From assembly GCF_018417475.1 (NCBI RefSeq), contig NZ_CP054857.1, forward strand, positions 48,168 to 112,167: a DNA stretch of 64,000 nucleotides, read 5' to 3'. The DNA comes from Novosphingobium decolorationis (lineage in GTDB: Bacteria > Pseudomonadota > Alphaproteobacteria > Sphingomonadales > Sphingomonadaceae). Below are positions 1-64,000 of the stretch, one piece after another. Each line of letters begins with the position of its first letter. Within the stretch, counting starts at the first letter, position 1. The translations under genes were made by a program, and so were the position numbers. The notes beneath the pieces are model-generated. The model ran no database searches. It was given only the letters and a program-made list of their open reading frames with translations, and was not told where the DNA came from.

Positions 1-8
1 TGCATTTC

Positions 9-473
9 CTAGGACTCCTCCGGGGTTCGGTGGCAGACGCGGATCTTCCCGCGTCGCGTGAACGCGATCGATCCGCCCGCCACGACAGCCCGCGAATGGT
101 CGCCGCGAAACTCGTCACCGGTTCGCTGTGCGCGCAGGATCTCGGTCCTGCCCTTCGGCAGCCAGGTGACGGCCATTTTCAAGCCGTCATCGATGAAGTC
201 GACATCGGCGCGTGTGCCGTCGTCGCAGTACATGATGCGCTGCGCGATTAGTTTCGACGTCAGATGCTTTTCATGCGCCGGCTCGGTAGGCTGGGTCGGC
301 GCTGGATTACACGCCCCTATAACCGCCCCGGAGACGAGAACGACGCCGAGGCGCGCGATCGCCAGACCGGCCCGATTCAGGCCGCACAAGGTTGTCACAT
401 TTGAAATCGACGTGTCAGACATCGGTCTCTTCCGACGAAGCGCCCTGTGGCGTTCGAAGGCAGGGCAGTTCAT
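9..473 (-). CDS. MliC-like lipoprotein (second copy)
   Basis: A 154-residue predicted lipoprotein. The basic start and hydrophobic stretch end in a lipobox (VIGAC), so it should be secreted and lipidated. The mature part has the two-cysteine beta pattern YCDDG ... VCHRT seen in MliC-type inhibitors of c-type lysozyme. The ATG overlaps the stop of the upstream gene (ATGA), which supports this start and translational coupling; an internal ATG at residue 18 is the alternative. It is last in the czc operon. Family assignment rests on the Cys spacing and resemblance to its neighbour, not on a strong motif. Confidence 0.55.
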   Translation of the reverse strand: MNCPAFERHRALRRKRPMSDTSISNVTTLCGLNRAGLAIARLGVVLVSGAVIGACNPAPTQPTEPAHEKHLTSKLIAQRIMYCDDGTRADVDFIDDGLKMAVTWLPKGRTEILRAQRTGDEFRGDHSRAVVAGGSIAFTRRGKIRVCHRTPEES

Positions 474-847
474 CGCGTGCCTTCCCGCTCGCAGATCCGG
501 GTACGGCCATCGCCTTCCACGATGGTGAGCTGCGACCCCTTGAAGGTCGCGGTGGCTGTTTCGCCGACATATTGCAGGCCCTGCGCTGGCGCGGTCAGCA
601 TCATCGGCGGTCCCCCGTTGGAGCGCCGCAAATCGATCTGCAGGCCGTTGTCCTTGTAATCGACGAACAGCGGTTCCCCGTCGGAACAGCGATATCTATG
701 CCGCCCCATTTCCCCGGTCGCCACGGCGCTGTCGGACGAATGGAACTGCTGCTCCGTTGGCGGGGCTGGCGGCTTTCTTTCCGAGCACGCCGCGAGTCCG
801 ACAACGAGGATGACGGCGGGCAGCACCCGCTTACAGTGCATCATCAT
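470..847 (-). CDS. MliC-like lipoprotein (first copy)
   Basis: A 125-residue lipoprotein with a clear signal peptide and lipobox LAAC near residue 21. The mature domain carries YRCSDGEPL ... YKDNGL ... GLQY ... ICERE, a pattern like membrane-bound lysozyme inhibitors (MliC), which protect peptidoglycan from c-type lysozyme. It resembles the next gene and is probably a tandem paralogue. ATGA overlaps join it to both neighbours, so it is co-translated with the SRPBCC gene upstream and the second lipoprotein downstream. Its role in a metal-efflux operon is unknown; envelope protection is only an inference. Confidence 0.6.
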   Translation of the reverse strand: MMMHCKRVLPAVILVVGLAACSERKPPAPPTEQQFHSSDSAVATGEMGRHRYRCSDGEPLFVDYKDNGLQIDLRRSNGGPPMMLTAPAQGLQYVGETATATFKGSQLTIVEGDGRTRICEREGTR

Positions 848-1332
848 CGCGCCTTCCTCCTGCAGCGGAAGGGGACGCGCTGACGATTGATAGCCCGGGC
901 AGGCTGACCTACCCGCCAGCGGAGATAGGTTGCGAGGCGATCGTCAGATTCGACCATCAGGGATCGCAGGCGGCGCAACATCATCGCCGCGAACGGCAGG
1001 GAGAGCGCCCCGCGCAGCGTGCAGCTATGCGTTAGCCTGGTGCCGCCATCGTCCCCCGCCAGCTCGTACCGCTCTTCGAGCGTGAACAGATAGGGGATGC
1101 CGCAGGACCAAGCGAAGGCGTGCGGTTTATCGAATCGATCAATCCGTGCTGGCGTCCGAATTGGCCGGGTGATGCCCTGGATCGCAAAGGTGCATTCTGT
1201 GTCGCCGAGCCGGGACGGATCATCGAGAAATACGAGCGGACTCCACGCCCGGCGATGATCCGGATCGGTGAGTGCCGACCAGATGCGCAGTGGCCCGCCG
1301 TGAAGCATCGAGCTGGTTATGGTGCGAGGCAT
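844..1332 (-). CDS. SRPBCC (START-like) family protein
   Basis: About 162 residues of an SRPBCC/polyketide-cyclase-like fold: N-terminal IWSALTDPDHRRAWSP, a central beta-rich region and a C-terminal amphipathic helix. Such proteins bind small hydrophobic ligands; no ligand can be named here. I place the start at the ATG at 1332, which has a GGGAG ribosome-binding site. The reading frame also opens at 1386, overlapping the czcA stop, but those extra codons are encoded by a perfect 16-bp hairpin and look non-coding. The stop overlaps the next gene (ATGA). Confidence 0.65.
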   Translation of the reverse strand: MPRTITSSMLHGGPLRIWSALTDPDHRRAWSPLVFLDDPSRLGDTECTFAIQGITRPIRTPARIDRFDKPHAFAWSCGIPYLFTLEERYELAGDDGGTRLTHSCTLRGALSLPFAAMMLRRLRSLMVESDDRLATYLRWRVGQPARAINRQRVPFRCRRKAR

Positions 1333-1348
1333 ATCCCCATCTCCCAGA

Positions 1349-1383
1349 GATGGGCGGGGCGATCGCGGATCGCCCCGCCCATC
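1349..1383 (-). promoter_or_regulatory. Strong intergenic hairpin after czcA
   Basis: A perfect inverted repeat: 16-bp arms (1349-1364 and 1368-1383) around a 3-base GCG loop, only 2 bases beyond the czcA stop codon. No T-run follows on the minus strand, so it is not a canonical Rho-independent terminator. It could stabilise the czcCBA message at its 3' end and lower expression of the SRPBCC and lipoprotein genes behind it. Confidence 0.6.
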
Positions 1384-1385
1384 CA

Positions 1386-4300
1386 TCAGGCCAAGTTGTT
1401 CACGAAGGTCTGACCGTGGTCGTCCCCTTCATGCTCCTCATTGTAGTGCTCGGGTTTCTCGATCACTTTCTGCCCGAACCGGGCATAGAGTGTCGGCAGC
1501 ACGAACAGCGTAAGAAGCGTCGCCGAGATCAGACCGCCGATGACGACCGTCGCCAAAGGCTTTTGAACCTCTGCGCCGGCGCCTTCGCCCAGCGCCATCG
1601 GCACGAAGCCGAGGCTGGCGACTAGCGCGGTCATGATGACGGGTCGCAGACGCTGCATCGCGCCAACATGCGCGGCTTCCTCGCGGCTCATCCCTGATCG
1701 GATCAGATCTTGGATCGAGCTGACCATGACGAGGCCGTTGAGGACCGCGATGCCCGAGAGGGCGATGAAGCCCACTGTCGCCGAGATCGAGAAGTCCATG
1801 CCCCGCAGGAACAGCAACAGGACGCCGCCCACCAGCGCGAAAGGCACGCCGGTGAACACGATCGCGGCGTCGCGGACCGATCCCAACGCCCCGTAGAGGA
1901 GCAGCAGGATCAAGATGAAGCAAGCCGGAATGACCAGCTTCAGCCGTTCGCTTGCCGATTGGAGGTTCTCGAACTGGCCGCCCCATTCGAGATAGGTGCC
2001 GGCAGGCAGCCGGAGTTGGCTGCCGATCGCCGCCTGCGCATCCGCCACGACGGATCCGACGTCGCGGCCACGCACGTTGGCTTGCACCACCACGCGCCGC
2101 TTGCCGTTCTCGCGGCTGATCTGGTTCGGACCATCGACCACCTTGATCTCGGCGACGCTGGACAGCGGTACATAGCCGCCGCCTGCCACCGGCACCTGCA
2201 CCTGTTGGAGCAGGCCGATGTCGGCACGCTGCGCCTCCGACAGGCGGATCACCACGGGGAAGCGACGGTCGCCCTCGAAGATCTGGCCCGATGTTCGCCC
2301 GCCGATCGTCGCAGTCACGGTGTCCTGCACATCCTGAGCCGTAACGCCCAACCGCGCCATCGCGTCGCGGTTGACGCGAATGTCGAGCATGGGAAGACCG
2401 GTCGTCTGCTCCACCTTCACGTCCGCTGCGCCTTGCGTTCTGCGCAGCACCGCCGCGATTTGCTCGGCCGTCCGGTTCATCTGGTTGAAGTCGTCCCCGA
2501 ACACCTTCACCGCGATGTCGCCGCGCACGCCGGCGATCAGCTCGTTGAAGCGCATCTGGATGGGCTGGGTGATCTCGTAGGCATTTCCCGGAATCTTCGC
2601 GAGATTACCCTCGATCCGGCTGACCAGCTCCTCCTTGGGAAGCTCAGGATCCGGCCAATCCTTGCGCGGCTTCAGGATGACGAACATGTCGGTCGCGTTC
2701 GGCGGCATCGGGTCGGCCGCCAGCTCGGCGGTGCCCGTCTTGGAATAGACGAATTGCACCTCCGGCTGCTTCGACATCATCCGCTCGATCGGCACCTGCA
2801 TCGCCTGGCTCTGCTGGACCGACGTTGCCGGAATGCGGAGCGACTGGATCAGCAAATCGCCTTCGTCGAGCTGCGGCAGGAACACCGAGCCGAGCGTAGT
2901 GAAAGCAAGCGCCGCCACCACAAGGCTTCCCACACCCGCACCGATCGTCAGCGCCGGGCGCTTCATGGCCCGGTCGAGACCGGGTTCGTAGCGCTTCTTC
3001 AGCCACGTGATGATGCGGCCGTCCTTCTCCTCGACCTTCTTCGACAGCCAGATCGCAATCATCGCCGGCACGAAGGTGAGAGAGAGGATGAAGGCGAAGG
3101 CGAGCGCGATGATGACGGTCAGCGCCATCGGTCCGAACGTTTTACCCTCCACGCCGGTCAGCGTGAGCAGCGGTACGTAGACGAGGATGATGATTGCCTG
3201 CCCGTACACAGAGGGACGGATCATCTCACGCGCAGCGGCTGCCACGGTCGCGAGCCGTTCCTTGACGCTGAGCAATCGGCCTTCATGATGCTGTTGCTCG
3301 GCAAGCCGGCGCAGCGCGTTTTCGACAATGATGACGGCGCCGTCGACGATCAGACCGAAGTCCAAAGCCCCAAGGCTCATCAGATTGGCCGAGACCCCAG
3401 CGCGCAGCATACCAAAGCCTGTCAGCATCATGGTGATCGGGATGACCAACGCCGCGATCAGGGCCGCACGGAAGTTGCCGAGCAGCAGGAAGAGCACGAC
3501 GATGACCAGCACCGCGCCTTCGGACAGGTTTTTCGCGACCGTCTTGATCGTCGAATTGACCAGCTCGGTGCGGTTCAGCACCGGCTGAATTACGACGTCA
3601 GGAGGCAGCGAAGCGTTGATCGTCTTCAGTTTCTCAGCGACCGCGGTCGACACGATGCGGCTGTTCTCGCCGATCCGCATGATCGCCGTGCCGACGACGA
3701 CTTCGGTACCGTTCTCCGATGCCGAACCCATGCGGATCGCCTGACCCGTCTTCACAGTCGCAACTTGTTCGACCGTGATCGGCACGCCGTTACGTGTCGC
3801 GATCACGGTCCTGGCCAACTCGCTGGCATTGCGAACGAGCGCATCCGAGCGAACAGCCAGACCTTCGCCATCGCGATTGACGAAGCCACCGCCGACGCTG
3901 GTGTTATTGCGCTCCAGCGCATTTCCCAGGTCCGTCAGCGTGATGCCGAGCGAGGCCAGCTTCTGCACGTCGGGCACGACGAGGAACTGCTTGGCGTAAC
4001 CGCCAATCGAGTCGACACCGGCGAGGCCCGGTGTGGTCTTCAGAAGCGGCGTCACGATCCAGTCCTGCGCGGTGCGCAGGTAGGTCGCCTTGTCCTCTTC
4101 GGTCGTCAGTCGCTCGCCCTCTGGCGTGATGTAGCTGCCATCGGGCTGTTGGCCCGGTTCACCGGGCTTGTGCTTGTCGTCCTCGCGATGATCGAGACGA
4201 ACGGTGTACATGTACACCTCGCCCAGGCCTGTCGCGATCGGACCCATTTCTGGGTTCACGCCGTCGGGCAGATTCTCTTGCACGCCCCGCAGACGCTCGC

Positions 4301-4631
4301 CCACCTGCTGGCGGGCGAAATAGATGTCCGTCGCGTCCGAAAAGACCGCCGTGATCTGCGCGAAGCCGTTGCGGCTCAACGAGCGCGTATATTCCAGGCC
4401 GGGGGTGCCGGCGAGCGCGGTTTCGATTGGAAACGACACCTGCTTCTCGACCAGCTCGGGCGAGAGGGCAGGCGCGCGGACGTTGATCTGGACCTGATTG
4501 TTGGTGATGTCCGGCACCGCGTCGATCGGTAGCCGGTAGAGGGAAAAGGCGCCGATGGCGGCGACGATGACGGTGAGGAGCAGGACTAGCCAGCGCTTCT
4601 CGACCGCCCAGGTTACGATACGGGCGATCAT
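1386..4631 (-). CDS. czcA: CzcA-type heavy-metal RND efflux pump
   Basis: A 1081-residue inner-membrane RND transporter, the normal length for CzcA. It uses proton-motive force to drive metal cations through CzcB and CzcC to the outside. TM4 carries LDFGLIVDGAVIIVEN with the D-D-E triad typical of the Co/Zn/Cd subgroup (HME-RND) rather than the Cu/Ag CusA type. The VPDITNNQVQI signature lies near residue 40 and two large periplasmic loops are present. It starts 3 bases after the czcB stop. Substrates (Zn, Cd, Co, possibly Pb) are inferred from family and neighbours. Confidence 0.95.
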   Translation of the reverse strand: MIARIVTWAVEKRWLVLLLTVIVAAIGAFSLYRLPIDAVPDITNNQVQINVRAPALSPELVEKQVSFPIETALAGTPGLEYTRSLSRNGFAQITAVFSDATDIYFARQQVGERLRGVQENLPDGVNPEMGPIATGLGEVYMYTVRLDHREDDKHKPGEPGQQPDGSYITPEGERLTTEEDKATYLRTAQDWIVTPLLKTTPGLAGVDSIGGYAKQFLVVPDVQKLASLGITLTDLGNALERNNTSVGGGFVNRDGEGLAVRSDALVRNASELARTVIATRNGVPITVEQVATVKTGQAIRMGSASENGTEVVVGTAIMRIGENSRIVSTAVAEKLKTINASLPPDVVIQPVLNRTELVNSTIKTVAKNLSEGAVLVIVVLFLLLGNFRAALIAALVIPITMMLTGFGMLRAGVSANLMSLGALDFGLIVDGAVIIVENALRRLAEQQHHEGRLLSVKERLATVAAAAREMIRPSVYGQAIIILVYVPLLTLTGVEGKTFGPMALTVIIALAFAFILSLTFVPAMIAIWLSKKVEEKDGRIITWLKKRYEPGLDRAMKRPALTIGAGVGSLVVAALAFTTLGSVFLPQLDEGDLLIQSLRIPATSVQQSQAMQVPIERMMSKQPEVQFVYSKTGTAELAADPMPPNATDMFVILKPRKDWPDPELPKEELVSRIEGNLAKIPGNAYEITQPIQMRFNELIAGVRGDIAVKVFGDDFNQMNRTAEQIAAVLRRTQGAADVKVEQTTGLPMLDIRVNRDAMARLGVTAQDVQDTVTATIGGRTSGQIFEGDRRFPVVIRLSEAQRADIGLLQQVQVPVAGGGYVPLSSVAEIKVVDGPNQISRENGKRRVVVQANVRGRDVGSVVADAQAAIGSQLRLPAGTYLEWGGQFENLQSASERLKLVIPACFILILLLLYGALGSVRDAAIVFTGVPFALVGGVLLLFLRGMDFSISATVGFIALSGIAVLNGLVMVSSIQDLIRSGMSREEAAHVGAMQRLRPVIMTALVASLGFVPMALGEGAGAEVQKPLATVVIGGLISATLLTLFVLPTLYARFGQKVIEKPEHYNEEHEGDDHGQTFVNNLA

Positions 4632-4634
4632 GGC

Positions 4635-5816
4635 TTAATCCTCGTGGCTCGCTTCGCCCTTGCCGATCTCGGCCTTGAGCGTGAAACTTCCGGTGGTGGC
4701 GATCTGTTCGTTGCCGGTCAGGCCCGACCGGACGATCACCGTGTCGCCCGACGCATCGCCGAGCTGGACCGGGGTCGCCTTGAAGCCGGTGGGCGTGCGC
4801 ACGAACACGACCGACTTGCCCTCGAAACTCTGGACCGCCGTCGTCGGCACGCGGACCGCCCCGCTCCCGCCGCTGCCCGTGAGCTGCACGGCTGCCGTCA
4901 CAGGCTCGCCGACCCGCCATTCGCCACCGCGATTGTCGAGGGTGGCGAGCGCAGGCACGAGCCGCGTCTGCGGATCAAGCGCCGGCGACACGAAGGTCAC
5001 GCGGGCGGTCGCCTGACGGCCTGCCGCCTTCACCAGCACCGTATTGCCGGGACGCACCCGGCCCGCATCCTCGGGCTTGAGATTAAGCGCGATCGACACC
5101 TGGCTCAGGTTGGCGATGCGATAGAGTTCGGCATCCGCCGCGACCGTTTGTCCCAGCGTCACGGGGCGCGCAATGATCTGGCCCGAGATCGGCGCGGCAA
5201 TGCCGAGCCGGTTGAGCCCGCCGCCGCCGACACCCGCCGCCGAAACCATGCTCTGCGCCTGCGTCAGGGCGATCCGCGCCTCCGTCGCCGCTGTGCGGGC
5301 GGCGATCAGATCCTGTTCAGGGGAGACTCTCTGCGCGAACAGCCGCTGTTCGCGCGCGAGGTTCGAATTAGCGAGCTGAAGCCGCGCCCGCGCCGCCTCG
5401 ACCTCGCCCTTGATCTGCGCCGCCTCGCGGCTTTCGATGACCGCAATGGTCTGGCCGCGTTCGACCGATTGGCCGAGGTTACGGGTGAGCGCGACCACGC
5501 GTCCCGCAATTGCGGCCGAGACGACCTGCGTTCCCTGTGGGTCGCCCTCGATGATCGCGGGCAGCTCGATCGTCCCGGCCCCGCCGATGATCGGCCGTCC
5601 GACCTGGACGCCCGCTGTGGCGATCTGGTCGGCACCCAATGTGACGACGCCTTCACCGGCATGACCGCCTTCAGCACCGCCCTTTTCCGTGCCCGCTGCC
5701 GTCTCATTGGCAGCTGCGCCTTCGGCAGTTGCCTCGTTTCCGCCATCCTTGCCGCCGCAGGCAGCCAAGAGCAGGGCGAGCGACGCCGCGCCCGCGAGAT
5801 AAAAGCTCTTCATCAC
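4635..5816 (-). CDS. czcB: CzcB-type periplasmic adaptor (membrane fusion protein)
   Basis: A 393-residue adaptor linking CzcA to the outer-membrane channel. The N-terminus is a lipoprotein signal ending LLLAAC, followed by a low-complexity Gly/Glu/Ala linker, a lipoyl half-motif region (GRVVALTRNLGQSVERGQ), an alpha-helical hairpin (about residues 130-190) and a beta-barrel with RPVTLGQTV. The linker has one His (GGHAGEG) and no long His-rich metal-binding stretch. Its ATG overlaps the czcC stop, so czcC and czcB are coupled. Confidence 0.93.
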   Translation of the reverse strand: MMKSFYLAGAASLALLLAACGGKDGGNEATAEGAAANETAAGTEKGGAEGGHAGEGVVTLGADQIATAGVQVGRPIIGGAGTIELPAIIEGDPQGTQVVSAAIAGRVVALTRNLGQSVERGQTIAVIESREAAQIKGEVEAARARLQLANSNLAREQRLFAQRVSPEQDLIAARTAATEARIALTQAQSMVSAAGVGGGGLNRLGIAAPISGQIIARPVTLGQTVAADAELYRIANLSQVSIALNLKPEDAGRVRPGNTVLVKAAGRQATARVTFVSPALDPQTRLVPALATLDNRGGEWRVGEPVTAAVQLTGSGGSGAVRVPTTAVQSFEGKSVVFVRTPTGFKATPVQLGDASGDTVIVRSGLTGNEQIATTGSFTLKAEIGKGEASHED

Positions 5817-7090
5817 TGATTCCCCCCATTGGGCGCACGAGCGGTCAGTCGCTCCACTTGCGCGCGGGCATTCTGGTAATTGGCAAGCGCGTCGATCGCG
5901 GCGACCCGCGTTTCGGCGAGCGTGCGTTCAGCATCGAGCAATTCGAGCTGGCCGAACTTGCCCTCGCGATAGCCGATCCGCGCGATGCGGGCGGCCTCCT
6001 GTGCAGCCGCCAGCGCCGGCCCCGACGCCGCACGAGCCGTCGTTGCGGCATTGGCCGCCTGCGCCTGCGCGTCCGTGATCGCCTGTTCGATGTCGAGCGC
6101 GGTCACGCGGCGCTGCGCATCCGCCTGGGTCCGCTGCGCGGTCGCCTGCGCAATCGCGGCGCGACCATTGTTGAACACCGGGATCGGGATCGACACGCTG
6201 AACACCGCCGCCATGTCGTTGGTCGCTTCCAGGCGGCGGATCGACGGCCCGACGTTCAGGTCAGGCACGCGATTGGCGCGCGCGAGCCGCACGCCGGCTT
6301 CGGCAATGGAGAAATCCGCGTTGGCTGCCGCCAGCGCGAGTGTGCCGGTCGTGTTGACCGGTGCCAACGGCCCATAGACGTTCACACCGGGAAGGCGATC
6401 GAGCAGCGTGTCATCGAGCAGGCCGTCGATCGGCCGTCCGATCCGACGCGCCAGATTGGCGCGGGCCGCCTCGGCCAAGCGAAGCTGCCGCTCCACATTG
6501 GCGTCGGCATTGATACGCGCGACATCCGCGCGCTGTTGCTCGAGTGGCGATGCCCGCCCTGCCTGCACGCGAACGCTCGCGGCCCGCAGCGCATCGCTGG
6601 CGATCCGGGCCTGATCGCGGGCTGTCATTACCCGGCGATCGGCCGCGACCGCTTCGACATAGAGCTGCGTTACCTGAAGCCGGACATCCGCCGCGATGAT
6701 CGCGGCCTGGATCTCGGCCCGGGACAATTGCGCATTGGCGACCGCGACGCGGGCGCCGCGCTTGCCGCCTAGCTCGATCGGGATCGCAAAGCCGACCGTG
6801 GTTTCCGCGCTGCGGACCCCCCGATACGGCCCGGAGCCGATGACATTCTCGACTTGGCCTTGAACCACCGGATTGGGCCGCAAGCCGGCGACTGTGCGAC
6901 CTGCACGGGCCGCGTCGATTCCAGCTGTCGCCGCTTCCGCAGCAGGGGCCGAACCGCCCGCTGCACTGACCGCTTGGTCAAGCGTGTAGACCGGCGCTTC
7001 CTGCGCAACAGGCGCGGACGGTCCGACCTGCGCCTGCGCCATCGTGGCGCAAGACGCTGCGGCCAGCATGGCCGCGAGGATACGATTCAT
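5813..7090 (-). CDS. czcC: CzcC-type outer-membrane efflux channel
   Basis: A 425-residue TolC-family protein with a cleavable signal peptide (ends near MAQAQ) and two long Ala/Arg/Glu-rich coiled-coil repeats (roughly residues 60-210 and 260-400), as expected for an outer-membrane factor. With CzcA and CzcB it forms the tripartite efflux pump. It is the first czc structural gene after the small His-rich protein, and its last codons overlap the czcB start. Confidence 0.92.
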   Translation of the reverse strand: MNRILAAMLAAASCATMAQAQVGPSAPVAQEAPVYTLDQAVSAAGGSAPAAEAATAGIDAARAGRTVAGLRPNPVVQGQVENVIGSGPYRGVRSAETTVGFAIPIELGGKRGARVAVANAQLSRAEIQAAIIAADVRLQVTQLYVEAVAADRRVMTARDQARIASDALRAASVRVQAGRASPLEQQRADVARINADANVERQLRLAEAARANLARRIGRPIDGLLDDTLLDRLPGVNVYGPLAPVNTTGTLALAAANADFSIAEAGVRLARANRVPDLNVGPSIRRLEATNDMAAVFSVSIPIPVFNNGRAAIAQATAQRTQADAQRRVTALDIEQAITDAQAQAANAATTARAASGPALAAAQEAARIARIGYREGKFGQLELLDAERTLAETRVAAIDALANYQNARAQVERLTARAPNGGNQ

Positions 7091-7150
7091 GAAAATAGGA
7101 CTCCTGACGATGATCGACAGGGGCGCGCCAACGCACGCCCAAATCGGACG

Positions 7151-7480
7151 TCAGGCTTGGGGGGGCCTCAAATGGACCATGCCGGTGCGGCCGTCGAGCG
7201 ACGCAGAGGCGGAGATTGTCGGCTTGAGCACTGTGAGGACGGGGGTATATTCCATCGTCGTGCGCGCAGGCGCGCCGACGTCGTGTCCGTGACAATAATT
7301 GTGATGATGCGGGACATTCTTGTCCGAGTCCGATGGCACCTGATCGATGTCACCGGCGGTATGGACCGTGAACTCAACGCCCGCGATGCTTCCCCCCGCC
7401 AGATCGGCGGCATGGGCCATGCCGGAGAAGCTGGTCAGGACCAGCATCAGGCATGTCAGGAAAGGCAAAAAGGCTCGCAC
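7151..7480 (-). CDS. Small His-rich periplasmic protein of the czc operon
   Basis: A 109-residue secreted protein: signal peptide ending at AHAAD, then a short mature chain with the cluster HHHNYCHGHD near residues 58-67, a plausible metal-binding site. It sits directly upstream of czcC, like small CzcI/DUF2946-type proteins in other metal operons, but the resemblance is positional and I do not claim the family. The start is GTG at 7480; an ATG at codon 12 is an alternative. It may sense or buffer metal in the periplasm. Confidence 0.6.
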   Translation of the reverse strand: MRAFLPFLTCLMLVLTSFSGMAHAADLAGGSIAGVEFTVHTAGDIDQVPSDSDKNVPHHHNYCHGHDVGAPARTTMEYTPVLTVLKPTISASASLDGRTGMVHLRPPQA

Positions 7481-7520
7481 TAGCTTGCCTCTATCACGGA
7501 AGGGTTTTCATGTCATTGCA

Positions 7521-9488
7521 CTAATTCGAACCAAGGGTCACTGAGCCGGAACCCGAGCGGGATCGGTCGCGCCCGTTCCAGGCGAACCCGACCGCAATGG
7601 CGACCGCCATCAGGAGTTGCGCCAGCACCGATTGCCAAGTGGGAAACACGCCGAGCATCGACAGCCGTGGCACGTCCGCGAGCGGTGCGATGTTGATAAG
7701 GCCGGCTTCCTGGAGCGCGGCGACGCCTTTACCCGCCAGCACGACGGTCAGGACCGCCATGAGCCAGGAGCTATAGCGGAAGAACTGCGCGATCGGCAGC
7801 TTGCGACTGTAGCGAAGCATGGCCCAAGCGATCAGGCTGAGCAGTCCAATCGCCGACCCGGCCCCCGCGAGAAGCATCCCGTTGTCACCTTGCGCCGAAA
7901 GCGCGGCATAGAACAGGATCGTCTCGAAGACCTCGCGATAAACTACGACGAACGCCAGCCCGAACAGGAACCAGCCCGACCCGCCCGAGAGCGCCCGCGA
8001 CATCTTCTCGCGAATATAGCGCTGCCACTGATCGGCCTGCGCCTTGCCGTGCATCCAAATCCCGACCGAGAGCAGCACGACCGCGGCGAACAGCGAGCCA
8101 AACCCTTCCGTCAGCTCCCGGCTCGCACCGCTGATCCCGATCGCATAGGTGGCGACCGCCCAGGTGATCCCGCCCGCGATGATCGCGCTGACCCAGCCGC
8201 CATGCACGTACCGCAGCGCCTCGCCGCGCTCGGCTTTACGCAGGAACGCGATCATGGCGACAACGATGAGCAGGGCTTCGAGCCCTTCACGCAGCAGGAT
8301 CGTGAACGCGCCCAGGAACGTGGACGCTTCGGTGGCGGCATCAGGCGCGAGCGCCGCTTCCGCATCGTCGAAAAGGCCGCCCAGTACTGCGACCTTCTCC
8401 GCGAGATCATCGGGCGACGCGCCCCGGTCGATCGAGGCGCGGAACTCCCCCATCGCGCCCTCGATTCGACCCATCAGCGTCGCGTCGCGCGCGGTGAGTG
8501 TTGGCTCGATCGGCTCGAACCCATCGAGATAGGCCGACAGCGCCAGCTCTTTCGCCATGCGCGCATCGCCGCGCCGCGCAGCCGCCACGCTTTCGGCGAG
8601 TTTGGCGCGGGCGACCGCGAGCGAGCCGGGAGCCTGTTGTATCACCTGTTCGGGATGACGACGCAGGAACGCGAGCACTGGGTCAGCCTTGGCGTCGCCG
8701 ATCGCCGCGCCGAGCGCGGCCGGGGTGAGCGCGACCAGGGTTTTCAGGTCCGGAATGCGCCGGCGAAGGGTCGGGTCGGATTTCCAAAGCCGCTCGCCTT
8801 CGCGCGCCTGCGCATCCGTGAAGGCGAAGCTCCCGGCTCGGAATGCTAACGCCCAGCGCTGATCGTTGGGCAGATCGGCGAAGCTCTGCATCGCGGTCCC
8901 GTCGATGCCTTGCGTCACCACCTGATAGAGCGCGAACACGCTGCGCTGGCGCGCGCGCTCGGCATCGGTGAAAGCAATCGGGGGCGTAGCGAGCTTGGCG
9001 GCGTCAGGGCCACGGCCGTTGCCCGTCATCCCGTGGCAGGACGCGCAGGATTGTCGGAACAGGGCATCGCTGGAGACGAGGTTCGGAGCCTTATCGGGCG
9101 CGAGCGGCACCGGGTAGGCGCGCAACAGATCGGCCGCGAGCCCGTGCGCCAATGTTGCCACCTGTTCAGTCGGTCCCTTTTCCGCGATCACCGCCTGGAG
9201 GTTGGCAGCCCGCTGGATGAGGGCTTGACGCTCCGGCTTCGCCGGCAGGCCCTGAAACCGTGTCGAGACCGACGCGGCGAACTCCGTCATCTCGGCATAT
9301 TCCGACGTGCTCTTGATCCGACCGTTGGCGACCGCGCCGCCATAATCGACGGCCATATAGTCGAGCAGCCGCCATGCGGTTTGCACGTCGCCGGGTTCGG
9401 CGATTGCCGCAGCAGGGATCAGCAGCGCCGCGAGCGCGGAGAGCAGCCGCAACGAGAGCATTGCCCGGATCAACGCGAGCAGACGCAC
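7521..9488 (-). CDS. Cytochrome c / FTR1-family metal permease (PbrT-like)
   Basis: A 655-residue fusion. After a signal peptide there is a cytochrome c domain with the haem motif CASCHG (near residue 147), then a linker, then a seven-helix FTR1-type permease (about residues 390-640) with the two REXXE motifs REGLE and REVFE. FTR1 proteins import Fe; cytochrome c-FTR1 fusions in metal-resistance islands include PbrT, linked to Pb uptake. The GTG start overlaps the stop of the CDF gene by one base. Whether it imports iron or lead here cannot be seen from sequence. Confidence 0.85.
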   Translation of the reverse strand: MRLLALIRAMLSLRLLSALAALLIPAAAIAEPGDVQTAWRLLDYMAVDYGGAVANGRIKSTSEYAEMTEFAASVSTRFQGLPAKPERQALIQRAANLQAVIAEKGPTEQVATLAHGLAADLLRAYPVPLAPDKAPNLVSSDALFRQSCASCHGMTGNGRGPDAAKLATPPIAFTDAERARQRSVFALYQVVTQGIDGTAMQSFADLPNDQRWALAFRAGSFAFTDAQAREGERLWKSDPTLRRRIPDLKTLVALTPAALGAAIGDAKADPVLAFLRRHPEQVIQQAPGSLAVARAKLAESVAAARRGDARMAKELALSAYLDGFEPIEPTLTARDATLMGRIEGAMGEFRASIDRGASPDDLAEKVAVLGGLFDDAEAALAPDAATEASTFLGAFTILLREGLEALLIVVAMIAFLRKAERGEALRYVHGGWVSAIIAGGITWAVATYAIGISGASRELTEGFGSLFAAVVLLSVGIWMHGKAQADQWQRYIREKMSRALSGGSGWFLFGLAFVVVYREVFETILFYAALSAQGDNGMLLAGAGSAIGLLSLIAWAMLRYSRKLPIAQFFRYSSWLMAVLTVVLAGKGVAALQEAGLINIAPLADVPRLSMLGVFPTWQSVLAQLLMAVAIAVGFAWNGRDRSRSGSGSVTLGSN

Positions 9489-10114
9489 TACCGCTCTCCC
9501 AATTCGCGCCGAGCGCCAGTGACGATTTCATAAGCGGAGTGGAGGAACAGGAGGGCGATGAGGCCGGCGACGGCGAGGTCCGGCCAGGCGCTTCCTGTCC
9601 ACGCCACCAGACCGGCCGCGGCGATCACCGCCACGTTGGCGAGCGCGTCGTTGCGGCTGAACAGCCAGATCGCGCGAACATTGGCGTCCCCTTCCCGGAA
9701 ACGCGCAAGCACCAAGGCGGACACGACATTGATCGCGAGCGCGACAACGCCGATTGTGCCCATCAGTTCGGCATCGGGCGCGGTTGCGTTCAGGGCGCGC
9801 CAAATCGCGAAACCGATTACGCCCACGCCAAGCGCACCGAGAAACAACCCCTGCGTCAGCGCGACCTTTGCCCTCGCCCGTGCGGACCAGGCAAGCGCGA
9901 GAAGACCGATAAGGCTGATCGACCCGTCCCCGAGAAAATCGAGGGAATCCGCTTTCAGCGCTTGGCTATCGGCGATGAACCCGCCGAACAGCTCGGCGAC
10001 TCCGAAGCCGAGGTTGAGCACCACGACGGTCAGCAGCGCACGGCGATAGGCCGGATCGGTTTGCGCGCGCGCGGGCTCCCCGTGGCACCCGCAGCTTTCG
10101 GTAGAAGCATTCAT
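9488..10114 (-). CDS. Cation diffusion facilitator family exporter
   Basis: A 208-residue CDF-family (CzcD-like) transporter with about six hydrophobic segments and the family hallmarks ADSLDFLGDGSISLIG (TM2) and FSRNDALANVAVI (TM5) with metal-site Asp residues. It is short and lacks a long cytoplasmic domain. The N-terminus has CGCHG, a possible metal-binding motif. I chose the ATG at 10114 because the longer frame runs back across the merR promoter. First gene of the leftward metal operon, divergent from the regulator. Confidence 0.85.
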   Translation of the reverse strand: MNASTESCGCHGEPARAQTDPAYRRALLTVVVLNLGFGVAELFGGFIADSQALKADSLDFLGDGSISLIGLLALAWSARARAKVALTQGLFLGALGVGVIGFAIWRALNATAPDAELMGTIGVVALAINVVSALVLARFREGDANVRAIWLFSRNDALANVAVIAAAGLVAWTGSAWPDLAVAGLIALLFLHSAYEIVTGARRELGER

Positions 10115-10121
10115 GCGGCCT

Positions 10122-10152
10122 TCCTTACCACCTCCAGTCGCTGTAGAAGCAA
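10122..10152 (-). promoter_or_regulatory. Putative MerR-type promoter/operator of the metal operon
   Basis: On the minus strand: TTGCTT (10152-10147), then exactly 19 bp, then TAAGGA (10127-10122). The over-long spacer contains the imperfect dyad CTACAG-CGA-CTGGAG (10146-10132), the arrangement seen at MerR-family metal promoters such as zntA. The proposed -10 lies only 8-13 bases before the ATG at 10114, so the message would be almost leaderless; that is the weak point. Confidence 0.45.
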
Positions 10153-10189
10153 GCGAAATGTGCGACACGTTCGCATAAGCAAGGATGGC

Positions 10190-10609
10190 ATGATGAAGCC
10201 GGTGATGATTGGGCAGCTCGCCAGCGAGACCTCGACGAAGGTGACGACGATCCGCTTTTATGAGTCGATCGGGTTGCTCCGATCCGCCCCTCGCACGGCG
10301 TCGGGTCGCAGAACCTACGATGCCAGTGACATTGAGCGTTTGCACTTCATCCGCAACGGTCGCCGGCTTGGCTTCTCCGTCGACGAGATCCGTTCGTTGA
10401 TGGGGCTGGCGCAGAACCCGGACCAGGATTGTGGTGCCGCCTCAGCTATCGCTGCTCAGCACCTCAAGGATGTGGAGGAGAGACTGGCGCAACTCGCGGT
10501 GTTGCGGGATGAGTTGGCAATGCTCAGCCAGAGCTGCACCAAGGCGCGCATGGCCGATTGTCGGATCATGAAGGCGATCGGCAAAGGCCACCCTCAAGCC
10601 GATCAATAA
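10190..10609 (+). CDS. MerR-family metal-responsive regulator
   Basis: A 139-residue MerR-family regulator: N-terminal winged HTH with TTIRFYESIGLL, a helical dimerisation region, and Cys residues at QDCG plus a C-terminal C-x7-C (SCTKARMADC) in the position used by ZntR/CueR/PbrR-type proteins to bind metal. Two ATGs (10190, 10193) are adjacent. It is divergent from the CDF/czc operon and should repress it without metal and activate it with metal. The stop overlaps the end of the opposing protease gene by 7 bp. Confidence 0.85.
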   Translation: MMKPVMIGQLASETSTKVTTIRFYESIGLLRSAPRTASGRRTYDASDIERLHFIRNGRRLGFSVDEIRSLMGLAQNPDQDCGAASAIAAQHLKDVEERLAQLAVLRDELAMLSQSCTKARMADCRIMKAIGKGHPQADQ

Positions 10610-11805
10610 TAATCGGCCAGCCTGAGCTCGCGCACATCACCCGAGGCCATCGTCAGCTTTACGAGGGTGCCAGCAGGCCGGGAGCGCACTTGCCAGAGCT
10701 CCCCACGCGTATAGTTCGCATCGATCGAATGGCCGTTCACCGCCACGATCCGGTCGCCGACCGCCCAGCCAGCCTTTTCCGCGGGACTGTTCGCCGCCAC
10801 ATGAACAACGGTGAGCGCCGTTGGTGAGGCTGCGAGGCCAAGGCCGCTACGGTCCTTCAGCATCGGCAGGCGACGACGAGGACCGAGTGGCCGGAGCCAC
10901 ACGAATCCGGCGGTCACGTCGAACACCACGTCGAATTGAGCGATCAGCGGTAGGCCGACATTGCCAACCGTGCTGGTGGAGAGCCAAGCTCTCATCCCGA
11001 GTGTGGGGACGTTCGAGACGCCAAGCCCTTCGATGTTGATGTTCTGGATCGTGAAAGCATCGTTGATACGCACACCATCGACGCCGCCGATCGCCGCGGT
11101 CGAGACGAGCTTCCCGTTCAACAGCCCTTGATCGCGGGCATAGGCCGACGAGAGCATCAGCGCGGCCGAGCTGCCAAGATCGATCATCAAGGGCACGGGA
11201 GGCAAACCCGAGACGGAAGCTCGAATGAACAGCTCCTGCTTGGCACCGCGCCCGAGCGCGACAGCGCGCCAGTCGGGACCGGCGAGAAACGTGCCTGACT
11301 TGACGACCGCCATACGCCTTTTCGCGAAATCGAGCGCGATGCAGCTACCCGTGAACATATCGGCACCGAGGAGGATATCGATCGGTCGTCCGAAGGCCGC
11401 CGACACTGAACTCAGATCACCAACGACGGCAAAGGGTAAGCGACGGGTTTCGCGGGCGAGCTGTACGTCGATGTCGCGGACCAGCAGCACCGGGGCCTTG
11501 GCGCTCAGCCCGCTAATCATGCGCCGCTCACCATCGTTCAAGCCGAGCTTCGCCGCGAGCGCCGTGCTCATGATCGACGCGCCGCTGCCACTGTCGAGCA
11601 CCGCCCGCACCGGCACTCCGCGCACTTGTGCCGAAACAAGGAGGGTATCACCCGTGCCGACTTCCAGCGGCTCCCATTCGAGGTGAGCCGCACCGAAGTT
11701 CCACGAGCCCGCAGACCGGGAAGTCTGTCGCGCGAGCGTTGGAGAACCGAGCACCAAGCCGGTTCCACAGGCCACCAGCCGCGCCACTAATGAGCGTCGA
11801 GACAT
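10603..11805 (-). CDS. Retropepsin-like aspartyl protease with PDZ domain
   Basis: A 400-residue exported protein with a signal-like N-terminus and two pepsin/retropepsin-like halves with catalytic-site motifs VLDSGSGAS (first) and MIDLGSSAA (second). A C-terminal PDZ domain follows (roughly the last 90 residues, with AGWAVGDRIVAVNG). Many alphaproteobacteria carry such periplasmic aspartyl-protease/PDZ proteins of unknown target. The second lobe has DLGS in place of DSGS/DTGS, so it may be partly degenerate. The start is set at MSRRSLVARL because the longer frame adds a non-signal extension. Confidence 0.75.
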   Translation of the reverse strand: MSRRSLVARLVACGTGLVLGSPTLARQTSRSAGSWNFGAAHLEWEPLEVGTGDTLLVSAQVRGVPVRAVLDSGSGASIMSTALAAKLGLNDGERRMISGLSAKAPVLLVRDIDVQLARETRRLPFAVVGDLSSVSAAFGRPIDILLGADMFTGSCIALDFAKRRMAVVKSGTFLAGPDWRAVALGRGAKQELFIRASVSGLPPVPLMIDLGSSAALMLSSAYARDQGLLNGKLVSTAAIGGVDGVRINDAFTIQNINIEGLGVSNVPTLGMRAWLSTSTVGNVGLPLIAQFDVVFDVTAGFVWLRPLGPRRRLPMLKDRSGLGLAASPTALTVVHVAANSPAEKAGWAVGDRIVAVNGHSIDANYTRGELWQVRSRPAGTLVKLTMASGDVRELRLADYY

Positions 11806-12094
11806 ACCGATTGCTTCAACACGGGCCGTCAAAAAGCCACCTCCAGCCCCCCGTCCGCAGGAGAGCAAATTGCGGTTACATGCTCCAGCCACTGGAGGAG
11901 CAAGTGCTTTTGGTGCGCCCGAAAATCCTCAGAAGCGCTTGGAGAACTTTAGATGAAGGATGGTGCAGACCGCTTAGATGCCTTCCCGATAACGAACGGT
12001 TCCGGGGGACGCTGGGCCGATCGGGACCGCGAACGGTGTAAACGCTCGCGCTAAATGGCGGCATTCTGATCGCGCTATTTGTCGGCGAGCGTCG

Positions 12095-12667
12095 CTACGC
12101 GGCTACCGGCTTGGTCTCGGCCGATCGCACATAGGCGTAGAGTTTTGGCTTGGAGATGCCGAGCATCGAGCAAATCTTGGCGATCGGCATCGTGTTCTCG
12201 TGGTAGAGCCTGACGGGCAGGTCGCGCTTGTCCTTGCCGAGTGCGGCCGGCCGGCCACCCTTCTTGCCGCGAGCGCGGGCTGCGGTGAGACCGGCCTGGG
12301 TCCGCTCGCGGATCAGGTTGCGCTCGAACTCCGCCAATGCCCCGAACAGGTGGAAGGTAAGCTTGCCCGACGTGGTGGTCGTGTCGATCGCCTCGTGCAG
12401 GCTCAGCAGCCCGACCTTTTCCTCGTCGAGGTAGGTCATCCATCCGATCAGATCACGGAGCGAGCGGCCGAGCCTGTCGAGGCGCCAGACCACCAGTGTG
12501 TCGCCGGCGCGAAGCAGCTCCTTCACCTTTTCCAATCCAGGGCGAGCGGCAGTCGCCCCGGAGGCCTTGTCGGTGATGACCTTCTCGCAGCCGGCAGCCT
12601 TCAGCGCATCACGCTGGAGGTCCAGGTTCTGCTCGGCGGTCGATACGCGGGCGTAACCGATTTTCAT
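12095..12667 (-). CDS. Serine recombinase (Tn3-type resolvase/invertase family)
   Basis: A 190-residue small serine recombinase starting MKIGYARVST; the Ser at position 9 is the expected nucleophile. WRLDRLGRSLRDL and FERNLIRERTQAGL are family signatures, and a C-terminal helix-turn-helix (PIAKICSMLGISKPKLYAYV) binds the res site. Its position inside the inverted repeats makes it the transposon's cointegrate resolvase, acting probably on the 12668-12858 gap. Length is normal. Confidence 0.9.
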   Translation of the reverse strand: MKIGYARVSTAEQNLDLQRDALKAAGCEKVITDKASGATAARPGLEKVKELLRAGDTLVVWRLDRLGRSLRDLIGWMTYLDEEKVGLLSLHEAIDTTTTSGKLTFHLFGALAEFERNLIRERTQAGLTAARARGKKGGRPAALGKDKRDLPVRLYHENTMPIAKICSMLGISKPKLYAYVRSAETKPVAA

Positions 12668-12858
12668 GCGTAGGGCCGGTGGCGCCCCGATCGGGCGCGG
12701 TTTGGGAAGAAAGTCGTCATCGGCAGGTCTATGTTGCCCTAGTTTTCTTTACCGGGTAGATTTACGTCGAACAGGCCGGTTTGGCAACGCGAGCGGACTC
12801 GCATGGCGATGGGCAGGCAAATCTCCGTTTTCCTTACCTGCGACACGGACCGTCGGCG

Positions 12859-14259
12859 GTGACGCATCCGGCGCTTGTCCCGCCGCTGGCGATCGAGCGC
12901 TACCGCGTCCTTGAACCGCACCTCGCCGATGGCATCCCGCTCGCGGACCTCGCCCGCACCGGCACGCTGAGCGAGCGGACGTTGCAGCGCTGGCTCGGGC
13001 GCTACCGTGCCGAAGGACTTGCCGGTCTCGCGCGTCTGCCGCGCAACGATCGGGGCAGGCTGCACCTGCCGGAACATCTGGTCGAACTGACCCGCACTCT
13101 CGCCACCAAGCGCCCGCGACCCCCGGTCGCCGCCATTCACCGAAAGGTGCAGGAACTCGCCATCGCGCATGGACACCGAACCCCCAGCTATGCGGCCGTC
13201 GCGCGTGTCGTCAGGGCGATACCGGCAAGCCAGATCGCCGCAGCCTCCGATCCGGCCGTCTACCGCGACCAGCACGAGCTAGTGCATCGGCGCGAAGCCG
13301 CGACCTCGAACGAGATGTGGCAGGCCGATCATACCGTTCTCGACATTCTCGTGCTCGATGATGCCGGAACCCCGGTGCGTCCTTGGCTGACCGTCATCGT
13401 TGACGATCACAGCCGAGCCATCGCCGGTTACTTCCTCAGCCTCGATGCCCCCAGTGCCCTCAACACGGCGCTCGCCTTGCGGCAGGCGATCTGGCGCAAG
13501 CCCAATCCCGAATGGATCGTCAGCGGCATTCCCGAACAGCTTTACGTCGACAACGGCTCGGATTTCATCTCCGAGCATATCGAGCAGGCGTGCATCGCCC
13601 TCAAAATCCGCCTCATCCATTCGCTGCCGGGGCGTCCTCGCGGGCGCGGCAAGATCGAGCGGCTGTTCCGCACCATCAACGACATGTTCCTGCCCGACCT
13701 GCCCGGCCACCTGATCGCGGGCAAGCCGCTGTCGGCGCCAGTGCTCACGCTCGACGAGCTGCGCGCCCGCTTCGAGGCGTTCGTGTGCGGCGTCTATCAT
13801 CGTCGCCCGCATGGCAGCACCGGCGAACCGCCGATCACGCGCTGGCAGAAGGGCGGGTTCCTGCCCGCAATGCCCGACAGCCTTGAACAGCTCGACATGC
13901 TGCTCGTGCACGTGCCCAAGCCCCGTAAAGTGCTGCGCGACGGCATCCGTCTGATGGGCAGGCGCTATGTCGAACCCACGCTCGCGGCCTTCGTCGGCGA
14001 GCAGGTCGAGGCGGTCTATGACCCCCGCGACCTGACCGAGATCCACGTCTACCACCAGGGCCGGTTCGTCTGCCGTGCGCTCAGCTCCGAGCACGCTGGG
14101 CACCCGTCGTTGCGCGCGATCCAGCGCGCCCGGCGCGGCGCGAAGGAGCGCGACAAGCAGGTGCCTGCCCCCACGGAGACCTTCGATGGCGACCAAGAGG
14201 ATACGGCTTTCCGGCCCACCACCTACCGAGGGCTCCGGCTCTACGCCGCTGACGATTGA
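12859..14259 (+). CDS. Mu/TniA-type DDE transposase
   Basis: About 466 residues: N-terminal HTH (LSERTLQRWLGRYRAEGL), an RNase-H-fold integrase core with WQADHTVLDI (first Asp) and YVDNGSDF (second Asp), the glutamate expected in RGKIERLFRTI, and a C-terminal Mu-type beta-barrel. It cuts and joins transposon ends together with the ATPase. I favour the GTG at 12859 (VTHPALVPPL); the frame is open from TTG at 12781. The 3' end overlaps the ATPase gene by 74 bp. Confidence 0.85.
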   Translation: MTHPALVPPLAIERYRVLEPHLADGIPLADLARTGTLSERTLQRWLGRYRAEGLAGLARLPRNDRGRLHLPEHLVELTRTLATKRPRPPVAAIHRKVQELAIAHGHRTPSYAAVARVVRAIPASQIAAASDPAVYRDQHELVHRREAATSNEMWQADHTVLDILVLDDAGTPVRPWLTVIVDDHSRAIAGYFLSLDAPSALNTALALRQAIWRKPNPEWIVSGIPEQLYVDNGSDFISEHIEQACIALKIRLIHSLPGRPRGRGKIERLFRTINDMFLPDLPGHLIAGKPLSAPVLTLDELRARFEAFVCGVYHRRPHGSTGEPPITRWQKGGFLPAMPDSLEQLDMLLVHVPKPRKVLRDGIRLMGRRYVEPTLAAFVGEQVEAVYDPRDLTEIHVYHQGRFVCRALSSEHAGHPSLRAIQRARRGAKERDKQVPAPTETFDGDQEDTAFRPTTYRGLRLYAADD

Positions 14260-15064
14260 GTTCCTGGTCGAGCAGCCGTTCCTGGCGACCCGCGAACATG
14301 CCCGGTTCGTCGAGTTTGCCGAAGCCTGCGCGCACTACCGCTATATCGGCGTGTGTCATGGCCGGCCGGGCGTCGGAAAGACGCGATCGGCGCGCGAGTT
14401 TTCCAGCTTCCCCGACCTGGGGGAATATGCCGCGCTCCGTCCCATTGCCGCGCTCCTTGGCGAAAAGGTCGCTCGCTGCCGCGCCGTCTTCTACACCGTG
14501 TCGGTCAGCAACACGCCCAAGACGATCGACGCGGTGTTGGGCCTCAACCTCATTAAGCTGGGCTATGCCCGGCTGACGGTCGCGGGCGGCTCGCAGGACG
14601 AAATCACCCATGACGCCGCCCGCATCGCCTGCCCCCTCGTCATCGTCGACGAGGCCGACCGCCTGACCATAAAGTCGCTCGAACATCTCCGCGACATGGC
14701 CGATCGCCACGGCTTCGGGCTGATCCTGATGGGTATGCCGGGCTTGGAGAAGCGCCTCGCCCGCTATGCCCAGCTCTACTCGCGGATCGGCTTCGTCCAC
14801 GAGTTCAAACCGCTTACCGAGACCGAAATGCGGCTGCTGCTCGCGACCCACGCCGGCGATTTCGGGATCAGCTTCGACCCGGCCCAACTCGACGCGATCG
14901 AAGCGCAGGCAGCCGTGATCCGCATCACGCGCGGCAACTTCCGGCTCATGGAGCGCCTGTTCGCGCAGATGCGGCGGATCATGACCCTCAACCGCGTCGA
15001 GGAGGTCACCGCTGACATCGTTCAGGCCGCGCGCGATTGCCTCGTCATCGGACCCGGCAACTGA
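14186..15064 (+). CDS. TniB-like AAA ATPase of the transposon
   Basis: A 292-residue P-loop ATPase with Walker A GRPGVGKT and Walker B LVIVDEADRL, then a sensor region ending TRGNFRLMERL. This is the TniB/MuB-type target-selection partner. The ATG at 14186 lies inside the end of the transposase gene, giving a 74-bp overlap typical of coupled transposition genes. The stop is 2 bases before the right inverted repeat. Confidence 0.85.
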   Translation: MATKRIRLSGPPPTEGSGSTPLTIEFLVEQPFLATREHARFVEFAEACAHYRYIGVCHGRPGVGKTRSAREFSSFPDLGEYAALRPIAALLGEKVARCRAVFYTVSVSNTPKTIDAVLGLNLIKLGYARLTVAGGSQDEITHDAARIACPLVIVDEADRLTIKSLEHLRDMADRHGFGLILMGMPGLEKRLARYAQLYSRIGFVHEFKPLTETEMRLLLATHAGDFGISFDPAQLDAIEAQAAVIRITRGNFRLMERLFAQMRRIMTLNRVEEVTADIVQAARDCLVIGPGN

Positions 15065-15378
15065 CAAATAGCGCGATCAGAACGCCGCCATTTAGCGCGA
15101 GCGTTTACACAGGATAAGATCCATACCGTTTCCGGAACCACTTTCTTGTTTCCTCTTCGAAATTGGACTGTGCTGATGAGTTTGAGCGATGGTGGCTTCG
15201 CTCATACACTACGCGCTACCAGGCCCCTGCCCGTTTCTTAGGCTTAACGTTGTAGCTCAAGACCCCGGGGGCTCAGCCTCCCTTCTCCGGTTCTTGCCGC
15301 TGCGCAAATCCCTCGATCTACCTGCCGCCGTCGTGTGGTCGCACGGCATCATCCAAAGACCTATTTAGGCCGTCATGA

Positions 15379-16617
15379 CTAGCCAATCTTCGCCATAAGG
15401 CGCCCCGCCGCCCCCTGCTCTGCCGCGAGATTGCGATTATAAGCGAGCGGCATCCGCGGCGACTTCCACCGCAGCGCGTCCATGATGCCGGCCAAATCCT
15501 CCCCGCTGGCGAACAGGTCCTGATTGAGCCCGATCCGCGTCGAGTGCGCACTGATCCCCTTCAGCAACCGCGCCAGATCGTCCGCCGTCAAATCGGGCAG
15601 CGCGCCACGGTCGAACGCGCGGCCGATGATCGACCGAAAGATTGGTCCGATCGAGCCCGGGTGCAGCGCCACGGTGCCGATGTCATATTCGACGCGCGCC
15701 TTCACCGCAGGCCTGGGCAGCGTCTTGCGCAGATCCCAGGTCTCCCGCCCCGAGATGCTGTCGATCGGCCGACCGCGCACGGCTGCCCGCGCCTTGTAGC
15801 GCCGCACCTGCACCCGCCGGAACAGCGGCCCTGTCGTGATCCCCGCCGCTTCGGTCCACGCCGCGATCGCCGCGACGGTGCGCGGGCTGAGGTAGGCGGT
15901 CGCCCCCTCCCCGTCTTGATCGCCCTTATGACGCAGAATCTGCAGCAGCCGCGCTTCGGGATCGATCGCCTCCTCAATATGCTCAATGGCGACCGCCACC
16001 AGTTCGGAGGCGCGCAGCCCGGTGTCATAAGCGGCCGATAGCAGCGCCCGATCACGCAGCCCCGGCAGATCCTCGCCACAACTCTCGAGCAGCGCGCGGA
16101 TGTTGAGCCCCCGCGCCTTGTCGCGCTCGACGTCGCGCACCGGGCCCTTGAACCGCAGCGGCCGCGCCTGCTTCTGCGCAGCCCCCTTCTCGCGGCGCAC
16201 CGTCTGGAGCCGCAGCTTCACCAGCGGCGCCGGCGTCGGATCCTTGAGCTCGAGCAGCTGGTGGATCTTGGCGATCGACGCCTTGTAGCGGGATAGCGAG
16301 GCCGGCCGGCTCCCCTTCCCGGCCCGCGCGTCGAGATAATCGGCCACGGTCTCGGGCGTGGCCGGCAGCGCGATCCGGTTGTTGCGCCTACACCACGCAT
16401 CGAACGCCTCGACGTCGGACTTGAGCGCACGGATGCTATGGGGCGATGAAGCGGCCTGATAGGCGGCGATCAGGCCCTCGTTGACGGTGATGCGCTCGCC
16501 GGCGCGCATCTGCACGATCGTCCACGCAAGGTCGGCCGGCGCCCTGACGGCCGGCAGGACAGCCTCAGGCGGCGCTACGGGGATTTCTGGCCCTTCCCGG
16601 GCGGTTTCGGTGCTCAC
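15379..16617 (-). CDS. Tyrosine recombinase / phage-type integrase
   Basis: A 412-residue tyrosine recombinase. An N-terminal SAM-like core-binding domain (about residues 40-135) is followed by the catalytic domain with Arg202 (DTGLRASEL), H358-x-x-R361 (HSTR) and Tyr393 (LAYNRN). It is divergent from the RHE_PE00001-like gene across a 147-bp region that holds a perfect palindrome. No tRNA or att repeat is visible beside it, so it may act in plasmid dimer resolution or rearrangement rather than island integration. Confidence 0.88.
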   Translation of the reverse strand: MSTETAREGPEIPVAPPEAVLPAVRAPADLAWTIVQMRAGERITVNEGLIAAYQAASSPHSIRALKSDVEAFDAWCRRNNRIALPATPETVADYLDARAGKGSRPASLSRYKASIAKIHQLLELKDPTPAPLVKLRLQTVRREKGAAQKQARPLRFKGPVRDVERDKARGLNIRALLESCGEDLPGLRDRALLSAAYDTGLRASELVAVAIEHIEEAIDPEARLLQILRHKGDQDGEGATAYLSPRTVAAIAAWTEAAGITTGPLFRRVQVRRYKARAAVRGRPIDSISGRETWDLRKTLPRPAVKARVEYDIGTVALHPGSIGPIFRSIIGRAFDRGALPDLTADDLARLLKGISAHSTRIGLNQDLFASGEDLAGIMDALRWKSPRMPLAYNRNLAAEQGAAGRLMAKIG

Positions 16618-16680
16618 GACGCGCCTCGCTCCTCAGCCGCGCTTGTAGCCCACCTTATAAAGAACGGTCAAATCTGCTTA

Positions 16681-16702
16681 TGTGATAACTGCAATTATCA
16701 CA
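16681..16702. promoter_or_regulatory. Perfect operator-like palindrome in a divergent promoter
   Basis: TGTGATAA-N6-TTATCACA, with 8-bp perfect arms, sits between the divergent recombinase gene (start 16617) and the HTH protein gene (start 16765). AT-rich symmetric half-sites in an otherwise GC-rich region are what a dimeric HTH repressor would recognise. The neighbouring HTH-containing RHE_PE00001-like protein is the obvious candidate binder (inference). Confidence 0.55.
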
Positions 16703-16764
16703 GGTTTGCTTTTCAACCCTCTGGGCAGTTGTGCAGTGAAAGGCAAATAGCTACACATAGCGGC

Positions 16765-17958
16765 ATGGAGCCTTTGGATCCCTGGTCAGCCGAGAACACC
16801 GTCGACCAACGTGAATTGGCGCGCGCCGAGACGTCAGCCGCGTACGCCCTGGGCAAACTCGATGGGCGGCTCACCCGTCTTGGCGAGACCGAAGAACGGT
16901 TGTTCTGCGCCGATCTGGTGCGCCGCACGCTGCTTGGTGCGCTGACGCAGGCGGGCTATCTCGATGCCCCGGAGCGCTTTGCGGACTGGTTCGCCGGGCT
17001 CGCGCGCGGCCCCGAACACATCGCCGAGGCACCCTCCTCGGCGCTGGGTATTGTCCGCGCCCTCCTCTCCGAAATGGCCCGCCATCCGTGGGAGCCGCTT
17101 GCCAGGACTGCGCAGACGCTTCAGCGCTGCGCGCGCTTCGTCGCCGATGCCATTGCCCCGTCACCCGAGGAGCAGACGCGTGAAACGGACGCGACAACCG
17201 GCGCGCTCGATCGTGCCCGCGTGCTGGTCGAGGTCCTGCCCGCGGACGCCGACGGGCCGCTCCCCTTCGCTGCCCTCGCAGCGCTGTGCACCGCCGCCGC
17301 GCACGACCCGGCCTTTGCTCCGATGGAAGCGGGAATTCGCACCTACGACACCGGCGAGACCTTGGTCGCGCTCGCGGGGCTGCGCCCGATCACGCCGCTC
17401 TGGGCGCTCGATGTCGCCGCGGGCATCCTCCTTGCGCAGCGCACATCGCTGGCGCGCGCGTTGCCGATGCCCGGTCTCTTCACCACCGAACGCCTGTTGC
17501 TGGCGCATGCCCCTGATCGGCAGGCCCTTGCGCTCGCCCACGCGCTCGAGGTCGCCACCACTGCGCATTTGGCGGCGCTCGACACGGCGCGCACGCGCGC
17601 TGCACTCCTCACGCAGAGGCTCGCAGGGCTGCGCCGGAGTTCGCGCGCGGGCGAGGCCTGGATTTTGCTGGCTGGGTTCGCGCCATTGGGGCTCGACCAG
17701 TTGATGGATGCCATCGGCGTCAGCCGGCGCGGGACTTATGCCGTCAGCGCCGCGCTAACCGAAGCCGGATTGGCCGAGCGTCAGTCGCGTCAGGGCAAGG
17801 TCCTGCTCGTCGCCATCGAACGCGCGAGGGCGAACGAGATTCCAGGTCCGGTCTTCACCGGAGCGCTGGGCACCGCCGTCGACGAATTTGACGAGGCGAT
17901 GGCCGACCTCGACCGCCTGCTCGCGCGAACCGGCAGTCAGGAAGTGACGGGAACGTAA
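16765..17958 (+). CDS. RHE_PE00001/DUF1612-like plasmid protein with C-terminal HTH
   Basis: About 397 residues, largely helical and Ala/Arg-rich. It resembles plasmid-borne RHE_PE00001-family proteins (DUF1612 plus HTH) of rhizobia and sphingomonads. The last third contains a winged-HTH-like stretch (LDQLMDAIGVSRRGTYAVSA ... TEAGLAERQSRQGK). ATG at 16765 is preferred; a GTG at 16729 is in frame. It converges on the WGR gene with a 22-bp overlap. Function is not known; a regulatory role is inferred from the HTH and adjacent palindrome. Confidence 0.6.
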   Translation: MEPLDPWSAENTVDQRELARAETSAAYALGKLDGRLTRLGETEERLFCADLVRRTLLGALTQAGYLDAPERFADWFAGLARGPEHIAEAPSSALGIVRALLSEMARHPWEPLARTAQTLQRCARFVADAIAPSPEEQTRETDATTGALDRARVLVEVLPADADGPLPFAALAALCTAAAHDPAFAPMEAGIRTYDTGETLVALAGLRPITPLWALDVAAGILLAQRTSLARALPMPGLFTTERLLLAHAPDRQALALAHALEVATTAHLAALDTARTRAALLTQRLAGLRRSSRAGEAWILLAGFAPLGLDQLMDAIGVSRRGTYAVSAALTEAGLAERQSRQGKVLLVAIERARANEIPGPVFTGALGTAVDEFDEAMADLDRLLARTGSQEVTGT

Positions 17959-18233
17959 GAAACACCGATCCGGCGCGGCGCGCGCATGCGCCGTTGCAAC
18001 AGCGCGCGCACCGCCTTGCGCGCTTCGCAGCGCGCGGCGAAGGCGCGCTGCTTACCCTGCCCCGCCGCTCCGATCCGGCCCCAGCTCCAGGTCAGTGTGG
18101 TCCACCCAAACAGGTCTTTGGCGACCTCGACCTGCCAGCGGCGCGCGAGCCCGCGCGCCGGGTCGCGCGCTTCCAGCGCGAGGCGTCCGCCTGCGGGTGC
18201 CAGCAACTGGTTGAGTGTCGTCTCGATGTCCAT
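17937..18233 (-). CDS. WGR domain protein
   Basis: A 98-residue single WGR domain: RRWQVEVAKDLFGWTTL followed by the diagnostic W-S-W-G-R-I-G. WGR domains bind nucleic acids (PARP, MolR). Stand-alone WGR proteins of this size are common on alphaproteobacterial plasmids near integrases. It ends inside the opposing RHE_PE00001-like gene, and an IS630 copy begins 15 bp upstream of its start, so its promoter may be displaced. Confidence 0.8.
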   Translation of the reverse strand: MDIETTLNQLLAPAGGRLALEARDPARGLARRWQVEVAKDLFGWTTLTWSWGRIGAAGQGKQRAFAARCEARKAVRALLQRRMRAPRRIGVSYVPVTS

Positions 18234-18248
18234 GGGACACGTTTTATA

Positions 18249-19409
18249 CCAAGGCGCGCTGAGGCTGACTCACGCCGGGGATTCCCAAGCGGATGAAAAT
18301 CTGATTCGACGTTGCGAGCACATGGAGGCTTGCGATGGCGGCAGCGATTGGGGTTCGATCTGACTACACATCGGCGGATTTGCGCCAGTTTGCGCGACGA
18401 AGTGGCGATGCCGGTCAGGTCCGGCGTCTGTTGGCTGTTGCACTGATCCTGGACGGCAGGAGCCGCAGCGAAGCGGCGAAGTTTGCCGGAGTGACGCTGC
18501 AGATCGTGCGCGACTGGGTTCTGCGCTTCAACGAGGGAGGTCCCGACGGTCTGGCAACGCGCAAGGCTCCGGGGAGAGCGTCGATCTTGAACGACGAGCA
18601 GCGCGCGCGGCTTGCCGAGATCGTCGAGACTGGGCCGATTCCTGCAGCGCATGGCGTGGTGCGCTGGCGGCTGTGCGATCTGGCTCAGTGGATCTGGGAC
18701 GAGTTCGAGTTGTCGGTCACACGTCACACTCTTGGGCGCGAGCTTCGCGCCATGGGCTACCGCAAACTCACGGCGCGGCCACGCCACCGTGGCCAGAAGA
18801 GCGATGACATTGCCGATTTTAAAAAAGGTTCGCCGCCCGTCTGGCGCAAATCAAGCGGCGGCTCCCGAGAGGAACGCCGATAGAGCTGTGGTGGCAGGAC
18901 GAAGCCCGCGTCGGCCAGCAGACCAAGCTCACCCGGCGCTGGGCGAAGCGCGGCACCCGGCCATCAGCGCCGAAGGACCAGCGTCGCTCCTCGGCATGGC
19001 TGTTCGGCGCGATCTGTCCCGCCGAAGGCAAGGCCGCCGGTATCGTCATGCCCCGTTGCAACAGCGAGGCGATGAGCATGCACCTCGAGGAAATCGCCTT
19101 CCACGTCGCGCCGGGCGCGCATGCGGTCCTCCTGCTCGATCAGGCCGGATGGCACGGTTCGGCCGAACTGGTCGTGCCTCCCAATATTACCCTGATGCCG
19201 CTGCCGCCACGATGCCCGGAGCTCAACCCTGTTGAGAACGTATGGCAGTTCATGCGCGACAACTGGCTGTCGAACCGCATCTTCAAATCCTACGACGACA
19301 TCGTCGACCACTGCTGCTTCGCATGGAACAAGCTCGTCGATCAGCCCTGGCACATCATGTCCATCGGAATGCGCCAATGGGCGCATGGGTACTGATCTAT
19401 GCACCTTGG
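18249..19409. mobile_element. IS630-family element, copy 1
   Basis: A 1161-bp element with ends CCAAGG...CCTTGG, flanked by TA on both sides (18247-18248, 19410-19411), the IS630/Tc1 target duplication. It is nearly identical to copy 2 at 24533-25689. The 4-bp length difference is fully explained by three homopolymer differences. A T/G substitution (18685 versus 24969) was also noticed. Confidence 0.9.
18335..19395 (+). pseudogene. IS630-family transposase (frameshifted)
   Basis: The N-terminal helix-turn-helix half (about 165 residues) is in one frame and the DDE half (LLLDQAGWHGS ... RCPELNPVENVWQFM) in another. The break is at an A6 run near 18821-18826, where copy 2 has A4; with A4 the frame reads through DFKRFAARLAQIKRRL into the catalytic half. 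Both halves otherwise look intact. The shift is either a real inactivating mutation or a homopolymer sequencing error. Confidence 0.85.
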
Positions 19410-19578
19410 TATTACGCGCGCGCGAACGCGCCGATCCAACGCGAATTTTGAATCACAAGCCTTTTGGTGATTCACGCAGGCGATTACGGGATCGGCCAGC
19501 AAGCGCGGGTAACCGCCAGGACTCAAAACACCACCAGTTCTGGATGACACCTGCCGTTGCAAGCGGTAAGCGGCGGGC

Positions 19579-19740
19579 ATGAGATCCCTGCTTTGTTTCC
19601 TGGGCCGGCACGAGCCCTCGCGGCAATCCATCGCGCGCGACAAGCAAGGGCAGGACGTTGCCTTGTGCACCCATTGCGCAGTTCCCCTGGTCCGCGCTTC
19701 TGCTCGTCGCTGGCGCCCTGCTGGCCCTCAAGGTTTGTAG
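19579..19740 (+). CDS. Small CxxC protein (53 aa), hypothetical
   Basis: A 53-residue frame beginning MRSLLCFLGRHEPSR with a CTHC pair and Arg/Trp-rich end. It resembles short zinc-ribbon-like hypothetical proteins frequent in sphingomonads (LLGRH near the N-terminus, C-x2-C later), recalled from memory and not verified. No strong ribosome-binding site is visible. It is the only plausible gene between the IS630 copy and the toxin-antitoxin pair. Confidence 0.4.
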   Translation: MRSLLCFLGRHEPSRQSIARDKQGQDVALCTHCAVPLVRASARRWRPAGPQGL

Positions 19741-19895
19741 ATCCGGACAAAAGTATGATGCCCAAGGGTACCTGACGGCCGGCACCAGCGGATTTGGACG
19801 GCCGATGGGAAGGTTCCGCTAGCCCAAAGAAACCAATTTTCGTTGCGTTTATTTCGAATATGCGCTACTGAATTGCTCTGACACGGAGAGTTCCC

Positions 19896-20354
19896 ATGAC
19901 ATTGCCTGCGCATTCAGAGCCGTTTGGCGGTCATATGCCGTCGGCTGATGACCGCCAGATCGCGAACCAGCTTCGTCGCATGCTTGCGGCTCAAAAGTCG
20001 GGTGAAGCGACCTTGCGTGTCCACGAACCGGAATCGAAAAGGCCGGTCGAAATTACTCTCACGCCTGCCATGTCTGATCTGTTTTTGGAATTGCTGCGCC
20101 ATATCGGCAGCGGCAGCGCGGTCACACTCGTGCCGATCCAGGAAATGCTGACGACGCAGCAAGCCGCCGACCTGCTCAATGTATCACGCCCCTACCTGAT
20201 CAAGCTGCTTGAGCAGGAGGCGATACCCCACACTCTGGTCGGACGTCATCGCCGCATCCGGGCCGATGACGTGTTTCGCTACAAGGCGCAGCGCGATGAT
20301 GAACGTTCGCGGGCCCTCGACGAACTCGTCAGCGGCGATGCCGACTTAGTCTGA
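19896..20354 (+). CDS. Excisionase-type HTH antitoxin
   Basis: A 152-residue protein whose C-terminal half is a MerR/excisionase-like HTH (LTTQQAADLLNVSRPYLIKLLEQ). This type is the usual partner of PIN-domain toxins and should both neutralise the toxin and repress the operon. ATG at 19896 follows a GGAG site. The toxin gene begins 4 bases after its stop, consistent with a two-gene operon. Confidence 0.8.
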   Translation: MTLPAHSEPFGGHMPSADDRQIANQLRRMLAAQKSGEATLRVHEPESKRPVEITLTPAMSDLFLELLRHIGSGSAVTLVPIQEMLTTQQAADLLNVSRPYLIKLLEQEAIPHTLVGRHRRIRADDVFRYKAQRDDERSRALDELVSGDADLV

Positions 20355-20357
20355 CCC

Positions 20358-20948
20358 GTGTTCGCAAACCGCTACACTGCCCTCATTGATGCCTGTACGC
20401 TCGTCAGTGTCTGGCGGCGTAACTTGCTGCTATCGCTTGCTGAAGCCGAATTTTTCCGCATCCGCTGGTCAGAGCCCATTCTGACCGAGACCAAGGCTGC
20501 CCTGATCAAAATGGCGCGAGAGCGCGGTCTCGCTGACCCTGAGGCGCGAGGAGTGCGAGCGGTAAAGGCCATGCAGACAGCCTTCCCGGAAGCCATGGTG
20601 AAAGACTTCACGCTGATTGGCAGCGCTCAGTTTGGCTTGCCCGACCCCGGCGACGAACACGTCATGGCCGCTGCCGTCAAAACGCAAGCCCAGGCCCTCG
20701 TCACCGAGAATCTGAAAGATTTTCCGGCTGACATCCTCGGCCAACTCAACATCGAGGCACGAAGCGCCGACGACTTCATTGCCGACACCATTGCTCTTGA
20801 AGAGGGGCGGGCGATCGCCGCAATCCGAAAAATGCGCGAGCGCCTGAAGCGACCTGAAATGTCCCCTGAAGATTTTTTACGGGCCTTGGAAGCCAATGGC
20901 CTGCTCGAAACAGCGTCCGTCATAACGCCCCACCTCGGCTCGATCTGA
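20358..20948 (+). CDS. PIN-domain toxin (VapC-like RNase)
   Basis: A 196-residue PIN protein: YTALIDACTL with the first acidic residue at the N-terminus, a central helical region, and FGLPDPGDEHVMAAAV with the later acidic cluster. PIN toxins cleave RNA. GTG start at 20358. It is longer than classic VapC (~130 aa), matching the COG-type PIN partner of excisionase-like antitoxins. Adjacent to the antitoxin gene with no room for a separate promoter. Confidence 0.78.
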   Translation: MFANRYTALIDACTLVSVWRRNLLLSLAEAEFFRIRWSEPILTETKAALIKMARERGLADPEARGVRAVKAMQTAFPEAMVKDFTLIGSAQFGLPDPGDEHVMAAAVKTQAQALVTENLKDFPADILGQLNIEARSADDFIADTIALEEGRAIAAIRKMRERLKRPEMSPEDFLRALEANGLLETASVITPHLGSI

Positions 20949-21068
20949 GGGCTCGTTTCCAACATCTTCGACCCATTACGGCCGCTCAGCCGCCGATTTC
21001 CTTCCACTAGGAGCAGACGGTCCGAGATCTGTCGGCATCTGCTCACCAACAGGTCCGAAGACCGCCAG

Positions 21069-22283
21069 TCACAGCGGCAACCTGACACCATATTCGTTGG
21101 CGACTAATATCTCGAGCCGCATCAGAACTGAAAGTTGCACGAAGAGCTGCGTGCATCGCGCAAGATAAGCGGCATAGCCCATCGATCGGACATCACCCTG
21201 GCCGCCTTTACCCGCTCGATATTGAATTACGCCGGACGCGCGGTCGAAAACCATCCCGCCATGGTGGGACGCGTTCCGGACTTGATTGTCGAATTCCTTG
21301 CATATTGCAGCCATGGCGACATTGTCCGCGATGGCATTGCACCGCCCCGCCTTGTCCGTTTGTCTGTATGTCGAGAGAGTAATATTCTTCAGCTGGTCGT
21401 ATGGACGATCTTCGACCAGGTTATTCAAACATACCAAGAATTCAACGTTGGCGCCGAACGCCTCGAAAGCATTTCCGTAGAACATTCGAGTGGCATCAAA
21501 ATTGGTGGATGCAGCAGCGTGCTCCTCCCCGACCGGCACTCCTGAGGTGACGAGATGGTGGACTTGAGAAAATTCGGAAAATGCAGCGAAATAGGCCTTG
21601 GCCATCTCGAAGTGACGCCGGCCATGATCCGAACTCATATCATCGCCGAAATGCTTCACAAACCTGCCGAAATCGCCCTTGTCTTTAGCGATCAGCAGCT
21701 GTTGAAACAATGCTTCGAAATGTTCGTCAAAGCATGGTGCACCCAAGCCTTGAGCAAACTGGAAGACCCAGTCCGCCAGAGTATCCGGCGGGTCGACGTA
21801 ACCCGCCGTCGGAATGAAACCAGCACGGCGCTTCTCTACCAGATCAACCTTGCCATTGCGATGTAGAGACCACGCGGCGCGCAGATGATCCCATTCTTCA
21901 GTGATACGTGCTCGGCGCGGCTCATCCTGCGCAACCTTGGGAAGATCTGGCGACAGCCCAGAACGCACCCGTGCCGCAATCGCAGCTCTAACCATGTCGC
22001 TGCCGAACTCGATGCTCGGAAAGGCAAACGGGCTGCCAATTTCAGCCTTGGGAAATACGAACGAAGGATGCAGATTAACGATAGGTGCCTTTGCATCCTC
22101 TTTCGCCGCCACGGTATTTTCTTGGAGCACCCAGCCACTTCCCAACTCAAGCCGGAGTCCCATCTCTTGCCCGCAGCTAGTGCAGGCGAAAGAATGCACC
22201 TGCTTAGGCTCACTGCCGAGGCCTATGCGCAGGCAATGCGTGGTTCCACACTCTAGGCAGGAGACGTATTGTCTGACGATCAC
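21069..22283 (-). CDS. Zinc-ribbon protein with HEPN-like RNxxHH motif (unknown)
   Basis: A 404-residue protein I do not recognise by family. The N-terminus has paired CxxC knuckles (C9-x2-C12 and C34-x2-C37), a zinc ribbon. The rest is mostly helical. Near residues 336-341 is RNASHH, which matches the R-x4-H motif of HEPN RNases. It is the last gene of a leftward operon whose middle gene is a PD-(D/E)XK-like protein split by an IS. A defence role is inferred from this context; it could also be an unrelated helical protein with a chance RNxxHH. Confidence 0.6.
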   Translation of the reverse strand: MIVRQYVSCLECGTTHCLRIGLGSEPKQVHSFACTSCGQEMGLRLELGSGWVLQENTVAAKEDAKAPIVNLHPSFVFPKAEIGSPFAFPSIEFGSDMVRAAIAARVRSGLSPDLPKVAQDEPRRARITEEWDHLRAAWSLHRNGKVDLVEKRRAGFIPTAGYVDPPDTLADWVFQFAQGLGAPCFDEHFEALFQQLLIAKDKGDFGRFVKHFGDDMSSDHGRRHFEMAKAYFAAFSEFSQVHHLVTSGVPVGEEHAAASTNFDATRMFYGNAFEAFGANVEFLVCLNNLVEDRPYDQLKNITLSTYRQTDKAGRCNAIADNVAMAAICKEFDNQVRNASHHGGMVFDRASGVIQYRAGKGGQGDVRSMGYAAYLARCTQLFVQLSVLMRLEILVANEYGVRLPL

Positions 22284-23270
22284 TGAAGTTTCATCCTATT
22301 TTCGTAGGTGCATTATGTGTGGCAGGCGGCGGCGACTATATCATTTAAGGTCTCAAGCCTCGCTGCTAGTAATGAGCACTGCCATGGGTCGCACCCGTTA
22401 AGTCGCCGATCCTCCATAGCTCGCAAACATAGTATCGTTGAGCGTTTGAACATTGAGCACATGGGAATCGAACACCAGTTTCCTGCCACCTACGTCGATT
22501 TCGATTAAATACGGCTCCAGCGCGGAAAATTGCTTCGTGACGATTGAGTCGCCCTCAAGATAGGTGATCAGATCGTCAGCCGTAAAAGTCTCACCCTCCC
22601 AGAACCGTAGACCGTCCCCCCCGTCCGCAATCGTTCCCGTCAGAAGTACGTTCATCAGTTCCTTCGCATGGCGCACCGGATGGCCGTTGAACCGAGCGCC
22701 ATGGAACACTCTGTTGGCGATAATGATGCCCGTGTGAATACGGATCGTCGGTTGCACGCTCCAACCTAGCTTCACGAAAAGTGCCGCCTGGTTGCTTGGG
22801 TCAGTATATAGCTGCCGCCGCAGGTCCAACTGCTCTCGTCCTTTCTTGATGTGACCGTAGCTGTTCCGCATCTCGTGAGGTGAGCACGGGTGGTAGGCGT
22901 TCTTGCACTCCAAGATGAAGAGGATGCCATCACGCCATGCGACCAAGTCGAGATCACCCTTTTGGCCCTCCACGCTGAATTTAACGTCGGAACACACCTT
23001 GAACCCAGCGGCCTCGAATGCCTCCAGTAGTGCCGAGACCATCCGGTCCTTCGGCCCGAGCACGAAGTCTCTCAACTTCTTTGCCACGGTAACGTTGCGG
23101 ACGAGGTTCGACGCAGCCAAGACATGCGGCGCGATGACATAATACGACCCCAAGTCTACCAGCGGCGTGTACTGAAGGTCGAAGTGTGGTGCCTGGTAAT
23201 CAATCGAGATCAGGTCGATGAGAGCCCGTGACTTCGCCTCGTCTCCGAAAATGAGCAGGAATTGACCTAA

Positions 23271-24225
23271 GAGCCTGATCAGAAAATAAATTGAGTGGTA
23301 TCAGCAGGTTAGCTTGACGCTTTGGCCTGTCATTGATTCATGGGTTTCGCCAAAAACTACCATGGATTCAACGATGTGGACCGATACCACTCGCGCCCTT
23401 CATGCGCGCAGCGGGCTGGCTTTGCCAAGCGATTTGACGGATGCCGAGTGGGCGCTGCTGGAGCCATTGCTTCCACCTGCGTCTCGTGTCGGACGGCCCC
23501 GCAAATGGCCACTACGACGCATCGTCGAGGCAATTCTGTACCTGCTGCGCGGAGGCCTGCCATGGCGGATGCTGCCGCCTTGCTTTCCGCCGGTGTCGAG
23601 CGTGCGGCATTGGTTCTACTTGTGGCGAGACAACGGACTGTGGCTGACGATAAACCACACCTTGTTGATGATGGCCCGCGAAGCTGATGGCCGAGAGGCT
23701 TCTCCCAGCGCTGGCGTGATCGACAGCCAGTCGGTCAAGACGACCGAAAGCGGTGGCCTGTGCGGTTACAATGCCGGGAAGAAGATCAAAGGACGCAAAC
23801 GGCACATTCTGACCGACACCGATGGAAATCTTGTCCATGCCGTTGTGCACGCCGCCGACATTCAGGACCGGGACGGGGCACCGCTGGTCCTTGGAGAAAT
23901 CGTCAGGCGCTTCCCCTGGCTGCGCCACGTGTTTGCAGACGGCGGCTATGCCGGAAACAAGCTCAAGGAGGCCCTGCGCCGGATCGGAAAGTGGACCGTC
24001 GAAATCATCAAACGGTCCGATACTGCCGAGGGCTTCGAGGTCCTGCCCCGACGTTGGGTCGTTGAACGAACGCTCGCTTGGCTGAGCCGCAACCGGCGTC
24101 TGGCAAAGGACTTCGAGGAAACCATCGCGTCCGCCACGGCCTGGCTCTTTATCGCATCCATCCAGCTCTATGCTCGCCGCATCGCAAGGCCCTGATTGCC
24201 TCGCCCGCAATTTTGAATCAGACAC
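23271..24225. mobile_element. IS5-family element (IS1031-like)
   Basis: A 955-bp element with imperfect inverted ends (left GAGCCTGATCAGAAAAT; right end, complemented, GTGTCTGATTCAAAATT) and a TAA duplication at 23268-23270 and 24226-24228. It carries one transposase gene. It interrupts the nuclease-like gene; removal restores that frame exactly. Confidence 0.85.
23362..24195 (+). CDS. IS5-family transposase
   Basis: About 277 residues: LTDAEWALLEPLLPP at the N-terminus, then the DDE core with VIDSQSVKTTESGG (first Asp), FADGGYAG (second Asp) and RRWVVERTLAWLSRNRRL (Glu region), all hallmarks of the IS5/IS1031 group. ATG at 23362 is preferred over the in-frame start at 23314. No frameshift, so the element may be active. 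Confidence 0.92.
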   Translation: MDSTMWTDTTRALHARSGLALPSDLTDAEWALLEPLLPPASRVGRPRKWPLRRIVEAILYLLRGGLPWRMLPPCFPPVSSVRHWFYLWRDNGLWLTINHTLLMMAREADGREASPSAGVIDSQSVKTTESGGLCGYNAGKKIKGRKRHILTDTDGNLVHAVVHAADIQDRDGAPLVLGEIVRRFPWLRHVFADGGYAGNKLKEALRRIGKWTVEIIKRSDTAEGFEVLPRRWVVERTLAWLSRNRRLAKDFEETIASATAWLFIASIQLYARRIARP

Positions 24226-24532
24226 TAACAGCTGATGATGCTTCATGACCAAGATGGGTGAGGTGAAGGCGAGATACGTCCGCTCCGCCTGATCCTCAAT
24301 GTCCTCCAGCCTCCGCTGATAAACGCAGCTGATGAAGTTGAAATATCTCTGAACCTTAAGAACATCCATCAACGTCACATTCGGCGCGACCCTCATCGCC
24401 GGTTCCAGTTCGCCGAAGGTGTTGACGTCAATGACGAAAAGGCCTTCGATCTCCTCCCGTGTAGGGGCCTCGGATCGGAACATGTCGAAGATTTGCGGCG
24501 CTGTCGGCAGGAAGAGGCGCAACCGTCTCATA

Positions 24533-25689
24533 CCAAGGCGCGCTGAGGCTGACTCACGCCGGGGATTCCCAAGCGGATGAAAATCTGATTCGACGTTGCG
24601 AGCACATGGAGGCTTGCGATGGCGGCAGCGATTGGGGTTCGATCTGACTACACATCGGCGGATTTGCGCCAGTTTGCGCGACGAAGTGGCGATGCCGGTC
24701 AGGTCCGGCGTCTGTTGGCTGTTGCACTGATCCTGGACGGCAGGAGCCGCAGCGAAGCGGCGAAGTTTGCCGGAGTGACGCTGCAGATCGTGCGCGACTG
24801 GGTTCTGCGCTTCAACGAGGGAGGTCCCGACGGTCTGGCAACGCGCAAGGCTCCGGGGAGAGCGTCGATCTTGAACGACGAGCAGCGCGCGCGGCTTGCC
24901 GAGATCGTCGAGACTGGGCCGATTCCTGCAGCGCATGGCGTGGTGCGCTGGCGGCTGTGCGATCTGGCGCAGTGGATCTGGGACGAGTTCGAGTTGTCGG
25001 TCACACGTCACACTCTTGGGCGCGAGCTTCGCGCCATGGGCTACCGCAACTCACGGCGCGGCCACGCCACCGTGGCCAGAAGAGCGATGACATTGCCGAT
25101 TTTAAAAGGTTCGCCGCCCGTCTGGCGCAAATCAAGCGGCGGCTCCGAGAGGAACGCCGATAGAGCTGTGGTGGCAGGACGAAGCCCGCGTCGGCCAGCA
25201 GACCAAGCTCACCCGGCGCTGGGCGAAGCGCGGCACCCGGCCATCAGCGCCGAAGGACCAGCGTCGCTCCTCGGCATGGCTGTTCGGCGCGATCTGTCCC
25301 GCCGAAGGCAAGGCCGCCGGTATCGTCATGCCCCGTTGCAACAGCGAGGCGATGAGCATGCACCTCGAGGAAATCGCCTTCCACGTCGCGCCGGGCGCGC
25401 ATGCGGTCCTCCTGCTCGATCAGGCCGGATGGCACGGTTCGGCCGAACTGGTCGTGCCTCCCAATATTACCCTGATGCCGCTGCCGCCACGATGCCCGGA
25501 GCTCAACCCTGTTGAGAACGTATGGCAGTTCATGCGCGACAACTGGCTGTCGAACCGCATCTTCAAATCCTACGACGACATCGTCGACCACTGCTGCTTC
25601 GCATGGAACAAGCTCGTCGATCAGCCCTGGCACATCATGTCCATCGGAATGCGCCAATGGGCGCATGGGTACTGATCTATGCACCTTGG
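24533..25689. mobile_element. IS630-family element, copy 2
   Basis: A 1157-bp second copy of the 18249-19409 element with the same CCAAGG ends and TA at both sides (24531-24532, 25690-25691). It landed exactly between the end of the upstream gene and the ATG of the nuclease-like gene. The ATG at 24531 survives; the upstream gene loses its stop. Confidence 0.9.
24619..25675 (+). pseudogene. IS630-family transposase, copy 2 (two frameshifts)
   Basis: Same transposase as copy 1. Here one A is missing in the AAAC near 25050 and one C in the CCC near 25145; the A4 run near 25105 is the correct length. Thus each copy is broken at different homopolymers and the intact gene can be built by combining them. 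Confidence 0.85.
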
Positions 25690-26706
25690 TATCACAGGTT
25701 TTTCGACGATCTCGATCAGCTTATCGAGCCCGCCCTCCTGGAACCCGATGTCGACCATCTCCCGGATCGACATCGGGGGGGGCTCCTTCTTGAACTGTTC
25801 AGCCCTGATCTCAACCTGGATTTGGTTCTGGACATATCCCAGTCGGATCGCCTTCTCGACGTCCGGGTCCACCGATGACACATGCACGACACCACGCTCA
25901 ACCCGTGCCTGAAACGGAAGGCCATCGATCATGATCTCCGCGTCCTTGAACTTTGTCAGACGGACTGCGGCCAGAAAAAGCCGTTCGTAGACGAACGAGG
26001 AAGGGTCCAAAACCTCAGCATCAATGTGGTTGAAGCAATCGTTGCGGATCGGAAAAAGCTGGCGGTAAACCGTCAGGATCAGCGAGGCTGCATCGGACAA
26101 GTCTTCAGCAGAAAACCGTCCAAGCTGCAAAGAACCGACAGCGGCATCAGCTGGTGCGTAATGATAGAATCGGGCGTTCAGCACCGCGAAGACCGTCTTC
26201 AGCGCGACATCCTCCCGCGTGCTCAGGATTTTCACGATCCTTCCGTGAAGTGCCATTGCCCCCGGTGCCAGCCTGGTCAGCGCCAGAACAGACTTGAGAT
26301 ATTCAAACCGCCCGTCACGCGCGACCAGCCATGGACGGGCATTGAGGCCAGCCCGCGCTATGTTTGCGATGACCAACCCGTTGAACCCATACCTGGAGCT
26401 GCGCAGCACGCCGTCGCGTCGCATCCGCCCGATCGCATAATCGGCATCCACAAACATAACTGCCAAGGCGGTGGCCAGCGCCTCGCGTTGACGAGCCGCT
26501 TCGAGGTGACCGACCAAATCTTTAATGGAAGTCTTGATCTCGTTCTTAACAGCCTCAGTCCGCCGCAGTCGCTCGAACGTCTTCAGCGCCGACAACATCT
26601 CAGCCGGCGAGCGTCGCTCCAGCAATGACGAGACCAACCGTGCGACCGGCTTGTAAGTCGATGGAGATGACGCGGCGGCTTCAGACTGTGGGAAAACGGC
26701 GCTCAT
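25621..26706 (-). CDS. Unknown helical protein, first gene of the IS-disrupted operon
   Basis: A 361-residue frame; the last ~22 residues come from the IS630 inverted repeat. Without the IS the protein would end after about 339 residues (…IVEKPVI) with a TGA overlapping the next ATG. The N-terminal two thirds look alpha-helical; the C-terminal part (ARVERGVVHVSSVDPDVEKA) looks like a mixed alpha/beta domain. No recognised motif. Coupling to the PD-(D/E)XK-like gene suggests a shared function. It is divergent from the GHKL-ATPase gene. Confidence 0.55.
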   Translation of the reverse strand: MSAVFPQSEAAASSPSTYKPVARLVSSLLERRSPAEMLSALKTFERLRRTEAVKNEIKTSIKDLVGHLEAARQREALATALAVMFVDADYAIGRMRRDGVLRSSRYGFNGLVIANIARAGLNARPWLVARDGRFEYLKSVLALTRLAPGAMALHGRIVKILSTREDVALKTVFAVLNARFYHYAPADAAVGSLQLGRFSAEDLSDAASLILTVYRQLFPIRNDCFNHIDAEVLDPSSFVYERLFLAAVRLTKFKDAEIMIDGLPFQARVERGVVHVSSVDPDVEKAIRLGYVQNQIQVEIRAEQFKKEPPPMSIREMVDIGFQEGGLDKLIEIVEKPVIPRCIDQYPCAHWRIPMDMMCQG

Positions 26707-27273
26707 CGGTGGTGGCTATGATCCAGACGTGGAAACTTACGGCAGAGTTGGAATAACCTAGCTGCATACCAAGGACTTTTTAAGTATCAAACTCGTTTGG
26801 GAGACGGGATCGAACAAACTTCGCACTCCCAACGGGCTACGAGCAGCGCATAGGTCATCGCGTCTCAAAAGCCATAATTGAGCAGTTCATGGCCTTCCGA
26901 CGAAATCTGCCTTCGTCGGAAAAGCGGAGTGACGCGCGGTGGAGGGCTTCAGGAAAGCGCAGAAGCGATGAGCATCCTTGGTCCTGCCTAACAGCTATGG
27001 GTTAAGCGGACGACCGGCACGGCGGCGGTTCGAGACAGCGTGGACGGAACGGAGATGGGGCAGCCCCGCTGCTTCATCAGGATGCGGAGTATCTCGGCCA
27101 AGGGACCAAGACTTGCCGGACACGCCACAAGCTTTCCAATAGCTTCCTCGGAATCGCGCATACTAGCTCGATTCTCCACCCCGTCTAAGGCACGAAGTCC
27201 CGGCTTCGAGCCAGACCTAACTTGCAGATGAGTGCAGCTTTGTTAGGACAGGCCGAAATAGGGGAAATGGCAA
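26707..27273. other. Divergent intergenic region, 567 bp
   Basis: No convincing gene. It separates the leftward three-gene operon from the rightward GHKL-ATPase/nuclease gene and is less GC-rich than its surroundings. It should hold promoters for both, but I see no clear operator or hairpin. Confidence 0.4.
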
Positions 27274-29274
27274 TTGAGCAGCATCAACATCAAGCGGGCC
27301 GTAGAAAACATCCGCTCTGGTACCACGGTTTACACCCCCGTGATCGAGCTGATCGTCAACGCCATTCAGGCAATCCGAGTCACGAAGCCCATCGGCGGAC
27401 AGGTAACAGTCACGATCCTTCGTGACGGCCAGGTCGATCTCATCGAACGGATTGCCTCCGTGGATGGCTTCACCGTGGAGGACGACGGCGTTGGCTTTGA
27501 CAAGGACCACAGGGATTCCTTCGACACGCTCTACAGTGGCATGAAGGCCGGCCAGGGAGGCAAAGGCTTTGGTCGCTTCACCTGCCTAAAGTATTTCGAA
27601 CGCTTTGATGTGGAAAGTGTATTTCGCGACGGCGATGGGCTGCAAGCACGTTCCTTCGAGATGGGGATGCGGACCGACATCATCATCAACGAGCAGATCT
27701 CCAACACCGAATCGACATCGACCGGTTCGAAGATCACCATCAGCGGTTTGAAGTCTGTGAAGTTCTCGGACAAGTCTCTCGATGTCATTGCGCGCGTGTT
27801 GGTCGAACGTCTGCTGCCCTATTTTATCGACCCCAAGTCGGAATGCCCGCGGATCGTGATCGGCGAGGAGAAGGGTGGCGTTCCGATCGTGCTCAACGAC
27901 TATTTGACGCAGGAGAACCGGCAGATCGTCGAGCTTGAGGTCGGCGAGCCGGAGATCGTCATCGCCGCTAACGACGAGACCGAGACCTTCAGCGTGCGGG
28001 TCTTCAAATTCTATGCACCCCGCATGAGCAAGAGCAAGATTGCACTGGTCGCGCACCGGCGGGAGGTGACCGATGTCGCGATTCAAACGTACATCCCGGA
28101 ATTCGCGGATGAGTTTTACGACAGCGGTGAAAGCGACGGAGCCCGGGGCGATCGCAACTATGTGATCAAAGCGTATGTGTTCGGTGACTATCTTGATCGA
28201 AACGTGTCTCTCGAGCGCGGGGCCTTTAATTTCCAGCGAGAAACAGACATATTTTACGGGATCTCGCAGACTCAGATCGAGGCGCGTGCGGCTGAGGTCG
28301 CGCGCGAAGCGATGGGACCAGAGATTCTAATCCGTAAGGAGCGCAAAGCCGCCCGGATCGAAGACTATATCGCCACCCAAGCACCTTGGCATCGCGCGCT
28401 GAGCCGCGAAATCGACTTTGCATCGTTGCCAATGAAACCCACGCCGCAGGACATCGAGCTGCATCTTCAGACGGCCAAGTTCACGCGCGAAATGGAGACG
28501 CGGGCCCAGGTCCAGCAGATACTTTCCAGCGACGACCCAAACACCCTGCACCAGCAGGTGGCCGATGTTGTGGCGAGCATCTCCCAGACGAGCAAAAACG
28601 ACCTAATCCATTACGTTTCGATGCGGAAATGCGTGCTCGACCTGTTCGGAAAGGCGCTAGAGACGGACGACGACGGCAAGTACCAGTCCGAAGGCGATGT
28701 CCACGACATCATCATGCCTAGGCGCAGGGATTCTGATGCGCTTGACTATGAGCAGCACAACCTGTGGATTCTCGACGAACGCCTCAATTTCGCCGATTAT
28801 GTGGCTTCCGACATCCCGATCGACGGCGCGCGGACCGACCGGAGTGACATCTCCATCTTCAACCGTCGGATCGCCTTCCGCGGCGACAACGTGCCTAGCA
28901 ATCCCATCACGATCTTCGAGTTCAAGAAACCGCAGCGTCACGACTTCGCCAACCCCTCGTCTGACGATGATCCGGTTCAGCAGATCATTCGCTACGTCAA
29001 TCAGTTCCGGGATGGGAAGTTCAGAACGCCGAAAGGCCGAGACATCCTCGTCTCTGACAACACGACCTTTTATGGCTACGTGGTATGTGATCTACCCCGG
29101 AAGGTGTCGGATTGGCTCCACCGAGAGAAGCAGTTTACTATCATGCCGGATGGGCTAGGCTATTTCCAGTGGTTCCCAAACATCCGTTTGTACATGGAGG
29201 TGTTGAGCTGGACGAAGGTGCTCGCCGATGCAGAGATGCGCAACAAGATCTTTTTCCATAAACTGGGGATTTGA
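27274..29274 (+). CDS. GHKL ATPase fused to a PD-(D/E)XK-like nuclease domain
   Basis: A 666-residue protein. Residues 25-30 (ELIVNA), 70-76 (DDGVGFD) and 93-102 (GQGGKGFGRF) are the N, G1 and G2 boxes of the GHKL ATP-binding fold used by MORC, MutL and Hsp90. A long middle region follows. Near residues 525-552, RSDISIF ... ITIFEFKKP has the D...E-x-K spacing of a restriction-endonuclease-like domain. TTG start at 27274. Such ATPase-nuclease fusions fit anti-phage or anti-plasmid systems; no specific known system is claimed. The SNase gene lies downstream. Confidence 0.75.
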   Translation: MSSINIKRAVENIRSGTTVYTPVIELIVNAIQAIRVTKPIGGQVTVTILRDGQVDLIERIASVDGFTVEDDGVGFDKDHRDSFDTLYSGMKAGQGGKGFGRFTCLKYFERFDVESVFRDGDGLQARSFEMGMRTDIIINEQISNTESTSTGSKITISGLKSVKFSDKSLDVIARVLVERLLPYFIDPKSECPRIVIGEEKGGVPIVLNDYLTQENRQIVELEVGEPEIVIAANDETETFSVRVFKFYAPRMSKSKIALVAHRREVTDVAIQTYIPEFADEFYDSGESDGARGDRNYVIKAYVFGDYLDRNVSLERGAFNFQRETDIFYGISQTQIEARAAEVAREAMGPEILIRKERKAARIEDYIATQAPWHRALSREIDFASLPMKPTPQDIELHLQTAKFTREMETRAQVQQILSSDDPNTLHQQVADVVASISQTSKNDLIHYVSMRKCVLDLFGKALETDDDGKYQSEGDVHDIIMPRRRDSDALDYEQHNLWILDERLNFADYVASDIPIDGARTDRSDISIFNRRIAFRGDNVPSNPITIFEFKKPQRHDFANPSSDDDPVQQIIRYVNQFRDGKFRTPKGRDILVSDNTTFYGYVVCDLPRKVSDWLHREKQFTIMPDGLGYFQWFPNIRLYMEVLSWTKVLADAEMRNKIFFHKLGI

Positions 29275-29523
29275 GCCTTCAGGTGTACCTTCATACAAAG
29301 CCAACTTAGCTGAACCGCATTAGCGGCTCGGATGTGGGCTTTGTCGCAAGGCGAGCCGTTGGGCCTACATTGTCCAGTCCTGGAGCGAAGGTCGGCTTAT
29401 CCAGGGCGGTCGCTCCGAAGGCGACTGTCGGCTAGGTCCCAGACTCCGTCATCGCCAAGGTTCTCAGCAGCCCCCTTCTCACTCAGTTCTTGTGCGCAGT
29501 GCATTTTTACACAAGGAGGCTGG

Positions 29524-29874
29524 ATGCTTCTGTTTATCCTCGCGGCAGCCGCGTTCAGTTGTTCCTCTCCCAAAATCCACGACGGAGACACTCTTCGATG
29601 TGGACGTGAGCGCATTCGAATAGCGAACATCGATGCCCCAGAACTACCGGGATCACCCTCCTGCTCGCGGACGAAGCGTTCGACGCATTGGTGTGATTAT
29701 GCCCTCGGCAAAGCGAGCCGAGACGCCCTGATCCGCTTTGTAGGAAATGCGCCCATTACCATAACGCGGCTAGGTACAGATCGGTATGGCCGTACGCTTG
29801 CTCGAGTTTCAGTCCGCGGGCAAGACGTAGGCGAATTCCTGATCTCGCAAGGCTTGGCAAGAGCGTGGCGTTGA
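29524..29874 (+). CDS. Secreted thermonuclease (SNase) family protein
   Basis: A 116-residue staphylococcal-nuclease-fold protein with a hydrophobic leader (MLLFILAAAAFSCSS). HDGDTLRC and IRIANIDAPELPG are the SNase metal/phosphate site, and DRYGRTLARV the later catalytic Arg region. AAGGAGG lies just before the ATG at 29524. It is likely exported and cuts DNA or RNA outside the cytoplasm. Small SNase-like genes often sit next to plasmid rep/par blocks in sphingomonads. Confidence 0.82.
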   Translation: MLLFILAAAAFSCSSPKIHDGDTLRCGRERIRIANIDAPELPGSPSCSRTKRSTHWCDYALGKASRDALIRFVGNAPITITRLGTDRYGRTLARVSVRGQDVGEFLISQGLARAWR

Positions 29875-29879
29875 AGCGG

Positions 29880-30893
29880 CTACAACCAGTGCTGTTCGAG
29901 CAAGTCTTTCAAAGCGGCTTCGGCTTCGGCTCGTGTGCCCCCTCCCCGTGGCAGCAGCGTTAATTTGATTCCTTTGCCATCGAGAGTCTCGATCTTCAAA
30001 AGCGGCTTGCCGTCCTCAGAACGGACCGTTTGCGCCTTTCCTGACCGTTTGGGGGATCCTGACTTCTTGGGGGGATCAGCTGCAAGGGCCAGAGCACGAA
30101 TGATGTCCGGAACCGGGGTCGGCTGCTCTGCGCCCTTCTCGCGTTCGGCAAGCTGCGCCGCCTGAGCAAATACCCGCTCGCGACGATCCTCCGGCTTCAA
30201 GAGAGGCTTGATCGCCGTAACGTGCTTGATCCTCAGATCCTGGGGGCGCGAAAAAGCAACCATCAGTTCGCGCGGCAACCGAGCCAGATCGAGATAACGG
30301 CTCAACCAGCTCTGGGAGACGTTGATCCGTTCCGCCATGAGCTTCTGACTGCCTTCGTAGTATGCATCCAGCGCACGCAGATAGTCACGTGCACGCTCCA
30401 GGTCAGTGAGATCATCGCGTGCGCGGTTCTCGATATCAGCAAGCCGGAAGGCTTCTTCATCGGTCAGATCACGAACGTCGATCAGGAAGCGGAAATCGGG
30501 GTAGTTATGTGCACGTAGCCAAGTGATCGTCCAGTGCCGCCGCGCGCCACAAATCACCTCGTAGTCGTAGTCGGCTTCGCCCTTAACCCGACGTACGATC
30601 GCGGGCATCTCCTGCTTACCCTGCGCCTTCATGCTTTCGATCAAATCCGCGCACCGCTCCTCGTCAAGAAGCGCATATTCGCGGTTGTGACCTACCCACA
30701 TCCGGCAACGCGCCGGATCAACAAGTTCGTGCGTGCGCGATACGACGCTCCCGGAGGCAAGCTCGGCGAGGCGGCTCTCTCGGCCTGTCAGAACGCTCGA
30801 ACCGATACCGGTCCGACGCGGCGTTGGAGATTGGGAAGCTGGCGCAATTCCAGCCACCAGATCGGCTGCAAAATTCGCGTTCTTCTTGCTCAC
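29880..30893 (-). CDS. parB: ParB/RepB partition protein
   Basis: A 337-residue centromere-binding protein. The N-terminal ParB domain has EMPAIVRRV and VICGARRHWTITWLR (CTP/arginine box), and the middle has an HTH (KLMAERINVSQSWLSRYL). It loads on parS sites and works with ParA to segregate the plasmid. It is the last gene of the leftward rep-parA-parB block. A parS-like palindrome lies in the 46-bp gap to parA. Confidence 0.88.
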   Translation of the reverse strand: MSKKNANFAADLVAGIAPASQSPTPRRTGIGSSVLTGRESRLAELASGSVVSRTHELVDPARCRMWVGHNREYALLDEERCADLIESMKAQGKQEMPAIVRRVKGEADYDYEVICGARRHWTITWLRAHNYPDFRFLIDVRDLTDEEAFRLADIENRARDDLTDLERARDYLRALDAYYEGSQKLMAERINVSQSWLSRYLDLARLPRELMVAFSRPQDLRIKHVTAIKPLLKPEDRRERVFAQAAQLAEREKGAEQPTPVPDIIRALALAADPPKKSGSPKRSGKAQTVRSEDGKPLLKIETLDGKGIKLTLLPRGGGTRAEAEAALKDLLEQHWL

Positions 30894-30911
30894 GAGAGCC
30901 CTCCCTCAGGC

Positions 30912-30929
30912 AAAATTGCACCGGTGCAA
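30912..30929. other. parS-like palindrome 1
   Basis: A perfect 18-bp palindrome built on TTGCACC-GGTGCAA with flanking AA/TT, in the gap between parA and parB. The same core occurs at 32311-32334 and 42562-42575. Position next to parAB makes it a centromere candidate. Confidence 0.6.
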
Positions 30930-30939
30930 TTCTTGCGCA

Positions 30940-32142
30940 TCATACGACACCTTCCTTGCGCAACCGGGCCAGATGGCTCGGCCACATCGAGCGAATATCA
31001 ATTTCGATTTCGCTGTTTACGCCGTCCAGATAGGTCAGGCAGCGATTGCGAACAGACGAACTCGTAACCGGGCCATCCAGCTCGTAAACGGTCATGAGGC
31101 GCGCCGTGGCATTGTCAATCTCCGCGGAATCCTTGAGCGGCGTGCGCACGATCGCGTGCCCGAACAAGCTGCGCATCAAGTTAATCAGCTCTTTTTGCAT
31201 CGACTTGTTCTCGTCGACCTTGGACGCGACGAAACGAAGGAACTGAAGCGAAGGCGCCATGTCCCGTTCCGCCAGCGTTTCGATCGTTTCGTCGAGCATG
31301 GCAAGAAACGCGGCCGTCGAGGAAAAGTCCATGACCGTAGGAGGCACCGGCACCACCAAGGCATTGGCCGCGCGCAGCACCGACAGAGAAATGGCTCCCA
31401 ATGCTGGCGGCGGATCGAGCACAATCACGTCGAAACGATCCGAGATGCTCGCGATGCCTTGCGCCATGCGATCAATAAGACTCCCCTGCCCGCGCGCCAT
31501 ACGCGCGGCAATCTCATACTCAGATTGAAACAGGCGCAGGTTTGCCGGGATCAACTCGAGCCCGTCAAAATGTGTTTTGCGCAGCGCGTAATCGAGCGAG
31601 TCCATGCCGTCATGCCGCAAAAACGGATAGAGGGTGTCGTCCTCGGACAGGTCCAGATCCGGTACATAGCCGAACAACGTCGTTGCCGACGCCTGGCTGT
31701 CACAGTCAATCAAGGCAACGCGGTAGCCACGAATGGCAAGGTACTGCGCGAGGTGCACGGACAACGTCGACTTGCCCACTCCGCCCTTGAAGTTCTGGAC
31801 CGCGATGATGCTGCAGGGATCTTCAGGTGCGCGCCAAGGACGTGTCCCGAACAAGCCGCGCATGTCGTTGAGCTGTGCAAGCGTGTACCCTACACGCCGG
31901 TTGTTTTCGGTGCGCGGTGGAGGCGGAAGACGTCCGTCCTTCTCGGCTTCCCGAATAGCTGCCGGCGTACGGCCCACCAGTTCCGCTGCCTTGCCAATCT
32001 GAAAGGTGGGCTCGCGACGGTCATCGGCCCGGGCCGAACGCGCCGCATCGCGAAGGCGCTCAAGAACAGAGCTGGTGCGTTGAGCCAGCGCCTGGACGGA
32101 TACCTCGTCTTGCACGCCTTCAATATCGAGTGATGCGGCCAA
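30940..32142 (-). CDS. parA: ParA partition ATPase with N-terminal HTH
   Basis: A 400-residue type Ib-like ParA with an N-terminal MerR-like HTH region (FQIGKAAELVGRTPAAIREAE). The deviant Walker A is NFKGGVGKSTLSVH at about residues 117-130, with later VIVLDPPPALG as Walker B. ParA uses ATP to move ParB-parS complexes, and the HTH suggests autoregulation. It lies between rep and parB, all leftward. Confidence 0.9.
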   Translation of the reverse strand: MAASLDIEGVQDEVSVQALAQRTSSVLERLRDAARSARADDRREPTFQIGKAAELVGRTPAAIREAEKDGRLPPPPRTENNRRVGYTLAQLNDMRGLFGTRPWRAPEDPCSIIAVQNFKGGVGKSTLSVHLAQYLAIRGYRVALIDCDSQASATTLFGYVPDLDLSEDDTLYPFLRHDGMDSLDYALRKTHFDGLELIPANLRLFQSEYEIAARMARGQGSLIDRMAQGIASISDRFDVIVLDPPPALGAISLSVLRAANALVVPVPPTVMDFSSTAAFLAMLDETIETLAERDMAPSLQFLRFVASKVDENKSMQKELINLMRSLFGHAIVRTPLKDSAEIDNATARLMTVYELDGPVTSSSVRNRCLTYLDGVNSEIEIDIRSMWPSHLARLRKEGVV

Positions 32143-32285
32143 GCCAGCCTCCCTTTTCGAAACTGGGGACGGCTTATGCCATTTTGCACTTATTGGTCAA
32201 TAATCGATGTATTTTCGCAAATCACCACACCGTTCCGGCACGCCCTCGCGCGCTTCAACCCGCAACGGCAAACTCAGGCTCATCT

Positions 32286-32303
32286 ATCCTGACCGATTGG
32301 GGG
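32286..32303 (-). repeat. Inverted iteron beside parS
   Basis: ATCCTGACCGATTGGGGG is the reverse complement of the iteron CCCCCAATCGGTCAGGAT found upstream of rep. It sits 7 bp from parS-like palindrome 2, on the other side of the rep gene from the main iteron array. It may allow handcuffing or Rep autoregulation. Confidence 0.5.
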
Positions 32304-32310
32304 CCTGATG

Positions 32311-32334
32311 GAAAATTGCACCGGTGCAATTTTC
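32311..32334. other. parS-like palindrome 2
   Basis: The best copy: a perfect 24-bp palindrome, GAAAATTGCACC followed by its exact complement GGTGCAATTTTC. It is located between rep and parA, 3 bases after the rep stop codon. Confidence 0.65.
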
Positions 32335-32337
32335 GGA

Positions 32338-33495
32338 TCAGGGCCTGCCCCGACGCGCAAAAAAGCTCTCGCAATAGCCGGTCCAGGATGCGATCAATTT
32401 GGCGCCCTTCAGCTTGGCCAGACGTTCGCCCATCTGTTCACGATAGGCGTTGGCAATAAGATCGATGTCCCATCCTCCACCCGAGCGCCGCGCGATCGCG
32501 GCAAGCTCATCGGCGCCAAATTGTAGCGTTCCGCTGGGGAAGCGCAGTTCCGAGGGTTCTCCCCTCCCCTTTCCCGTCAAAGCCGAGACGACGTTCTGGG
32601 TCAGTTCCTTTACCTCGACGGTCTCGACCTCGTCATCGCGCCGCGCCTTGCGTCCGCCGGAATGGCGCGAAATCTCATCCACGGTCGCGATCTGCGCCGG
32701 CGCGTCCTTGGGCTCAAAGCGAAATTCGAGCTCGCTGACCGCACGCCCTTTGCGAATTTCGCGCCACTCAACCCTGAAATGCGCAAGCTGGTCGATCTCA
32801 GCCTTGGCCTTCTCCAGCACCTTGCGTCGCAACTGAGCGAAGTCCTTGTAGACGTCCGGACCAATTCCAAGCAGAGCCCGCAAGGCCATCATATCACCCT
32901 TCCAGGTCGACTGGCGCCGGTGCAAACGCAACGCGCCGACCTCGTAGAGCTTTAAGGCATAGTTCGAGCGAAAGCCGAGAACCGCCTGGCGATTGAGAAC
33001 CGCATAGGTTTCGGATTCCTGGATCAGCTTGCGCGCTTCGGGCGTAAACTCCCATTCAATCCACCCCGATTCCGCGCCAGGCTCATCTTCAACCTCTTCG
33101 CGCGAAGACGAGATCAGTGAGAAACGCATCGTCGCCTTCTTGCCACGCCAGGACGTGTCGTCGATCGCGAACAGAGTGCGGTGCAGTTCCTCGAGCATGT
33201 CGGAAATGCGCTCGTTGCCCTTGTGCCCCCGGCGAATATCCGCCTTGCGCATACGATGTGGACGGTCTTCCCATGCATCGCCGCCTGCAGTCAGAATCAT
33301 CAGGGCAAGGAGGCGCGAGGCGGTAAGGCTAAGCGACTGGCCCTTGACGAACTTGACTTCGACAATGCTGCCCGGCTTTGCGAACTCATCGCCACCCTTT
33401 GCCTGCAAGGCTGCCGCAACGCGCATCGCCCGGCCAGGAGAAGGCTGGCCCGTATCGCTATCCTCAGCATTGTCGGAAGCTCGATTTTTGGCCAT
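32338..33495 (-). CDS. Plasmid replication initiator (Rep_3/RepB-like)
   Basis: A 385-residue initiator with two winged-helix domains (around SLTASRLLALMILTAGG and ALKLYEVGALRLHRRQ), as in Rep_3-type proteins that bind iterons at oriV. The frame is open upstream to 33759, but that part overlaps iteron-like repeats and has no protein-like pattern, so I start at MAKNRASDNA. It heads the leftward rep-parA-parB block. Confidence 0.8.
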   Translation of the reverse strand: MAKNRASDNAEDSDTGQPSPGRAMRVAAALQAKGGDEFAKPGSIVEVKFVKGQSLSLTASRLLALMILTAGGDAWEDRPHRMRKADIRRGHKGNERISDMLEELHRTLFAIDDTSWRGKKATMRFSLISSSREEVEDEPGAESGWIEWEFTPEARKLIQESETYAVLNRQAVLGFRSNYALKLYEVGALRLHRRQSTWKGDMMALRALLGIGPDVYKDFAQLRRKVLEKAKAEIDQLAHFRVEWREIRKGRAVSELEFRFEPKDAPAQIATVDEISRHSGGRKARRDDEVETVEVKELTQNVVSALTGKGRGEPSELRFPSGTLQFGADELAAIARRSGGGWDIDLIANAYREQMGERLAKLKGAKLIASWTGYCESFFARRGRP

Positions 33496-33538
33496 GTCAT
33501 AACGCTCGAGGAGATTCGCACTTAAGGTCTCGGGTGTG

Positions 33539-33853
33539 CCTGACCTGTCCAGGATGGTCAAGTCAGGACAGGATTGGCCTTCCTGAGCCCCCATGCGGTC
33601 AGGATAGATCTGCCCCTCCAGGGAAAGCGAGCCTGCAGATTCCGGCGAGTCGTCGCGGTCAGGGGAGGGGAGGGCGATAATCGTGCGCGGAGAGGTCCAT
33701 TCCGTGCCGAAACACGATGCCTGGACGTTGCGTGGGAAGGCCATTGGTGTCTCCCCCAACCGGTCAGGATAACCCCAACCGGTCAGGGAAACGCCCCCGA
33801 CAGGTCAGGAAAGGGCCCCCAATAAGGCAGGCAAACTCCCCCAACCGGTCAGG
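33539..33853. repeat. Iteron array / probable oriV
   Basis: Five repeats of CCAACCGGTCAGG (33756, 33775, 33797, 33819, 33841) are spaced 19-22 bp, about two helical turns; the third and fourth copies are degenerate. Further GGTCAGGA-type half copies occur at about 33562, 33597 and 33657 and a reversed one near 33539. It lies directly upstream of rep, as in iteron-controlled plasmids. Confidence 0.75.
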
Positions 33854-34092
33854 AATACCCCCTTCAACCCCGCTGGAAACCGTCGGTTTTTGCCCCCTGA
33901 ATCTGAATCCCTTAGAATCAGAAAACCTTCCGCTGCAAGCAGCGGCGCTGTTTGAAAGAGGATTCCAGGAGACGGGAAGAAGCCGAGGACCCAACTCGAT
34001 CCCCCGCATCCATAGTTCAAACCGAAAGATCATAGCAAACCAACCTCCGACAGTGGATTGTGCGGATTTAGTGTATATGCTATATTCGGACT

Positions 34093-34959
34093 ATGGCAAC
34101 CACCCCTCAATCCGCTGCTCGGCAGATCGTACAGGACCTCAAAGGTACCTGGCACGGCCGCTATGGCAAGGTCTGCTGCCCAGCTCACGACGATCGTCAT
34201 GCTTCGCTTTCAATTACACCTGGCCGCAAAGCCGTACTCTTCCACTGTTTTGCAGGTTGCACACAAAGCGAGATAATCGGAGCGTTACGGGCTCAGCGGT
34301 TAAATCCACCGATCTCGGAACAGGCCAACGCGCCTGCCAAACCAACAAACGACATGACCTCGTTATGTCGGGACCTATGGGATTACGCACTTCCAACCCA
34401 TGGCACTCCTGCCGAGCGCTACCTTGCAAAGCGTGGCCTTTCGCATTCGACGGCCGGCCGGTACGCGCCCGGCGCCATTACGTACGAGGCAGGCCGCAAA
34501 CTCCGTTTACCCGCACTTTTGCTCCCTATGACCCAAAGCGGCCGGCTCCTAGCCTTATTGCGGATCTTCCTGGAAACCGATGGTCACAAATGCACGTGCC
34601 TCGATGCCGCCAAGCGAACATTGGGCGATCCGCGGCAAAGCGCGGTACATCTTGGAGCACCAGCTGACGACACCATGAATCTGGCCGAAGGCTTCGAAGA
34701 CGCAGAATCGGCCATCGTCCTCAACGAACTTAGCGGCTGCTCGGCCGTATGCGGTGTCGAGCGCTATCGTGATCTGTACATACCAGACCATGTCCGCCGG
34801 GTCCGGGTTTACTCCCAACATGGCAAAGCCGCCCGAGATGGTCTTGTTCGCGCACACCCGCACCTCACGGCAAATGGTCGACGCCTTCAGATCATATTGC
34901 CTCCCCCTGGAGGGGATTGGAACGACGCGCTTCTTGCCAAGGGCAGGGCGAAACGGTGA
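34093..34959 (+). CDS. Plasmid primase-like protein (CHC2 zinc finger + Toprim)
   Basis: A 288-residue protein. The N-terminal zinc finger is VCCPAHDDRHASLSI ... FHCFAGC; the middle holds a helical region; the C-terminal Toprim core contains LAEGFEDAESAIV. This matches plasmid/phage Toprim primases that prime incoming or replicating DNA. It is divergent from rep across the iteron region and first in a rightward set of transfer-leading genes. Primase activity is inferred from the domains. Confidence 0.8.
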   Translation: MATTPQSAARQIVQDLKGTWHGRYGKVCCPAHDDRHASLSITPGRKAVLFHCFAGCTQSEIIGALRAQRLNPPISEQANAPAKPTNDMTSLCRDLWDYALPTHGTPAERYLAKRGLSHSTAGRYAPGAITYEAGRKLRLPALLLPMTQSGRLLALLRIFLETDGHKCTCLDAAKRTLGDPRQSAVHLGAPADDTMNLAEGFEDAESAIVLNELSGCSAVCGVERYRDLYIPDHVRRVRVYSQHGKAARDGLVRAHPHLTANGRRLQIILPPPGGDWNDALLAKGRAKR

Positions 34960-35279
34960 GAGTTCTCGCGATCCTTGGCGGTTTTGCCTGCGTTTGCGCC
35001 GCCATATGGTGGAATGGATCAATCGGCGAGCGACACGACTTCGCGTGTGGCGACGTGGCTCCGAAATCCGTGTGCCAAGGCAGGTCAGGCTTCTTCCGTG
35101 GCTTGCACGATGTTCGGATTCTTTTGGCAAAGTCTGCGCGGCATCGAAGGTTGCCTCAGCTTCACCAAGAGGGTGAAGTTTATAAACAGACGCAGAAATC
35201 AAACCTCGAACGAGGGGAGGGGCAGGGCGCTCCTCGGGCGAATAACGACTTACCTCCCTGTCCAAATCGATTTGGATAG
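34956..35279 (+). CDS. Possible small membrane protein overlapping the primase gene
   Basis: A GTG start at 34956 overlaps the primase stop (GTGA). The predicted ~107 residues begin with one hydrophobic segment (VRVLAILGGFACVCAAIWW) and continue with a basic, low-complexity tail that does not look like a known domain. The coupling and the leader argue for a real gene; the tail argues against. Treat as tentative. Confidence 0.3.
   Translation: MRVLAILGGFACVCAAIWWNGSIGERHDFACGDVAPKSVCQGRSGFFRGLHDVRILLAKSARHRRLPQLHQEGEVYKQTQKSNLERGEGQGAPRANNDLPPCPNRFG
35261..35276. promoter_or_regulatory. 16-bp palindrome upstream of the first SSB-like gene
   Basis: TCCAAATCGATTTGGA is perfectly symmetric and lies 21 bp before the SSB-like start at 35298. 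Its AT-rich centre and position suggest a repressor site near the promoter or ribosome-binding site. Confidence 0.4.
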
Positions 35280-35297
35280 CCTGAAAGGAAGACCTCG

Positions 35298-35624
35298 ATG
35301 CCCCAAAACATTGCAGAATTCCGGATTATCGGCCGTATTGGAAAAATCCGCCCTCTGGAGAAAGTTACCTATGTCAGCGTAGCGTCGAACTACAACCGGC
35401 GAGACGGGGACGACTGGAAGACTGATACCCATTGGAACAGCGTCGTGTGCTTTCCCAAGATCGCCGCCCAGGTCGAGAACGCCGAGGAAGGCGACCTTGT
35501 TCACATCACCGGGCGGACCCGCGAGAACAGCCATTCGGGTGACGCCGGGATCGTCTACAAGACCGAGCTGATCGCGGATTCCTTCTCAATCCTAGCCCGC
35601 AAGATGGCCGAGCAGGACAACTAG
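35298..35624 (+). CDS. ssb: SSB-like OB-fold protein 1
   Basis: A 108-residue short single-strand DNA-binding-like protein: AEFRIIGRIGKI, SVASNYNRRDGDDW and GDLVHITGRTREN follow the OB-fold strand pattern of SSB. It lacks the long acidic tail of chromosomal SSB. A paralogue of similar length lies at 43045-43374. Plasmid SSBs in leading regions protect incoming single-stranded DNA and can dampen SOS. Confidence 0.78.
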   Translation: MPQNIAEFRIIGRIGKIRPLEKVTYVSVASNYNRRDGDDWKTDTHWNSVVCFPKIAAQVENAEEGDLVHITGRTRENSHSGDAGIVYKTELIADSFSILARKMAEQDN

Positions 35625-35628
35625 AAAC

Positions 35629-36021
35629 GGGGAGGGGCGGGAGCGGCCGGCCGGCACGGCTCTATCTCCGCTTCGCTCCGACCGAACCCACGAAGCGGTT
35701 TCGTCCTATTCAGGTCACGATCCTCGCTCGAAGTGGAGGCCGCGCCTGCGCGGCCTTTTTCGTTTCTCAGTCTCAAGGGGGGCGGCCTCCCCCCTTCCCG
35801 GCAAGGGCCAGGCCGTCTTCGCGCGGCAAACCGCGCTGCGCTTGGCTCGTGCGAGGGTGTCCCCATCCTTCCGTCCGCTGCGCCTCCGTGCAGGACGGGT
35901 GATCCCCCTCCCTCGCACTCGGCCCTCCGGTGCCGGTTCAACCCTCCCGGCTTCGCCAGCGGGCAGAAGCCGATGGATGCCATCGCCTTCGGCTCCATCG
36001 AGGAAAAAGGGAAGCCAGCAC
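35629..36021. repeat. Long repeated leader, copy A (before ardC)
   Basis: About 393 bp of GC-rich non-coding DNA that is repeated at 38358-38747. Shared blocks include GGCACGGCTCTATCTCCGCT, GGCCGTCTTCGCGCGGC, CGGGTGATCCCCCTCC and CTTCGCCAGCGGGCAGAAG. Both copies end at a start codon (here ardC). The conserved order and spacing point to a functional element, possibly a single-strand promoter or structured leader. A short frame (35973-36038) starting MDAIAFGSI runs into ardC. Confidence 0.7.
35738..35760 (+). terminator. Rho-independent terminator after SSB-like gene 1
   Basis: GGCCGCGC-CT-GCGCGGCC followed by TTTTT. It lies 114 bp past the SSB-like stop, inside leader copy A, and separates the SSB transcript from ardC. 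Leader copy B lacks this T-run. Confidence 0.7.
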
Positions 36022-36038
36022 ATGACCCGCAAGATTAA
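35973..36038 (+). promoter_or_regulatory. Short upstream reading frame overlapping the ardC start
   Basis: ATG GAT GCC ATC GCC TTC begins a 21-codon frame (MDAIAFGSI...) that stops 17 bases inside ardC. In leader copy B the same nine residues start at 38699 and run in frame into the DUF3768 gene. Conservation of the peptide with different downstream frames suggests it is translated and couples or controls the downstream gene. Confidence 0.45.
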
Positions 36039-36966
36039 GACCACCCACCAGAACACCGCCCCGCGCGCAGACGTTTACGAGGAAGTCACCAACCAGATTA
36101 TCGCCATGCTCAAAGAGGGCACCCGCCCATGGTCACCCCGTTGGGCATCGGGCCTTGCCTCTCTTCCCCGTCGCCATGAGGGGACCGCTTATCGGGGCAT
36201 CAATATCCTTTTGCTTTGGACCGCTGCCATGACGCGCGGCTACGCCAATCCCTATTGGATGACCTACCGCCAAGCCGCCGAGCTGGGCGGGCAGGTCCGC
36301 AAGGGCGAAAAGGGCAATCTTGTCGTGCACGCCGGAACTTTCACCCCTAAGGACGGCGAAACCGGTGAGCCTGTCACCAACAGCGAGGGCGAGGAAACGA
36401 CCCGCAAGTTCCTGAAGCGGTATGTCGTGTTCAACGTCGAGCAGATCGATGGGCTTGATATGTCCAGGTATCCCGCGCCTGCGGTCGAGATGAAGAACCG
36501 CGACGAACGCGATACGGAACTGGACGAAGCCTTTGCCCGCTGGCCCGTTCCCTACGCCGAGGGCGGATCGAACGCTTTCTATGATCCTGCCGCCGACCGT
36601 ATCCAGATGCCCGCCTTTGCTGACTTTGAAAGCGGCAATGCCTTCTATGCGACCCTCGCCCATGAGGCTGTGCACAGCGCGGGGAGCGCCAAGCGGCTCG
36701 CTCGCGAAACCCTGCGCGATTACGGAAAAGCGCTAGAAATCAGGGCAGAGGAAGAGTTGATTGCAGAGATCGGAGCAGCCATGCTTTGCGCGCAACTTGG
36801 AATGGAGCCGACCGAGCGCGAGGACCATGCCGCTTACGTGGCTTCGTGGTTGACCGCCCTTCGCAATGACAAGCGCGTAATCTTTCGCGCCGCCAGCGCG
36901 GCACAGGCTGCCAGCGAAATGATCCTGTCCCATATGGATGTGCCTGCGCAGACGATCGCCGCGTGA
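36022..36966 (+). CDS. ardC: ArdC-like antirestriction protein
   Basis: A 314-residue protein with an N-terminal ssDNA-binding domain (VYEEVTNQIIAMLKEGTRPW) and a C-terminal zincin metallopeptidase domain with LAHEAVHSAG (H-E-x-x-H) and the downstream EELIAEIGAAML helix. ArdC protects transferred DNA from restriction in the recipient. ATG at 36022 follows the leader repeat. Length and domain order are normal. Rightward, like the other predicted leading-region genes. Confidence 0.88.
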   Translation: MTRKIKTTHQNTAPRADVYEEVTNQIIAMLKEGTRPWSPRWASGLASLPRRHEGTAYRGINILLLWTAAMTRGYANPYWMTYRQAAELGGQVRKGEKGNLVVHAGTFTPKDGETGEPVTNSEGEETTRKFLKRYVVFNVEQIDGLDMSRYPAPAVEMKNRDERDTELDEAFARWPVPYAEGGSNAFYDPAADRIQMPAFADFESGNAFYATLAHEAVHSAGSAKRLARETLRDYGKALEIRAEEELIAEIGAAMLCAQLGMEPTEREDHAAYVASWLTALRNDKRVIFRAASAAQAASEMILSHMDVPAQTIAA

Positions 36967-36972
36967 GGCAGG

Positions 36973-37054
36973 ATTTGAGGGCGGCGACGCGGTCGCCCTC
37001 AAAATGCGGATATGCAGAATTTTGGGCGCTTTTGGTGCCAAAAACGCCCAAAAT
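36973..37054. terminator. Two hairpins between converging genes
   Basis: First, TTTGAGGGCG-N10-CGCCCTCAAA at about 36975-37002. Second, a nested 36-bp palindrome at 37019-37054: ATTTTGGGCG, C, TTTTGG, TG, CCAAAA, A, CGCCCAAAAT. Both lie between ardC (rightward) and the 37119-37460 gene (leftward), so a bidirectional terminator is the likely role. Confidence 0.6.
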
Positions 37055-37118
37055 ATGCCTTTTAAGGCGGAAATCGCGCCTTGTTACAGGCTGTTCATAG
37101 CGCCTGCGTGATGGAGGT

Positions 37119-37460
37119 CTAACGCGATCTGGCCGAGCGGGAACCGAGATCAAGCGAGACTGCATTGACGCCCGGAGCAACGGCTTTGCGTGGCTCTCTG
37201 CGCGTGTCCATCGTAATCCATTGCCGCCCGTAAGTGCGTGCCACCAGATAGAAAACCGAACCGTGGCAACCGACAACCATGCACTTGTCACGCAGGTCGA
37301 TCGGCGAGCCGTTTGCGCCAAAGCGCAAAATCTGGATCGACACGTCGACCCGCTGCTGCATCCCGCAGCAGCGGCACTGCGATCGCGCCAGCGCGTTCGT
37401 GCGCGCCAGCTCGCCCCAGGTCGAAGCCCAACGAGGGAAAAGGGCGGCAATTTCGGTCAT
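37119..37460 (-). CDS. Hypothetical protein with Cys cluster (113 aa)
   Basis: A 113-residue protein beginning MTEIAALFPRWASTW with CRCCG near residue 30 and a later CMVVGCHG, possibly a zinc site. No recognised family. It is the only leftward gene in this rightward leading-region stretch and is fenced by hairpins on both sides. A Cys-rich fold and clean start argue that it is real. Confidence 0.5.
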   Translation of the reverse strand: MTEIAALFPRWASTWGELARTNALARSQCRCCGMQQRVDVSIQILRFGANGSPIDLRDKCMVVGCHGSVFYLVARTYGRQWITMDTRREPRKAVAPGVNAVSLDLGSRSARSR

Positions 37461-37530
37461 GGGATGAGCCTAGCAATCCGGCTCGTCCCCGTCCATGATG
37501 CCTGTTGCGCCAAGCCACTGGCGGACAAAG

Positions 37531-37563
37531 AAAAGGCCCACCTTTCGGCGGGCCTTTAATTTC
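37531..37563. terminator. Bidirectional terminator-like hairpin
   Basis: AAAGGCCCACC-TTTC-GGCGGGCCTTT followed by AATTT, and T-rich on the other strand too. It sits between the leftward Cys-cluster gene and the rightward HEPN gene and insulates the two. Confidence 0.55.
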
Positions 37564-37606
37564 CTTAGACGATGAGGGGAGGCGTAAGCCCGCGTTCTCA
37601 AAGCCG

Positions 37607-38332
37607 ATGACCCCTTATATGGCGGTAGTGACGGTTTCGTCAATACTGTGCGCAGACAGGATAGCGACCTTGCCTTTCACTCCCGCTGAGCTTGAGGATC
37701 TGCCCGAAGTTATCTCGGCGCCGCGCTTTGCCACCTATCTCCAGGCGAAGGGCAATAGCCGGGGAAAGGCGCTCGAGCTCTACGAATGGAATCTCGACAT
37801 TTCCTCGGCCCTGATTGTTCCTCTCCAGGTCTGCGAAGTAGCGGTTCGCAACGGGATCGCAGAAGCCATCGAAGCCGTCCATGGCGCGAACTGGCCCTGG
37901 AACAATGGTTTTATCCGAAGCCTGCCGCGGCCTAAAAGTCGGATTCGCTACAACCCGGCCGACGACCTTCAGGCCTGTGCCCGCAAGCTGCCAACGACTG
38001 GCAAGATCATCGCGGAGCTCAAATTTGCCTTCTGGGAGAACATCTTCACCGCCGGACAGGATAGCCGTCTTTGGAACGCACACTTCCGGGCGGTCTTTCC
38101 AGGAGCACCGGGAGGGCAGAGCGTGGCCCAATGCCGCGGGCAGGCCTATGCCGACCTTCAGGGCATCCGCCACTTGCGCAACCGGATCGCGCATCATGAG
38201 CCGGTCTTCACACGCAATCTGACCGATGACTATCAACGCATCCATGACATGATTGCCTGGCGTAGTCCGACCGCCGCAGCGTGGATGGATGGCAAGCAGA
38301 ACGTCACCGCCTTGATCGCGCAGAAGCCCTGA
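37607..38332 (+). CDS. HEPN/Abi-like protein
   Basis: About 241 residues, mainly helical, ending in a HEPN-type segment with RNRIAHHEPVF near residues 191-201 (R-x4-H). This is the pattern of Abi_2/AbiD-F-like abortive infection proteins, which are RNases or toxin-like. Start placed at MTPYMAVV; the frame opens earlier without a sensible N-terminus. It sits between ardC and DUF3768, an odd place for a defence gene and possibly a tool against competing plasmids or phages. Confidence 0.65.
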   Translation: MTPYMAVVTVSSILCADRIATLPFTPAELEDLPEVISAPRFATYLQAKGNSRGKALELYEWNLDISSALIVPLQVCEVAVRNGIAEAIEAVHGANWPWNNGFIRSLPRPKSRIRYNPADDLQACARKLPTTGKIIAELKFAFWENIFTAGQDSRLWNAHFRAVFPGAPGGQSVAQCRGQAYADLQGIRHLRNRIAHHEPVFTRNLTDDYQRIHDMIAWRSPTAAAWMDGKQNVTALIAQKP

Positions 38333-38357
38333 TTTCGTTTCAGATCAGGGGATAGGA

Positions 38358-38747
38358 CGGGGAGGGGAGCGACCTTGCGGCACGGCTCTATCTCCGCTTT
38401 GCTCCGACCGAACCCGTGTACCACGGTTTCGTCCCATGCGGGTGACGATCCTCGCTCACAGATGCGGCGGCGCGGCCGTCAGGCTTGCCTGTCCGACTAA
38501 GGAGGGGGCGGCCTCCCCCTCCCTGCCCAAGAGCCGGGCCGTCTTCGCGCGGCAGGTCCGCGCTGCGCTTGGTGATCGCGGCGGTCTCCCCACCCTTCCT
38601 TCGCTGCCGCTTCCGTGCAGGGCGGGTGATCCCCCTCCGCCGCGATCAGCTCTCCATGTGCATTCCCACCCCCCGGCTTCGCCAGCGGGCAGAAGTCGAT
38701 GGACGCCATCGCCTTCGGCTCCATCAGGAAAAAGGGAAACAAGCACA
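38358..38747. repeat. Long repeated leader, copy B (before DUF3768)
   Basis: The second copy of the ~390-bp leader found at 35629-36021. Conserved blocks are in the same order, and it ends AGGAAAAAGGGAA...GCACATG at the DUF3768 start. Copies differ by scattered substitutions and small indels, so it is an old duplication kept under constraint. Confidence 0.7.
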
Positions 38748-39046
38748 TGCCAGATTTCGCAAAAATGTCCGACGACGAACGCGGGGAATATGCAGCGCGC
38801 GTTGCCACTCTCAATGATCAACTGCGAGCCGACCTCAGCAACCCCCAGTATGGGCGCGTGGTACTGACTCAGGGCATTCGCTCCCTGATCGAGGACACGG
38901 ACCTTTCGCCGTTCTGGATCGATAGCGCCGCCCTGTTGCGCATCGTGCGCGATTTTGCCGATTTCAGCGAAGACAACGACCCCCATGGAGAGCGCGACTT
39001 TGGTGCGTTCGAATGGAAGGAAACCCGCTGCTTCTGGAAGATCGAC

Positions 39047-40534
39047 TTGTATGATGCTTATCCGGTCAAGGTCTATTCCTTTCAAATTTCGGGCGACTTG
39101 GGTTGCGCTATTCCGAGGTTCAGGCATGCGCGATCCGCGCATAGACTTGTATCCGGTCGAGAGCGTTCTCTCGCACCACAATCCGTATTCACATCCTTGG
39201 ACCGAGCAACGGAGGATGCGGACCAAACTACTACTGGGCGTTTCTTAGGCGCCATCAATCTTCACGGTCACGCATCCAACCAATCCGCGAGGCCTAACGA
39301 GCCTGTTGCAACAAAGGCATCAAGCCTGGCGGAGCTCAGCGCCTTGAGGAACCAAGCCGGTTTCCACAAAGCGCCAAAGGGCGATCAACAATTTTCGTGC
39401 CAGCGCCACAATTCCCACTTTGGCAGAGCGTTTCCCTTTGCCTTTGAAGCGTTCGCGGTACCACTGGGCGAGTTCGCTATTCGGTTGATAGCGGAGCCAA
39501 CCCCAGGCCAGTTCAACCATCAAGCATCGAGCCCCCCGGTTTCCTGCCTTGCTGATGCCTTGGTCTCTTTCAACTCCACCGCTCGAATATGGACTGGGCG
39601 CCAGCCCCAGGAACGACGCAAGATGGCGCCGACTGGAATAATTCCGACAAAAGACTTCCGCGACCAGCATCGTGGCGCCATTTGCGCCGATACCTCGCAA
39701 TTGTTGAAGGCGCTCGGCCTTGTCAGGGCATGGAAAGCCGGTTGTTTCGTCTGCAAGGGTTTCCTTCCGGGCGACCTCGACTTGCTTCAGCTGCGAATTC
39801 AGCAGGCTAAGGCGCTCGAAGCATCGGGAGACCTGTTGACGGAGGTTCGGATCGAGATTCCGGCCATCCCCTGTTTGCATCCCATCCAACTGCGAAGCCC
39901 AGTCCCCGCCTTTCAGGGCTCGCAAATGCTTGATCCCATGAAGCGCGAACAGAGCGCGGATCCGAGAAATGATCTTGGTTCGCTCACGGATCAGGTCTCC
40001 GCGTTCACGCATCAACCGCCTGGCATCCTCCTCCTGCGGTGTCGGTACCGTAACCAGTCGACACACACTGTGATCTCCGCCGAGATAAGCTTTCAAAATA
40101 CCGATCATCGCTTCGGCATCAATCCGGTCGGTTTTGACCCGTTTTCCCCGTCTAGAAACGAGGAAACTCGCGGGATCGAGCACATAAGTGTCGATGCCCC
40201 TGTCTCGAAGCAGTCGAGCAAGCCAGAAGCCGTCATATCCAATTTCAAAGCAGAGTCGGATAGCGGCCGAACCGCCAACTCTGGTTTCGGCGCGGGCCTC
40301 AAGTTTGCGGACGTGACGAAGCAGGGCCTCCCCGTCGCCAGCAGGAATGTTCGCCAGCGCCACCTTGCTCGCTCCTGGAAGCAGGGAGGCAACAAGCCAA
40401 GATCGTTTGCTCAACTCGACGCTCACATAGATGGGCGCCGTTTCAGCGTCGGTAATGGTTGCAGGCATCATGATGCTCTCTCCAGTCGTCGTCGAAACAT
40501 GAGTTATCGGCCGAAACAGGGCCGGCTCCATAGG
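39047..40534. mobile_element. IS110-family element (IS1111-like layout)
   Basis: About 1.49 kb between the two DUF3768 pieces; the exact junctions are uncertain by a few bases (near ATC at 39041-39043 and 40535-40537). One leftward transposase, ~63 bp before its start and ~270 bp after its stop. A long 3' non-coding end is the IS1111-subgroup layout, where the bridge RNA would be encoded. No terminal inverted repeats, as expected. Confidence 0.75.
39320..40471 (-). CDS. IS110-family DEDD transposase
   Basis: A 383-residue IS110 recombinase. The N-terminal RuvC-like DEDD domain contains YVSVELSKRSWLVA, FEIGYDGFWLARLLRD and KTDRIDAEAMIGIL; the C-terminal Tnp20 domain contains LRGIGANGATMLVAEV and FLGLAPSPYSSGG with the catalytic serine region. 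Start at MMPATITDAE. Intact, so the element may be mobile. Confidence 0.92.
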   Translation of the reverse strand: MMPATITDAETAPIYVSVELSKRSWLVASLLPGASKVALANIPAGDGEALLRHVRKLEARAETRVGGSAAIRLCFEIGYDGFWLARLLRDRGIDTYVLDPASFLVSRRGKRVKTDRIDAEAMIGILKAYLGGDHSVCRLVTVPTPQEEDARRLMRERGDLIRERTKIISRIRALFALHGIKHLRALKGGDWASQLDGMQTGDGRNLDPNLRQQVSRCFERLSLLNSQLKQVEVARKETLADETTGFPCPDKAERLQQLRGIGANGATMLVAEVFCRNYSSRRHLASFLGLAPSPYSSGGVERDQGISKAGNRGARCLMVELAWGWLRYQPNSELAQWYRERFKGKGKRSAKVGIVALARKLLIALWRFVETGLVPQGAELRQA

Positions 40535-40701
40535 ATCTACTACGACGCCGCGCTTGAGGGGGGATCGCCGGACCCGGCTGATCCGGGTTTGACCTGCCGC
40601 GTCATCACGATCCTTCGCGCCGACGAATACTGATCGGTCAGCATCGAGGGCGGCGCAGCCGTCGCCCTCACCTTCCCCCCTATTCTCGAGGATTTCCAAC
40701 C

Positions 40702-42479
40702 ATGACCACCATTCTCAAGCTGTCGCAGCTTCGCCTTTCCCCGCTCAATGTCCGCAAGGTCGAGCCGACCGGGATCGAGGCTTTGGCCGACGATATTCAC
40801 GCGCACGGCCTCATCCAGAGCCTTGGCGTCTACGAGGATGCGGGCAAGTTCTGGGTGTTCGCCGGAGGGCGCCGCTTTCGCGCGCTCGAGCTTCTCAAGA
40901 AGCGCAAGGACGTGACCGCTGCCTTTCCCGTCCCCGTCATCATCAAGGACAAGGCCGATGCCATCGAGCTTTCGCTGGTAGAGAACACCCAGCGCGAGAA
41001 CATGCACCCAGCGGACGCGGTGTCCGCATTCGCCCAGCTTCGCGACGAGGGCGGCATGAGCGCCGAGGATATTGCGGCCCGCTTTGGTTACAGCACTGGC
41101 CATGTCGCCAAGTTGCTCCGTCTCGGCAGTCTGGCTCCTGCCCTGCTGGAAGCTTTCGCCGCCGACACGATCGGCATGGAAGCCGCTCAGGCGTTCACCA
41201 TGAGCGAGGATCACGCCGCGCAGATCGAGGCATTCGAGCGTTGCGGTAACAGTCCCGCCGCGATCCGCCGCGCCCTCACGACCCAGAAGGTTCGCACCGA
41301 TTCATCGACCTTCTGTTTCGTCGGTCTGGAAGCCTATGAGGCCGCAGGCGGCACGATCACCCGCGACCTGTTCGGAGAGACCGGGTATGCCGATGATCCG
41401 GTTTTGCTGGACGAACTGGTTTCCGCCAAGCTGGAGAGCATTCGTGCCGGGTTCGAGGCCGAGGGCTGGAAGATCGTCGAGGTTTCCGCCGAGGCGCCCC
41501 ACGACATTTACAGCCGTGGTTATCTGCGCCCCGAGACGTGCGAACCGACCAACGAGGAAGCGGCTGAGCTTGCCGGGCTCGATGCCCAGATTGAAGCGCT
41601 GGAAGCCGAAGGCCGCGAGGATAGCGAAGAAGCCGCCGCACTGTTTGACCAGCGCGACGCGATCACGGAAGGCTTCGAGGCATTCACCGACGCGCAGAAG
41701 GCCAACGGCGGGGTTTGTGCCTATATCGGCTACAAAGGCGATTTAGTCCTTCGCCACTGGACCGTTTACGTCGAGCGGCTCACCGCCAAGGTCGAAGAAT
41801 CCGGTCCTTATGCCGCCAGCATGATCGAGCGTTTGACGGCCATTCGCACGATGGCGCTGCAACATGAGGTTGCGGCCCAGCCTGCCCTTGCCCTCGACAT
41901 TCTGCTGGATAGCATGACCGCGCAGTTGCTCCACGGCCAGCAGAGCTACAACCTTGCCGCCGATATTCATCCGACCGTGACCCGCCACACGGTCGAGCAG
42001 GACATGCTTGATGGCAGCCGCCTTGCCGACCTTCCTGCCCAGCTTGTCGAGCGGTTCGCGGATATTCCCGCGGATCGTCGTTTCGAGACGATCCGCGCTA
42101 TGGATGAGGCTGACAAGATGCAGTTGCTCGCTGCATTGGTGGCGACCTCCATCAATGGCACAATCTTCAATCACGGCGGGATCGGCGCGCGGCAGGCTAC
42201 AGCCGACAAGTACGCCGATGCCGCTGGCCTCGATCTTCGCCAGCACTGGACACCGGGCCAGACCTTTTCGATCGACTCAAGAAGTCGAGCCTGCTGGCAA
42301 TCCTGGCCGAAGAATGCGGCGAGGGCGCCGCCGAGAATTGCGCCAAGATGAAGAAGGGCGACCTTGCCGTTGCCGTCAACGAGCGGCTGCCCGTTGGCTG
42401 GTTGCCCGAACCGGCCCGCCGGTTTACGCCTCTTCGCGAGCAGCCCACGGACGAAGGCGAAATGTCCAAGGTTGCTTGA
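40702..42479 (+). pseudogene. ParB-like leading-region protein (one frameshift near the 3' end)
   Basis: A ~592-residue ParB/Spo0J-like protein. The N-terminal ParB domain has LSPLNVRKVEPTGIEALADD, GGRRFRALELL and VENTQRENMHPADAV; then an HTH (MSAEDIAARFGYSTGHVAKLLRLG) and a long C-terminal region. The frame breaks at T4 (42265-42268); adding one T gives FFDRLKKSSLLAILAEECG and runs to the stop at 42477-42479. Unlike the partition ParB it has no ParA partner, and such proteins are typical of plasmid leading regions. Confidence 0.8.
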
Positions 42480-43044
42480 TGTGCTGGCCGGTGGAGCGTG
42501 TCGCTCCACCGGCCTCCCTTTCGATGAGGAAGCTGCGCGTTCGGCTCCTGCCTAGTCGCATTTGCACCGGTGCAATTGTAGCCGCATCCGGCTTCCATGT
42601 CGCTGCCGGAGCCCCGCTTTCTTGATACGCGCTGTACGCAAATCGGCGCTCTTCACCACAAAAGGGCAGGGCGCAATGCCGGTTCGGCGGCGTCGTTTGA
42701 ACGCTCTCGCTGCTGGGTGAACGGACGTTCCGACAGATCGCCAAAGGGTGGGCTCCCAACAGCTATCGCAGTGCGACTGGGGACATCCGCGTCCTGATCA
42801 GAATCCTGAACCGAGTGAGAGCGAAGCTCTGTGTATAATGGGAACGTCCGTCTTCGCGGGTGCTGTCCGACGCATCTGGTGTCCGGCCCTTGCTATGCGG
42901 GAAGGGCTTCGCCCCAAGCAGAAAGCCGCTGCGATGCCGCTACGGTTTCCACGACGTGGACCCTCCGTCTTTCGACTTGCCCGCGCATGGTCCGCCCCCC
43001 GTTCCGGCGATGCGTCAGCAACCTTTTGAAGAAGGACAGGACCC
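42480..43044. other. Intergenic region before SSB-like gene 2, 565 bp
   Basis: No clear gene. It holds the third parS-like palindrome (42562-42575) and a GC-rich leader before the second SSB-like gene that does not match the two long leader repeats. A short frame without a start codon (about 42715-42838) is discussed among rejected items. Confidence 0.4.
42562..42575. other. parS-like palindrome 3 (outlying)
   Basis: TTGCACC-GGTGCAA, the same 14-bp core as the two palindromes in the parAB/rep block, but 10 kb away, between the ParB-like and SSB-like genes. It may be a secondary ParB loading site or an operator for the ParB-like protein next door. Confidence 0.5.
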
Positions 43045-43374
43045 ATGCAAAATATCGCAGAGTTTCGGATCATCGGCCGCGTCGGGAAAATCGAGATCAA
43101 GGACAAGGTAGCCTTCCTCGACATCGCGGCAAACTATAGCCGCAAGGTCGGCGAAGAATGGGAAGACGACCCGCACTGGAACCGCGTAACCCTATTTGGC
43201 AAGGCCGCCGAGCGCGCCGCTCGGATCGGTAAGGGCGATCTTCTCCATATCGCCGGCCGGGTACGGCAAAGCAGTTATCAGCGCGAAGACGGCGAGCGGA
43301 TCTTTAACGTTGACCTTATCGTCGAGCGGTTCGCGGCCCTGCTGCGCAGTGAAAATGGGCGAGGTGGCGATTAG
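43045..43374 (+). CDS. ssb: SSB-like OB-fold protein 2
   Basis: A 109-residue paralogue of SSB-like protein 1: AEFRIIGRVGKIEIKDKVAF, NYSRKVGEEWEDDPHWNRV and GDLLHIAGRVRQSSYQREDG. No acidic tail. It is the SSB closest to the predicted oriT and would be among the first genes to enter a recipient. Confidence 0.8.
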   Translation: MQNIAEFRIIGRVGKIEIKDKVAFLDIAANYSRKVGEEWEDDPHWNRVTLFGKAAERAARIGKGDLLHIAGRVRQSSYQREDGERIFNVDLIVERFAALLRSENGRGGD

Positions 43375-43401
43375 AAGCTGCTCGTAGGTTCCCGAAGGAT
43401 C

Positions 43402-43436
43402 GAAGGCGGTGCAACAGCGCCGCCTTCGTCGTTTTA
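43402..43436 (+). terminator. Terminator between SSB-like gene 2 and the TraC-like gene
   Basis: GAAGGCGG-N10-CCGCCTTC followed by GTCGTTTTA. It lies 28 bp past the SSB stop and 18 bp from the end of the opposing gene, so it can serve both. Confidence 0.7.
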
Positions 43437-43453
43437 TACTGTGAGCCTCAAGC

Positions 43454-43762
43454 TCACTCCAGGCCTGACTGAGCCAGCGTTGATCGGGCTGACGTCGGAC
43501 GTTCGAGTTCGGCGAGCTTTTGCGCGATCTCTGCGGCTTCATGCGTTGCGATGGCCTTGGCAATCGCGCGCGCATCGGCCTTCTCCATAGCCGATATCTT
43601 TACGCGCCCCAAGGCCGCGAACAACGTGTCGCGCCCGGCGTCGCGGGCAGCCTTCTCAGCTTCCCTGGCTTGTTGGTCGAGCGCGGCGAGTTCGGAGCGC
43701 AGCGCCGCGCGTCGGTTCTCGATAGCGGCGAGGGAGGATTTTTTTCGGGCGGGTTTCGGCAT
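43454..43762 (-). CDS. TraC/TraD-like small conjugation protein
   Basis: A 102-residue Lys/Ala/Arg-rich coiled-coil protein (MPKPARKKSSLAAIENRRAAL ...). The frame upstream runs into IS630 DNA, so the ATG at 43762 is chosen. Size, charge and placement beside the predicted oriT and opposite the MobC/relaxase genes match the small TraC/TraD proteins of Ti-type and related plasmids. Exact family not certain. Confidence 0.55.
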   Translation of the reverse strand: MPKPARKKSSLAAIENRRAALRSELAALDQQAREAEKAARDAGRDTLFAALGRVKISAMEKADARAIAKAIATHEAAEIAQKLAELERPTSARSTLAQSGLE

Positions 43763-44079
43763 GAAAACGGCTCCGTGAAGTTCGAGGATGAGCGCGGATT
43801 CTGTCTGATGCCAAGCGTGCTCGCTAGATGTGCTGGCCACGAAATGCGATGAATGGAGTCTGCGCATAGATAGCGCGCACGTCGGAGGAAGGCTGCATCT
43901 TGTTGCCTGGGCGATGTGCTTTAGAATGCAGGCAATTCCTCCTTCCACGTTTCTTGGCCTGTTCAGTTTTGGCGGTGGCCCAAGAAGGGGAATTTGGGTT
44001 CGGATAGGGATGGCAGGATATGCCAATTGGCACCAATGATAACATTGGTTCGTTTGGCGGCCGCTGCACGGGGCTTCTA
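43763..44079. other. Probable oriT region with IncP-like nic site
   Basis: On the minus strand, TATCCTG-CC (44020-44012) matches the MOBP/IncP nic consensus YATCCTG|C, with predicted cleavage between 44014 and 44013. It is directly preceded by the perfect palindrome TGCCAATTGGCA (44032-44021), as inverted repeats precede nic in RP4-type oriTs. It lies between the TraC-like gene and the MobC/relaxase genes, now separated from the latter by IS630 copy 3. Confidence 0.65.
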
Positions 44080-45229
44080 GTGGATTGACCGCAACGAAAG
44101 AGTCCGTCTGGGGATTCCCACCGGCTTGCAGGCGTGCCAGTCTCGGAGGATGCGCGATGGGATCAGCTTCACCGTTTCGGCTTCCGACCGTCAACGCCTG
44201 GACGACATCGTGTCGGCTCCCTTGAGCCCGCAGAAACATGTCTGGCGCGCCCGTATCGTGCTTTTGAGCAGCGATGGCCTGGGGACCTCGGCGATCATGG
44301 CGGCCACAGGCAAGTCGAAGACCTGCGTGTGGCGCTGGCAGGAGCGCTTCATGCACGAAGGTGTAGATGGTCTTCTTCGCGACAAGTCCCGTCCGCCCGG
44401 CAAGGCGCCAGTGTTGCCCAAGCGCGTGGCCGAGATTGTCCGGCTGACGCAGGAACCGCCGCCGCATGAGGCAACCCACTGGACGGCGCGCGCGATGGCC
44501 AAAGCGGTCGGGCTTGCCGTTTCGACAGTGCAGTCGATCTGGAAGGCGCATGGGCTTGCTCCGCATCGCTGGCGCAGCTTCAAGCTGTCGAACGATCCGG
44601 CTTTCGCCGAAAAGCTCACCGAGATCGTCGGCCTCTATGTCGATCCGCCCGCCCATGCGGTGGTCCTGTCGATCGACGAGAAATCGCAGATACAGGCGCT
44701 CGACCGCACCCAGCCCGGCCTGCCGATGAAGAAGGGCCGCGCCGGTACCCTGACCCATGACTACAAGCGCCACGGCACGACCACGCTGTTTGCTGCACTC
44801 AACGTACTCGACGGAACCGTCATCGGGCAGAACATGCAGCGTCACCGCCACCAGGAGTTCATCCGCTTCCTCAATCGGATCGAGCGCGAAGTGCCCAAGG
44901 ATAAGGCGATCCACGTGATCCTCGACAACTATGCCGCACACAAGAAGGACAAGGTCCAGGAGTGGCTCGCCCGCCATCCGCGCTGGACTTTCCACTTCAC
45001 GCCAACTTCTTCCTCATGGCTCAATGCCGTCGAGGGCTTCTTCGCAAAGCTGACCAGGCGGCGCCTCAAGCACGGCGTCTTCCACTCCGTCGTCGAGCTC
45101 CAGGCTGCCATCAACCGGTTCATCCGGGAGTACAATGCCGATAACCCCAAGCCCTTCATCTGGAAGGCCAATCCGGATGACATCATCGCCGCTCGAAATC
45201 GAGGGTTCCAAACGTTGGAGTCAATCCAC
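44080..45229. mobile_element. IS630-family element 3 (different type)
   Basis: A 1150-bp element with ends GTGGATTGAC... and ...GTCAATCCAC, flanked by TA at 44078-44079 and 45230-45231. It is unrelated in sequence to the IS630 pair at 18-25 kb. It separates oriT from the mobilisation operon and may displace the operon promoter. Confidence 0.88.
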
Positions 45230-45232
45230 TAG
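44150..45232 (+). CDS. IS630-family transposase
   Basis: About 360 residues: HTH domains (TSAIMAATGKSKTCVWRWQE; STVQSIWKAHGLAPHRW) and a DDE core with LSIDEKSQIQALD, VILDNYAAHK and SSSWLNAVEGFFAKLTRR. The stop TAG is completed by the flanking target TA. Intact. Confidence 0.93.
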   Translation: MRDGISFTVSASDRQRLDDIVSAPLSPQKHVWRARIVLLSSDGLGTSAIMAATGKSKTCVWRWQERFMHEGVDGLLRDKSRPPGKAPVLPKRVAEIVRLTQEPPPHEATHWTARAMAKAVGLAVSTVQSIWKAHGLAPHRWRSFKLSNDPAFAEKLTEIVGLYVDPPAHAVVLSIDEKSQIQALDRTQPGLPMKKGRAGTLTHDYKRHGTTTLFAALNVLDGTVIGQNMQRHRHQEFIRFLNRIEREVPKDKAIHVILDNYAAHKKDKVQEWLARHPRWTFHFTPTSSSWLNAVEGFFAKLTRRRLKHGVFHSVVELQAAINRFIREYNADNPKPFIWKANPDDIIAARNRGFQTLESIH

Positions 45233-45235
45233 GTC

Positions 45236-46042
45236 ATGATGGTAGGTGCACGATTGTCCGAGGAACTGGTGGCCGAGATCGATCGTCTCGCCATCGCCCA
45301 GGGACAGAGCCGTGCGTCGTGGATCGCCAGCACCTTGCAGCGCGCGGCGCTTTCATCGCAGAACGACAACCTGCCTGTGACCGAGGTGCAGGGCAGGGGC
45401 CATCCCGACGATTATGTGCGTGTCACTGTTCGTCTTCATCGCCACGAAATCGATGCGATCGAGGATGTGGCCGGGCCGTTGCACCTCACCCGAAATGAAT
45501 GGATCAAGCGCACCTTGCGTTGGGCTTTGTGGGACAAGGCGGGGGCGCTGCGGCTTGCACCTGTGAGCCAGACCGAGCTTGGCAAGCTGCGTAAGCAGAT
45601 CCTGGCGATTGGCCGAAACATCAACCAGGCCGTGCACGCGATGAACGCGGCCAACCAGCCTGAGAGCCGCCTCGAAATGCATCGCGTGGCCGCGCAGTTT
45701 CTAGAGACCTGCGCCGACCTGAAGGCGCTAGTGTTCAAGACCCGGCGCGAGCTTTCGTCCTATGTCGGCGGCGAAGTCGGCTACTGGGTCGAGGCGCACA
45801 AGGCACAAGACGAGGACGGAGAGGGTGAGCTTTCGCTTCACACCCGGCACGCTCGACAGCCTCGCGGGCGTCTATGCGCCGCCCAAGAAGCGCAAGCCAG
45901 GAAGCGGCGGCGGGAAGGCGTCGGCTCCGAAAGCGGGGGGAACGCTCCTTGCCTTCGCGGTCTCTTCAATGCTTCCTTCCCCGTCCAAACCGAGGAACGA
46001 GAACCGGCCCAGCGCACAGGCCAAGCATGCTTTTGGCGGTAG
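45236..46042 (+). CDS. MobC-like relaxosome accessory protein
   Basis: The N-terminal ribbon-helix-helix (GARLSEELVAEIDRLAIAQG) binds DNA near oriT, and the MobC region is LGKLRKQILAIGRNINQAVHAMN. The meaningful protein probably ends at about residue 197 (…AQDEDGEG): one extra G in the GGG at 45823-45825 would create a TGA overlapping the GTG of the relaxase gene. As written, the frame runs on in nonsense to 46042. ATG at 45239 is an equal start. Confidence 0.7.
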   Translation: MMVGARLSEELVAEIDRLAIAQGQSRASWIASTLQRAALSSQNDNLPVTEVQGRGHPDDYVRVTVRLHRHEIDAIEDVAGPLHLTRNEWIKRTLRWALWDKAGALRLAPVSQTELGKLRKQILAIGRNINQAVHAMNAANQPESRLEMHRVAAQFLETCADLKALVFKTRRELSSYVGGEVGYWVEAHKAQDEDGEGELSLHTRHARQPRGRLCAAQEAQARKRRREGVGSESGGNAPCLRGLFNASFPVQTEEREPAQRTGQACFWR

Positions 46043-47227
46043 CACTTCGGCGTCCGCAACGGGTCGCGCCGTTCGTACCATGGAGCGCACGGCGCGGCGC
46101 GCGCCGGAGGTCGTCGTGCGCATCACCGGGCGCCAGCATGGTGGGGGCATGTCCTTGCAAACTTCTCCTACATCAGCCGTCTGGGGCATGGCGAGGACGT
46201 CCAGGTGCCTCTCTACACGAGCGATGGCGATGTTCTTCGCGATGGACAGGACATGCGCATTCTTGCCCAGGACTGGCAGGAGTGGGAAGTCGGAGGCGAT
46301 GATCGGCGCAAGGGCGCGACCTCGATTTCGATGGTCCTTTCGATGCCGGCCGCGACCGACCCCGAGGCGCTGAAGGCGTCGGCGCTTGATTTTGCGCGTG
46401 AGGAATTTGCCAATCGCTCGTGGGTTGCCGCTCTGCACGTCGACCGCGATCACCCGCACGTTCACCTGACAATTGCACGTCGTGATCATGATGGGCGGCG
46501 GTTTCACCCGAACCGTGATGATCTCTTTCGGTATCGTCAGCGCTTCGCGCAGAAGCTGCGTGATCGAGGAGTCGAAGCGAACGCCACGCCTGCCCGCGCG
46601 CGTGGGATCGATCCCAAGCACGAGCCTATTGCTGCGAAGAAAATGCGCGAGAAGGGACAGGTTCCTCGCATCGACAAGAGCCGTGCCGAGCGGGCCGACG
46701 TGTTTCGGGAGCGCGGCATTCCCGATCCTGTGAAGAAGGTCCTGGCCGATCGTCATGCGACGGTTTTGCAGACATATGCCAAGTCGATCACAGAGCTTTC
46801 GTCTTCCCCGTCCCTGGCCGATCAGGTGCGGGCACAGATGCTATCCAAGTTCATCGAGACGATGCCGGAGCCCGAAAGCAATTCGGAACGAGCCGCTCGA
46901 ATTGGCTTGGTGTCGTCAGAGCGGGATCTATCTTCAACTTCGGATGATCCCCTTGCGCTTGCACTGAAGCGTTCGGCGGAAATGACGAAGCGCCTCCGAG
47001 AAAAGGCCGCTCGTGAGCCTTCATTTTCGAGCACCAACCTTCGTCAGGATCGTTCCCCTGACGGTTCTCTTGCCGAGCGTCAGAACGATCTTTCGAATGG
47101 CAACCGCGAGAAGAGTGCCCGCGAGGCGATCAATCGAATGGATGATTTGGTTCGTAATGCTCGCGACGTGGATCGCGAGCAGCGCGAGCGTAATCGCTCA
47201 AAGGATAGGGGAGGGCCCGAGCGTTGA
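45825..47227 (+). pseudogene. MOBP-type relaxase (frameshifted)
   Basis: The N-terminal part (VSFRFTPGTLDSLAGVY... EVVVRITGRQHGGG) is in one frame; the rest (HVLANFSYISRLGHGEDVQV ... ) is in another. Adding one G to GGGGG at 46143-46147 joins them. The catalytic histidine triad is HVDRDHPHVHLTI near the middle of the gene. The relaxase nicks oriT and is carried into the recipient. The C-terminal part is charged and helical. About 467 residues if restored. Confidence 0.82.
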
Positions 47228-48093
47228 GCGAACATGGGACCGAGCTGGTGCTGGCTGCTATTCTCGATGCGATTACCCTGTTGCGTGGTGAAGTTTCTGC
47301 GATCGCGGATCGGCAGGATGAAATTCAGTCGCGTCTGGACCATATAGACGCGGGTCTGGCTCCTGTGACCGATGTTCTTCCCGGTTTGGAAATGGTCCTG
47401 GCTCATCAAGACGCTGATCGCGGCTTCCAAACTGAAATGTTCCGACGAACGGCGGAACTGGCAGCGCTTACCCATGCTGCGGCTTCAGGTAGGCCCTCTA
47501 CGCTTCCGGATGATCTGGCCGACCACCCGATACTGGAGCGCTTTGCGTACTTCCAACCTTCGGAAAGGGGATCCAGCGATGTTGCTCTGGCCCGCTGGGG
47601 GCAGACGGTGAAGGTGGCCTCGACTGAGGAACTGATCGAGGTTCTGAAGTCCCAATACACCCCTTCGCCCACTGAGTTCGTAGACGTGCGTGTGCTTCGT
47701 TTTCGCATGGCTGCGATCACACGCGATGAATTGCAGAACCGCAGTGCGCCCTTGCCAACCGAGCAGGCTCCGGGCTGTATGCGAGACGGTTCATCTATGT
47801 CGAAGCAGGCGCGTTTTGCGGAGCTGGCGGCACTATGGCGCGCGGGCGATAGCATCGCCTTACAAGGTGAAGCTGAGCTGGCTGGCGCCATTGACTATTG
47901 GATTGCTACGCGTGAACGCTTGTTGTCCGAGGGGCAGACAGTGGCCGTAGTCGACCAGGTGATGTCTAAGCTTCACCAGAAGCTGGATGATGATTTAGTG
48001 GCCGGAAGCCTTGTGGCTAGGGATAGCAATGCGCTACACGAAGGAATGGCGCTAGATCGAGATCCAGGGCTCAGCTTGCCCCAACGGGGCTGA
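47224..48093 (+). CDS. Relaxase-linked hypothetical protein
   Basis: A 289-residue acidic protein with an N-terminal coiled coil (ILDAITLLRGEVSAIADRQDEIQSRLDHI). TTG start overlaps the relaxase stop (TTGA), so it belongs to the mobilisation operon. No known domain. A role in DNA transfer is inferred only from linkage. Confidence 0.6.
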   Translation: MSEHGTELVLAAILDAITLLRGEVSAIADRQDEIQSRLDHIDAGLAPVTDVLPGLEMVLAHQDADRGFQTEMFRRTAELAALTHAAASGRPSTLPDDLADHPILERFAYFQPSERGSSDVALARWGQTVKVASTEELIEVLKSQYTPSPTEFVDVRVLRFRMAAITRDELQNRSAPLPTEQAPGCMRDGSSMSKQARFAELAALWRAGDSIALQGEAELAGAIDYWIATRERLLSEGQTVAVVDQVMSKLHQKLDDDLVAGSLVARDSNALHEGMALDRDPGLSLPQRG

Positions 48094-48156
48094 CTTGCAT
48101 ACGCGCAAACATTTTGTTGCGTTTTCGCTAACCTGAGTGTATATCAAAGGGGTCAC

Positions 48157-48206
48157 GGGCCGCCACACGCCTCCTTGGAGGGTGCAAAAGGGCGGCCCTT
48201 CTTATT
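48157..48206 (+). terminator. Terminator-like hairpin after the mobilisation operon
   Basis: GGGCCGCC (48157-48164) pairs with GGCGGCCC (48191-48198), followed by TTCTTATTT. The loop is long (26 bases). It lies between the relaxase-linked gene and the Abi-like gene. Confidence 0.45.
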
Positions 48207-48209
48207 TGA

Positions 48210-49064
48210 ATGCCGCAAAATCCTTACAATAAGCCCCATGCGACGGCCCTGGAGCGGGTTACGCATCTCCGTGCGCGGGGATTGGTGGTCAAGCGTCCTA
48301 AGGTGGCGGCGCGGAAAATTGACCTGATTGGCTATGAGCGGCTTAGAATTTATTTCCTAAGCCGTCGGCAGCTTTCGCTCCCCGACCGGCCTTTCGTCCC
48401 GAACACCACATATCAGCACATTTTGCGCTTATATGAATGCGACATGCGATTGCGCGATGCCTGCTTCGCTGCGGTCGGGCAATTCGAAATCCTATTGCGC
48501 AACGCGATCTCGGAAACGCTGAGTGATGCCTTTGGCAGCCATCCGTATTACGAATTGGGGGCCTTCAAGGATGCTGTCGCTAATCTGAGCGCCATTCAGA
48601 CTTTTGGCAAGGTATACGTATCGTCGAAAGATCAGAGGGCTAAGCATTATAAAGAAACATACAGCGAGCCAGCGCTGCCACCTATCTGGACGATGAAGGA
48701 ATTTCTGACTTTCGGTGCTTCCTCGGTCATTTATAAGTCGCTGGAAGGGTCTTTGAAGACGAAAATTGCAACGCAGTTCGGCGTTTCCAGCGATCAGGTA
48801 TTCACTCATTGGCTCGATTGTCTGGTCGATTTGCGCAACATGTGCGCTCACCATGACCGCTTATTCAACCGTAGTTTCCAGAAGCAGCCCAGCAGGTTGC
48901 GCCGCGCCGGGATACCTGCTGCCCCGCCTCAAAAATTGAAAGCCATTCTTGAATGTCTTGATTATCTTATGGAGCAACGGGGAGCGAAAATTTCCATCGT
49001 ATTGAAGGTGCAGCGCATTATAGCCAAATTCCCCGAAATGCGGCCTGCTGAGGCTGGATATTAG
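48210..49064 (+). CDS. Abi_2 (AbiD/AbiF)-like HEPN protein
   Basis: A 284-residue protein with the Abi_2 layout: YERLRIYFLSRRQLSLPDRP early, YECDMRLRDACFAAVGQFEILLRNAI in the middle and the HEPN motif RNMCAHHDRLFNR near residue 209. Abi_2 proteins abort phage infection or, as RNase toxins, stop growth. It sits between the mobilisation operon and the converging virD4 gene, with its own terminator upstream. Family fit is good. Confidence 0.8.
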   Translation: MPQNPYNKPHATALERVTHLRARGLVVKRPKVAARKIDLIGYERLRIYFLSRRQLSLPDRPFVPNTTYQHILRLYECDMRLRDACFAAVGQFEILLRNAISETLSDAFGSHPYYELGAFKDAVANLSAIQTFGKVYVSSKDQRAKHYKETYSEPALPPIWTMKEFLTFGASSVIYKSLEGSLKTKIATQFGVSSDQVFTHWLDCLVDLRNMCAHHDRLFNRSFQKQPSRLRRAGIPAAPPQKLKAILECLDYLMEQRGAKISIVLKVQRIIAKFPEMRPAEAGY

Positions 49065-49090
49065 GCGCTAAAGGGCACTATTGAGAAGCC

Positions 49091-50957
49091 TTACACTGCC
49101 TCTTTCATCACAATGAAGAGCTTTTGAAAAAGCTTTTCCGCCTGTTCGTCGTCAGGTGTAACTCGCAGTTCATGAACGAGCTTTGTGTCAAGAGGGCGGG
49201 TACAGCTTTGCCTTGAGCCCGCATATTCCTCGCCGCTCGCCTCCGCAGCCGTGATGACGCGAAGGCTTCGCGCCGGAACGGAAGGATCGGGGCGGATCGT
49301 CGGCATCGCTGGCGCTTGCACCTTCGTCAGCGCGAGCATGTCTTTCTCCTGATAGTAGCGGATCTTCTTGCCGTAGACGGGCGGGATGCCCGATCGCAGT
49401 ACGATCAGATCCTTCTCGGGTAGCAAGAGCAGCTCTTGCGGGAGCAGGAGAGCGCGGCGCTGATCGGATTCCGATACCGAACCGCCACCACGGCCCAGGC
49501 GCCGAACGAACGAGACTTCGCGCGGAAGGTGTAGGTGCCCAGGCGCTCCGAGACGTTCTTGGCGTCGTTGATCTCCTTGGGCCGCATGACGATCTGCACG
49601 CCGCAGTTCGCGGAGATTTCCTTGGCCACCTTGTCGCCGTAGATGTGATCGAGCTGGGAGAAGTTCTGGATCACGGGCAGGAGACGGATGCCATAACCCG
49701 CCACATAGCTGAAGCCGCTGGCGATGACCGAGGCCCGGCCGAGGCGGGTGAACTCGTCGAGCAGAAGGAGCAGGCGCACGTTGTGCCGGTCGGCCGAGGG
49801 CAACTCGCGCACGTTGAGGTCGATGAGCTGCTGGAAAAGCAGGTTGTAGATCGGCGCGACCCGCTCGAGGTCATCGGGCGAGACGCCGAGGTAGAGCGAG
49901 ATCCGCTTGTCGCGGAACTGGCGCAGATCGAAGTCACTCTCGGCCGTTGCCGCATCGACATAGGGGTTGAGCCAAAGGTTGATCTTGGCCGTCACGGACT
50001 GGCGAATGGACGTGAAGGTGTTGTCCGACGAAGAAATCCAGTCGCGCAGCGCAGAAATGCATGCGCCAGAGAGAGGCTTTCCGGCCTGTTCGCGCTGCTT
50101 GATGATTTTGGGAAGCGGCGCCGGGCATCACCGGCGGCGAATTGGCGATAGACCTCGCCGATCGTGAAGGGCAGGGCGTCCTCGCCATCGTCGACGGTGA
50201 CCGCGACATAGGCCGAGACCCCGAGGAAGGCTGTGCGTGCGCTTTCGGCCCAGAAGTTGTCGCCGGTCAGGGGGAGCGGGAACAGCATGGCCCCGATCTT
50301 CTGCAGCTCGTTGATGATCTCGACGGGATCGCGCCGGTTGATGTGGCCGAGCGGATTGTAGCGGCACGTCCGTCCTTCCTCGTCGAGCGGGTTGAACAGG
50401 AGCGTCTTCTGGCGAAGTTGCCTGGCGCGGTAGCCCGAGGTCAGGTCCCAGTTCTCCTGCTTCACATCGAGGACCACGACGGAATCGGGCCACGACAGCA
50501 GGTTCGGGATCACGACACCCACGCCCTTACCGGCCCGGGTCGGGGCTTCGAGCATGACATGCTCGGTTCCGCCGAAGCGCAGGAACCGGCGTTGAAGCGC
50601 CCCGGATGATGCCGGCGCCTTCCAGCAGTCGGGCTTCCTTCACTTCGCCAAAGCGCGCCCAGCGCGCCTCGCCGTGCAGTTTTTGCGCGGTGAACATCGA
50701 GGCAAAGACGCCGGCCAGGCACAGAGCGAAACTGATCGCGAAGCCGAGAAGGAACGGCTGCCAGACGATCGGCATGGATTTCATCGACCAGAGCGCGCCG
50801 GGCACTTTCGCCCAGGGTGTTTGCATCGAGAGCAGATGCGCGCGCCACAGCACCGTGATCGCACCGATCGCGGCGCTGACCACGAGGCCTACGATCATGA
50901 GAAAGGCAATGGCGCCCGGTTGGGACGCCCCGGATTGCGAACCATCTTGCCGCTCAT
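49091..50957 (-). pseudogene. virD4: VirD4/TraG coupling protein (four frameshifts)
   Basis: Membrane-anchored ATPase that links the relaxosome to the transfer channel. Recognisable pieces: TM segments (FLMIVGLVVSAAIG), Walker A APTRAGKGVGVVIPN, Walker B LLLLLDEFTRLG, and the C-terminal ALLLPQELLLLPEKD. The reading frame changes at C4 50928-50931, C4 50600-50603, T4 50106-50109 and C3 49494-49496 (plus-strand runs). Adding one base at each gives a ~623-residue protein starting MSGKMVRNPG. Either decay or sequencing error. Confidence 0.85.
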
Positions 50958-50975
50958 GGGGCACTCCTTTGGTTG

Positions 50976-51992
50976 TCAGTCGTGAGGTTTGCCGGCCGGA
51001 TCGAACCACACTTCGGTCATCCGGTAGCGGGCCGGTCGGCCGTCGCTGGGAGGAAGGCGGTGCATCTGCACCACAATGTCGACGAGCGAGCGCAGCAGGG
51101 CGCGAATGTCGTGGCGGTCGAGGTCGTTTCCGCCTTCGGATTCCTTGACGAGCAAAGTGAGCTGCTCGAGCGCGCCTTCAGCGGTATTGGCGTGGACGGT
51201 CGTGATTGAGCCGGGGTGTCCGCTGTTGACGTTGCGCAGATAGAAGAACGCCGTTCCATCGCGCAGCTCCTGGAGGAGAATGCGGTCGGGCCGCATACGC
51301 AGGGCCGATTCCAGCAGCTCCTTCGCGCCCGCCTTCTGCAGACCGTGCCCATCCTTGGAATACATCATGTGGACCCGGTTGCGCTGGGGCACGACCAGTT
51401 CGCGGGTATCCTCGATCGTCAGCACGCGCTCGAAGTCGGGGATCAACTTGATGAGGGCCTTGGAGAAGGTGGTCTTTCCCGAGCCGGTCGCCCCGGAAAT
51501 CAGGATGTTCTTGCGTGCTGCCACGGCGAGCTTGAAGAAGCCGTTCCAGTCGCCCGCAGCGCGGTAGGCCAGCAGGGCATCATCGACCTCGTTGGCCGCG
51601 CCGTGCGCTTTCACTTCGCTGAAGAGGCCCGAGCGGTCGAGGTCGCCAAGGTCCATCGCCGTGTTTGAGGCCTTGCGGATGGTGATCGAGACGAAGCCGC
51701 GCTCGATGGCGGGCGGGATCACGACCTGGGCACGCTCGCCGCCCGGCAGGACCGAGGAGCAGATGGGGTAGTCCTCGCTTATGTCCTGCTTGGTCAGGCC
51801 TGCAATAAGGCGGGCCAGCGTCATAAGGCTGGCGTGATCGAGCGTGGGCGCTTCATGCCACTCCCAGCCCTTGCGGGTTTCGACGCCGATCACGCCCGGC
51901 TCGTTGATGACCAGTTCGGTCACGTCCTCGCGATCGAGGAGCGGTTGCAGCGGCGCTGCATTGTGCTGGTAAATCGCAGAGACGTTTGCCAT
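50976..51992 (-). CDS. virB11: VirB11-type secretion ATPase
   Basis: A 338-residue hexameric ATPase at the base of the type IV secretion channel. Walker A is ISGATGSGKTTFSKAL, the Asp box TIEDTRELV, Walker B DRILLQELRDGTAF and the His box GHPGSITTVHANT. No frameshift. It follows virB10 by 3 bp and precedes virD4. Confidence 0.93.
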   Translation of the reverse strand: MANVSAIYQHNAAPLQPLLDREDVTELVINEPGVIGVETRKGWEWHEAPTLDHASLMTLARLIAGLTKQDISEDYPICSSVLPGGERAQVVIPPAIERGFVSITIRKASNTAMDLGDLDRSGLFSEVKAHGAANEVDDALLAYRAAGDWNGFFKLAVAARKNILISGATGSGKTTFSKALIKLIPDFERVLTIEDTRELVVPQRNRVHMMYSKDGHGLQKAGAKELLESALRMRPDRILLQELRDGTAFFYLRNVNSGHPGSITTVHANTAEGALEQLTLLVKESEGGNDLDRHDIRALLRSLVDIVVQMHRLPPSDGRPARYRMTEVWFDPAGKPHD

Positions 51993-51995
51993 CGC

Positions 51996-53264
51996 TCAGC
52001 GCCGCAGCTTGAGGTCATAGACCGGGCTGAAATCGAAGTCCTTGGCGACGAAGATGGCGGCCGTATCACCCTGGTTCTTCTTCAGGATCGGCTTGATGTT
52101 CTTACTGTCCCGCAGGATCGTGTTGCCCATCTCGCTGGGCACCTGCGTCGTGTAGGTGCCTTCGTTCGCAACGGCGCGACCGGCGATGTTGGAGGCGTCC
52201 TCGAGCACGCTCATCATGAGAGCTGCGCCGAAGCGCGCCCAGAACTGCGTATCGACCCCGCCCGACATGCCCGAGCGGCCGAGCGCGTCGGCCGCTGGCG
52301 AACCAAGGTCGATCGCGACCCCACGCGGGGTGAGCGCGCGGGTCCACAGCACGAACATGCGCGCCTGGCCTTGCGTGATGCCGCCCGAATACTGCCCCAG
52401 GACCTTGGTGCCCTTGTCGAGCAGGACCACGCGGCCGTCTTCGGAATAGACATCGTGGTTGATGACGCACGAGACGAATCCGGCTTGTGTCGAGTTGATC
52501 GCGGTCTGCAAGGTGCAGGGAATGACCGTGCCGGCGCTGAGCAGGAAGTCGCGGTTCTTGATGAGCGAGGCGCGCACCGTCTCGATCTTCGCGTGCCCGA
52601 GCTGGTCGGTGAAGTCCGTCGAGCCCTTGCTGGCCGAACCCGTGCCCGTATCGCTATCCGAGGGAGGGCCAAAGCCACTGGCGCCGAAGTTGCGGGGCCG
52701 CTCTCCTGGGCCTGCGGACCCGCAGCGGCTGCGTTCCCCGTTGGCGACACCGTGGAGGCGGACGCCGTGAGGCCATTGGCCTGATAGGCCATGACCGGGG
52801 CCCGCCGCGCGGCATCGGCCATCTTCAGGCGCTCCTCATAGCGCTTCTGGGCAAGGTTTTCTCGCCACTGGCAGCCTCGCCCGTTGCAGGGACCGGGTTG
52901 CCGTTGGCATCGGTGGTCTGCTGCCCCAGGACCGGACGGCCGAAAACGTCGGTCTGAGCGCTGCCCGCTTGTCCAAGCTGACCTGCGAGGGCCGCACGCT
53001 GCGCGGCGGGTGAGGCCACCATATCATCGACGCTCTTCTGGCTGGCTTGCGCGGGCTCCTCGGCCGCCTTCGCCGACCCGCGTTGTGAAAGACGCCGTAG
53101 CCGATGATGATGCCAAGAATGGTCGCGACCAGGCCGACACCGGCCCCGACGAAGGCGACATTGCCCCAATTGGTGCCGCTGCGACCCGCGGGCGATCCGC
53201 TCTCTTCGGGAATGGAATCGGCGGGCGCGAGTTCACCGCCGCGATCAATGACGTTCTCGGCCAT
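51996..53264 (-). pseudogene. virB10: VirB10 (three frameshifts)
   Basis: Inner-to-outer membrane bridge of the T4SS. The N-terminus has a single TM (NVAFVGAGVGLVATILGIIIG), then a Pro/Ala-rich linker, then the C-terminal TrbI-like barrel (LLSAGTVIPCTLQTAINST ... YSEDGRVVLLDKGTKVLGQY). Breaks lie at C3 53077-53079, T4 52858-52861 and G4 52694-52697; one added base in each restores a continuous ~423-residue protein. Confidence 0.85.
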
Positions 53265-53265
53265 G

Positions 53266-53445
53266 TTACTGCCCCTTCACTTTGCGTTCGACGATGTTGG
53301 AGACGGTGCCCGTGCGCTCGGCGCGATCGTTGCGGGGCGGGGCCTCGTTGTAGATCGCGAGGACCGCCTTGCCCCGGCGCAGGCGCAGTTCGCGGTAGAC
53401 GGCGTGGATCACCACGAAGTCGTCGCGCACGTCGTAGGGCACGAT
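53266..53445 (-). pseudogene. virB9: VirB9 C-terminal remnant
   Basis: About 60 codons ending VPYDVRDDFVVIHAVYRELRLRRGKAVLAIYNEA, the C-terminal beta-rich part of VirB9 (outer-membrane core). The 5' part is removed by the IS21 end at about 53446. The upstream virB genes are not found on the other side of the element, so a deletion accompanied the insertion. Confidence 0.7.
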
Positions 53446-53550
53446 TGAGAACGGCGGAGCAATATTCGACCACGCTAGCGGCGGGATAGTCCTGCTGCGG
53501 GCGGCGTAAAAGTCGTCCACCTTGAAGCCTTTCTGCCAAGTCAGGGAGGT

Positions 53551-55059
53551 GTGGGGATCTACAGCGTGGAACTTTATCTTCAGGTCCGTTTGGCTTGCGC
53601 GGATGGCATGAGCCAGCGGGCGGCGGCGAAGCGTTTCAATGTGTCGCGCGACACGGTGCGCAAGATGCTGTCGTTTTCATCGCCACCGGGTTACCGGCGT
53701 CAATCTGTCCCGCAGCGTCCGAAGCTGGACGGGTTTGTGGCGATCATTGATGGATGGCTTGAAGGGGACCGCTGCGTCCCGCGCAAACAGCGCCATACGG
53801 CGAAGCGGGTATTCGACCGCTTGCGCGCCGAGCATGGTTTCACCGGCGGCTATACGATCATCAAGGATTACATCCGCGAGCGTGAGCAACGCAGCCGGGA
53901 GATGTTCGTGCCGCTGGCCCACCCGGCGGGGGATGCGCAGGCCGATTTCGGGGAAGCGCTGGTGGAGATCGGCGGGGTGCAGCAGAAGGCCTACTTCTTC
54001 GCACTCGATCTGCCGCACAGTGATGCCTGCTATGTGCGGGCCTATCCGGCGGCGGTGGCGGAGGCCTGGGTGGACGGACACGTTCATGCCTTCGCGTTCT
54101 TCGGCGCGGTGCCGCGCTCGATCGTCTATGACAACGATCGCTGCCTTGTGGCGAAGATCCTGCCAGACGGCACGCGTAAGCGTGCCACGCTGTTCAGCGC
54201 TTTCCTGTCGCATTACGTGATCCGCGACCGCTATGCCCGCCCGGGCAAGGGGAACGAGAAAGGCAATGTGGAAGGGCTGGTTGGTTACTGCCGCCGCAAT
54301 TTCATGGTGCCGATCCCGAAGTTCCCGACCTGGGAGGCCTTCAACCTATGGCTGGAGGAGCAATGCCGCAAGCGCCAGCAGGACAAGGTGCGCGGACAGA
54401 GCGAGACGATCGGTGAGCGCTTGCAACGCGATCTGGCAGCCATGCAGCCTCTGCCCGCTACACCCTTCGAGGCCTGCGATCAGACGAGCGGGCGGGTCTC
54501 CTCGCAATCCCTGGTGCGCTACAGGACCAACGATTATTCGGTTCCGGTGGCCTGGGGCCATCAGGAGGTCTGGATCAGGGCCTATGTCGATGAGGTGGTG
54601 GTCGGCTGCCGCAGCGAAGTCATCGCCCGTCATCCTCGTTGTTATGCCCGCGAGGAGGTTATCTTCGACCCGCTCCACTATCTCCCGCTGATCGAGCAGA
54701 AGATCAACGCATTCGACCAGGCCGCGCCTTTGCAGGGCTGGGATTTGCCCGAAGCGTTCACGACACTGCAGCGGTTGATGGAAGGCCGCATGCACAAGCA
54801 TGGCAGGCGTGAATATGTACAGGTGCTGCGCCTGTTGGAAACGTTCACCCTCGCCGATCTCCAGGCGGCGGTGGAACAGGCCATTGATCTTGGCGCCATC
54901 GGCTTCGATGCCGTCAAGCACCTCGCCCTGTGCCGGGTCGAACGCGTACCGCCCAGGCTGGACCTGGACGTCTATCCCTTCCTGCCACGCACAACGGTCG
55001 AGAAGACCTTTGCCAGAGCCTATCTGAGCCTGCTCTCCGACCAGCAGGAGGCCGCATGA
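53551..55059 (+). CDS. istA: IS21 transposase IstA
   Basis: A 502-residue IstA with N-terminal HTH (MSQRAAAKRFNVSRDTVRKML) and DDE core: QADFGEALVEIG (first Asp), IVYDNDRC (second Asp) and the conserved KGNEKGNVEGLVGY (Glu). A Mu-type C-terminal region follows. GTG start at 53551. Stop overlaps istB (ATGA). Confidence 0.93.
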   Translation: MGIYSVELYLQVRLACADGMSQRAAAKRFNVSRDTVRKMLSFSSPPGYRRQSVPQRPKLDGFVAIIDGWLEGDRCVPRKQRHTAKRVFDRLRAEHGFTGGYTIIKDYIREREQRSREMFVPLAHPAGDAQADFGEALVEIGGVQQKAYFFALDLPHSDACYVRAYPAAVAEAWVDGHVHAFAFFGAVPRSIVYDNDRCLVAKILPDGTRKRATLFSAFLSHYVIRDRYARPGKGNEKGNVEGLVGYCRRNFMVPIPKFPTWEAFNLWLEEQCRKRQQDKVRGQSETIGERLQRDLAAMQPLPATPFEACDQTSGRVSSQSLVRYRTNDYSVPVAWGHQEVWIRAYVDEVVVGCRSEVIARHPRCYAREEVIFDPLHYLPLIEQKINAFDQAAPLQGWDLPEAFTTLQRLMEGRMHKHGRREYVQVLRLLETFTLADLQAAVEQAIDLGAIGFDAVKHLALCRVERVPPRLDLDVYPFLPRTTVEKTFARAYLSLLSDQQEAA

Positions 55060-55823
55060 GCGATCAGACCCCGGAGCTTCTTCTCGCTCACAATCTCAAG
55101 GCACTCAAGCTGCCTACGTGCCTGCGAGAGCACCACAAGCTCGCCCGGCAATGTGCCGCTGAAGGCGTCGATCATATCCGCTTCCTCGCCCGCCTTGTCG
55201 AGATGGAGATGATCGACAGGGAGCGTCGTATGGTCGAGCGGCGCATCAAGGCCGCGCGCTTCCCCGCCGTCAAAAGCCTCGACAGCTTCGACTTCACCGT
55301 CATCCCCAGGCTCAACAAGATGCAGGTGCTCGAGATGGCGCGCTGCGAGTGGATCGAGCGGCGTGAGAACGCCATCGCTCTGGGGCCATCGGGCACCGGA
55401 AAGACGCACGTAGCGTTGGGGCTCGGACTGGCAGCATGCCAGAAAGGGCTGTCGGTGGGCTTCACCACTGCCGCGGCGCTGGTCAGCGAAATGATGGAGG
55501 CGCGCGACGAGCGGCGTCTCCTGCGCTTCCAGAAGCAGATGGTCGGATACAAACTGCTCATCATCGACGAACTGGGCTTCGTACCGCTCTCCAAGACCGG
55601 CGCCGAACTGCTGTTCGAGCTGATCTCCCAGCGTTACGAACGCGGCTCCACCTTGATCACCAGCAACCTGCCCTTCGACGAATGGACCGAAACCTTCGGA
55701 TCCGAGCGTCTCACAGGCGCGCTCCTCGATCGCCTGACCCATCACGTCAGCATCCTCGAGATGAACGGCGAAAGCTATCGCCTCGCTCACAGCCGGGCCC
55801 GCAAGGCCAAAATCAGACCCTGA
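55056..55823 (+). CDS. istB: IS21 helper ATPase IstB
   Basis: A 255-residue DnaC-like AAA ATPase with Walker A LGPSGTGKTHVALGL and Walker B LLIIDELGFVPL, the IstB partner needed for IS21 target choice. ATG overlaps the istA stop. Confidence 0.93.
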   Translation: MSDQTPELLLAHNLKALKLPTCLREHHKLARQCAAEGVDHIRFLARLVEMEMIDRERRMVERRIKAARFPAVKSLDSFDFTVIPRLNKMQVLEMARCEWIERRENAIALGPSGTGKTHVALGLGLAACQKGLSVGFTTAAALVSEMMEARDERRLLRFQKQMVGYKLLIIDELGFVPLSKTGAELLFELISQRYERGSTLITSNLPFDEWTETFGSERLTGALLDRLTHHVSILEMNGESYRLAHSRARKAKIRP

Positions 55824-55946
55824 AAAGCAAGCCAATGCCGGGGGGAGTGGCCCTCGGGCTACGCCCTCACGCCACTCCCCCCGGCGTGTAACACGATGGC
55901 CTGGTTTTACGCCGCCCCATGGCCGACTTTTGCTCCGCCGTTGACA

Positions 55947-56126
55947 CTCTTTGACGTTCGCGGCAAGGTGGATCGCCAATTCCGAAGCTGCCTCGTCCAC
56001 GTTCAGATATTGCGCCATACGCCGGATCTATTGCCTTTGGTCATAATCGCTGAAACCAGCCCTACTCTTAGGCCATTGCCCATCCTGCGCCAAATGCGAA
56101 TTGCAGATGCATCATCTGAAATATGT
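55947..56126. other. Remnant between IS21 and IS6100
   Basis: 180 bp with the start of a leftward frame (MAQYLNVDEAASELAIH from 56018) cut by the IS21 end. It could be the first ~24 codons of a lost gene; nothing else is visible. Confidence 0.35.
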
Positions 56127-56954
56127 GGCTCTGTTGCAAAGATCGTCCGCGAGCGAGTGAGATCCGCCGCTTCATGGCAATCAAGCGGCCGTGGCCAGGT
56201 GTTGGTTTAGTAATTCCATGGCCTCGGTCAGGGCTGATGGTCCAATGCCGAAAGCTCGCTCGACAAGACGCACCTCGCCCATGATCCCTGGTTGCAGGCA
56301 CCATGGTCGGGCCTGTCCTTTGCGTAGGGCGCGCATGACCTCGAAGCCTTTGATCGTGGCGTAGGCTGTGGGCCTCGATCACATTGTTCAGGTATTTCAC
56401 CTGCCGGTGTTCAGTCGCCGCCGCGAGCTTTCCTTCTCGTTTCAACTCAGCGATTGCGGCGCCGTAGCTTGGTGCCTTGTCGGTGTTGAGTTTCGTCGGC
56501 TTTTCCCAGTCCTTTAGACTGCGAAGGGCTTTTGCCAGAAAGCGCTTCGCAGACTTGGCGCTGCGAGTCGGTGACAGGTAGAAATCAATCGTGTCGCCCC
56601 GCTTGTCGACCGCCCGATACAGGTAGGTCCATTTGCCCCGCACCTTGACGTAAGTCTCATCGAGGCGCCAGCTCAGATCAAAACCACGCCGCCAGAACCA
56701 GCGGAGTCGTTTCTCCATCTCCGGCGCGTAGCGCTGCACCCAACGATAGATAGTCGTATGATCGACATCGATCCCACGCTCAGCCAGCATTTCCGCGAGA
56801 TCACGATAGCTGATGCCGTATCGACAATACCAGCGCACCGCCCATAGGATGACCTCTCCGGTGAAGTGCCGCCCCTTGAAATCGTTCATCGCAACCGATC
56901 CTGCCAATCCAGCAGCCCAATCTTGGCCACTGCGCCAGAGTTTGCAACAGAGCC
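56127..56954. mobile_element. IS6100 with an internal deletion
   Basis: The 14-bp ends GGCTCTGTTGCAAA (56127-56140) and its complement (56941-56954) are intact. The element is 828 bp; the standard IS6100 is 880 bp, so about 52 bp are missing. No 8-bp duplication (left AAATATGT, right ATCTCGGG). Confidence 0.85.
56150..56890 (-). pseudogene. IS6100 transposase, broken by deletion
   Basis: Starts MNDFKGRHFTGEVILWAVRWY and keeps the first Asp (DETYVKVRGKW) and second Asp (NTDKAPSYGAAI). After KYLNNVIEA the normal segment up to the Glu is missing by ~52 bp and the frame shifts. The original C-terminal codons (GEVRLVERAFGIGP) are still readable in another frame down to about 56185. Confidence 0.85.
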
Positions 56955-57618
56955 ATCTCGGGCATTCTACACGTGCTGAAGGTCGGCTGCCGCTGGTGCG
57001 ACTGCCCTGCGGACTATGGCCCATCAACGACCATCTACAACAGGTTCAACCGCTGGTCGCGCCGCGGCTTCTGGCTCAGACTGCTCGATGCGCTGGTCGA
57101 TGCCGGAGCCGTGACAAAGAGCACCGCGATCGACAGCACCTACATCAAGGCGCAGCGCGCGGCGTTCGGGGGAAAGGGGGGCGTTCGATCCAGGCGATCG
57201 GGCGCTCGCGCGGTGGCTGGACAACCAAGGTCCACGCGCTCACCGACGTTATCGGCCGCCCCTATGCACTGATGCTCACCGCCGGCAATGTCAGCGACGT
57301 AAAGGCCGCCCCCGCGCTCCTCGAACGCGCCGGTCGCATGCGCTACCTGCTCGGCGATAAAGGCTACGATGCGGACAGGTTGCGTCGCGCGCTGCGCGAG
57401 GCCGGAACTACGCCGGTCATCCCCGGCCGGCGCAACCGCAAACGTGCGATCCGCTTCGACAAGGACCGCTACCGTGGCAGACACTTGATCGAGAACGCCT
57501 TCTGCCGGCTGAAGGACTTCCGCCGCGTCGCCACCCGCTACGACAAGCTTGCGGCCAACTTCCTATCGGGCGTGGCACTCGCCACTGCCATCGCCTTCTG
57601 GCTCTGAACGAGTCTGGA
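56955..57618 (+). pseudogene. IS5-family (IS427-like) transposase, truncated at 5' by IS6100
   Basis: Begins abruptly at the IS6100 end with HVLKVGCRWCDCPADYGPST, continues to IDSTYIKAQRAAFGGKGG, then changes frame at a G6 run near 57176-57181 into SIQAIGRSRGGWTTKVHAL ... HLIENAFCRLKDFRRVATRYD. The N-terminus is lost. The switch may be the programmed frameshift of this subgroup or a short homopolymer. Confidence 0.8.
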
Positions 57619-57837
57619 CCCTAGATAACATGGTTCGCTATATTCTTTTCGGAAACACCATTCCGTCATCGAGTGGGCAAAGCGATAGATGAAATCCCGT
57701 TTCTGGCGCAAAGCATATGGCGGCTATGCGCGATCACGGTAGCCTTGATCATGGAAGTGATACGTCAGGCGACCAAAGAGCTATCTAGATTTCATTGTCG
57801 TCGTGAATTGCGGTTTCAGAGGATCGTGGGTTTTATC
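57619..57837. other. Intergenic gap before the fatty-acid cluster
   Basis: About 220 bp, AT-richer than its surroundings, after the IS5 remnant and beyond the stop of the acyl carrier protein gene. I see no gene or clear hairpin. Confidence 0.4.
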
Positions 57838-58080
57838 TCACTTGGCTATCCATGCTTCGACCAGCTTGACCGCATCCTCTACTGTTTTGACCTCACCGGC
57901 GGCTTCATCCGGGATAGTGAGTCCGAATTCGTCTTCAAGCGCCATCACAACTTCCAGCACATCGAGACTATCCACGCCGATGTCATCGTAGAAAGACGAA
58001 GCAAGGGCAATCTGATCCGGATAGACGCCGAGCTGACGGCTAATGATCCTGAAAACTCGGGGAGCGATTTCTTCCATCAC
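57838..58080 (-). CDS. Acyl carrier protein
   Basis: An 80-residue ACP with the phosphopantetheine site GVDSLDVLEVVMALEDEF; the Ser of DSLD carries the prosthetic group. Acidic, four-helix size. It is the last gene of the leftward fatty-acid cluster and is probably a specialised carrier rather than the housekeeping AcpP, as it is not next to fab genes. Confidence 0.88.
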   Translation of the reverse strand: MMEEIAPRVFRIISRQLGVYPDQIALASSFYDDIGVDSLDVLEVVMALEDEFGLTIPDEAAGEVKTVEDAVKLVEAWIAK

Positions 58081-58179
58081 AAAGCCCTCGCGCGGACACT
58101 ATCGGCTAGGAAACAGGGCAGATTCTCGTAAACTCAATCATCGCAGAGCAACGATATTGTCCTGCGGCCAGTAAATTCA

Positions 58180-58479
58180 TCATGCCTTGCTGAGCATTTT
58201 CTCGGCGCTCGTTTTCACAAAATCCGAAATCTGTCCTGACATCATTTTGAGGAACAGCGGTACGCTGACGTCGCCGCGAATCTCGCTATCCTCAATGTCG
58301 AGTTGCACCGGGATATTCTGCCCCATCGCCCCGATGACCAAGTGTAGTGCGTAGTCCGATACCCACTCGGAACTGAGCGAACCGCCTCCCGGGATATGCG
58401 CTGCCAGCTTGGGCAGGCCGGCCTCGATCCTGCTCTTCGCTTCGATTTTACCAAGGCTGTGCGGGATAACGACTTCCAT
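58180..58479 (-). CDS. Polyhydroxyalkanoic acid system-type protein
   Basis: A 99-residue protein with PHSLGKIEAKSRIE at the start and SVPLFLKMMSGQISDF near the end, resembling the small polyhydroxyalkanoate-granule-region proteins (PHA_gran_rgn). Its biochemical role is not established. It lies between the thioesterase and the acyl carrier protein, 15 bp after the former. Confidence 0.65.
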   Translation of the reverse strand: MEVVIPHSLGKIEAKSRIEAGLPKLAAHIPGGGSLSSEWVSDYALHLVIGAMGQNIPVQLDIEDSEIRGDVSVPLFLKMMSGQISDFVKTSAEKMLSKA

Positions 58480-58493
58480 ATCTTCTTTCCTGT

Positions 58494-58919
58494 TCAGGCC
58501 GCCCGATCGACGAGCAGCAAGGTCGATGTCGCGGAGGCATAGAGTTTGCCGGCCATGTCGATCAGACGCGCCTCGGTATGCGCCACCCTCTTGCCCATCG
58601 ACACCACCTGGCCGATTGCACGGACCATCCCGACCCTGTCGGTCAAGGGCGCATGATAGGCGACCTTGAGTTCGAGCGTGACGCAGTTGATGGGCACTTG
58701 GGCCGCGGAGTTCGCCGCGATGCCGCAGGCCGAATCCAGCAGCGTCGCGGCATAGCCACCATGGGCGATGCCCATGAAATTGTAGGTCTGCGAGGTGGGC
58801 GTCGCGACAAAGACGACCTTCCCCTCCTCCGCCTCAAGCAGATCGATGTCGAACAGGTCCATCATGGGCGGCCGGGTGCCGGCCGCCATGAACTGTTCGA
58901 TCTCTTCCAGACCGGTCAT
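58494..58919 (-). CDS. PaaI-like hotdog thioesterase
   Basis: A 141-residue hotdog-fold acyl-CoA thioesterase. GIAHGGYAATLLDSACGIAA is the catalytic helix region and TLELKVAYHAPL the following strand, as in PaaI/YbgC-type enzymes that hydrolyse acyl- or aryl-CoA. 8 bp after etfA; likely co-transcribed. It may recover CoA from stalled intermediates of the pathway. Confidence 0.85.
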   Translation of the reverse strand: MTGLEEIEQFMAAGTRPPMMDLFDIDLLEAEEGKVVFVATPTSQTYNFMGIAHGGYAATLLDSACGIAANSAAQVPINCVTLELKVAYHAPLTDRVGMVRAIGQVVSMGKRVAHTEARLIDMAGKLYASATSTLLLVDRAA

Positions 58920-58927
58920 CGCTTACC

Positions 58928-59854
58928 TCAAAGCTTTTCGGTCAGTTCAGGAACGATCTTGAAGAGGTCGCCGACCAGGCCGATATCGGCGACCTGGAAG
59001 ATGGGCGCGTCCTCATCCTTGTTGATCGCGATGATGGTCTTGCTATCCTTCATGCCAGCAAGGTGCTGAATCGCACCCGATATGCCGACGGCGACATAGA
59101 CTTCCGGCGCCACGATCTTGCCGGTCTGGCCGACCTGAAAATCGTTGGGCGCATAGCCAGCATCGACCGCCGCGCGGCTTGCGCCCACACCCGCGCCCAG
59201 CTTGTCGGCCAGCGGATCGATCACGCCATGAAACTGCCCGGCCGAGCCCAGCGCTCGCCCGCCCGAGACGATGATTTTGGCCGAGGTGAGTTCCGGGCGC
59301 TCGGACTGGGCGATCTCGGCACCCACGAAGCTGGAAAGTCCCGCATCCGTGCCCGTCGCAGCCTCGATACTGGCCGAGCCACCCTCGCGGGCCGCCTTCT
59401 CAAAGGCTGTGCCACGCACCGTGATAACCTTCTTTGCATCAGACGACTGGACCGTCGCGATCGCATTTCCCGCGTAGATGGGACGCGTGAACGTGTCAGC
59501 GCTTTCCACCGACAGGATGTCGCTGACCTGCATCACATCAAGCAAGGCCGCCACGCGCGGCGCGATGTTCTTGCCATTCGAAGTGGAAGGCGCCACGAAC
59601 GCGTCATAGCCGCGCATCAGGTCCGCGACGGCCGGCGCGACATTCTCGGGCAAAGCGTGTTTGAACGCCGCATCGTCGAACGTTACGACTTTGGCGACAC
59701 CCGCGACCTTCGCAGCAGCCTCGGCCACGCCGCCGATGCCCGCACCGGCAACCAGCAGATGGACCTCACCAAGTTTGGCAGCGGCGGTGACGGCCGATAG
59801 CGTCGCATCCTTGACCGACGCATTGTCATGTTCAACCCAGACGAGCGTATTCAT
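58928..59854 (-). CDS. etfA: Electron transfer flavoprotein, alpha subunit
   Basis: A 308-residue EtfA. The C-terminal FAD-binding domain has SGGRALGSAGQF, VGASRAAVDAGY, QVGQTGKIVAPEVYVAVGISGAIQH and INKDEDAPIFQVADIGLVGD. With EtfB it takes electrons from acyl-CoA dehydrogenases to the quinone pool. Separated from etfB by 115 bp containing a strong hairpin. Confidence 0.95.
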   Translation of the reverse strand: MNTLVWVEHDNASVKDATLSAVTAAAKLGEVHLLVAGAGIGGVAEAAAKVAGVAKVVTFDDAAFKHALPENVAPAVADLMRGYDAFVAPSTSNGKNIAPRVAALLDVMQVSDILSVESADTFTRPIYAGNAIATVQSSDAKKVITVRGTAFEKAAREGGSASIEAATGTDAGLSSFVGAEIAQSERPELTSAKIIVSGGRALGSAGQFHGVIDPLADKLGAGVGASRAAVDAGYAPNDFQVGQTGKIVAPEVYVAVGISGAIQHLAGMKDSKTIIAINKDEDAPIFQVADIGLVGDLFKIVPELTEKL

Positions 59855-59877
59855 AACTTATTCTCCGAGAAATCCGC

Positions 59878-59914
59878 CCCCGCTTCATCTCTGTGCGCAC
59901 AGGATGAAGCGGGG
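59878..59914 (-). promoter_or_regulatory. Hairpin between etfB and etfA
   Basis: CCCCGCTTCATC (59878-59889) and GATGAAGCGGGG (59903-59914) form a 12-bp perfect stem, extended by the inner palindrome CTGTGC-GCACAG. No T-run. It may be an RNA-processing or stability element that balances the two subunits. Confidence 0.5.
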
Positions 59915-59969
59915 TGCGCCGTCACTTGCATGGGAGAGGTTCGGCAAGTTCGGCGCGTTTGAAAGTTTA

Positions 59970-60713
59970 TCAAATCGCCATTTCCTTGAGCCTGGCGACC
60001 AATTCATCGACGTCGGCCACCTTGATGCCCGCCGAGCGCTTGGGGGGTTCGGTCACCTTGAGCGTCTTGAGGCGCGAGGCGATCTCAACACCGAGATCGG
60101 CCGGCGTCTTCGTCGCCAGCGGCTTGGATTTGGCCTTCATGATATTGGGCAGGCTCGCATAGCGCGGTTCGTTGAGACGCAGATCGGTCGTCACGATCGC
60201 CGGCAGTTTGAGGCTTACGGTCTCCAGACCGCCATCCACCTCACGGGTCACCGCGACAGTCTCGCCCGATACTTCGACCTTGCTGGCGAATGTGCCCTGC
60301 CCCCAACCGAGAAGGGCTGCCAGCATCTGGCCGGTCTGATTGGCATCATCGTCGATGGCCTGCTTGCCGAGGATCACCAGGCCCGGAGCCTCCTCGGTGG
60401 CGATGGCCTTCAGGATCTTGGCGACGGCGAGCGGCTCGACCTCATCGTCAGTCTGGACGAGGATCGCGCGGTCGGCCCCCATGGCGAGCGCGGTGCGCAG
60501 CGTTTCCTGCGCCTTGGCGACGCCGATCGACACCACCACGATTTCGGTCGCGACTCCCTTTTCCTTGAGGCGGATAGCCTCTTCGACGGCGATCTCGTCG
60601 AACGGGTTCATCGACATCTTCACGTTCGCCAAATCGACGCCCGTCCCATCCGCCTTCACGCGCGGTTTCACATTATAATCGATAACCCGCTTGACGGGCA
60701 CAAGCACCTTCAT
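59970..60713 (-). CDS. etfB: Electron transfer flavoprotein, beta subunit
   Basis: A 247-residue EtfB starting [20 protein letters not shown] with [19 protein letters not shown] and the AMP-binding-site region [20 protein letters not shown]. Forms the ETF heterodimer with EtfA. It begins 9 bp after the nitronate monooxygenase gene, in the same operon. Confidence 0.95.
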
Positions 60714-60722
60714 GGATCAATC

Positions 60723-61631
60723 CTACTCTGATTGTAATGCCGCCTGATATTCGGCAATGAGTCTCTCACAGATGGATCGGGCCGGTTGGACGGCAGTGGT
60801 AGCGCCGACACCGTGGCCTGCCGACCAGATCGTCTTCCAGGCCTTGGCCTCCTCCGAAACCGAAAGCGCGCCATGTGGCTCAGGGAGAGTCGCGGCTTCC
60901 AGCGAGGGCCGGAGAAAATTGGCCCCGACGCCGGTGACCCGGTCCGTATAGACGATATCCGCTGGTCCGGCCCCGATCACCATGTCTTTCTGTGCCGGCG
61001 AGGCGAGACTCTCTTCCGACGCGATGAAGTGGGATCCGATATAGGCAAGATCGGCCCCCATCATCTGCGCGGCCGCGATCTGGTGGCCGCGCGTGATGGC
61101 GCCGGAAAGCGCCAGCGGCCCCTGGAAGAAGCGCCGTATCTCGTCAACCAGTGCGAACGGGCTCATCGTGCCGGCATGTCCCCCCGCGCCGGCAGCGACC
61201 GCGATCAGACCGTCGACGCCAGCTTCGAGCGCCTTTTCCGCATGACGCACGTTCGTCACGTCGTGAAAGACCAGCCCGCCATAGCCCTGAACCACCTGGA
61301 CAAGATCCGCGACGGCGCCGAGCGAGGTGATGACCAATGGCACATGGTGCCGAACGATCAGTTCCAGATCGGCGTCGAGCCTCGGATTGCTCTTATGGAC
61401 GATGAGGTTGACGCCGAAGGGCGCCGCTCCCGGCATGGGAGCCAGCCGCTCCTCGATTTCATCCAGCCATTCACCGAAACCTTGACTGGTGCGCTGGTTG
61501 AGCGCCGGGAAAGTACCAAGCAGTCCCGCCTCGCAGCAACTGACGACAAGGTCCGGTCCCGACACAAGGAACATCGGCGCAACGATGGCTGGAATGGCCA
61601 GCCGCTTTTCGAGGCTTGCCGGAAGCGTCAA
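60723..61631 (-). CDS. Nitronate monooxygenase-family FMN enzyme
   Basis: About 302 residues of the NMO/2-nitropropane dioxygenase TIM barrel: IVAPMFLVSGPDLV at the N-terminus, GVNLIVHKSNPRL, VAAGAGGHAGTMSPF (FMN phosphate site) and MGADLAYIGSHFIA. The TTG start at 61631 overlaps the acyl-CoA dehydrogenase stop (TTGA). In fatty-acid clusters such FMN enzymes may act as enoyl reductases or detoxify nitronates; the substrate is not evident. Confidence 0.85.
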   Translation of the reverse strand: MTLPASLEKRLAIPAIVAPMFLVSGPDLVVSCCEAGLLGTFPALNQRTSQGFGEWLDEIEERLAPMPGAAPFGVNLIVHKSNPRLDADLELIVRHHVPLVITSLGAVADLVQVVQGYGGLVFHDVTNVRHAEKALEAGVDGLIAVAAGAGGHAGTMSPFALVDEIRRFFQGPLALSGAITRGHQIAAAQMMGADLAYIGSHFIASEESLASPAQKDMVIGAGPADIVYTDRVTGVGANFLRPSLEAATLPEPHGALSVSEEAKAWKTIWSAGHGVGATTAVQPARSICERLIAEYQAALQSE

Positions 61632-63418
61632 AACACGTCGTCTTCCAGCGCCATCAGCGACTTCTTGCCCGCCTTGATCGCCAGGAAGCTGGCGGTCGCC
61701 TGAGGCAGGATACGCTCGAAGAAGAACGTCGCCGTCTTGATCTTGGCATCGTAGAAGCGCTTGTCCTCGCTGCCGAAGAAGAGCTGCAAGCCTGCGATCT
61801 TGGTCGCCTTGGCAAAGCAATAGCCCATGGCCACCAGGCCCATCAGACGCAGATAGTCCGCCGACGCCGCGCCCGCCTCTTCGGGATCCTTGAGCGCCCG
61901 CTGCGCGACCGTGGCCGTCGAAAGCTGCAGCGCCCCGAACGCCTTGGCGAGCGCCTCGATCATCGGCTTCATCGGTCCGTCGACGTTGTTTTCCTCGATG
62001 AAAGCCGACACCGGATGGAAGAAGCTGCGCAGATAGCGGCCCATATGGGCGCCGAGCTTGCGGCCGACGAGATCGAGCGCCTGAACGCCGTTCGTCCCCT
62101 CATAGATCATGGTGATCCGGGCATCGCGGGCATATTGCTCGACGCCGCTTTCGCGGATGTAGCCGTGGCCACCATAGCATTGGACCGCAAGGTTCGCGCT
62201 GTCGAACGCAAGGTCGGTGAAGAGCGCTTTGACGACGGGGGTCATGAGCGCAATGAAGTCACTCGCACGCTGGCGCACTTCGGGTTCGGGAGAATGTTTT
62301 TCCGCGTCCAGGGCGCGCGAGACCCAGGCCGAGAGCGCCCGGCATCCCTCATTATAAGCCCGCATCGTCATCAACATGCGGCGAACATCGGGGTGAACGA
62401 TGATCGGATCGGCTGCCTGATCGGGATATTTGGGTCCCGAGAGCGCCCGACCCTGAATACGATCTTTCGCATACCAGGCCGCCGCCTGATACGCCGCCTC
62501 GCCCACACCCAGGCCCTGGATGCCGACGGAGACACGCTCCGTGTTCATCATCGTGAACATGGCGGCCATGCCCTTGCCAGGCTCACCGACGATCCAGCCG
62601 ATCGAATCATCGAAGTTCATCTGGCACGTCGCCGACGCCTTGAGACCCATCTTGTGCTCGATCGCGGCGCAGGCGACGCCGTTCGATTGACCGGGAGTAC
62701 CGTCCTCCCTGGGCAGATATTTGGGGACGAGAAACAAGCTGATGCCCTTCACGCCCTTGGGGGCGTCGGGCAGGCGGGCGAGCACGAGATGGATGATATT
62801 CTCGGTCAGGTCATGCTCACCGGCGGAGATGAAGATCTTGGAGCCGGTGACCTTGTAGCTGCCATCGCCCTGCGGGACCGCGCGGCTGCGCAGGAGCCCG
62901 AGATCGGTACCGCAATGAGGCTCGGTCAGGCACATCGTGCCGGACCACTGGCCGCTCACCATCTTGGGCAGGTAGGCCTGCTTGAGCGCGTCACTGCCAT
63001 GGCCATCGATCGCAGTGGTGGCACCATGGGTGAGGCCCGGGTAGAGGCCGAAGGAGAGGTTGGACGAGCAGATCATCTCCTCGACCAGCTTGTTGACCGC
63101 TTCCGGCAGCCCCTGCCCACCCCATTCCGGATCGGATGCGAGCGCGGTCCAGCCACCTTCGGCGAACTGCTTATAGGCTTCGGGGAACCCCGCCGGCGTC
63201 CGCACGACGCCGTTTTCCAGATGACACCCCTCCTCGTCGCCCGACCGGTTGATCGGCAACAGGACGTCGCGACAGAAGCGCGCCGCCTCCTCGAGGATCG
63301 CATCGGTGAGATCCGGTGTGAACTCCGACAGTGCGGGAATATCCCCGAAGCCGTCATCGGCATGGAGTTCGTTGAGCACGAAGCGCATGTCGCGCAACGG
63401 GGCGTCATAGACTTGCAT
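61628..63418 (-). CDS. Acyl-CoA dehydrogenase (long form)
   Basis: A 596-residue acyl-CoA dehydrogenase of the ~600-aa type with an extra C-terminal helical domain. TMCLTEPHCGTDLGLL and YKVTGSKIFISAGEHD are FAD/substrate motifs, and ITMIYEGTNGVQALDL contains the catalytic Glu. It oxidises acyl-CoA to enoyl-CoA and passes electrons to the ETF encoded downstream. Start at MQVYDAPLRD; the frame extends 15 codons further. Confidence 0.92.
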   Translation of the reverse strand: MQVYDAPLRDMRFVLNELHADDGFGDIPALSEFTPDLTDAILEEAARFCRDVLLPINRSGDEEGCHLENGVVRTPAGFPEAYKQFAEGGWTALASDPEWGGQGLPEAVNKLVEEMICSSNLSFGLYPGLTHGATTAIDGHGSDALKQAYLPKMVSGQWSGTMCLTEPHCGTDLGLLRSRAVPQGDGSYKVTGSKIFISAGEHDLTENIIHLVLARLPDAPKGVKGISLFLVPKYLPREDGTPGQSNGVACAAIEHKMGLKASATCQMNFDDSIGWIVGEPGKGMAAMFTMMNTERVSVGIQGLGVGEAAYQAAAWYAKDRIQGRALSGPKYPDQAADPIIVHPDVRRMLMTMRAYNEGCRALSAWVSRALDAEKHSPEPEVRQRASDFIALMTPVVKALFTDLAFDSANLAVQCYGGHGYIRESGVEQYARDARITMIYEGTNGVQALDLVGRKLGAHMGRYLRSFFHPVSAFIEENNVDGPMKPMIEALAKAFGALQLSTATVAQRALKDPEEAGAASADYLRLMGLVAMGYCFAKATKIAGLQLFFGSEDKRFYDAKIKTATFFFERILPQATASFLAIKAGKKSLMALEDDVF

Positions 63419-63463
63419 ATTTATATCTCCTGACCGGTCGGCCATCCGGCCGCCGGCCGCCAA

Positions 63464-64000
63464 TCAGTTACGCAGCGGCTTGCCGGTGACGAGCATCTGC
63501 TCGACGCGCGCCTGGGTCCGCGGGTCGCGCACCAGTTGCATGAAGGCCTTGCGCTCGAGCGCCAGCAGATCCTCTTCGGTCACGATGTCGATGAGATCCT
63601 TCTCGCCGCCCGTCAGGACGTCGGCGAGCGCGCCGGATACGACACCATCGTAAGATGTGGCGAGGCCACGGGCCTGGAAGCCTTCGACAGCCATCGAAAG
63701 AGCGGACTTGCCTCCCGCGCCAGGCAAGCGGAATTCCGGAGCCACAGGCGGTTTGTAACCGTCGGCCAGTTCCAGTGCCTTCGCCTTGGCGTCCGCCAGC
63801 AGACGGTCCCGGTTCATCGTAATGCCGTCCGAGGGACGCAGGAAGCCATGCTCCTTCGCCTCGGCGGCCGACTTTGCCACAGTGGCTGTCGATACCGTCT
63901 CGAAGACCTTGGCTACGGCCGGCATCGGCCCCTTGGGCATGCCGGGACTGGAGCGCCAGCGATCGATCATTTCACCGCATCCGCCCCAGCCAGGGATCAG
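63464..64000 (-). CDS. 3-Hydroxyacyl-CoA dehydrogenase/enoyl-CoA hydratase (3' part, cut by window)
   Basis: At least 178 residues running off the right edge. The first visible residues, LIPGWGGCGEMIDRW, belong to a crotonase-type domain, and the tail (ERKAFMQLVRDPRTQARVEQML) is typical of FadB/FadJ-like fusion proteins of ~750 residues. It would act directly after the acyl-CoA dehydrogenase in beta-oxidation. It lies 45 bp upstream of that gene, probably the same operon. Confidence 0.82.
   Translation of the reverse strand: MIPGWGGCGEMIDRWRSSPGMPKGPMPAVAKVFETVSTATVAKSAAEAKEHGFLRPSDGITMNRDRLLADAKAKALELADGYKPPVAPEFRLPGAGGKSALSMAVEGFQARGLATSYDGVVSGALADVLTGGEKDLIDIVTEEDLLALERKAFMQLVRDPRTQARVEQMLVTGKPLRN

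Follow-up and report, generated by a model that had tools for sequence, protein, structure and literature searches.

The window analysed here is a stretch of 64,000 nucleotides from Novosphingobium decolorationis (contig NZ_CP054857.1), and it contains a candidate origin of transfer adjoining a set of plasmid leading-region genes. The candidate nic, TATCCTGCC (TATCCTG/CC), is found on the minus strand at 44020-44012, where the MOBP-type site TATCCTG/C occupies 44013..44020 (-); its core, ATCCTG/C, agrees with the RP4/MOBP-type consensus. The inverted repeats CCAATG-TTAT-CATTGG and ATTGGTGCCAAT lie 5' of nic at 44021..44050 (-). The bare 8-mer YATCCTGY is not rare, with 10 occurrences on both strands of the window, and the candidate at 44020-44012 is located directly upstream of the mobC-like and MobA/VirD2-type relaxase genes (45254..47227, +), the relaxase frame being broken near 46.15 kb. 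Repeats and nic of a similar kind are also present in the related loci L010, L003, L140 and L144 (the last being the backbone of L003), and nic sites placed likewise with different flanks are present in L006, L008, L141 and L142; the motif was not found in the stretches searched of L005 and L007. A nic core with an adjoining inverted repeat upstream of relaxosome genes is the arrangement of a MOBP oriT, and from this predicted nic the transferred strand is the minus strand, with its 5' end running towards lower coordinates. The MOBP-like nic proposed in the initial annotation is therefore borne out by its conservation in relatives, and the leading region is supported on the side that nic predicts, in agreement with nic placement in these relatives.

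Reading away from nic, the leading region holds an SSB-like gene (43045..43374), a ParB-like gene (40702..42480) with a reading frame broken near 42.26 kb, a DUF3768 gene (38747..40633) split by an IS110-family element into pieces matched at 38747-39055 and 40538-40630, the antirestriction gene ardC (36022..36966), identified by matches to the ArdcN and MPTase-PolyVal domains, and a second SSB-like gene (35298..35624). All are on the plus strand in the order first described. At 34093-34959, close to the leader, is a Toprim primase-like gene.

The regions upstream of ardC and DUF3768 were originally described as two copies of one long conserved leader. The duplication is real, with 81% mean column identity in the alignment and a match that begins at about 35625 and 38351 and extends as far as the ardC and DUF3768 start codons (36022 and 38747), but each leader is a composite of a module A of about 115 nt and a core B of about 85 nt, and a terminator is present in copy 1 only. 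Module A is located at 35631..35744 (-) in the first leader and at 38357..38472 (-) in the second. Core B, a predicted ssDNA hairpin of the transferred strand, is located at 35841..35925 (-; conserved part 35855-35911; model score 75.6 bits) and 38568..38652 (-; conserved part 38582-38638; 83.2 bits). These are the only two matches of the core B model in the window, with none at either SSB-like gene or at the ParB-like gene. The remaining leader segments run from core B to the start codons of ardC (35926..36021, +) and DUF3768 (38653..38746, +), and the conserved part ends 110 and 108 nt before these codons, respectively. An intrinsic-terminator-like stem (35735-35758) followed by a T run lies between ssb and core B at 35735..35765 (+). 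Intrinsic terminators upstream of core B were found for 29 of 142 elements, vs 9.9 in shuffles and 19 on the other strand of the same stretch; because this enrichment is modest, a terminator is rejected as a general upstream partner of core B and is annotated for copy 1 only. Both leaders carry a short reading frame (MDAIAFGSI) towards their 3' end, which is in frame with DUF3768 in copy 2 and not in frame with ardC in copy 1.

The leader was predicted to be conserved on other plasmids, and leader 1 does match 74 PLSDB records. Module A occurs on other plasmids without core B, and among the 60 records listed at least 8 cover module A only. The right arm of core B is present in at least 120 genome stretches, and a scan of the collected loci that requires a loose left arm gives 160 clean places, 145 of them distinct, compared with 0 matches on the reversed sequence. 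These loci contain 152 right arms, of which 13 fall outside the strict list (7 duplicates, 4 at locus ends and 2 with a distant or missing left arm). Loci L011-L130 were chosen by the exact right-arm motif, so the right arm is invariant there by construction, while the left arm, the outer stem and the x-y pair are outside the selection pattern; an identical right arm also emerged from the BLAST loci L003-L010. The hosts are Alpha-, Beta- and Gammaproteobacteria, a group far wider than the sphingomonad plasmids to which the element was first assigned. One 111-nt core B element was not matched by any of 20,395 E. coli records, plasmids included, one 111-nt query has no match in phages, and core B was found in a single stretch of the viral contigs. 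At the gathering threshold Rfam gives 0 matches in the window, and the 7 weak matches to leader 1 at E values up to 10 do not include STAXI (RF01728). Among the matches listed in the open-licence literature (PMC open subset) no description of core B was found, and two core B strings and DUF3768 are absent from the papers of this subset.

The predicted fold of core B consists of an outer stem with covariation, an internal loop of invariant sequence (AGGGGGA) and an inner helix; the sequence CCTGCA at the helix end is strictly kept. The fold was evaluated on 72 distinct cores, comprising 70 of 99 distinct rows (from 162) and the two window copies, with 26 rows with long tip loops, 1 row with a deletion and 2 rows with wrong spans set aside. 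In this set 91.4% of cells are paired vs 74.1% in shuffled alignments, 280 cells carry double changes vs 97.6, and the covariation score is 0.433, compared with 0.134 for shuffled alignments and at most 0.114 for slid ones. The number of pairs showing a double change is 13 vs 11.3 shuffled, a value that 16 of 500 shuffles reach. RNAalifold recovers both helices unaided. A conserved fold of the minus strand as ssDNA, which had been suggested as a check, is thus found computationally through covariation and the strand tests that follow.

Three tests, on mismatches, triloops and folding energy, indicate that the molecule which folds is ssDNA of the transferred strand. On the plus strand, the outer-stem mismatches are A-C in 53 cases and G-T in 12 (132 unique elements from the 141 of 143 rows that could be parsed, 2 having deletions), and across all pairs of the 72 cores in the transferred-strand orientation there are 85 G-T and 15 A-C. 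Mutation bias on transferred ssDNA was considered as the source of this asymmetry and rejected, because local substitutions lean the opposite way (A/G 216 and C/T 269; at third positions 53 and 118). The transferred strand carries 133 C(GNA)G triloops on stems of at least 3 pairs, distributed over 93 of 143 elements, and the other strand carries 10, against a background of 19 and 38; the elements behind the wobble and triloop counts are not phylogenetically independent. For the heptamer GCGAAGC the counts are 66 (transferred strand) and 3 (other strand), and GNRA tetraloops, which suit RNA too, number 46 and 25 (background 27 and 18). By DNA folding energy the transferred strand is the stabler one in 136 of 142 elements, vs 49 of 136 in the background.

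These data bear on the proposal that an RNA folds, be it the mRNA with a structured 5' leader or an antisense transcript from the minus strand. The position of core B in a 5' leader near the start codon and its strong covariation would suit such an RNA, and an antisense transcript would likewise give G-U pairs on the minus strand, which is also the stabler strand in 129 of 142 elements when folded as RNA. However, an mRNA leader would be expected to show G-U wobbles and to fold equally well on the sense strand, where the mismatches are A-C and folding is worse in most elements, and a cis-regulatory mRNA leader was therefore rejected. For any RNA, UNCG loops are nearly absent (1 on the transferred and 2 on the other strand), while DNA-type triloops are frequent on the minus strand, and there is no Rfam match. 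An RNA of either kind is accordingly considered quite improbable, and the core B fold and its strand assignment as ssDNA are supported.

The placement of core B was examined relative to relaxase genes and to the genes downstream. Across 16 plasmid loci, 30 of 34 elements are on the strand of the relaxase gene; the relaxases of five of the 16 loci were checked, L143 was left out as its relaxase is unannotated in the stretch, and L133 has no element by pattern. The model adds one element in L133 and one in L145, both on the relaxase strand, which would give 32 of 36. For MOBF and MobA/MobL loci this orientation is relative to the relaxase gene and not to an established transferred strand. The four opposite-pointing elements comprise one that lies behind the relaxase operon, in two copies of one backbone (L003 and L144), and one adjacent to nic in a related pair of Caulobacter plasmids (L006 and L139). 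A start codon follows core B at 77-121 nt in 118 of 141 elements. The 73 downstream proteins examined include 17 ArdC, 13 ParB-HTH, 10 DUF3768, 5 DUF932 and 3 ArdA; this set was derived from 76 proteins by removing 4 judged by eye to be the wrong gene and adding the ardC product of the window, with six others swapped for annotated or shorter frames. Plasmids often carry several copies of core B, most of them ahead of their own gene, and the copies are nearly identical within L003 and within L004.

Multiple copies before different genes would also be produced by a repeat that moves or recombines and so carries gene cassettes from plasmid to plasmid, comparable to attC sites and REP sequences, which are folded one-strand DNA. 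The near-identical copies within L003 and L004 fit recent copying or gene conversion, and solo or inverted copies exist. The near-fixed spacing upstream of genes argues against a repeat of this type, as does the lack of a common recombinase seen by eye in the annotated neighbourhoods, and it is considered very improbable. A second possibility is that the fold is a priming site (ssi or single-strand origin) that recruits a primase or primosome for the complementary strand and affects expression only indirectly. A strand-specific DNA fold is what such a site would have; the strictly kept CCTGCA includes CTG, the triplet at which E. coli primase starts; the window has a Toprim primase-like gene close to the leader, and L140, L141, L142 and L144 have annotated toprim genes; and the hosts extend across three classes. 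The title of the Frpo paper reportedly names both promoter and priming use for that element. Priming alone, however, does not require a near-fixed distance to the start codons of particular kinds of genes, nor several copies per plasmid with most ahead of their own gene, and this alternative is considered unlikely.

The reading preferred here, to which we assign a probability of roughly 60%, is that core B is an ssDNA promoter non-homologous to Frpo that serves early antirestriction expression. According to this model, the plasmid enters the recipient as ssDNA and core B on the entering strand, which is the template, would form a hairpin made up of two helices and the invariant internal loop, in many cases with a small DNA triloop hairpin within or beside it. 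This fold would recruit a polymerase, most likely the host RNA polymerase and possibly with the help of another factor, and RNA synthesis would start towards the gene about 100 nt downstream. ArdC, DUF3768 and similar proteins would then be produced ahead of restriction, while the plasmid is still single-stranded, and synthesis of the second strand would remove the fold and turn the gene off. Frpo elements of F are a precedent for this mode of action (PMC9849209). We infer transcription from the fold, the polymerase, the timing and the shut-off, while computation supports the conservation, the fold, its covariation and strand, DNA as opposed to RNA, the orientation relative to relaxases, the near-fixed spacing and the lack of sigma-70 boxes.

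This last property was evaluated because the initial annotation had anticipated a stem that imitates a -35/-10 promoter. Sites of sigma-70 type with 8 or more of 12 matches are present in 6 of 141 elements vs 11.0 in shuffles, and sites with 9 or more matches in 1 vs 0.6, so there is no enrichment and a Frpo-like stem that rebuilds such boxes is rejected. Between 35200 and 39000 the single promoter-like site is on the minus strand inside DUF3768. Core B thus does not look like a relative of Frpo, the likeness being one of place and strand rather than of sequence. The lack of boxes also counts against the promoter reading, as it offers no account of the polymerase. Further points against that reading are the four elements with opposite orientation, the missing core B at the SSB-like and ParB-like genes of the window and the GNRA tetraloops, which are somewhat commoner on the transferred strand. 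A broader proposal, which is possible but rated at somewhat below even odds, is that core B and its sister module A form a new class of ssDNA gene switch that spans several MOB types and three proteobacterial classes and would need no -35/-10 boxes, being read by a new mode of RNA polymerase action, through a start like that of a primase, or by a dedicated factor recognising the AGGGGGA loop and triloop.

Early expression from incoming ssDNA has, to our knowledge, been shown by experiment only for F and IncI plasmids. If the promoter reading is true, early anti-defence expression reaches far into the Alphaproteobacteria and beyond, one pattern would find leading regions and unknown anti-defence genes in such plasmids, and the reader of an ssDNA start signal lacking known promoter boxes would be open to isolation. 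The comparative data assembled here also tell a DNA fold from an RNA fold. One survey used BLAST with five known Frpo/ssi sequences and candidates picked by -35/-10 boxes (PMC11541004), and a second used BLAST with the same number of known Frpo/ssi sequences and 13 putative Frpo sequences from the first (PMC12826799). Surveys that rest on known sequences or on -35/-10 boxes, as these do, would miss an element with neither boxes nor similarity.

Several known systems resemble parts of this locus. The predicted nic shares with RP4/MOBP origins the core ATCCTG/C and an inverted repeat upstream of mobC/relaxase genes. Phage G4-type complementary-strand origins and phage N4 hairpin promoters are ssDNA hairpins with very stable small loops, for example GCGAAGC, like those of core B; they belong to other hosts and genes and are likened to it by hairpin type alone. 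STAXI (RF01728) is a structured motif near ssb and antirestriction genes that was considered as possible ssDNA and, with its repeated pseudoknots and UUCG loops, was judged more likely to be RNA (PMC2864571), whereas core B forms a single hairpin, bears triloops of DNA type and lacks an Rfam match. A further comparison is with Frpo/ssi of F and ColIb-P9. Frpo of F is reported to sit in the leading region ahead of its genes, to fold on the transferred strand, to be present in more than one copy per plasmid and to rebuild canonical -10 and -35 boxes (PMC9849209). Core B likewise precedes genes of the leading region on their template strand, which is the transferred one, shows a conserved ssDNA fold of that strand and occurs in multiple copies. 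It differs from Frpo as described there in showing no canonical boxes and in having a different fold, and from Frpo/ssi in the lack of any match to the 111-nt element among the E. coli records, which include plasmids.

The part of the window (NZ_CP054857.1:48168-112167, from a genome of two contigs and 4.75 Mb) between 34 and 47 kb is a plasmid leading and mobilisation region. It holds, in order, a Toprim primase-like gene and ssb (34093-35624), leader 1 (35629-36021), ardC, a gene whose Abi-like match is below threshold, leader 2 (38358-38747), DUF3768, a ParB-like gene, a second ssb, nic, mobC and a MobA/VirD2-type relaxase gene. Toprim and ssb genes also lie near each other in three of the other plasmid loci compared (L140, L141 and L144). 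The predicted nic, TATCCTG/CC at 44020-44012 on the minus strand, is adjoined by inverted repeats. Similar repeats and a nic site are found upstream of the relaxase operons of L010, L003, L144 and L140, and in L006, L008, L141 and L142 nic sites are likewise placed with different flanks; the scanned stretches of L005 and L007 hold no comparable site. In all nine loci (the window and eight relatives) nic is on the strand opposite to the relaxase gene. From this strand and placement, the minus strand is the predicted transferred strand of the window, and DNA would enter from 44013 towards lower coordinates with the minus strand as template of the leading genes, in agreement with both the nic-like sequence and the direction of entry put forward in the initial annotation.

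An IS630-family transposase gene (44126-45232) between nic and mobC, a position where L010 has none, separates oriT from the relaxosome genes, and the DUF3768 gene (38747-40633), intact in L031 and L140, is interrupted by an IS110-family element. The ParB-like gene (40702-42480) and the relaxase gene (45825-47227) have frame breaks relative to L010 near 42.26 and 46.15 kb, respectively, which make the transfer proficiency of this copy doubtful. The palindrome TTGCACCGGTGCAA, perhaps a partition or regulator site, flanks the parAB genes (30912-30931 and 32314-32333) and recurs at 42560-42577 in the leading region, with the ParB-like gene on one side and ssb on the other. Short, iteron-like direct repeats around GGTCAGG (33588-33855) lie upstream of the replication initiator gene.

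The two leaders agree at 81% in alignment, and each combines a module A of about 115 nt with a core B of about 85 nt (35841-35925 and 38568-38652). They are conserved on other plasmids, as the proposal in the initial annotation required: a BLAST search with leader 1 matches 139 places in 74 PLSDB records, mostly of sphingomonads but also of Cereibacter, Paracoccus, Caulobacter and Methylobacterium and, beyond Alphaproteobacteria, of Nitrosospira (beta) and Sedimenticola (gamma), with at least eight of the 60 matches listed spanning only the first ~110 nt, that is module A. Distant relatives share the plus-strand core GGTNTCCCC-R-x-CCTTCC, a variable tip and GTGCAGG-y-CGGGYGATCCCCCTCC, enclosed by a stem whose sequence is free. 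Its right arm occurs in at least 120 stretches of a species-genome collection; among the 80 listed nearly all are labelled Alphaproteobacteria, and the other labels include Thiothrix, Pseudoxanthomonas, Pseudomonas veronii and, on two metagenome-assembly contigs, Saprospiraceae and only Proteobacteria. A mismatch-tolerant scan of the loci collected for comparison gives 160 clean core places (145 distinct), spread over 134 of these loci, and none in the reversed sequences. With the plasmid's own genome counted, a pattern allowing at most one mismatch finds the core in 6 of 385 sampled genomes of the class, and the covariance model finds it in 13 of 199 sampled from the family. Divergent covariance-model matches at L145:2512-2595 (48.1 bits) and L132:6629-6702 (16.2 bits, E 0.96) hint at further core B subfamilies. 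A search of the window against Rfam returns no match at the gathering threshold, and leader 1 yields no informative one.

The alignment of 72 distinct cores in transferred-strand orientation folds with RNAalifold into an outer stem and an inner helix. Counted on a stated structure of 22 pairs, 91.4% of cells are paired against 74.1 in shuffled alignments, 280 cells against 97.6 are changed on both sides, and the covariation score is 0.433 against 0.134 (at most 0.114 for slid versions); because the sequences share descent, neither these counts nor those of mismatches and loops below represent independent trials. Less informative is the count of pairs that show a double change at all (13 against 11.3, with 16 of 500 shuffles reaching 13). 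In the outer stem 11 of 12 pairs vary while pairing is mostly kept (85.8% of cells). All or nearly all rows have the same internal loop AGGGGGA and the same strings TGCA and GAAG; this constancy comes partly from the search pattern, of which that of the left arm is independent. Folded as DNA, the two window leaders have z-scores of -3.64 and -3.12.

The type of mismatch tells which strand folds, since G-T on one strand is A-C on the other. Read on the plus strand across 132 unique elements, ten outer-stem pairs hold 53 A-C and 12 G-T, the x-y pair holds 26 A-C and 5 G-T, and the r-C pair is A-C in 59 and G-C in 68; on the transferred strand the 72-core alignment has 85 G-T and 15 A-C. Local substitutions show no lean favouring this asymmetry, either between the window and L010 (A/G 216, C/T 269; at third codon positions 53 and 118) or in unpaired element columns (57 and 255), so selection acts on pairing of the minus strand. 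C(GNA)G-type triloops have exceptional stability in DNA. Those on stems with three or more pairs number 133 on the transferred strand, in 93 of 143 elements, and 10 on the plus strand (19 and 38 in background coding stretches of equal length); on stems of four, 75 and 1 (background 0 and 5). UNCG loops, of which the UUCG type was taken as a sign of RNA for the Rfam motif STAXI (PMC2864571), number one and two, respectively. With C(GNA)G abundant and UNCG scarce on the transferred strand, the loop types speak for DNA over RNA as the folding molecule; GNRA loops (46 and 25; background 27 and 18) are little informative. Folded as DNA, 136 of 142 elements are more stable on the transferred strand than on the complementary one (background 49 of 136); folded as RNA, 129 of 142 are (background 71 of 136). 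The conserved minus-strand fold anticipated in the initial annotation is thus present.

A second conserved element, module A (35631-35744 and 38357-38472), makes up the first 115 nt of each leader and occurs in 73 PLSDB records, from sphingomonads and rhizobia. The four records inspected (L146-L149) have no core B right arm of fewer than six mismatches within 4 kb; here module A precedes SprT-annotated genes (L147, L149), an ardC-like gene (L148) or, by 2.7 kb and on the same strand, traA (L146). Its RNAalifold pairs in transferred-strand orientation include 13 G-T and 3 A-C, which in this small sample of 19 sequences suggests the same lean as core B.

Plasmid loci that combine a relaxase gene with one or more elements number 16, not all of them independent (L003 and L144 have a common backbone, and L006 is related to L139), and in these 30 of 34 elements are on the relaxase-gene strand; for the MOBF and MobA_MobL loci this describes agreement with the strand of the gene alone. 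The genes taken as relaxase match Pfam Relaxase in L006, L010 and L139, where they are annotated as hypothetical, and MobA_MobL in L134 and L135. The four opposite elements stand behind the relaxase operon (one each in L003 and L144) or beside nic (one each in L006 and L139). The latter, inverted core B copies at L006:10339-10392 and L139:26495-26549, lie near the relaxosome genes of two Caulobacter plasmids and oppose the other copies there; that of L139 precedes a MerR-annotated gene on the same strand.

The distance from the core end to the following start codon, as picked by an ORF chooser that mildly favoured near starts, has a median of 99 nt and falls within 77-121 nt for 118 of 141 elements. 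The 73 downstream proteins comprise ArdcN (17), HTH_ParB (13), DUF3768 (10), DUF932 (5), ArdA (3) and others including methylases, RadC and DUF4942; leading regions are described as carrying antirestriction, methylase and ssb genes (PMC11541004). A DNA fold on the template strand, a near-fixed distance to antirestriction-type genes and placement in the plasmid part predicted to enter first fit core B as a single-stranded promoter, whose fold would drive these genes. The main rival reading takes core B for a priming site, a role it might also have besides that of promoter. Bearing on transcription, a terminator-like stem (35735-35758) sits between ssb and the core of copy 1, pointing to a start of ardC transcription inside leader 1. 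Such stems show a modest enrichment upstream of cores generally (29 of 142, against 19 on the other strand and 9.9 in shuffles).

For the single-stranded promoter reading, the closest comparison is with Frpo of F, where the genes behind Frpo1 and Frpo2 are described as needing them for early expression and both elements reportedly re-form -10 and -35 boxes (PMC9849209). The stem mimicking such a promoter that had been expected in the leaders is not borne out, with 8 of 12 box matches reached by 6 of 141 elements against 11.0 in shuffles; membership in Frpo therefore fails on a defining feature. Of the proposal that the leaders are Frpo/ssi-type elements, the single-stranded fold on the template strand and the leading-region placement hold and the enrichment of promoter boxes does not. 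Core B thus differs from Frpo in its boxes, whereas the proposed analogy in the way of working stands.
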